Made by a program: the position numbers and the translations under genes
Assembly: GCA_011192175.1 (NCBI GenBank)
Contig: DUEJ01000016.1
Span: 1 to 33,197 of the forward strand
Direction: 5' to 3'
Length of the DNA stretch: 33,197 nt
Origin: Thermoflexia bacterium
GTDB lineage: Bacteria; Chloroflexota; Anaerolineae; B4-G1; SLSP01
Shown: piece by piece, positions 1-33,197 of the stretch
Layout of the letters: each line of letters opens with the position of its first letter
How positions within the stretch are numbered: position 1 is the first letter of the stretch
Notes under the pieces: generated by a model
What the model saw: the letters and a program-made list of their open reading frames with translations, nothing else
The model's database searches: none
What the model was told of the DNA's origin: nothing

Positions 1-122
1 AACAAGCCAGAGATAAAGCAACAGAATAAGCTCGCGGCCAACACAATCCAGAGAATGCGCTTCACAGCAGCTCGCCGGCGGCGAGTGCGTAACAGCGTGT
101 CATCAATTTTCTCGGCTCTCAT
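1..122 (-). CDS. 5' end of a membrane protein (partial, runs off the left edge)
   Basis: Minus strand reads ATG at 122 (MRAEKIDDTLLRTRRRRAAVKRILWIVLAASLFCCFISGL...), a basic N-terminus followed by a hydrophobic stretch, preceded by GGAGG (plus-strand cctcc 127-131). Not in the ORF track because it is truncated. Confidence 0.55.
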   Translation of the reverse strand, partial: MRAEKIDDTLLRTRRRRAAVKRILWIVLAASLFCCFISGL

Positions 123-184
123 CATACCTCCGCATTACATACTGCAAAACCTTGCCTAGGGTTCGAGAACGCGCTGCTGAATAC

Positions 185-216
185 AAAAAAAGCGACTCAC
201 CAAGTGGGTCGCTTTT
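185..216 (-). terminator. Rho-independent terminator downstream of tRNA-Gln
   Basis: Minus-strand AAAAGCGACccacttggtgaGTCGCTTTTTTT: GC-containing stem followed by a T tract, directly 3' of the tRNA. Confidence 0.8.
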
Positions 217-222
217 ACTAGG

Positions 223-294
223 CTGGGGCGGTAGGAGTCGAACCTACAGTACGCGGATTCAAAGTCCGTTGCCTTACCATTTGGCCACGCCCCA
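223..294 (-). tRNA. tRNA-Gln (anticodon TTG)
   Basis: Minus-strand TGGGGCGTGGCCAAATGGTAAGGCAACGGACTTTGAATCCGCGTACTGTAGGTTCGACTCCTACCGCCCCAG: 7-bp acceptor stem TGGGGCG/CGCCCCA, anticodon loop CTTTGAA, T-arm GTAGGTTCGACTCCTAC, discriminator G. CCA is not encoded. Confidence 0.95.
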
Positions 295-465
295 ATACTC
301 AGCTCTTAAGACGAGTCATATTATAATGGATTGCCAAAATTTTGCCAGTCGCCCGGATGCGGGGCAGCAAACAGAGCGCCATTTTCTCACCCTAAATCAC
401 TATTGACGGGGCTTTCTTTCACAGTAAAATGGTTAGCGTCCCTTACTTTTTAGCCGGGAGCAGAG

Positions 466-2232
466 ATGTCAAATAGCAGTGAGTTCACCATCGAGCAAAA
501 TTGGCAAGCCAACCACGCGGGGCCGGGGAGATGGCTCTTTTCTCACGCACGCCGCCAACCGCTTATGATCTTGGGGGTTCTCGGCGGCGCCGCGGGGAAC
601 GCGGGGCTAGCCGCACTCGTCCCCTTGCTGATTGGGAGAGCTTACCAGGCCATCCAGGCCACACCGCCAGATTTGAGCGGCCTACAACGGATCGCCTGGA
701 TTATCGTCATCTCTCAGGTAGCGCGCGGGCTGATCTTGCAGCTGGCGCGCAATCTCTCCAGCGAGACGTTATGCCAGCGGATTGAGCGGGATATCCGCCA
801 AGAGCTCTACTTGAGCTTGATCGGTAAGAGCATGTCTTTCCACGATTCCCATCCCACCGGCGATCTGATGGCCCGCGCCACCAACGATGTCCGGCAGATC
901 AACTTGCTGTTCAATCCGGGCCTCAATCTGGTCATCGGCTCGGCCAACTTCATCTTGATGCCGCTCTTGATGGCCCCCGCTATCCATCCCCAGCTGCTCC
1001 TCGTCCCGCTGATCTACTTGACCGCCTACGGGTTTGTGGTGCGCGATTACCTGCGCCAACTGCGGCCGGTCACAGAAATGGTACGCCACGAGTTCGGGAA
1101 CGTCAACACCGCGCTGGCAGAGGCCATTGAGGGTATTGAGACTGTCAAGGGGGCCGCACAAGAAGAGTATGAGACCTCCCGCTTCCGGCGCACCATCAAC
1201 AAATGGCGGCGAGCTTACGTCGCCCAAGCGGAGATCGAAGCGCGGTTTTTACCGCTCCTGATGTTAGGTTTATTGCAAGCCGCCGGCATGGGCCACAGTC
1301 TCTGGTTGCTGCGCAGTGGCGCCATTGATGTCGGGGAGGTGTTGGCCTTTAACGGTTTATTACTCCTCTTCGGTTTTCCCACCTGGGCGGCGCAGTTCGC
1401 CTACTCAAGAGTGGCTGCGGGCCTCGCCAGCGCCCGGCGCATCCTGGAACTGCTCAACGCGCGCAGCGACCTGGACCAGAATGAGAACGGTTATCAGCAA
1501 CCGCTGCGCGGAGCGGTTGCCTTTGACCAAGTAACCTTCCATTACGCGGCAGCCGCAAAGGCCACGCTGACCAATATCAGCTTCCGCGTGGAGCCGGGCC
1601 AGACCGTCGCGATTGTGGGGCAGACAGGCTCAGGAAAATCCACCATTGCTAAGTTGCTCAACCGCATCTATGATGTACAGAGAGGGGCGGTGCGCATTGA
1701 TGGCGTCAAGGTACAGGATTGGAATTTGGCAGCGTTGCGCCGCCAGATATCCATCATCGAACAAGACCTCTATCTCTTCTCACGCACTATCGCGGAAAAT
1801 ATCGCCTTTGGCTGCCCTGAAGCCGGAGAGGAGGAGATCATCGCGGCCGCGCAAGCCGCACAAGCGGATGAGTTTATCATGAATTTCAGCGCGGGGTACG
1901 CCACCGTCATCGGGGAACGCGGCACGACGTTATCCGGCGGGCAACGGCAGCGGATCGCCTTAGCCCGCGCTTTCCTCACCGATCCGGCCATTCTCATCTT
2001 GGATGACGCGACCAGCGCTATTGATAGCGAGACTGAAGACCACATCCAACGCGCCATTGAGCGCGCCGCGGCTAATCGCACCACCTTCCTCATCACCCAC
2101 CGGCTCTCCCAGATCCGCTGGGCCGATCAAATCCTAGTGCTGCGCCAGGGCCAGATCGTCGCCAGCGGCACTCACGAGGAGTTGCTGCGCAGTTCGGAAG
2201 CGTACCGGGATATTTTTGCGCGGTATAAGTGA
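466..2232 (+). CDS. ABC exporter half-transporter (permease + ATPase), likely first half of a heterodimer
   Basis: N-terminal transmembrane domain; Walker [10 protein letters not shown], signature LSGGQ, Walker [11 protein letters not shown] (Asp at the catalytic Glu position), H-loop THRLS. Confidence 0.93.
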
Positions 2233-2241
2233 TGATAATAG

Positions 2242-2283
2242 TCAAAAGTCGATAGTCAAAGGTCAAAAGTTAGTAGTTAGGGG
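2242..2283. repeat. Heptameric tandem repeat tract (~6 units)
   Basis: tcaaaag tcgatag tcaaagg tcaaaag ttagtag ttagggg, in perfect 7-nt phase; reverse-complement flavour of the 17410-17521 heptamers. Confidence 0.7.
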
Positions 2284-2333
2284 AGAGAGGATAGTTAGGC
2301 AGTGACAAGGCAATAATGACACCAAAGTTACGC

Positions 2334-2535
2334 TGTCATTCCGAGCAACCAGAAGGAACAACGCGACTGCCGGGCAGCGAGGAATCTCCAGCATCTATGG
2401 GGAGGGTAGTGGCGGAAATGGGAGATTGCTCGCTGCGTACCAGGCACACAACGCCTGGTGCTGGCTACTAAGAAACAAATTCCGTTTCTTGCACAATGAG
2501 TGGCGCGAATGTGCCATGCATAGCTCGGAATGACA
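2334..2535. repeat. MITE-like/dispersed repeat with 13-bp terminal inverted repeats
   Basis: tgtcattccgagc (2334-2346) and gctcggaatgaca (2523-2535) are perfect reverse complements; the interior has no credible gene. Confidence 0.55.
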
Positions 2536-2588
2536 AAGGGGAGCTGAGATTCTCCGGAAGCTGGCGGTTGAAATCGCGCCAACGGGTA

Positions 2589-2630
2589 CGAAGTCGGCCT
2601 GCGCCGACCAGTCCACGCAGGTGGACTTCG
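2589..2630. repeat. Two-hairpin repeat (possible three-way junction)
   Basis: cgaa-GTCGGC ctgc GCCGAC-ca-GTCCAC gcag GTGGAC-ttcg: two perfect 6-bp stems enclosed by cgaa/ttcg. Confidence 0.7.
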
Positions 2631-2755
2631 CAAGGGTAGCCGCGAATTCCCACGGCCCAGAGCCGTCTGGCAAGGGTATTCGCCAGGCTCGGTCGGGAAA
2701 CCGGCCAACCTAGCCGTAGCCAATAACTCCGTCTACTGCCTACCGCCCCCCCCTA

Positions 2756-2783
2756 TTTATCGTTTACTATTTACCGTTTACTA
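2756..2783. repeat. Short heptameric tandem repeat tract (4 units)
   Basis: tttatcg tttacta tttaccg tttacta, just upstream of the second ABC gene. Confidence 0.55.
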
Positions 2784-2796
2784 ATCCGGAGTTCCC

Positions 2797-4656
2797 ATGG
2801 GCTTTTTCCACGGCTTAGATCGTGAATCTTACGACCGCGAATACAGTGACCGCGAGCTCGGTCTGCGGTTAGCACAATACTTCAAACCCCACGGCAAAAA
2901 ATTACTGGGCGCGGGAGGTTTAACGGCGTTGCTCTCTGCCAGCGCCGCTCTCCAACCGGTGTTGATCGCGCGCGCGCTGGATTCGCTAATCATTGACCGC
3001 CAACGCTTGGACGTGATCTTGGGCCTAGTGCTCTTCATGCTCGGCTACGGCATCCTCAACTGGGGCGGGAACTGGTGGCGGCGCCGCACCATCGCCCGTA
3101 TCATCGCCGATATGATGACCACGCTGCGCACCGATGCTTTCGCGGCCTCCATCAGTCATGACCTCTCCTTCTTTGATGAATTCCGCTCCGGACAGATTAT
3201 CAGCCGCATCACCACGGACACGGAGGAGTTCACCAATGTAGTGCAGATGGTCTCAGATCTCATCGGGCAAGGTTTACAGGTTATCATCTTGACCGGCTAC
3301 CTCTTCACCATCTCTTGGCGGCTCACCTTATTACTCTTAGGCATGGCTCCCGTCGTCATGTTGACCGCCTGGAGTTTCCGCAAGTTAGCCCGCAAAGTAA
3401 CGCGCAAAGGCTTCCGGGTGTTGGCGAAAGTCAACGCGGCCATCCAAGAAGCCGTGACCGGCATCAGCGTCGCCAAGAATTTCCGGCAGGAGGCCGCTAT
3501 TTACGCGGAATTCAACGTGGTCAACGAGCAATCCTACCGGGTAAACCTCTGGCGCGGCTACTCGCTCTCCAGCATGTTCCCCGCGCTCAACGCCCTCTCC
3601 GGCATCGGCACCGCCATCCTGGTTTACTACGGCGGTTTGCCGGCCACGGTAGGCACCATCACCATCGGCAATTGGTACCTCTTCATCTCCAGCCTGGATC
3701 GTTTCTGGTTCCCCATGCTCAACCTCTCCGCCTTCTGGAGCCAGATCCAGGGCGGGCTTTCCGCCGCCGAGCGCGTCTTCGCCCTCATCGACGCGCAACC
3801 CGCCGTCCAACAGCAAGCCTGCGAACCGGTGCGCGAGCTGCAAGGCGAGATCATCTTCGAGCAGGTGAATTTCCGCTACACCGAGCAGGAACAAGTCTTA
3901 GAGAACTTCTCCCTCCACATCCAACCGGGGGAGAGCGTAGCTTTAGTAGGACATACTGGCGCAGGCAAGAGCAGTCTCGCCAAGCTGCTCGTCCGCTTCT
4001 ACGAATTCCAGCGAGGGCAAATTCTAGTTGATGGGCGCGACATCCGCACCTTCGACCTACACCAGTACCGCCGACAGATTGGGAGCGTCTCACAGATCCC
4101 CTTCCTCTTCAACGGCACGGTGCTGGATAACATCCGCTACGGACGCCCAGAGATCACGGCCACGGCAGTGGAAAACATGGCGCGCCACATTGGGAATGGA
4201 GAATGGTTAACCGCCCTCCCCCACGGTCTCCAAACCGGCGTGGGCGAACGCGGCAGCAAACTCTCCCTAGGTCAGCGGCAGCTCGTCGCCCTGATGCGAG
4301 TACTGGTGCAAGAGCCGGCCGTCGTCATCTTAGATGAGGCCACAGCCAGCATTGACCCCTTCACCGAGATGCAAATCCAAGCGGCGACGGCGCTAATTCT
4401 GGCGCGCAGCACCTCCATCCTCATCGCGCACCGCCTCTCCACCATCCGCGCCGTGGATCGGATCATTGTGCTGCAAGCCGGCCGCATCATCGAAGAGGGC
4501 AATCACGAGACGCTCATGGCGCAGGGTGGACATTACGCCGAACTCTACAACACTTACTTCCGCCATCAATCCCTAGAATATGTGGAAGAGGTGGGCCGGC
4601 GCAAAGCCCGCCGCCCCCAGCTATACTCCGCGCCCCGTCTCCGGGGCGCGGAGTAG
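2797..4656 (+). CDS. ABC exporter half-transporter (permease + ATPase), likely second half of a heterodimer
   Basis: Transmembrane domain plus NBD: Walker A GHTGAGKSS, non-canonical signature LSLGQ, Walker B VVILDEATAS (catalytic Glu present), H-loop AHRLS. Confidence 0.93.
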   Translation: MGFFHGLDRESYDREYSDRELGLRLAQYFKPHGKKLLGAGGLTALLSASAALQPVLIARALDSLIIDRQRLDVILGLVLFMLGYGILNWGGNWWRRRTIARIIADMMTTLRTDAFAASISHDLSFFDEFRSGQIISRITTDTEEFTNVVQMVSDLIGQGLQVIILTGYLFTISWRLTLLLLGMAPVVMLTAWSFRKLARKVTRKGFRVLAKVNAAIQEAVTGISVAKNFRQEAAIYAEFNVVNEQSYRVNLWRGYSLSSMFPALNALSGIGTAILVYYGGLPATVGTITIGNWYLFISSLDRFWFPMLNLSAFWSQIQGGLSAAERVFALIDAQPAVQQQACEPVRELQGEIIFEQVNFRYTEQEQVLENFSLHIQPGESVALVGHTGAGKSSLAKLLVRFYEFQRGQILVDGRDIRTFDLHQYRRQIGSVSQIPFLFNGTVLDNIRYGRPEITATAVENMARHIGNGEWLTALPHGLQTGVGERGSKLSLGQRQLVALMRVLVQEPAVVILDEATASIDPFTEMQIQAATALILARSTSILIAHRLSTIRAVDRIIVLQAGRIIEEGNHETLMAQGGHYAELYNTYFRHQSLEYVEEVGRRKARRPQLYSAPRLRGAE

Positions 4657-4688
4657 CAACGCGCCCGCTGTAAAAACTCGTCTTAATT

Positions 4689-4851
4689 CTGAAACGCCCA
4701 GGGCAATCGCATTTAGCCGTTTCTGGGGACGCTGTCCCTGAAAACACCCCGAAAACAGGCCCTCAGTGGGGTAAAATCTTCAGCCAAGCAGTGTTTCTGA
4801 CCCTCAAAATGGAGTTGATTTTCCATATGCGATTGCCCTGCTGAAACGCCC
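4689..4851. mobile_element. MITE-like non-autonomous element (4700-4840) with 11-bp flanking direct repeats
   Basis: TIRs agggcaatcgcat (4700-4712) / atgcgattgccct (4827-4839); flanking direct repeats ctgaaacgccc at 4689-4699 and 4841-4851; no coding capacity for a transposase. Confidence 0.75.
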
Positions 4852-4859
4852 CCTCCCTC

Positions 4860-4888
4860 TTGACAAGCCACTGAAAATCATTTATACT
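4860..4888 (+). promoter_or_regulatory. Sigma70-type promoter of the LacI regulator / mannoside operon
   Basis: -35 TTGACA (4860-4865), 17-nt spacer, -10 TATACT (4883-4888). Confidence 0.8.
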
Positions 4889-4898
4889 TCAGAAAGAT

Positions 4899-4914
4899 TT
4901 GGAAGCGCTTCCAA
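4899..4914. promoter_or_regulatory. LacI-family operator
   Basis: Perfect 16-bp palindrome TTGGAAGCGCTTCCAA starting 11 nt after the -10 element and upstream of a LacI-family gene. Confidence 0.82.
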
Positions 4915-4964
4915 GTCCAGGATGCCACCAAGATTTTGTCGGTTAGTGAAGAGGCTTAGTTCCC

Positions 4965-5999
4965 ATGGCTGATGAAAAACTAACTCTAGACGAGATTGCC
5001 GAGAAAGCGGGTGTTTCCCGCACCACTGCGTCCCGCGTCATCAATAATCGTCCCCACGTGCGCCCAGAGCTACGGCAGCGCGTGATGCGCGTAGTAGAAG
5101 CCACTGGCTATCGCCTTAATCCCGTCGCCCGCTCATTAGCCATGCAACGCTCCGAAATTATGGGGCTGGTGATTCCGCGCAGCACGCATGCCTTCTTTGA
5201 AGATCCCTATTTCCCCATCCTGATCCAAAGCATTGCTAAAACCTGCAATTATTACGACTACACCCTCGCGCTGTTTCTCTTTGAAAGCGAAGCTGATGAG
5301 GAACAACTCTATCCCCGCATATCAAGACAGGGCTTGCTTGATGGCATTATCCTGCAAGTGGGAGAGATCAAGGATAGCCTCACCGCGCGGCTAATGCAAG
5401 AGGATTTCCCAGTGTTGGTCATCGGGCGGCCTAAGGATGTACCGGACGTCAGCTATCTGGACGTGGATAACGTGGCCGGGGCGCGTAAGGCCGTTGCGCA
5501 CCTTTTCGCAACGGGCCATCAGCGGGTAGCCACGATAACCGGGGCCTTGACTACTACTGCAGGCATTGATCGGCTGGCAGGATACCACCAGGTACTCCAA
5601 GAACGTGATTGTCCCAGCGACCCTGCGTTTATTGTGGAAGGAAACTTCACCAGAGAAGGGGGCTATCAGGTTATGCAACAATTGCTGCCCCACCAGCCAG
5701 ATGCGGTCTTCATTGCTTCCGATACGATGGCCCTGGGAGCTCTGGACGCTATCTCCGAGGCGGGGTTACACGTACCGGAAGATATCGCCATCGTTGGTTT
5801 TGACGATCTGGTCCCTGCTTTTCAAGCTACGCCCCCGTTGACTACCATCAAACAGCCCATTTCGCAATTCGGCCGAAAAGCTGTAGAGTTGTTGTTGGAT
5901 ATTATCGCGCGAGGCCCCTATCCCCCGCGTCACATTCTGATGGATACGGAACTGGTGGTGCGTGAATCTTGTGGTGCGCACCTAGCGCCCCCAGGATAA
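4965..5999 (+). CDS. LacI-family transcriptional regulator
   Basis: N-terminal HTH LTLDEIAEKAGVSRTTASRVINNRPHVRPELRQRV plus periplasmic-binding-protein-like sensor domain (VFIASDTMALGALDAISEAGLHVPEDIAIVGFDD). Confidence 0.95.
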   Translation: MADEKLTLDEIAEKAGVSRTTASRVINNRPHVRPELRQRVMRVVEATGYRLNPVARSLAMQRSEIMGLVIPRSTHAFFEDPYFPILIQSIAKTCNYYDYTLALFLFESEADEEQLYPRISRQGLLDGIILQVGEIKDSLTARLMQEDFPVLVIGRPKDVPDVSYLDVDNVAGARKAVAHLFATGHQRVATITGALTTTAGIDRLAGYHQVLQERDCPSDPAFIVEGNFTREGGYQVMQQLLPHQPDAVFIASDTMALGALDAISEAGLHVPEDIAIVGFDDLVPAFQATPPLTTIKQPISQFGRKAVELLLDIIARGPYPPRHILMDTELVVRESCGAHLAPPG

Positions 6000-6048
6000 G
6001 AAAAGGTAATTGTTTTTAACTTTACTTGGAAGCATTACGGGAGGAATT

Positions 6049-8673
6049 ATGACCTTCGCCGCTAAACCCCAATGTTCGTTTGTGCGTGAAGTTGGTACGG
6101 AGGCCTGGATGCCGGCTGGCGTTCCAGGTTCGGTGCAGACGGCGCTGCTTGCGCTGGGACAGATTCCTGATCCTTTTGTTGCTGATCAGGAGTTGGAGGT
6201 GCAATGGATCGCCGAGCGGGATTGGGAATATCGCCTCGTTTTTGCGGTTACCCCGGAGGACCTGGCGGAAGAGCAAGTCTGGTTGGTCTGTGAGGGGTTA
6301 GATACGCTGGCCCAGGTTTTCTGCAACGATGTATCGCTGGGCAGCACCGAGAATATGTTCCGCCGGTATGCGTGGGAGGTGCGGACGCTGCTGCGCGAGG
6401 GCGAGAATGAGGTACGCGTCCTGCTCCATGGCCCGAGTGCCTATATCCGCGAGAAACAGGCGGAGGAGCCATTGCTCGGCCCCACGCACTCGCTCGCGGG
6501 CGCGCCCCACATCCGTAAAGCGCCCTGTCAGTTCGGCTGGGACTGGGGTCCCAAATTGCCGCCGGTGGGGATTTGGAAGGAGGTGCGCCTGGAGGGGTAC
6601 TCCAGCGCCCGCTTCGACGATGTGCATCTGCGACAGCAGCACGTTGACGGCAAGGTGACCGTCAGCGCCGATCTGGCGGTGGAGCGTTGGCAGGACGTCG
6701 CGCTGCGGGCGGTGCTGACTTTGACTGCGCCGACCGGCGAGACGCAGACCGTTGAGGCGCCGGTAGCGGAAGATGCAGCGACGTTGGCGCTCGACGTGGA
6801 GAACCCGCAGTTGTGGTGGCCCAACGGGGACGGCGCGCAGCCGCTCTACGACATCACAGTCGCGCTGAACGAAGGCGATGTGATCCGCGACCAGCGGACG
6901 TTCCAGCTCGGCCTGCGCACGCTGGAGCTCCGCCAGGAACCGGATGATTTCGGCACATCCTTTACATTTGTGGTCAACGGCGTGCCGATTTTTGCGAAAG
7001 GCGCCAACTGGATCCCCGCCGATTCTTTCCCCAGCCGCATCACCGCAGCGCAGCTGGAGCAGCTGCTCCGCAGTGCCGCCGATGCACACATGAATATGCT
7101 GCGTGTCTGGGGTGGCGGTTTCTACGAGGAGGAGCGCTTCTACGATCTCTGTGACCGGTACGGTCTGCTGGTCTGGCAGGACTTTATCTTCGCGTGCAGT
7201 ATTTATCCCACTACCGAGGCGTTCTTTGAGAATGTGCGAATGGAGGCGCTCGAGAATCTCCGCCGGCTGCGCCACCGCGCCAGCCTGGCGCTGTGGTGTG
7301 GCAACAATGAGATGGAATGGGGGTGGGATTCGTGGGGTTGGAATCAGCCGCAGCACCAGCCCTACAAGGAAGCCTACGACCGGATGTTCCACGAGCTGCT
7401 GCCGGGCCTGTGCGCGCAGGAAGACCCCGATACGCCGTACTGGCCCAGTTCGCCTTCCTCGAATTTGCGCTTCGTGACGCCGAATGCGACGCATAGGGGG
7501 GACACGCATAATTGGGAGGTTTGGCATGGCAATCTCCCGTTCCAGGCGTACCGCGACCATCCCTCTCGTTTTGTAAGCGAGTTTGGTTTCCAGTCGCTGC
7601 CGCCGTTGGAAACGGTGCGGACGTATGCCGACGAGGCGGATTGGAATATGACCTCGTATATCATGGAACATCACCAACGCAACGACGCGGGGAACGGGAA
7701 GATCATCAAGTATCTGACCGATCATTTCCGTATGCCCAAGGATTTTCCCTCCCTGGTCTACTTGACGCAGATTTTGCAGGCAGAGGCGGTGCGCACGGGG
7801 GTGGAGTTCTGGCGACGGAGCAAGGCCTGCACCAGCGGGACGCTCTACTGGCAGCTTAATGACTGTTGGCCCGTGGCATCTTGGGCGAGCCTGGATTACT
7901 ACGGGCGCTGGAAGGCGCTGCACTATGCTGCGCGCCGTTTCTACGCACCGGTACACCTTTCCGCCGAGGACTGCGGCCCCGACGTTGGTCCGCATCCGGT
8001 CGCGGATCCGCACGCCGGACAGCGCACCATCGCATGGACGGTGAAAACGCCCGACGGTGAGGTTGTCAACACCGGCGAGCGCACGACGAGCAGCGAGGCC
8101 ATCGAGGAGCTGCTGCAGATTGGGAAGCCGGTACGCCAAGCGGATGCGCCGCTCGCCACGCTCTACGTCACCAACGATTTGACCGAGGCGTGGGACGGCA
8201 CGGTGCGCTGGTCGTTGGAGACGTTGAGCGGCGAGGTGCTGCGGGAAGGAGAGGAGAAGATCTCCGTCTCGGCGCTGGACGCGGTGCAGGTCTGCGCACT
8301 GGACTTTTCAGCGCAGGTGACACCGGAGAATCGCCGCAAGGTGGTGTTGGTCTACGCGCTGTTCCACGGGAACGAGCGCCTGAGCCTGGACGTGCTGCCC
8401 TTTGTTCCCAACAAGCATCTTACCCTGGAGAAGCCGGAGCTGCGCATCGAGGTGGCGGAGACTGCGACCGCGTTTGCGATCACGCTCTCGGCGCAACGGT
8501 TGGCACGCTTCGTCTGGCTGAGCGTGCCGGGAGAAGACGTTGTCTTCAGCGACAACTACTTCGACATTCCAGCAAAGCGCGCCGTGACGGTGCAAATCCC
8601 CGTGCTGGATGGTTGGACGGTTGAACGTGTGCGCAACGCGCTCCGCGTTCGGAGCTTGGTCGATGCATTCTAG
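6049..8673 (+). CDS. Beta-mannosidase, glycoside hydrolase family 2
   Basis: GH2 architecture with ALWCGNNEMEWGWDSWGWNQP acid/base region and RFVSEFGFQSLP nucleophile region. Start moved from the track's TTG 6010 to ATG 6049 because of the GGGAGGA SD at ~6039. No signal peptide evident. Confidence 0.9.
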   Translation: MTFAAKPQCSFVREVGTEAWMPAGVPGSVQTALLALGQIPDPFVADQELEVQWIAERDWEYRLVFAVTPEDLAEEQVWLVCEGLDTLAQVFCNDVSLGSTENMFRRYAWEVRTLLREGENEVRVLLHGPSAYIREKQAEEPLLGPTHSLAGAPHIRKAPCQFGWDWGPKLPPVGIWKEVRLEGYSSARFDDVHLRQQHVDGKVTVSADLAVERWQDVALRAVLTLTAPTGETQTVEAPVAEDAATLALDVENPQLWWPNGDGAQPLYDITVALNEGDVIRDQRTFQLGLRTLELRQEPDDFGTSFTFVVNGVPIFAKGANWIPADSFPSRITAAQLEQLLRSAADAHMNMLRVWGGGFYEEERFYDLCDRYGLLVWQDFIFACSIYPTTEAFFENVRMEALENLRRLRHRASLALWCGNNEMEWGWDSWGWNQPQHQPYKEAYDRMFHELLPGLCAQEDPDTPYWPSSPSSNLRFVTPNATHRGDTHNWEVWHGNLPFQAYRDHPSRFVSEFGFQSLPPLETVRTYADEADWNMTSYIMEHHQRNDAGNGKIIKYLTDHFRMPKDFPSLVYLTQILQAEAVRTGVEFWRRSKACTSGTLYWQLNDCWPVASWASLDYYGRWKALHYAARRFYAPVHLSAEDCGPDVGPHPVADPHAGQRTIAWTVKTPDGEVVNTGERTTSSEAIEELLQIGKPVRQADAPLATLYVTNDLTEAWDGTVRWSLETLSGEVLREGEEKISVSALDAVQVCALDFSAQVTPENRRKVVLVYALFHGNERLSLDVLPFVPNKHLTLEKPELRIEVAETATAFAITLSAQRLARFVWLSVPGEDVVFSDNYFDIPAKRAVTVQIPVLDGWTVERVRNALRVRSLVDAF

Positions 8674-8897
8674 CCAGCATAACGTTTCGGCAGCATTTAC
8701 TTGAGCTACCCAGGCATCGTCGTGAGCGGCAAAGGATAGTTGATCCGTCTGTACCACAGTTCGCTCAGGCAAGTGCAGGCCAGCATGACGTAAAAAAGGA
8801 GGTGAACTAAAACAAAGTGTGTTGACACAAAGTGTGTTCGTTGTGTTGTGTAGTACATTCTAGACAATAACTAAACCTATCAGGAGGATGAATAATC

Positions 8898-10823
8898 ATG
8901 AAACACAAAACCCTTTGGTGGCTGCTTAGCAGCCTGACAATTTTGGCTCTGTTCCTTTCTGCTTGTGGGGCTCCCACGGAAGCTCCCGCAACCGCAGAAC
9001 CGACCGAGGAAGCAACTGAGGCCCCGACCGAAGCCCCGACGGAAGCGCCAACTGCAGAGCCAACTGCAGAGGCAGTTGCCCCGGCTGATGTGGCTGCTTC
9101 ACTGCCTCGCAATGAGACCCTGTACTTCAATGGTCAACAGTGGGGCGCGGTTGTGGGTTGGAATCCTTACTCCAGCAGCAACAATAATGCGATGGCTATT
9201 AGCCAGCAGGACAGCGCCCGCGTCACTATGTTCGAGACCCCGTATTTGTACAACATGCTTGATGGCCAGGTCTATCCTTTGCTGGCTGATGGCGACTATA
9301 CGTGGAACGATGCGCGTACCGAGATCACCTTCAAGATCAAAGAAGCCGCAAAGTGGAGCGATGGCACCCCGGTGACCGCTGAGGATGTCGCTTATACCTG
9401 GGCCACCCATGTCAAGTACAACACCCCTACCGGCGCCAGCAACGCGGATTACATTGATACTATTGAAGCGCTTGACTCCCAGACGGTGGTGGTCAAGGCC
9501 AAACTAGACGAAAATGGCAAAGCTGTCAATCCACTGATGGTTGCCGCTTACGTGAGCAACAACTATGTTATCCAGAAAGCCTGGACCCAAACACTGGAAG
9601 AGCGCACCGGTGGCGATGCCACCGAGTTATTGGCTGACACCGCAGAGGATGTGGTTTACTCTGGTCCCTATCACAAATTCTTCACTGACGATACGAAGGT
9701 CGTCCTCATTCGTGATGACAACTACTGGGGACAGGATGCCAGCATGTGGGGCAAACTGCCGGCTCCCAAGTACCTGGCGCATACGATCTTTAAGGATAAC
9801 GCCGCCGGTTCTGTTGCTTTGGCACAAGGCGAAGTGGATGTCAGCCAGCAGTTCAACTCCAATGTGCAGGTTTTGTGGCTCAACTATGGGCTGCCCGTCT
9901 CCACCTACCTGCCCGAGGCCCCTTATGGCATTGGCGCCAGCCTCCCGACCGCCTTCTACAACCTGAATTCCTATGGTTTGGACCAGCTGGCGGTGCGCAA
10001 GGCCATTGCCATTGCGGTCGACTATCCCACCATCATTGCCAACGCCATGACCAACCAATCGGCTACCTTCGATCAGGTCCCACGCTCGCTGATGAATCCG
10101 ACCCCTGGTGAGCAGGCTCTGTACGATCACGAGGCTGTCAAGGACCTTCAGTGGGCCGGCAACGATATCGAGGGCGCCAAGAAACTGCTCGATGACGCCG
10201 GGATTGTTGATACCGATGGCGATGGCTGGCGTGAATATAATGGCCAAAAGCTTAGCTATGTAGCCACTTGCCCCAATGGCTGGTCCGATTGGCAGGCTGC
10301 GATTGAAGTGGTGGCTGCCGCCGGAAAAAAGATCGGCATTGAGATCACGACCAACTACCCTGAATGGTCTGTGTATCAGACCGTCGTCACCAAATCAGAC
10401 GCGCCTCTCGCCGAGGGTTATGACATCTTCATGATGTGGAGCGCCGGCGCCGGCCCCACCATGCCTTGGGGACGTATCCGCAATATGCTCAGCTCGGAAT
10501 TCATTGGTATGGCGAGCAACTGGAACGGCAACTGGGGTCAGTATAGCAATCCTGACGTCGATGCCTTGATCCAGGCGATCCCCAGTGAGTCCGACCCCGC
10601 CAAACTGAAGGAAATGTACACGGAACTGGTCAAGATCTACCTGAGCGATATTCCCTCCTTCACGCTCATGTACCGTCCTCAATCGTTCCATACTGTGAAC
10701 GAGACGGTTTGGACCGGCTTCCCGCACCAGGACGATGGAACCAACCCACCCGTCCCGCCGCTCGACCTGACTGACGGTTGGAGTATCGCAGGTCTCTATA
10801 ACCTGACGTTGGTTAACCCGTAA
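8898..10823 (+). CDS. ABC transporter substrate-binding lipoprotein, family 5 (peptide/oligosaccharide type)
   Basis: Lipobox-like LSACG, Thr/Pro/Glu-rich linker ([12 protein letters not shown]), then SBP_bac_5-like [16 protein letters not shown]; first gene of an SBP-permease-permease-ATPase-ATPase set. Confidence 0.92.
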
Positions 10824-10841
10824 ACACTAGTTCAATAAAAA

Positions 10842-10878
10842 AACAGCCATGTTCCGCCAACCCCGGAACATGGCTGTT
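10842..10878 (-). terminator. 15-bp perfect stem-loop between SBP and permease; T tract only on the minus strand
   Basis: aacagccatgttccg (10842-10856) / cggaacatggctgtt (10864-10878), 7-nt loop; the plus-strand A tract at 10837-10843 gives TTTTTTT after the stem on the minus strand. Confidence 0.65.
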
Positions 10879-10902
10879 GAATCTCTACCAGGAGGTGTTG
10901 CG

Positions 10903-11907
10903 TTGGAAAGGTACCGCAAGTATTTTCTTAACAAGCTAAGTTGGTTCCTGATCACCTTTGTCTGCGCCTTCATACTGAACTTTATTCTGCCCCGCTTGAT
11001 GCCGGGAGATCCTGTGGCGGCCATCGTATCAAGGATGGCTCAAGGTATGAGCAATGCGACCGGAGTTCAGGCGATTTACCAGCAATATACGGAATTGTTT
11101 GGCACCAACAAACCCCTGCTCCAACAGTTCTTCATATATGTGAACAATGTGCTGCACGGCAACTTTGGTTTCTCACTCAGCCAATACACCAGAACGGTGG
11201 CCGACGTTCTCGGCGCTTCTATCTGGTGGACCATCTGTCTGCAATTCCCGGCGATCATCGTTGGCTGGCTGATCGGGAACACGCTGGGCGCGTTGGCGGC
11301 TTATCGCAAGGGGGGCTTTGATAAAATTATCATGCCCATCAGTATTTTTGTGAGTAACTTTCCGGCATTTGGCATGGCGATTATTCTGCTGGTCATTTTT
11401 GGCGTCGGATTAAAATGGTTCCCCACCTCGGGCGGATATGGGTTTGATCTGATTCCCAACTTTAGCTGGAAATTTATCTGGTCTGTGATTGTCCATTATC
11501 AATTGCCATTCTGGTCAATTGTGTTGATCTCCATCGGCGGTCAGGCGATTGGTATGCGCTCCATGTCCATCTATGAGCTGAATGCTGACTATGTCAAGTA
11601 CGCTCGTTTCATGGGCATCAAAGACCGCAAGATCATCGGCTATGTGTTTAGAAATGCCATGCTTCCGCAGATAACCGGTCTGGCGTTATCCATCGGCACT
11701 ATGGTCGGCGGCGCGCTGGTAGCGGAGATCATTTTTAGTTATCCAGGACTTGGTTTTACACTCTTGAACGGGGTCATGGGGCAGGATTATCCATTGATTT
11801 CAGCCTCTACCTTGATCATCACGGTGATGGTGTTGAGCGCGAACTTTATCATCGAAATCCTTTACGGTATCATTGACCCGCGCATTAAAGCCGCGCAGGC
11901 TGATTAA
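10903..11907 (+). CDS. ABC transporter permease, DppB/OppB-like
   Basis: BPD_transp_1-like permease ([45 protein letters not shown]). TTG start at 10903 preferred (SD AGGAGGTG at 10890-10897) over the track's ATG 10849, which lies inside the hairpin. Confidence 0.9.
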
Positions 11908-11921
11908 GGGAGTGTATTGTT

Positions 11922-13175
<1,254 letters not shown>

Positions 13176-13184
13176 GTGATTGAT

Positions 13185-14192
13185 ATGGCAAAAGTGATGT
13201 TAGAGGTCAAGGAACTGACAACAAAATATATCACCCGCTTCCAGGAAAATATTTACGCGGTTGACCACGTTTCTCTGAAAGTCGAAGAAGGGAAATCGCT
13301 GGGAATTGCAGGAGAATCCGGCTGTGGCAAGTCAACGCTCGCGCTCAGCCTGATGGGTTATTACTTCCCTCCGCTGCACTATACGAGCGGCGAGATTATC
13401 ATTGATGGGCGAAATATTTCCGGAATGGAACCTGATGACGTTCGTAAATCGATATTGGGTAAGGAAATTGCCTATATCCCCCAAAGCGCGATGAACGCGC
13501 TCAACCCCACCCAAAAGATCATCCACTTTATTGAGGATGTGATTCATGCACATGAATCTCACGTCACCAAGAAAGAGATTTATGAGCGTGCCAGAAAGTT
13601 GTTTGAGATCTTGGGACTGCCAGAGAGTACACTGCAAAAGTACCCCGTTGAACTTTCCGGCGGCATGAAACAACGCACGGTGATTGCGATATCTGTGTTA
13701 CTTTCTCCCAAAGTACTGATCGCTGATGAGCCTTCCTCCGCACTCGATGTCACTACACAAAAGATGGTCATCAAGATGCTGCGGGATTTGATGGAAAAGA
13801 AGCTTATCAAATCAATGATCTTTATTACGCACGAGCTGCCCTTGCTTTACAACGTGACCGATGACATTATGGTCATGTACGCAGGGCAGATTGTGGAGAA
13901 GGGCACCGCAGAACAAGTGGTGTTCGATTCAATCCACCCTTATGCCCGAGGTCTCATGGGTTCGATCATTGTACCAGAACAAGGTCTGCGGGATGTCAAA
14001 CTAACGGCCATTCCTGGGGTGCCGCCGAATCTTAAAAACCCACCGGCTGGCTGCCAGTTTGCCGAACGCTGCCAATACGTTCGGCCAGAATGTAAGGCGA
14101 TGTCTGTGAACCTGCGTGAGCTTAAAGGTGGCCGTGCTTATCGCTGCATCCTCTCGGAAGAAGAACTGAGGGAGGCTTATCAAAATGGCTGA
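13185..14192 (+). CDS. Oligopeptide/oligosaccharide ABC transporter ATPase, DppD/OppD-like
   Basis: Walker [18 protein letters not shown] signature, C-terminal oligopeptide transporter motif with [17 protein letters not shown] 13185 or GTG 13176 possible. Confidence 0.92.
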
Positions 14193-14997
14193 GGAAAGAA
14201 AAGTATGCCTGCGCGGCTCAAAACTTACCAAGGTGTTTGGGTTGGGCCGCCAGAAAACGGTAGCCGTCGATCATGTGGATTTTAGTTTCTACGAGGGCGA
14301 AATCGTCTCAATTGTGGGCGAATCGGGCAGCGGAAAGACCACGTTAGCCAAGATGCTTTTAGGATTGCTCAATCCTACCGAAGGTGAGGTTTATTTCCAG
14401 GGGAAAAAGCGCGATATCGGTACGCACAAGAAGAAAAAGGAATACTGGAAAAATATTCAGGCTATCTTTCAGGATCCGTTCTCTTCGTATAATATCTTTC
14501 ACAAGATTGACTCTGTACTGTTAGACTGCATCAACATGCGCGGCGGTCGAAAATTTTCACACACAAAAAAAGTAGAGATGATGACGGAAGCGTGTGGCTT
14601 TGTCAACTTAAAGTTCGAGGAATTAACCAACAAGTATCCCTTCGAGCTTTCCGGGGGACAGATGCAACGCTTGATGATTGCCCGTATTTTTTTGCTGAAG
14701 CCCAAGATCTTGTTGGCCGATGAGCCGACCTCAATGATCGATGCCTGTTCACGCGCGACCATCCTGGATATGCTGATGCAATTACGTAAAGAAATCGGGA
14801 TGACCATCATTTTCATCACCCATGATATCGGCCTGGCGTATTATGTCTCTGACAGCGTGTACATTATGGAGCATGGGAAATTTGTCGAAAGTGGCACCGC
14901 CGATGAGGTGATTCTGCATCCGCAAGAAGCCTACACCCAACGCCTGATCAATGATGTGCCCAAGATTTACGAAGAGTGGGACCTTTCAACTGTATAA
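14185..14997 (+). CDS. Oligopeptide/oligosaccharide ABC transporter ATPase, DppF/OppF-like
   Basis: Walker [18 protein letters not shown] signature, [12 protein letters not shown] Walker B; overlaps the preceding gene by 8 nt. Confidence 0.92.
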
Positions 14998-15170
14998 ACG
15001 CCAATGTAATTTGGGTGATCCACTTAGGTACCTCCCCAAACTTAAGAAGGGACGCCGGTTTTCGCAGGCAAGATCAAAAATCTGCGTTAATCTGCGTCCC
15101 CTCCCCGCTAGCCCCCCACTCCCCCACCTGTGGTAGAATAGGCATTGATAAACTGAGAGGAGAAGAGTCA

Positions 15171-16784
15171 ATGCCCACAGCCAACTCGCGTTTCATGCGG
15201 CCCGCAGATTGGGGCGCGACGCCTATCCCCCAGGACTGCTACTTCAACAAGGAAGGGGCCATCACCGGCTACCAAGTTCTCAATGCTCCTAGAGGGAACG
15301 CCCTGCACCCCGTCTGCACCTTTGAGGACGAGTTACGGGGAATGTTCCACCGGCTCCGGGAAACGTATCCCGCCATCATTCTCTCTCGCCGCCACTTCAA
15401 GATGCCCTACTGGGAGCCCGGCAACCCGCGCCTGCCCACCGACTACGCCGCCGTTGATAGCCCAGAGCGACTCACCACCACCTCAGTTACCATCGCCCTG
15501 GTTCCCAATCCCCCGTCAGGCGGCCAGCCGGAGTTGGGCTACCGCTTTAACGGCGAGGAGCTGCCGCCCCTGCGAAGAGAGTTGGCGGCGGCGGCGCAGC
15601 AAGGTCAACCTTTCGCGGGCTTAGCCGGCAATATCGGCTACTACATGACCACGAACCTAATCCAAACGGGGCGCGCTCCCTGGTCACACAACCATCGCTA
15701 CCCACCTCGCTTCCACCTGCCTCCTATCAAATCCTACCTCGGATTTCATCTCTCTGTTGACGCCGTTACTGGAGAGATTACGGCCGGTTTTCAGGGCGCA
15801 CATCCCACCGCCGTCGGCATTCGTCGCAATGGCCGGGTGGAGATTATCCCTCGGTTGCAGATCTCCGGCTACCGGGTGGAACTGGGCGGGCAAGAGCTGC
15901 TCGTGGAGAGCAGCAATCCCCGCGCCACCAATGGCGAGAAAGTGGTACTCTTCACCCCGGAGTTCCAGTCGCCGGAAGTTACCCGGCAGAAAGATAACTG
16001 GCAGAGCTACGCGCCCCTCATCCCCATCTCCGCCCATGATGAGCGGATCAACTTCTTTATCGCCAACACGGGGAACGGCCAAATTCCGCTAGAAAGAGTG
16101 GTGCATATCTGGCCCGGAACGGCCCCCCTCCCCTCTTTTGGCGGCGTGCTCTCCCTGGAGCGCGGCTACTACGAACAGCTCTTCCCCCACAGCGCGAGCC
16201 GCGAGCTCTTAAACCAGCGCGTACATATTCGCCCCTACGGGAAGAGCGACTTCAACGCTTACACGCAAATCCTGGGAGGATTAGCGCCGGCGGTGCTCAA
16301 CGGCGCGCACCTCTACGACGTAGCCACGGCATCCGCCATCCGAGCGCGCTTGCAACAATACGCCAACGTCGGTTCGCCCATCGCGGAAGCCGGACGCGAA
16401 TCGCGCAACTTCGCTCTCTACATCCGCGAGCCGGCCGGTGTGCTGGTGCAAACAGCGGAACGAATTGGCTGGGTGCTCTTTGATGGCCGCCACGAGTTAA
16501 GCATCGGCGCGAGCGTAGTAGATGTAGCCAGACTCTTGAGGCGCTTAGAGGAACGCGGTGCCTTCGGCGGCCCGTTACTCCACGCGGCCTTTGTGGATGG
16601 CGGTTCGGCCATGAAAGCTTATGCGATCAGAAGCGACAAGCACGCCGTCGCCTTAGAGCTACTCAATCGAGTAGCCGCCGGTTCGCGGAACGGCTCCGGG
16701 AGCGACCCCGACGGCCTAAATTTGTACACCGTGCTAAAATTACCGCTCAATCCATCAACGTTTAGCCAAGGAGTAAGAAAATGA
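15171..16784 (+). CDS. Uncharacterised protein; weak resemblance to a phosphodiester-glycosidase (NAGPA/DUF2233)-like C-terminus
   Basis: ATG 15171 with upstream GAGAGGAGAAGAG SD (track start 14976 extends into the intergenic region). C-terminal ...DVARLLRRLEERGAFGGPLLHAAFVDGGSAMKAY recalls the 'LDGGGS' motif of NAGPA-like domains. Confidence 0.7.
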   Translation: MPTANSRFMRPADWGATPIPQDCYFNKEGAITGYQVLNAPRGNALHPVCTFEDELRGMFHRLRETYPAIILSRRHFKMPYWEPGNPRLPTDYAAVDSPERLTTTSVTIALVPNPPSGGQPELGYRFNGEELPPLRRELAAAAQQGQPFAGLAGNIGYYMTTNLIQTGRAPWSHNHRYPPRFHLPPIKSYLGFHLSVDAVTGEITAGFQGAHPTAVGIRRNGRVEIIPRLQISGYRVELGGQELLVESSNPRATNGEKVVLFTPEFQSPEVTRQKDNWQSYAPLIPISAHDERINFFIANTGNGQIPLERVVHIWPGTAPLPSFGGVLSLERGYYEQLFPHSASRELLNQRVHIRPYGKSDFNAYTQILGGLAPAVLNGAHLYDVATASAIRARLQQYANVGSPIAEAGRESRNFALYIREPAGVLVQTAERIGWVLFDGRHELSIGASVVDVARLLRRLEERGAFGGPLLHAAFVDGGSAMKAYAIRSDKHAVALELLNRVAAGSRNGSGSDPDGLNLYTVLKLPLNPSTFSQGVRK

Positions 16785-17401
16785 TTATTAACGAAATTTT
16801 GCTTACGCTACTTATCGGTTACATGCTGGGCAACATCCAAACTTCCTATTTTATGGGCCGCCTGCTTAAACAGATCGATATCCGCGAGCACGGTTCCGGC
16901 AACGCCGGCGCCTCCAACGCGGTGATGGTCTTGGGATGGAAACCCGGTCTTATCGCCGGACTAATCGACATGGGGAAAGCCGCGGTGGCCGTACTCCTCG
17001 TCAGAGCACTCTTTCCTAGTAACGCCGCGCTCCCCTACTTAGCCGGCAGCGGCGCCATCTTCGGTCACATCTACCCGTTTTACCTAGGTCTGCATGGCGG
17101 CAAAGGCGTCGCCAGCCTCATGGGGATGTTCTTTGGCCTAAACCCCTGGTGGGGCTTACTCTGCCTCGGTACGCTGATCCTCATGGCACTGCTCACCGAT
17201 TACATCGAAGGCGGGTCACTCTTTATCTTCGCCGCCTTCCCTTTTATCACCTGGCTGCTAGGGCTACCGCTATACTGCATCCTCTTCGCCGCCCTCCTCG
17301 CCGCCATCTGTTTCTACAAACACCGGGGCAACATCCACCGCATCATCAACAAAACGGAGGTGACCATCAGCGCAGAATGGCACAAACAAAAGAAATCCTA
17401 A
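16781..17401 (+). CDS. PlsY-like glycerol-3-phosphate acyltransferase family membrane protein (paralogue 1)
   Basis: HGSGNAGASN, GHIYPFYLGLHGGKGVAS and KHRGNIHRIINKTE correspond to PlsY motifs 1-3; ATGA overlap with upstream gene. Confidence 0.85.
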   Translation: MIINEILLTLLIGYMLGNIQTSYFMGRLLKQIDIREHGSGNAGASNAVMVLGWKPGLIAGLIDMGKAAVAVLLVRALFPSNAALPYLAGSGAIFGHIYPFYLGLHGGKGVASLMGMFFGLNPWWGLLCLGTLILMALLTDYIEGGSLFIFAAFPFITWLLGLPLYCILFAALLAAICFYKHRGNIHRIINKTEVTISAEWHKQKKS

Positions 17402-17409
17402 CTATGCGT

Positions 17410-17521
17410 CTTTAGACTTTCGACCTTTGACTTTAGACTTTCGACCTTTGACTTTCGACTTTCGACTTTCGACTTTTGACTTTCGGCCTTTGACTTTTGA
17501 CTTTCGACCTTCGACTTTTGA
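17410..17521. repeat. Heptameric tandem repeat, 16 units in perfect phase
   Basis: ctttaga ctttcga cctttga ctttaga ctttcga cctttga ctttcga ctttcga ctttcga cttttga ctttcgg cctttga cttttga ctttcga ccttcga cttttga. Confidence 0.95.
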
Positions 17522-17544
17522 CTTATCTTCAAAGGAGCAAAACC

Positions 17545-18162
17545 ATGACCACCAGCAATGTTCTAATCGCTATTCTTATCGGATACGCCCTAGGCAGCAT
17601 CCAGACCGCCTACTTTATGGGCCGGCTGGTCAAACAAATCGATATCCGCGAGCACGGCTCCGGTAACGCCGGCGCCTCCAACGTAGTCGTCGTCTTAGGT
17701 TGGAAATACGGCTTCATCACCGGAGTGCTAGATATCATCAAAGCCGTCATCGCCGTCCTGATAGTCAAAACCCTCTATCCGGGCAATCCCACCTTGCCCT
17801 ATCTGGCCGGCATCTCCGCCATCTTAGGCCATCTCTACCCGTTCTACCTCGGTTTTCGCGGCGGCAAAGGCGTCGCCTGCCTCATCGGGATGTTCTTCGG
17901 CTTGAATTTCTGGTGGGGACTCCTCCTCCTCGGCAGCACGATCCTCCTGGTTCTGCTCACCGATTACGTCGTGGGCGGCTCACTCTCACTCTTCGCCGCC
18001 TTCCCCATCATCACCTTGCGGCTAGGCCAACCACCGTCTATCATAGTCCTCTCAGTCATCCTCACTGCCATCATCTTCTACAAACACCGCTCCAACGTCC
18101 GCCGCATCATCAACAAAGAGGAACTAACCATCAGTGAAGTCCGCCGGAGGGGAAAATCCTAA
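17545..18162 (+). CDS. PlsY-like glycerol-3-phosphate acyltransferase family membrane protein (paralogue 2)
   Basis: Closely similar to the preceding gene (MGRLVKQIDIREHGSGNAGASN; GHLYPFYLGFRGGKGVAC; KHRSNVRRIINKEE). ATG 17545 follows AAAGGAGC. Confidence 0.85.
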   Translation: MTTSNVLIAILIGYALGSIQTAYFMGRLVKQIDIREHGSGNAGASNVVVVLGWKYGFITGVLDIIKAVIAVLIVKTLYPGNPTLPYLAGISAILGHLYPFYLGFRGGKGVACLIGMFFGLNFWWGLLLLGSTILLVLLTDYVVGGSLSLFAAFPIITLRLGQPPSIIVLSVILTAIIFYKHRSNVRRIINKEELTISEVRRRGKS

Positions 18163-18291
18163 CTTTTTTTTGGGGAGATTACAAAGTAGCTCTCCCGGCT
18201 AAGCTAAAAACGTGATCTGCGGAATCTTCTTCGCCAGCTGGGAGTTGACCAGCAACCCTCACCCGGCCACGGCAGTGTCTTGACACACAAA

Positions 18292-18325
18292 GCGGCGCGC
18301 CAGGTTTCAAAACCTGGCGCGCCGC
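18292..18325. terminator. Near-perfect hairpin between convergent genes (bidirectional terminator or REP-like palindrome)
   Basis: gcggcgcgccaggttt (18292-18307) / aaacctggcgcgccgc (18310-18325); no strong T tract on either side. Confidence 0.55.
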
Positions 18326-18346
18326 ACTATTGGAATCGGGAATAGT

Positions 18347-19306
18347 TTAGTTCAGCTCACGGTAAACCAAAGTCCACACCGTAGATTTGAACGTCTCAAA
18401 GACACCCCGTAGCAAGAGCGACGGAAAGATCACCAGCGCAAAGAAAGCGGGGAGGAAGACCAGGCCGCCCACCACCCACGCGAAAGCGCCATCAAAGAGC
18501 ACTGCCGCTAATCCACCCGCCAGCAGTGCGGGGAGGCCACTGAGCATCAGAGCCAGCAAGAGCAGGACCAACACGACCAAGAGCACTCCCAACCCACCGA
18601 GCAAGTTGACCCCACACATCAACAAACCCATCAAGAAAACCTCTTTGGGGTGCTGGAAAACCAACGTTGCGCCGCCTTGCAACGCGGCGAAAACACCGGC
18701 GCCTTCCAGCACACAGACCCGCCGGAAGAAGTATTGTAGCAATGTTACCAGCGCGCCAATGATGAAGAGCAATGGAAGCACCACCAAGAATGCTCCTACG
18801 CTGAACAGAATCCCGGCAACACTGGCTACAAAATTATCCACCGTCCAGAGCAAGAGCGGCGCCCCGGCCAAAAAGAGGAGTCCAATAAAGAAAATGACTA
18901 GCGGAATCCACACGATCAAATCTAGCAAAAAAAGCCGTCCCGCCGCCGGCGACCAAGCCAAGCGGAACCCCTCCGGCAGCGTATAGCACACTTCCGACTC
19001 CTCATAATCATTGACCATTTTGATCAAGGCGGTTTCGCCCAAGTAACGGGCCAGAGTGCCAGCAATGAAGAAAAGCAAGAGCAAAATCAGCAGCAGCGCT
19101 ATCACCCCAATCACCAACCCAGCAGGAATATGCGGCGCGTGCCCCCACCCTCCAGATTCAGGCCAATTTCCACTCGCACCAGAATTTCCGCTGCTACCGC
19201 CATTTCCCCCACCGGAAACCAGCGCCACTAAAATCCCGAAAATCCATAATGCCTTATAGCCCCAAGTAATCTTCCCCGCGCGCTTCAAAATATCGAAGTA
19301 TTGCAT
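18347..19306 (-). CDS. Multi-pass membrane protein of unknown function
   Basis: 319 aa with several hydrophobic segments and a Gly/Ser-rich N-terminal loop (SGGGNGGSSGNSGASG); GGAGG SD upstream of ATG 19306. Confidence 0.75.
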   Translation of the reverse strand: MQYFDILKRAGKITWGYKALWIFGILVALVSGGGNGGSSGNSGASGNWPESGGWGHAPHIPAGLVIGVIALLLILLLLFFIAGTLARYLGETALIKMVNDYEESEVCYTLPEGFRLAWSPAAGRLFLLDLIVWIPLVIFFIGLLFLAGAPLLLWTVDNFVASVAGILFSVGAFLVVLPLLFIIGALVTLLQYFFRRVCVLEGAGVFAALQGGATLVFQHPKEVFLMGLLMCGVNLLGGLGVLLVVLVLLLLALMLSGLPALLAGGLAAVLFDGAFAWVVGGLVFLPAFFALVIFPSLLLRGVFETFKSTVWTLVYRELN

Positions 19307-19413
19307 TGGCCTATACCTCCTCCCTCGCTGAAAAATTCATCCTTAGACCAAAGACCAAAGCGTTAAGCTTTGGTCTTCATCCTGATTAAACTACCAATTA
19401 TTTTGACACGGGA

Positions 19414-19941
19414 CTATTCTTCACCAGCTCCCTGCCCCTGCAGGTGCTTACGCAGAGGTCGCACCACCAACACCAGCGAGATCAGCACCAGCGCCAGCAG
19501 AATCAAGGAGAGACTCATCCCGGTCAACGGCAAGCGCCCATTGGAAGCCGCTTCGCCGGCCAGGGCAGCAGGAGTGGGAGCAGCTGGCTCATCCGTAGGC
19601 GGCGCAACAGTCGGTTGCTCAGGCGCCGACGTCGGTTCCGACGGCGCTGGCGTATTCGTAGGCGGAACGGGCACCGGCGTATCCGTAGGGGGTACTGGTA
19701 CCGGCGTATCTGTAGGCGGAACGGGCACCGGCGTATCCGTGGGGGGAACTGGTACCGGGGTGTCCGTCGGCGGAGCGGAGGTAGCAGTAGGTCGAATGTT
19801 GGTCGGCGTGGCGCGCGGTGTCGCCTCTTGCGCCTGCACGGAAAAAGCAGCGCCAGTTCCCAGCTGCACCAGAGTCAATATCACTAGTAACATCATCCCC
19901 CAGATAAAGATGGGGGAACGTTCTACCACCGGCTGCTTCAT
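19414..19941 (-). CDS. Small Pro/Thr-rich surface protein with an LPXTG-type C-terminal sorting signal
   Basis: N-terminal signal/TM segment, (PPTDTPVPV)n stalk, then LPLTG-MSLSLILLALVLISLVLVV-RPLRK (LPXTG, hydrophobic span, basic tail). SD GGGAGGG upstream of ATG. Confidence 0.85.
   Translation of the reverse strand: MKQPVVERSPIFIWGMMLLVILTLVQLGTGAAFSVQAQEATPRATPTNIRPTATSAPPTDTPVPVPPTDTPVPVPPTDTPVPVPPTDTPVPVPPTNTPAPSEPTSAPEQPTVAPPTDEPAAPTPAALAGEAASNGRLPLTGMSLSLILLALVLISLVLVVRPLRKHLQGQGAGEE
19649..19779 (-). repeat. 27-bp tandem repeat (~4.8 units) encoding PPTDTPVPV
   Basis: Units at 19649-19675, 19676-19702, 19703-19729, 19730-19756 plus a partial; units 1+2 resemble 3+4 (54-bp higher-order period). 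Confidence 0.9.
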
Positions 19942-20033
19942 AATCCCTCCCCAAAAAGTTGTCCCATAATCTTCATTTTAGCATAATCTGGCTAGCCCGC
20001 AAAAAGGCAAGTAAACATTGCGTATGATTCTCA

Positions 20034-20140
20034 CCACGGATTACACTGATTTTTTTACTTTTTTTCCGTGCTAATCCGTGGCGAGCTGCCTTTCCAGTAG
20101 AAATGGTAAATCCGCATTTATCTACGCAAATCTGCGTCCC
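20034..20140. repeat. Decameric repeats with a 10-bp inverted repeat
   Basis: ccacggatta (20034-20043) / taatccgtgg (20072-20081); 10-nt phased units tccgtgctaa tccgtggcga and tccgcattta tctacgcaaa tctgcgtccc. Confidence 0.6.
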
Positions 20141-20159
20141 AAAACTAAGGAATCTAGCG

Positions 20160-23100
20160 CTACGGCATCGCCGTGGGCGTCGGGCGTGGGCCAGGCAACG
20201 GCGTTGGAGCGGGTGTCACAAGCGGCTCTTCATCCCCGGACTGAGCGCTGCTCGTCACCACGATTGTCTGCGGCCCGGTCACATTGTTGCTTTCGTTAGC
20301 TTCCACCACCGTATTATCCGTATCGACCTGGGCATAGAGCTGATGTGTTCCCGCCGCGAGAGTGTAGGTAGCGCTGAGGACACGGCTTTCCCCCACACCG
20401 AACCAATCGCCCTGCACGCCCCAAGAGACGTCGCCCACCAATTTAAACGCCGGGATACGATCCACGTAAAAATCCACGAAGAAGTTATTGCCGTAAGCCA
20501 CCGGCTGCGGCCCCTGATTCTTGACCGTCACGCTGATCAAGTAATTTCCGCCATCCGGCGTCGCCTCTAGCGTGGTGACAACAAGATCCGGCGCGTTCGA
20601 GGTGTAATTTCGCATGACCAACGGGAGGTAAATTGACCAGGCAGGGGCCTCCACTATCGTGGTCGTATCAGTAACGGTCTCCAAAAGGACCGGGAGACTC
20701 TGAGTCGTCAACGTCAGCACCGTCCCCTCTACCGTATTAGTTGCCGCAGTATCGGGCACCAACAGAGAGAGGGTAATCGCGTCGGTTAAGCCAGCCGCCA
20801 GAGATAACATCTCCGGGGCTACCGTGGCCGTCCAACCTTGCGTGGAAACAACCTCGGCGAGGAAAGTATCCGTGTAATTGCCATTGTTCGTCACTTGATG
20901 CAGGTAGGTCACTAACTCGCCCGCTACGGCATTTTGCATCATGCCGGCGCTCAACGAGAAACCGCGCACCAGGTTCACCGTGGTGACATCCATCACGGTA
21001 TCCCAAACCGCAAGATCGTTTTCCGAGGTCGCCGTTATCAGAGCGGTAGCTACGGTGCCGCTAAGAGTGCCCGCAGGCACAGCCACCGTCACCGTCACCG
21101 GGGCGGACGCGCCCGCCGGCAGTGCTACAATACGCTCCGGCTCCACTCCCGTCCAGCCAGCCGCCGCCGTCCAGGTGATCACGAAGGTATCTGTCACGTC
21201 CCCAGTGTTCGTCAGGACATGCCGGTAGTATTCAACCGCGCCGGGATCGACAGAGCGTTGGTAATCCGGAGAGAAAATCAAATCACGATTGGGTACAGCC
21301 GCGGTCGTATCAATCACCCGGTCGAAACACGCCGGGTTGAATTGCGAAGTGGCTGTGACCGTGGTGGTATCCACCAGCCCCACGGCGGCGGTACTCGGCA
21401 CCGTGACCGTGACCACAATCTGCGCCGTCTCCCAGGCGGCCAACGGCACCTGACTCGCACTCAATTCCACCGGCCAGCCCCGGCTGCTGCTCTCTATCAA
21501 ATCAAAAGTATCCTCGGCGGAACCCGTGTTGGTCAAGGTATGCGTGTAGACTACGAAGTCACCTGGCAGCGCATTCCCGGCGCGATCCGGGACGAAAGTT
21601 AGGCCCGCGACCCGGTTCACGGTGGTAGTATCAGTGACGCTATCCGAGATACTGCCATCCGCCTGTGAAGTCGCCGTCACCGTGGAGACGTCCACCGTCC
21701 CACTGAGCGCATCGCCGGGCACCTGGAGCGTCACCGTAACCGTGCGCGTCTCGTCTGCCGCCAATGTGAGCGGCGTTGGCAGCACGTTCACCACCCAACC
21801 CTGGTCCGAAACCGCCGTTAAGTCGAAGGTGTCCGTCCCGTTGCCGGTGTTGGTCACGACGTGCGTGTATAAGACACTCTCCCCCGGATCGGCGTTGCTG
21901 CTGCGCGGCGGCGCGAGCTCCACGCCCGGCTCCAGGAGCGCGGTCGTCTCATCCTCCACCTTAGCCCAAGCGCCATCAAACTGCGAAGTCGCTGTGACCG
22001 TGGTGGTATCCACCAGACCCACGGCGGCGGTACTCGGTACCGTGACCGTGACCACGACCTGCGCCGTCTCCCAGGCAGCCAACGTCACCTGGCTCGCACT
22101 CAATTCCACCGGCCAGCCCTGGCTGCTGCTCTCTATCAAATCAAAAGTATCCTCGGCGGAACCCGTGTTGGTCAAGGTGTGCGTGTAGACTACGAAGTCA
22201 CCTGGCAGCGCATTCCCGGCGCGATCCGGGACGAAAATCAGACCCCCGACCAGGTTCACGGTGGTAGTATCCACCAGAGTCGCTGAGACGCCATTATCAG
22301 TCTGGGAGGTCGCCGTCACCGTGGTATGCTCCACCAATCCGGCCGAGGCCGAGGCGGGCACAGTGAAGGTAACAGTGACCGGATGAGTTTCATCAGGCTC
22401 CAGCTCAACTTGCCCTGGTTCCACGCTTAACCCCGTCCAGCCCAACTCCGAAGCGGCATCCAAAGTATAGGTATCGGAGACATTACCAGTGTTGGTCACG
22501 GTGTGCTGATACGTCACCGTCTCGCCAGGATTGGCATGGCAACTATCCGGCAACCCAATTTCCACCGTGCGGATAACCGGCGTCTCTACCGTGATAGTAT
22601 CCACCGCCTCCTTGAACGCCCCCTCTGACGAGGTTACCCTCAAGGTCGTCTCGTTTACCTGCCCCAGTGAGCCGCCCGGCACCGTCGCCGTAATAACCAC
22701 GCTCCGCGATGCTCCAGGCGAGAGAGTTACGCTCGCATCCGAGAGCACAGGATCCGGCCAGCCGCCCAGGTTGTTCACGGCTACCAAAGTGAAGGCATCC
22801 TCCAGGTTACCCAAATTGGTCAATACATGCGTGAAGGTCACCACTTTATCCGCAGCTACCGTGAGAGATTGCGCCAGTGGCGTTAAGGCAAATTCGTACC
22901 TCGGTATTATGTGAGTAGTATCCACCACATGAACCGCCGGCGCGCCGGGCACCGTCGCCGTGATGGTGGCAATATCTGTTTTGCCGCCGCTATCGGCCGG
23001 AATATCTATCAACCGGAAGAGTAACGGTATTGCAGTGAACGGCCCCATCTTTGCCGAGGTATCCGGCAGCAGCTGGCCTACCCACTCCTGCGTATGATCT

Positions 23101-26100
23101 TTCGCCAACATGATAGTTTCGGTGTAGTTCCCGGCATTGGTCAACGTGTGCGTGTATGTCACCGCCGTCTGGTTGGTGATGGCTCTGAAGTAATCTGGCG
23201 TCAACTGGAGGTTGTGTGTTTGCGCCACCACCGTATTATCCGCCGCTAAATCCTGCACGGTGGGACTAAAAGCGGAAGTGACCGTCACCGTAACTGTTCC
23301 TACCGTGCTGCTAAGAGCATCAGCCGGCGGGATGACCTGCACCGTCAGAGTTCCTGTCTCCTCAAAACCCAAAGTGAGGGCGGGGATATGATCTACCGTC
23401 CAACCGGCGGGGCTTTCGTGCGTGACAATATAAGTATCTTGCCCAGTGCCGGTATTGGTCACGGTATGCGTGTAAGTGATCGGCGTAGCTGGCAATGTGC
23501 CGCCACTTTGGCCAGATGATATGATTACTCCCGGCGTGAAGAGCGCGAAGGTGGTATCAGTTGCCGAATCTGCGGGATGTCCTGCCCCGCGCGAGGTAGC
23601 TCTGACGTAAGCTACCTCTTCGGCGCCGCCAGCACCCACGGGCACAGTGACGTAAACTTCTATGGTGGCGCTCTGCGCCGGCGGCAAACCATTCACGACA
23701 GCTGGCGAGAAACCCGTGACCCAACTGCTGCCCGTCACGGAGATATCAAAGGTATCGGTGAGATCGCCGGTGTTGGTGAGCGTATGAGTATAAATGTGGG
23801 AGGCGCCCACTAAGAGCGCTTGTTCATTATCAGGAACCAAGCTGACTCCCGGATCACCGTAAAATTCGCGGGCGCCCAAATCCACCCAACCGCCTAGCAG
23901 ACGGGGGTTGTTGGCGTAATCCAGTGGAATCAAACCTAAATCCGTACCAGGATCGGCCACATCGCGCGCCGGAGAAGTATAGAGCAAGGAGAGGTCAGCA
24001 TCCAATTGCGGATCAGCCTGTACAGCATGTCCGCCCAGAGTCGCTGTCCCACCGACGTCGTCGGGCGTGTTATCCCAGTACAAGTTGTAATCCGAGCTCG
24101 ATGCAGCCCCAGCATATACCGCACTGCCGCTGCTATGGCCAGCGATGATGGTGTTGGTCATCGCCAACGTACCGCCCGCCATGTAAAGCGCGCCGCCGGT
24201 ATCGCTGGCCTGGTTAGCGTGGAAAGTGTCGTTTAGCACAGTCAGAGTGCCCGCTTGCGCGTAGAGGCCGCCACCTTGCGTGGCGCTCCCGCCGTTAGCG
24301 TGGAGCAGGCTGTTAGTGAGCAAAATCTCCCCAGCCGCAGAGTAAAGCCCCCCGCCCAAATCCGCATCGTTAGTGTGGATGTTGAGCGCATTGAGGGTCA
24401 AATCCGCGCCCTCGTTGTAGAGCGCGCCGCCAGCGTTGACGACAAACCCAGTCGCGTCACCCTGAGTCAAAGTGAGCCGCTCCAGGCGGACTGCGCCGCT
24501 GCCAACAGTGATGTAAAACAGCCGTCCAGCCCCCCCCGCATCTAGGGTAGTGGCGTGAGTGATGTGATCAGGCGGCGATTCATCCCAGGCACTGGAGAGG
24601 TAGCCACCGGTCACGGTGAGCGGTTGGTTGATGAAGAGCGCCTGCGTGATCACCTGGCTGGCGTGCGTGGTAGTATAGGTAGCGGTGTAGTGCCCCGCAG
24701 CGATCTTGATTGTATCCCCTGCACTGGCCTGAGAGAGCACATGCTGCAAGGTGCGGCAGGCTCCCAAATTGGGTTGGGAACAGTTGTTATCAGCGTAATC
24801 AAACACCCCGCCACCAACAGTCTCATCAACCAGCGAGTCCGTACCATCCAAAGCTAAATAACGAGTTCCGTAAGTGGGACTAATAGTAGTTCTGTTCACT
24901 GCGCTGGCCGCCGCTCCGCCACCAGCGGAGAGCGCCATAGCCTCGGTGAGATCCACCAACCCATGGGCCGCCTCCAAATTGGCAACCACGCTGAGCACCA
25001 CCGTCTCCGTCATCAGTGGCGCGAGCGTCACATTTCCCGGCGGCGCCACTATGGTGCCCTGCGCGTAGAAACCCGATGAGGGATAGAAAGAATAGGTATC
25101 GGTTACATTGCCGGTGTTGGTGAGCGTGTGGGTATAAGTGATCGTGCCCCCAGGTTGCACCACGCCTACTCTCCCCGGCCCTAATTCCGCTTGATAGTCC
25201 TCTATTACTTTACTCAGCACCTCAAACTCTCCGGTAAGATCTGTGAAACCACACATCTGAGCGCGATAAACCAAGCGAGTAGTCTCTAGCGTGGTGCTAT
25301 CTCCCTCCACCGAGGCGGGCTGTCCCGGGGGAATGGTGACGCGGACCAAAATCTGCGCTGTTTTGCCAGGCCCCACATCAATAGTGGCGGAATCTGTAGT
25401 AATATCCGTCACGCGCACCTCACCTACCACAGCAGCGATCTCTGCCCAGTCACGTGAAGTAGCCAAATCAAGTACAATGGTCTCCGTGTAACCAGTTCCT
25501 GGATTCTCAGAATCATCCCAAAACCATTGCTCACTCAGGTTGGTAACGGCAAAAGTGTAGGTATAGATCTCGCCAGGGGCCAGAGTGTGGTCAGCAACCT
25601 CATTCCATTCTAAATTGCGCTTGCCGACCCTGTATTCTTGCGCCCCCATGTCTTTGTCGCAGAGTTGCGGGCGGGGGCTTACGTAGCAATCAAAAGTAAT
25701 GGTGGACGCGCTCTCGGGTACGGCATCAATAGCCGGTGAGTTATAGGTAAGTGCCCCCCCATAAGTCAATTGCGGGTCTACATGCAGCTCGTCAGTTACA
25801 GCGGCATTCACATAAGTATCACCCCAACGCAAGGTGTGGCCCACGGCAACATTACTAGTGCTATACAGACCATCGCCAGTAGCGGCATCATTAGCAGCAA
25901 TGATACTGGCATTGATCACCATATTGCTGCCCTCATTGTATAATCCACCGCCAGTACTTCCCGGCGCATTATTTTCATAGAAAGTAAGATGGTAAAGATT
26001 CACATTGTCGCCGGTATTGTAAAGACCACCGCCATCCTGCCGCGCGATATTAACCCAGAACTTGACGTTCAGGATATCCGTATTTCCCATTGCGCTGTAG

Positions 26101-29100
26101 AGACCACCGCCGTACTCAGCTACATTGAACGAAATAGAATGGTTAGTCAGAGTCACATCCGCGCCACCGTCGCTATAGATACCTCCGCCGTCCCCGCCAG
26201 CCTCACAAAGTGCGGTACCGCCACCACTAATTTGCACCGTGCTGCCGGGCGCATTATAGATACCGCCACCATGCCCTCCGGCTTCACATTGATAGACGAT
26301 AGTATCCCAAATTGTAACATTACTACCGGCCGCATTGTAAATTCCGCCGCCGTTGCCACTGGCAGAGCAACCATAGATATCCAATAGATCTAGTTTAACC
26401 ACGCTATTGGCACTTACATAGACTCCGCCGCCGTTCCCACCGGGCTTGCTCCCAGCGATAAGATTTAAATTCTCCAAGGTCACGGATATATTTTCACCAA
26501 TAGTAATCACGCGTTTCTCTTCACTATACGGAGACACTAGATTAGAGGCTTCTTCCGCCATGCCCGAAAAAGTCTTAGCCCAACCACCACTGATAGTGAT
26601 ATCTTTATCGATGGCGAGAGTTTCATTGCAAGTACCTTCAGCAACCTTGATAGTATCTCCGCTGCCCGCCGCCGCCAGCGCCAGACCAATCTGACCATAG
26701 AGCTGCCCGGTGGAGACCACCTGGGCCAGACAATCCACAACCTCATCCGCGCCCATATCTGGCGCGGCGTTGCTGGGACGGTGCTCATTATCCATATCGC
26801 GGGATACCGGCTGGCCCGTGACTACCACGCCCGCATCAACCAATATAGAGCCTCTTGCCAGGTGAAAATTCCAAACACCTGGATCATCGGACGGATCAAA
26901 CTCTTCATACAGGGGGGAAGAATTCAAGTTGTCGTCGCCAACGCCAACGCCACCTTGCACCTGATCCGCAGGGCCGTCAACCCAATAATCATTATGACTT
27001 AATGCCCCGGTAGCCCCATAGACGGCACTGCCTACATCAGCGACATTGCTATCAAAGATGTTATTTTTTACCACCGGAGTTCCCGCTGCGATATAGACAG
27101 CGCCTCCGCCACCCACCCCCGCCGAGTTTTTATAAAAATCATTGTGCATGATGAAAGGATCTCCAGCAACAACGTACACCCCGCCACCTTTATTAGTGCC
27201 CACATTCAGGTAAATCAGAGTATTCTGCACTAGCAGCTCATCACCAGAGACGTAGATAGCGCCACCGGAACTAGCCTGGTTGCCATAGAGTCGATTTGCC
27301 AGATCCAAGCTAGTGGTACCAGCACTGTAGAGCGCGCCTCCCCCATTATCGGCGGTGTTGCTGTAAATGCGATTGTTACGCAGAATCATTGTGCCAGCCG
27401 AGGCATTATAGAGCGCGGCGCCATCAGTAGCGAAATTCCTCACAATCCGATTGTTCTCCAAATAAACGTCTCCGCTATGATTGTAGATATATCCCCCCGC
27501 GCCGGCTGCGTTATATGTCAACAACGCAGCAGTGTTGTTCACCATCCAGAGAGAACCGTCGCGGTTATAAATGGCACCGCCATCTCCGGTAGCATCATTG
27601 TGATAGAAACGGGTACTATCAGTGACTGTCAACGCGCCGGTAGGCAGATAGATGGCGCCACCGTTCTCCGCCGAGTTGTAAGCCAATAAACTGTCTGCGA
27701 TGGCGAGTGTCGCGCCCGCCTGGTAGAGAGCTCCCCCATCAGCCGCCGTGTTGTGATGTAAGACTAGGCGCGAGAATTTGCCCCGCCCGCTAGCGTAATA
27801 GAGACCGCCACCGGCATCAAGGCCTCCGCCCGCACTGGCTAGCCCGTGCGCCAAATTGATGAGCGTGATACTGACCGCCTCTGTGTTGGTTACTAATAAC
27901 GCCCGCCCCAATTCCCCAGCATCAAACGTGGTAGTCCGCTCCTCATCAAAGGGCGGATAATCAACTGCCGGTTCAAAGCGTTCCTCGAAATCACGCGCAT
28001 AGCCCCCGCCCAACGTTAAATTCTGGGTGATATGTACTGTTTGCTTCAGCTCCCCGGCGTACTCATGCACGCCTCGGCAGATTCCTACCGTCACCTGGAT
28101 TTCATCACCCGGTAAACTGTTATCAATCGCCAGCTGCGGATTAGCGTAAACGCCCTGCTCCTCGTCATTGCGGACCACTCGCGCCCAACAAGCGCGCCGC
28201 TCATCAGCCCCGATATCAAATCCTTGATCGGCCGGGCGAAGATCGTACTCAAAGTCTTGAGTGACCGGGCTAGCCGGATCGCCTCTATCAAAGAGTGGGG
28301 AAGCGTCAGCCAAACGCAAATCACCGGCTTCAGCATCCTCAAAACGTGGAGCTAAAGAAAGAGTATGCAGCCCTTGTTCCGCCCAGCTGTTATAAGCATT
28401 CGCTATGGGATAGACATCGTTGTAATCCCCCCCGGAGAAACTCCCTTCACTAAAGATCGCATGGGCAGTAGTAGCCGTGTTGGTCGCGAAGATAGTGCTC
28501 CGAATAGTCGGAATCTGATCTTCGGTATAAAACCCACCACCCTGTTGAGCGGTGTTACTATAAATGGTGTTATGTTGAATGGTCAAGGCGAGCGTTCCAG
28601 AGGCGTTGTAGATAGCGCCGCCCTGTTCCGCCTGGTTGGAATAGAAGAAGTTATTTAGGAGCAGGGAGCTGCCATCAGCGTGATAGTAAGCACCGCCAGC
28701 GGCGGCCGCATTATCATGGAGCCAGTTCCCATCCAGCGTGACCGTGGCGCCGGCGTTGTAGACTGCGCCGCCTTGCTGTAACGCATAGCCCCCGCGCAGA
28801 TGCAATCCCGCCAGCGTGATGACGTTCGAGCTATCCAGATAAACCACGCGGCCCTGCCCTCCGGCGTCTAGCGTAGTGGAATTGGCTACCGGATCTGGTT
28901 CTAACCACTGCGTCAGAGTGTAACCGCCCTGCACCCCGATAGATTTGTTCAAGTAGAGCGACTGCTTAACTGTCTCGCTGCCCAGATCTCGCTCCCCAAC
29001 TCCTTTGCAAATTCCCGCGACGTGCAAGACGTCGCCTGTCGTGCTCTCATCCGCCGCACGTTGGACGCTGCCATAGAGTTGCCCCACCCCGTTGATACGC

Positions 29101-32100
29101 ACGTAACAATTACCAATCTCGTCCGCGCCAATATCAAAATTCTGATTAGCTGGACGCGGGCCACCATCAATATCAATCAGAATCGGGCTATGGGGGTCAC
29201 CTTTATCTTCCACCGGCGAGCCTTCGGCGAGATGCAGAAAATCGCTTGAGCCAAAGAGCACCGAGATAAAATCTGGCGCGTAGGAGAGATTACCAATCCC
29301 ATCGCCCGCCCCCAGTTCACCGCCATAGTTCCCCCCGCTGTTAGCATAGAGATCATTGTAATCAAATTGCGGGTCGGGGGTCTGCGCAGTATAGATACCG
29401 CCACCACCGTTGGTGGTCTCGGCAGTATTGCTCACCAACAAGGAGCTGTTGATGAGCGCGTTGGTCGTATTGTCGTCGTGATAGATGCCGCCACCAAGTT
29501 GAGCTTGATTAGCGTAGAAAGTAACATGGCGCACTTCCAGTGAGGAGGCTTCATTGTAGAGGCCGCCACCATTCCCCGTCGCGGTACTCTGAGCCACAAT
29601 GGTATTCACTAACGTTAACGCGGCGATATTATAAAGCCCCCCCCCAGTTGCAGCCATATTGCCCACCAGCGTGCTGCGCTCTAAATCCAGTGTACCCGCA
29701 TTGTAAACTGCGCCACCGGCCAGAGCAGCGGTATTGGAGATGAAGCTAGTGATAGAGATCGTCTCCATGTCCCCCAGGTTATAGATTGCCCCACCATCCT
29801 CCTGCGCAGTGTTAGTGAGAAAGTGCGTCGCGCCTAGCTGCAACGTGCCGCCGGCCGCATTATAGCAACCACCGCCCTTTGTAGCTGTGCTAGCGCTAAC
29901 CTCTACCGCGTCCAGAACTAACTCTGCATCTTGATTATAGATGCCGCCGCCGAGGCCATTGGGGACCGGCGCAGCACCGCGCTGAAATACTATATGCGAA
30001 ACATTCAGTTCCAGCGTCCCCGTATAAGGATTATGCACCAACATTACCCGCCCCCGTCCCAACGCATCAAAGATAGTCGGTTCAGGATCTGGCCCCAACT
30101 CGGCAAAGTCAGGGGCGTAACCGCCGGCCAGAGTCAAACTCTTGGTAATCACCACCGTCTGGCTAACCCAGTCACCGTCCACCAAACGCGGCTGCACGCC
30201 CCAACAAATACCGGAAACCTGGACAATGTAATCTCGAGGCGCGGCGTCCACAGCTTCCTGGATGCTGTAATAAACCGGCCCGACTTGCGGATCCTCGTCC
30301 GGGGCTGGATGAGGATTGATCACGCGCGCCAAACAACCCAGGAGCTCATCTGCCCCCATATCGAAGCCCTGATTACTGGGGCGCGGATCTTCCTCGAAGT
30401 CAGTCGTCAGCGAAGTGGCGGGATCAGCAGAATCCACCGCTGGAGAGCTAGCCGTCAAATGAAAATCCGCAACCTGAATACCCTGGAACAGGGGATTGAC
30501 CGAGACGCTATGCGCACCCAGCGCGAGATTACTCTCTGGAGCAACGCTGGCTGAGTTTCCCCAAATATCATTGTAATCATGGCTTAAGGCGCCAGAACTA
30601 TCGTGGTATACGCCTCCACCGGTCGCAGCGGAGTTGGAGATCACCAGCGTATTAGAAATGGTCAGAGACCAGCCCCCATCATTGTACAAACCACCACCAT
30701 AGGTGCTGGCTTGGTTCCCATAGAGTGTGTTGTTAAGCACGGATAAGAGCGCACCGGCAGCGTTGTAAACGCCGCCTCCCCCAGCCGTGGTCGTGTTACT
30801 GTAAATCAAACCATTAGCAATGATCAGCGAACCACCATTATAAATTCCACCACCAGGACCATCAGTGGCTTCAGCGTAGCGGATGATCAATCCATCAACC
30901 TGAACGTCACCCGCGTCATTGTAGAGACCTCCACCACGCTCCGCCAGAGTGCCAGAAATAACCATATCTTCTATGATTGGAGCACCATTTTCAACGTAAA
31001 TGCCGCCCCCGCGCGCGCCCTCACAGTTTTCAATAATTAAGTGGCGCAAAAGGGGAGAGGAATCTCCTTTAACGTAAATCCCACCGCCAGCCCCGGTTGG
31101 TGCAGAGGCGTTCCTAAAGGTGAACCCTTCCAAAACAATCGGCGTGCCAGCCCCGATGTCAATCTGCACGCCACGATTATTACCGCCAAAATCAATGACC
31201 GTTGCGGCAGGCTCCACTTCCTCTGGCGCGACAAATTCCTCCCCTTCTATCAAATAACCGCCCTTAACACTGATAGCCTGCCGGAGACGTATCTCCGCAC
31301 CCGCTAAATAGTTTCCCCTGGCGACTAACACCTCGTCCGTGGCTACCGCCTGCGCAACAGCATGCCCTACCGTTTTACAAGGGAGGTAAGCTTGCGTACA
31401 GTTGTTCTGGTCATCCTGCCCTTCCGGTTCCACATAGCGATCTCCGGATAGAGATTCTGCCGTGGTGGTATCGGTAACTACGGCAGAGACTGACGGGTAG
31501 GTATGTGCAGTGACGCGCAGGAGAGAATTATCGCTCAGGTTGGCAGCAGCGGTCTCGGAGACCGCTACCCGGACTTGGATCAGCGCGCTCTGCTGATAAT
31601 CCAATTGGATCGGCTCCACAGGCACCGTTAATTCACCCCATCCTAGCGATGAATCTACGGTCACGGTAAAAGTATCGGGCGGGCCGACGTTAGTGACCAC
31701 GTGTGTGTAAGTGATTTCAGCACCTGGGGTAACATCCTGGCCCGCATTGGCGGACAATTGAATGCCCGGATTAGCGATCTCATCCGTGGCCGTATCTAGC
31801 GCCCCCGCATTAGTGCGAGAAGTTACCGTGATGACCGTCTCGTTGACAAAGCCCTCGCTGACCGTAGAGGGGACTGTCACTGTCAATTGAAAAGTGTGAC
31901 CATCATTGACGAGCAATCCCACTCCAGAAATTGAGTCCGGCGAGACTGCCCAGCCCGCAAGGTTGGCTATAACCACATCAAAGGTATCAGTCATGGACGG
32001 CGTGTACCCGGTGTTGGTAAAGGTATGCGTGAACGTTACTTCGTGACCGGCCACGTCATCCCTATTCAGCACCACAAAGGGATCACTGGCGCTCAAAATA

Positions 32101-33197
32101 ACAGCGGCGTAATTATCGCGCTCGTCAGCCCCAACGTCCGCGCGCGGGCCAGTAGGACGATGGTCTCCTTCAAAGTCATACGCTAATGTGGAGTCCGGGT
32201 CCGCCACGTTGATCAACGGAGAGGATAAGTTCAAGTGAAAATCGCCGTCAGCTGGATCTTCCAATCCCGGGGCGACCGCCAAACTATGCTCACCCGGAGA
32301 GGCCCCGGAACAATCATCGGGACTATTGGCATAGAAATCATTGTAATCCAAAGTGAGCTCGCCGCTAACCCCCTGCGCCAGACCACCGCCAGCAACAGCC
32401 ACATTCTCCACTATGATATTGTTTAGCACCGTCATAATGCCTTGATTCAACACGCCTCCGCCGTTATTAGTGGCCGTGTTGCTGTAAATTGTATTGTAGC
32501 GTAGCCGCGCACGACTAGCCCCATCAAGCCTAATACCGCCTCCATTTGAGGCGGTATTATGGTAAATGACGTTATTCTGCACAGTAGCCGAAACCAAGCC
32601 GCCTAGACTAAGTCCACCTCCTGGATAAGCGGTATGACCACCCGTCAAATGTAAATTCTCGATGGTAGCGACCGCCCCCGTCACGTAGATTACCCGGCCC
32701 TGCTCCTGCGCGTCCAATACCGTGGGGCCATATTGCGGCGTCGTCCAATCGGTGACGGTGTAGGCCCCGCGCAGAGTCAAACTCTTGTTCAGATAGACCG
32801 TCTGAGTCAGCCCGCTATATTCGCTCACCTCGGCACAGTAGCCAGCAATCTTCACCGTATCCCCGGCCGTGGCGGCATCCACTGCCGCCTGCACCGCCGT
32901 GTAAACCTGGCCCGCGTCGAGCCGCGCGTAGCAAGGCGCATCCGCCGTGTACTCGTCCGCGCCGCGATCGAAGCCGGTGCCGAAGGGCCGCCCATGGCCG
33001 TCGATATCGGCGGTCACGGTAGAGAGAGAGCCACCCATGTCAATGGCGGGGGAGCCAGAGGAGAGATGGAGATTCCCCTGCGCAGGGGCCACGAAATCGG
33101 GGTTCTGCGTAGTGCGGTTATTTTGCCCCGTCGGAGGCGTGTAGTCGTCAGGCGAGTTCCCGTAGAAATCAGTGTAGGCCACGGAGAGCGTGCCGCC
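20160..33197 (-). CDS. Giant secreted multidomain protein (beta-helix modules + NEW3/DUF11-like repeats + CARDB-like C-terminus), partial at its 5' end
   Basis: Continuous minus-strand frame of >4,340 codons. The track start (33182) is a GTG inside a repeated '..LS..YTDFYGNS' motif and the frame stays open to the window edge, so the true start lies outside. Confidence 0.93.
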   Translation of the reverse strand, partial: GGTLSVAYTDFYGNSPDDYTPPTGQNNRTTQNPDFVAPAQGNLHLSSGSPAIDMGGSLSTVTADIDGHGRPFGTGFDRGADEYTADAPCYARLDAGQVYTAVQAAVDAATAGDTVKIAGYCAEVSEYSGLTQTVYLNKSLTLRGAYTVTDWTTPQYGPTVLDAQEQGRVIYVTGAVATIENLHLTGGHTAYPGGGLSLGGLVSATVQNNVIYHNTASNGGGIRLDGASRARLRYNTIYSNTATNNGGGVLNQGIMTVLNNIIVENVAVAGGGLAQGVSGELTLDYNDFYANSPDDCSGASPGEHSLAVAPGLEDPADGDFHLNLSSPLINVADPDSTLAYDFEGDHRPTGPRADVGADERDNYAAVILSASDPFVVLNRDDVAGHEVTFTHTFTNTGYTPSMTDTFDVVIANLAGWAVSPDSISGVGLLVNDGHTFQLTVTVPSTVSEGFVNETVITVTSRTNAGALDTATDEIANPGIQLSANAGQDVTPGAEITYTHVVTNVGPPDTFTVTVDSSLGWGELTVPVEPIQLDYQQSALIQVRVAVSETAAANLSDNSLLRVTAHTYPSVSAVVTDTTTAESLSGDRYVEPEGQDDQNNCTQAYLPCKTVGHAVAQAVATDEVLVARGNYLAGAEIRLRQAISVKGGYLIEGEEFVAPEEVEPAATVIDFGGNNRGVQIDIGAGTPIVLEGFTFRNASAPTGAGGGIYVKGDSSPLLRHLIIENCEGARGGGIYVENGAPIIEDMVISGTLAERGGGLYNDAGDVQVDGLIIRYAEATDGPGGGIYNGGSLIIANGLIYSNTTTAGGGGVYNAAGALLSVLNNTLYGNQASTYGGGLYNDGGWSLTISNTLVISNSAATGGGVYHDSSGALSHDYNDIWGNSASVAPESNLALGAHSVSVNPLFQGIQVADFHLTASSPAVDSADPATSLTTDFEEDPRPSNQGFDMGADELLGCLARVINPHPAPDEDPQVGPVYYSIQEAVDAAPRDYIVQVSGICWGVQPRLVDGDWVSQTVVITKSLTLAGGYAPDFAELGPDPEPTIFDALGRGRVMLVHNPYTGTLELNVSHIVFQRGAAPVPNGLGGGIYNQDAELVLDAVEVSASTATKGGGCYNAAGGTLQLGATHFLTNTAQEDGGAIYNLGDMETISITSFISNTAALAGGAVYNAGTLDLERSTLVGNMAATGGGLYNIAALTLVNTIVAQSTATGNGGGLYNEASSLEVRHVTFYANQAQLGGGIYHDDNTTNALINSSLLVSNTAETTNGGGGIYTAQTPDPQFDYNDLYANSGGNYGGELGAGDGIGNLSYAPDFISVLFGSSDFLHLAEGSPVEDKGDPHSPILIDIDGGPRPANQNFDIGADEIGNCYVRINGVGQLYGSVQRAADESTTGDVLHVAGICKGVGERDLGSETVKQSLYLNKSIGVQGGYTLTQWLEPDPVANSTTLDAGGQGRVVYLDSSNVITLAGLHLRGGYALQQGGAVYNAGATVTLDGNWLHDNAAAAGGAYYHADGSSLLLNNFFYSNQAEQGGAIYNASGTLALTIQHNTIYSNTAQQGGGFYTEDQIPTIRSTIFATNTATTAHAIFSEGSFSGGDYNDVYPIANAYNSWAEQGLHTLSLAPRFEDAEAGDLRLADASPLFDRGDPASPVTQDFEYDLRPADQGFDIGADERRACWARVVRNDEEQGVYANPQLAIDNSLPGDEIQVTVGICRGVHEYAGELKQTVHITQNLTLGGGYARDFEERFEPAVDYPPFDEERTTTFDAGELGRALLVTNTEAVSITLINLAHGLASAGGGLDAGGGLYYASGRGKFSRLVLHHNTAADGGALYQAGATLAIADSLLAYNSAENGGAIYLPTGALTVTDSTRFYHNDATGDGGAIYNRDGSLWMVNNTAALLTYNAAGAGGYIYNHSGDVYLENNRIVRNFATDGAALYNASAGTMILRNNRIYSNTADNGGGALYSAGTTSLDLANRLYGNQASSGGAIYVSGDELLVQNTLIYLNVGTNKGGGVYVVAGDPFIMHNDFYKNSAGVGGGGAVYIAAGTPVVKNNIFDSNVADVGSAVYGATGALSHNDYWVDGPADQVQGGVGVGDDNLNSSPLYEEFDPSDDPGVWNFHLARGSILVDAGVVVTGQPVSRDMDNEHRPSNAAPDMGADEVVDCLAQVVSTGQLYGQIGLALAAAGSGDTIKVAEGTCNETLAIDKDITISGGWAKTFSGMAEEASNLVSPYSEEKRVITIGENISVTLENLNLIAGSKPGGNGGGVYVSANSVVKLDLLDIYGCSASGNGGGIYNAAGSNVTIWDTIVYQCEAGGHGGGIYNAPGSTVQISGGGTALCEAGGDGGGIYSDGGADVTLTNHSISFNVAEYGGGLYSAMGNTDILNVKFWVNIARQDGGGLYNTGDNVNLYHLTFYENNAPGSTGGGLYNEGSNMVINASIIAANDAATGDGLYSTSNVAVGHTLRWGDTYVNAAVTDELHVDPQLTYGGALTYNSPAIDAVPESASTITFDCYVSPRPQLCDKDMGAQEYRVGKRNLEWNEVADHTLAPGEIYTYTFAVTNLSEQWFWDDSENPGTGYTETIVLDLATSRDWAEIAAVVGEVRVTDITTDSATIDVGPGKTAQILVRVTIPPGQPASVEGDSTTLETTRLVYRAQMCGFTDLTGEFEVLSKVIEDYQAELGPGRVGVVQPGGTITYTHTLTNTGNVTDTYSFYPSSGFYAQGTIVAPPGNVTLAPLMTETVVLSVVANLEAAHGLVDLTEAMALSAGGGAAASAVNRTTISPTYGTRYLALDGTDSLVDETVGGGVFDYADNNCSQPNLGACRTLQHVLSQASAGDTIKIAAGHYTATYTTTHASQVITQALFINQPLTVTGGYLSSAWDESPPDHITHATTLDAGGAGRLFYITVGSGAVRLERLTLTQGDATGFVVNAGGALYNEGADLTLNALNIHTNDADLGGGLYSAAGEILLTNSLLHANGGSATQGGGLYAQAGTLTVLNDTFHANQASDTGGALYMAGGTLAMTNTIIAGHSSGSAVYAGAASSSDYNLYWDNTPDDVGGTATLGGHAVQADPQLDADLSLLYTSPARDVADPGTDLGLIPLDYANNPRLLGGWVDLGAREFYGDPGVSLVPDNEQALLVGASHIYTHTLTNTGDLTDTFDISVTGSSWVTGFSPAVVNGLPPAQSATIEVYVTVPVGAGGAEEVAYVRATSRGAGHPADSATDTTFALFTPGVIISSGQSGGTLPATPITYTHTVTNTGTGQDTYIVTHESPAGWTVDHIPALTLGFEETGTLTVQVIPPADALSSTVGTVTVTVTSAFSPTVQDLAADNTVVAQTHNLQLTPDYFRAITNQTAVTYTHTLTNAGNYTETIMLAKDHTQEWVGQLLPDTSAKMGPFTAIPLLFRLIDIPADSGGKTDIATITATVPGAPAVHVVDTTHIIPRYEFALTPLAQSLTVAADKVVTFTHVLTNLGNLEDAFTLVAVNNLGGWPDPVLSDASVTLSPGASRSVVITATVPGGSLGQVNETTLRVTSSEGAFKEAVDTITVETPVIRTVEIGLPDSCHANPGETVTYQHTVTNTGNVSDTYTLDAASELGWTGLSVEPGQVELEPDETHPVTVTFTVPASASAGLVEHTTVTATSQTDNGVSATLVDTTTVNLVGGLIFVPDRAGNALPGDFVVYTHTLTNTGSAEDTFDLIESSSQGWPVELSASQVTLAAWETAQVVVTVTVPSTAAVGLVDTTTVTATSQFDGAWAKVEDETTALLEPGVELAPPRSSNADPGESVLYTHVVTNTGNGTDTFDLTAVSDQGWVVNVLPTPLTLAADETRTVTVTLQVPGDALSGTVDVSTVTATSQADGSISDSVTDTTTVNRVAGLTFVPDRAGNALPGDFVVYTHTLTNTGSAEDTFDLIESSSRGWPVELSASQVPLAAWETAQIVVTVTVPSTAAVGLVDTTTVTATSQFNPACFDRVIDTTAAVPNRDLIFSPDYQRSVDPGAVEYYRHVLTNTGDVTDTFVITWTAAAGWTGVEPERIVALPAGASAPVTVTVAVPAGTLSGTVATALITATSENDLAVWDTVMDVTTVNLVRGFSLSAGMMQNAVAGELVTYLHQVTNNGNYTDTFLAEVVSTQGWTATVAPEMLSLAAGLTDAITLSLLVPDTAATNTVEGTVLTLTTQSLPVLLETVTDTTTIVEAPAWSIYLPLVMRNYTSNAPDLVVTTLEATPDGGNYLISVTVKNQGPQPVAYGNNFFVDFYVDRIPAFKLVGDVSWGVQGDWFGVGESRVLSATYTLAAGTHQLYAQVDTDNTVVEANESNNVTGPQTIVVTSSAQSGDEEPLVTPAPTPLPGPRPTPTAMP
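20230..20605 (-). other. CARDB-like C-terminal domain of the giant protein
   Basis: NAPDLVVTTLEATPDGGNYLISVTVKNQGPQPV...QLYAQVDTDNTVVEANESNNV. Confidence 0.75.
20650..23863 (-). repeat. About 10 tandem NEW3/DUF11-like Ig-fold domains (~107 aa each)
   Basis: Recurring YTHTLTNTGN..DTF and VTVTVP....G..DTTTVTATSQ motifs at ~107-codon spacing. Confidence 0.8.
25620..31440 (-). repeat. Tandem right-handed parallel beta-helix modules of the giant protein
   Basis: Recurrent GGGIYN.A..L.....I..N.A..GGG coils, with modules ending RP.....DxGADE and restarting with C.A.V...YxSxQxAxD...GD.I.V..G.C. Confidence 0.8.

Follow-up and report, generated by a model that had tools for sequence, protein, structure and literature searches.

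Head-to-head double-hairpin repeats in a Thermoflexia genome are probably the gene-less ends of an IS200-like element

The sequence analyzed here (the window) is 33,197 nucleotides of contig DUEJ01000016.1 from the Thermoflexia bacterium assembly GCA_011192175.1 (Chloroflexota). Two plus-strand ABC exporter genes (466–2232 and 2797–4656) flank a 564-bp gap, in which two small adjacent hairpins can be read directly. Comparing the left arm with the reverse-complemented right arm shows exactly four differences, all of them in the stems, and pairing is kept in both. Adjacent hairpins with compensatory changes, as proposed in the initial annotation, are therefore real. When up to three mismatches are allowed, the GAAGTCSRCCTGCGYSGAC pattern is found in the window at these two sites only, with 0.11 expected, and the 161-nt region folded as DNA lies 4.4 standard deviations below shuffled sequences. 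The feature extends beyond the hairpins, to 2559–2688. The two hairpins are the inner, central hairpins of two longer units placed head to head, and both units are matched by R1, a covariance model built from 39 copies in the same genome. The features are as follows.

2559–2611, minus strand: unit B' (left, inverted), a 53-nt match to R1 (59.9 bits, E = 3.1e-17); hairpin 2, with one stem mismatch, is outside, then come the tag GTTG (CAAC on the plus strand at 2580–2583), the linker and, inside, hairpin 1
2593–2608: hairpin 1 of unit B', GTCGGC-ctgc-GCCGAC, from the sequence and the covarying stem
2608–2688, plus strand: unit A (right), a match to R1 (65.4 bits, E = 5.7e-19), in the order hairpin 1, linker, GTAG and hairpin 2, whose upper part is longer by about 29 nt
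2611–2626: hairpin 1 of unit A, GTCCAC-gcag-GTGGAC, from the sequence and the covarying stem
2636–2639, plus strand: GTAG at the base of hairpin 2 in unit A, a tag resembling the guide-like tetranucleotides of REPs, from the sequence
2639–2688, plus strand: hairpin 2 of unit A, GCC GCGAAT ... ATTCGC CA GGC, in which CA bulges from the 3' arm, from pair counts and the model alignment

The lowest-energy single-strand fold of 2589–2630 is one long imperfect hairpin (-25.2 kcal/mol as RNA, -13.8 kcal/mol as DNA), and the same stretch drawn as two hairpins is less stable (-20.2 and -11.7 kcal/mol). We favor two local hairpins because of the covariation across copies, not because of energy.

Other repeats are present nearby. 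Positions 2334–2535 hold a MITE-like element of 202 bp, which has an inverted repeat inside and perfect ends of 13 nt (TGTCATTCCGAGC...GCTCGGAATGACA); parts of it recur in the genome, often near two-hairpin units. Intergenic runs of heptamer repeats of the GTCAAAG/GACTTTCG type are found at 2240–2275 and 17407–17530, and also near units elsewhere. Within the first ABC exporter gene, at 1383–1431, the unit model gives a further weak match (19.6 bits, E = 1e-4) that is probably due to chance.

A search of the genome with positions 2240–2800 as the query gave 59 matches, most of them spanning the hairpin pair or one half of it. The consensus of the aligned copies is 51 nt long, 5'-AGTCnnCGnAGGnnGACTTCGCAAnnGTAGCCGCGnnTTYAnnCGCCAGGC-3'. 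Its first hairpin has a stem of 7 bp and a GNAG loop; a 10-nt linker and GTAG follow, and then the second hairpin, which has a 2-nt CA bulge near its foot. At least 39 model matches occur in this genome and 54 of 149 relatives carry the unit, so that the dispersed repeat family suggested earlier does exist. GTAG is present in 33 of the 39 units from this genome and in 92 of 150 units at tnpA loci, and B ends often have GTTG in its place. The unit resembles a REP in its high copy number, its extragenic position and the tetranucleotide at the stem-loop foot, which is GTAG here and either GTAG or GTGG in REPs. However, a REP is a single stem-loop of 20–40 nt, and the unit is 51 nt with two covarying hairpins.

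Both hairpins are conserved as structures. In an ungapped, unfitted alignment of the 39 units from this genome, 97.9% of cells are paired and 7 of 15 pairs have changed on both sides, with such changes in both hairpins. The covariation score is 0.282, compared with 0.092 for shuffled alignments and at most 0.032 when partners are slid. The copies are related and the cell counts are thus not independent events. Units at the tnpA loci of other phyla, in an alignment that was fitted to the model, are 96.2% paired, with a score of 0.487 against 0.197 shuffled and 326 double-change cells against 82. Hairpin 1 is conserved and covaries as much as hairpin 2. The initial annotation had read the pair as selected structure and proposed a covariance analysis of its copies; changes among them do preserve pairing.

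The two halves of a pair are rarely the same. Among 45 distinct head-to-head pairs from many genomes, hairpins self-pair at 97.5% of positions, and partners match each other at 69.8%. The four differences in the window are thus one case of a general heterodimer rule. Partners are identical in only one of the 45 pairs, and there the local stems are broken; within the Thermoflexia genome, by comparison, two random units are identical 43% of the time. This exceptional doublet (L015, 1490–1590) has its arms swapped, with AGTCCACGGAGGGCGACT on both sides and perfect long cross-pairing, and is perhaps a product of recombination or inversion. Heterodimers of REPs have been described previously (Di Nocera et al. 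2013, PMC3733652). The complementary loops of the window pair had been taken to allow kissing or a three-way junction. Loops are identical in 17 of 45 doublets, near the roughly 12 expected by chance, and complementarity is not conserved; in the window it follows solely from the two units being inverted copies. Kissing is accordingly abandoned, and a three-way junction finds no support.

Since the window pair lies between two same-strand exporter genes, the hairpins could be maintained as RNA elements that serve host genes, such as terminators or protectors of mRNA 3' ends. REPs affect mRNA stability and termination, and 19 of 21 copies checked in this genome are outside long ORFs. However, the copies lie in either orientation and in intergenic regions that are unrelated, G.U pairs are rare in the stems relative to double changes, and an Rfam search of the window returned a tRNA only, with no match to the two-hairpin feature. 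An RNA role also leaves the linkage to tnpA described below unexplained. We regard it as very improbable as the main explanation, although it could be a secondary effect.

Many units are carried by larger repeats. About 20 copies in this genome are inside a MITE of about 153 bp with TIRs CTAGTGTTCTGTCA (L351–L355 and L405–L424; ends CTAGTGTTCTGTCA / TGACAGAACACTAG), with an A unit at the center of every copy seen. In the unit carried by this MITE, hairpin 1 is usually interrupted by a C.T mismatch. Two further genomes, G107 (L432–L443, GGGTGTTGAAAAAG...) and G136 (L446–L451, GACTGTCTGAAAAG...), have unit pairs centered in TIR elements of different types, which brings the genomes with such nesting to three. 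Dimers inside palindromes are known for the GTAG-15 and GTAG-23 REPs (PMC3733652). The Y1 enzyme may target such palindromes, or the MITEs may simply carry the units. Since the TIRs of these MITEs are ordinary, TnpA need not have caused the spread, and copy number is in part hitchhiking.

Taken further, the units would be nothing but inert passengers of DDE-type MITEs and other repeats, their number reflecting MITE amplification, and a search of this genome for the MITE without a unit found none. The TIRs nevertheless differ from genome to genome while the unit is common to them, and the window doublet shows no obvious TIR. The stems covary, yet MITE-borne units mostly carry a stem mismatch, and passengers of MITEs would not be expected to cluster around tnpA. 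We consider this explanation improbable. The 5' flanks of the copies have C at 41 of 51 and T at 42 of 51, which we considered as a CT cleavage or target site and then withdrew; many of the single copies have a MITE or CTAG context in common, so the enrichment is not independent evidence. No clean empty site was identified in 450 kb of the same-genus genome G001, where intergenic regions are too rearranged.

The repeat family is well linked to a subclass of IS200-like Y1 transposases. In a scan by structure only, 14 of 53 IS200-type TnpA genes had units no more than 400 bp away, and shuffled flanks had none. We extended the scan to 79 named tnpA loci from Anaerolineae, Thermoflexales and Chloroflexales (Chloroflexota), Cyanobacteria, Armatimonadetes and Poribacteria. 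It gave 102 GTAG units within 350 bp at 50 genes, compared with 5–6 units at 4–5 genes for permuted tags, and a unit density of 1.87 per kb near TnpA genes compared with 0.13 per kb far from them. With the model, 133 of 150 strong matches are no more than 350 bp from tnpA; they come from 60 loci, 35 of which have matches on both sides of the gene. Genomes with at least 10 units are also enriched for IS200-type TnpA (12 of 17 compared with 38 of 132, p = 0.001) and are not enriched for RAYT. The remaining 5 of the 17, which are incomplete MAGs, show no IS200-type TnpA.

The arrangement is clearest in Nostoc and its kin, where an inverted B' unit just upstream of tnpA and an A unit just downstream form an element of about 550 bp in total. 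This B'-tnpA-A layout is found at 17 displayed cyanobacterial loci, and a search for cyanobacterial copies in a plasmid collection gave no match. At some Chloroflexota loci the copies are direct. In G001 a TnpA gene is followed immediately downstream by a close unit of the two-hairpin family. The assembly that contains the window (86% complete) has no close relative of this TnpA, and its one IS200-type TnpA has diverged units on its flanks.

The TnpA proteins match the structures of IS608 TnpA (E = 1e-19) and the NCBIfam IS200 model, and they carry the HuH motif. A second motif, Y---Q--HH, is present in 72 of the 79 named TnpAs and in most of the 53 relatives. Y---Q--HH defines subclass 1.2 of TnpAY1 (Quentin et al. 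2018, PMC6006769), to which we provisionally assign these proteins by that motif only. Members of the subclass were reported generally to be without the typical terminal structures of IS200 and not to share IS properties; REP-like sequences were searched for in that study around tnpAREP-like genes (Quentin et al. 2018, PMC6006769).

A REP-type transposase was the partner originally suggested, and one is present in the genome. This RAYT (NF047646, 141.6 bits), on contig C108, has a GTAGCCGCGATTTCCAAATCGCG REP just upstream (L032, 1–643), and RAYTs of relatives are flanked on both sides by similar inverted REPs. Hairpin 2 of the unit starts with GTAGCCGCG, a sequence shared with the RAYT-side REP. 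The units might then be REPs of the resident RAYT, which would recognize hairpin 2 and GTAG, with hairpin 1 as a structured spacer only. However, the conservation and covariation of hairpin 1 equal those of hairpin 2. By the model, no RAYT gene has an adjoining two-hairpin unit, and the structure scan gave weak matches at 4 of 31. Units and RAYTs do not co-occur across genomes, and in one genome without a RAYT (G006) there are at least 37 units. We rejected the RAYT as partner, as its flanks bear a different, single-hairpin REP, and consider this reading unlikely. The RAYT and its REPs are a second, separate REP system. A Y1/HUH partner was thus correctly anticipated, in the form of an IS200-like TnpA rather than the REP-type enzyme.

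We propose that the window contains a gene-less head-to-head B'A pair of the ends of a small IS200-like Y1 (HUH) element, B'-tnpA-A, that is recognized and cut by TnpA and spreads in trans, and we give this reading a probability of roughly two in three. The pair itself is probably a leftover of such an element; no tnpA lies between its units, whereas at related loci a Y1/HUH TnpA of the IS200 family does lie between the ends. What we observe is the repeat family with its covarying stems, its placement around tnpA and the B'-tnpA-A layout; from this we infer recognition, cleavage, guide use and mobilization in trans. In E. coli, TnpAREP depends on GTAG and on a bulge in the stem, and its cuts fall at C|T next to the REP; for IS200/IS605 enzymes the guide is a tetranucleotide where the hairpin has its foot (PMC8266576). 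By analogy, a TnpA of the subclass 1.2 type should recognize the B' and A ends as folded single-stranded DNA, with GTAG selecting the cleavage site as in IS608 and RAYT enzymes, and would cut and rejoin the ends. Gene-less pairs and single units may spread in trans. REPINs are thought to spread with RAYTs in this way.

The ends of IS200/IS605 elements normally face the same way. The units around tnpA in the Nostoc loci are inverted with respect to each other, rather than having both end hairpins on the same strand, and this counts against the proposal, as do the frequent GTTG tags of B ends, the failure to find a clean empty site or, in the window's own assembly, a close relative of the G001 TnpA, and the five unit-rich genomes that show no IS200-type TnpA. 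Elements such as IS608 and ISDra2 do share an HUH/Y1 TnpA of the same fold and subterminal hairpins after a guide-like tetranucleotide, but here the ends are mutually inverted double hairpins and most copies are without a gene. The REPINs, BIMEs and REPtrons of RAYT (TnpAREP) are similar in their high-copy extragenic hairpins with a GTAG foot, a stem bulge and inverted pairs, and in REPtrons a Y1 enzyme gene is flanked by its hairpins. In contrast, GTAG here lies between the two hairpins of a unit, and the unit flanks no cognate RAYT; the enzyme is IS200-like with Y---Q--HH. Unlike in these systems, pairs have GTAG inside (TT type) and both spacer hairpins are conserved.

TIRtrons (Di Nocera et al. 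2013, PMC3733652) also combine a Y1 gene with flanking inverted repeats, some of them double palindromes, and these repeats are found scattered as singles and pairs as well. However, the genes are RAYT-like and from other phyla, and a GTAG tag is mostly absent, whereas GTAG and IS200-like genes of apparent subclass 1.2 are found here. With the published subclass 1.2 (Quentin et al. 2018, PMC6006769) our genes share Y---Q--HH, a short protein, low gene copy number and occurrence in Cyanobacteria. In contrast to that description, most genes examined here have structured ends, and the range is widened to Chloroflexota, Armatimonadetes and Poribacteria. The relation of B'A to B'-tnpA-A resembles that of a MITE, a short gene-less derivative with inverted ends, but the ends here are folded double hairpins of a single-strand transposase.

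More broadly, subclass 1.2 may be a distinct transposition system across Cyanobacteria and Chloroflexota, with inverted double-hairpin ends, a GTAG guide, obligate heterodimers and gene-less pairs moving in trans, which would be REPIN-like but of independent origin, on the IS200 and not the RAYT side. We advance this tentatively, as a possibility a little short of even. The unit is best described as a variation on the theme of REPs, REPINs and IS ends, with a predicted activity. A subclass of single-strand transposases that had been reported without IS-type ends thereby gains a concrete, widespread candidate for its DNA substrate. The unit also supports more than one origin of REP-like repeat families from IS200-like enzymes, and it explains a very common, unnamed repeat of Chloroflexota and Cyanobacteria genomes.
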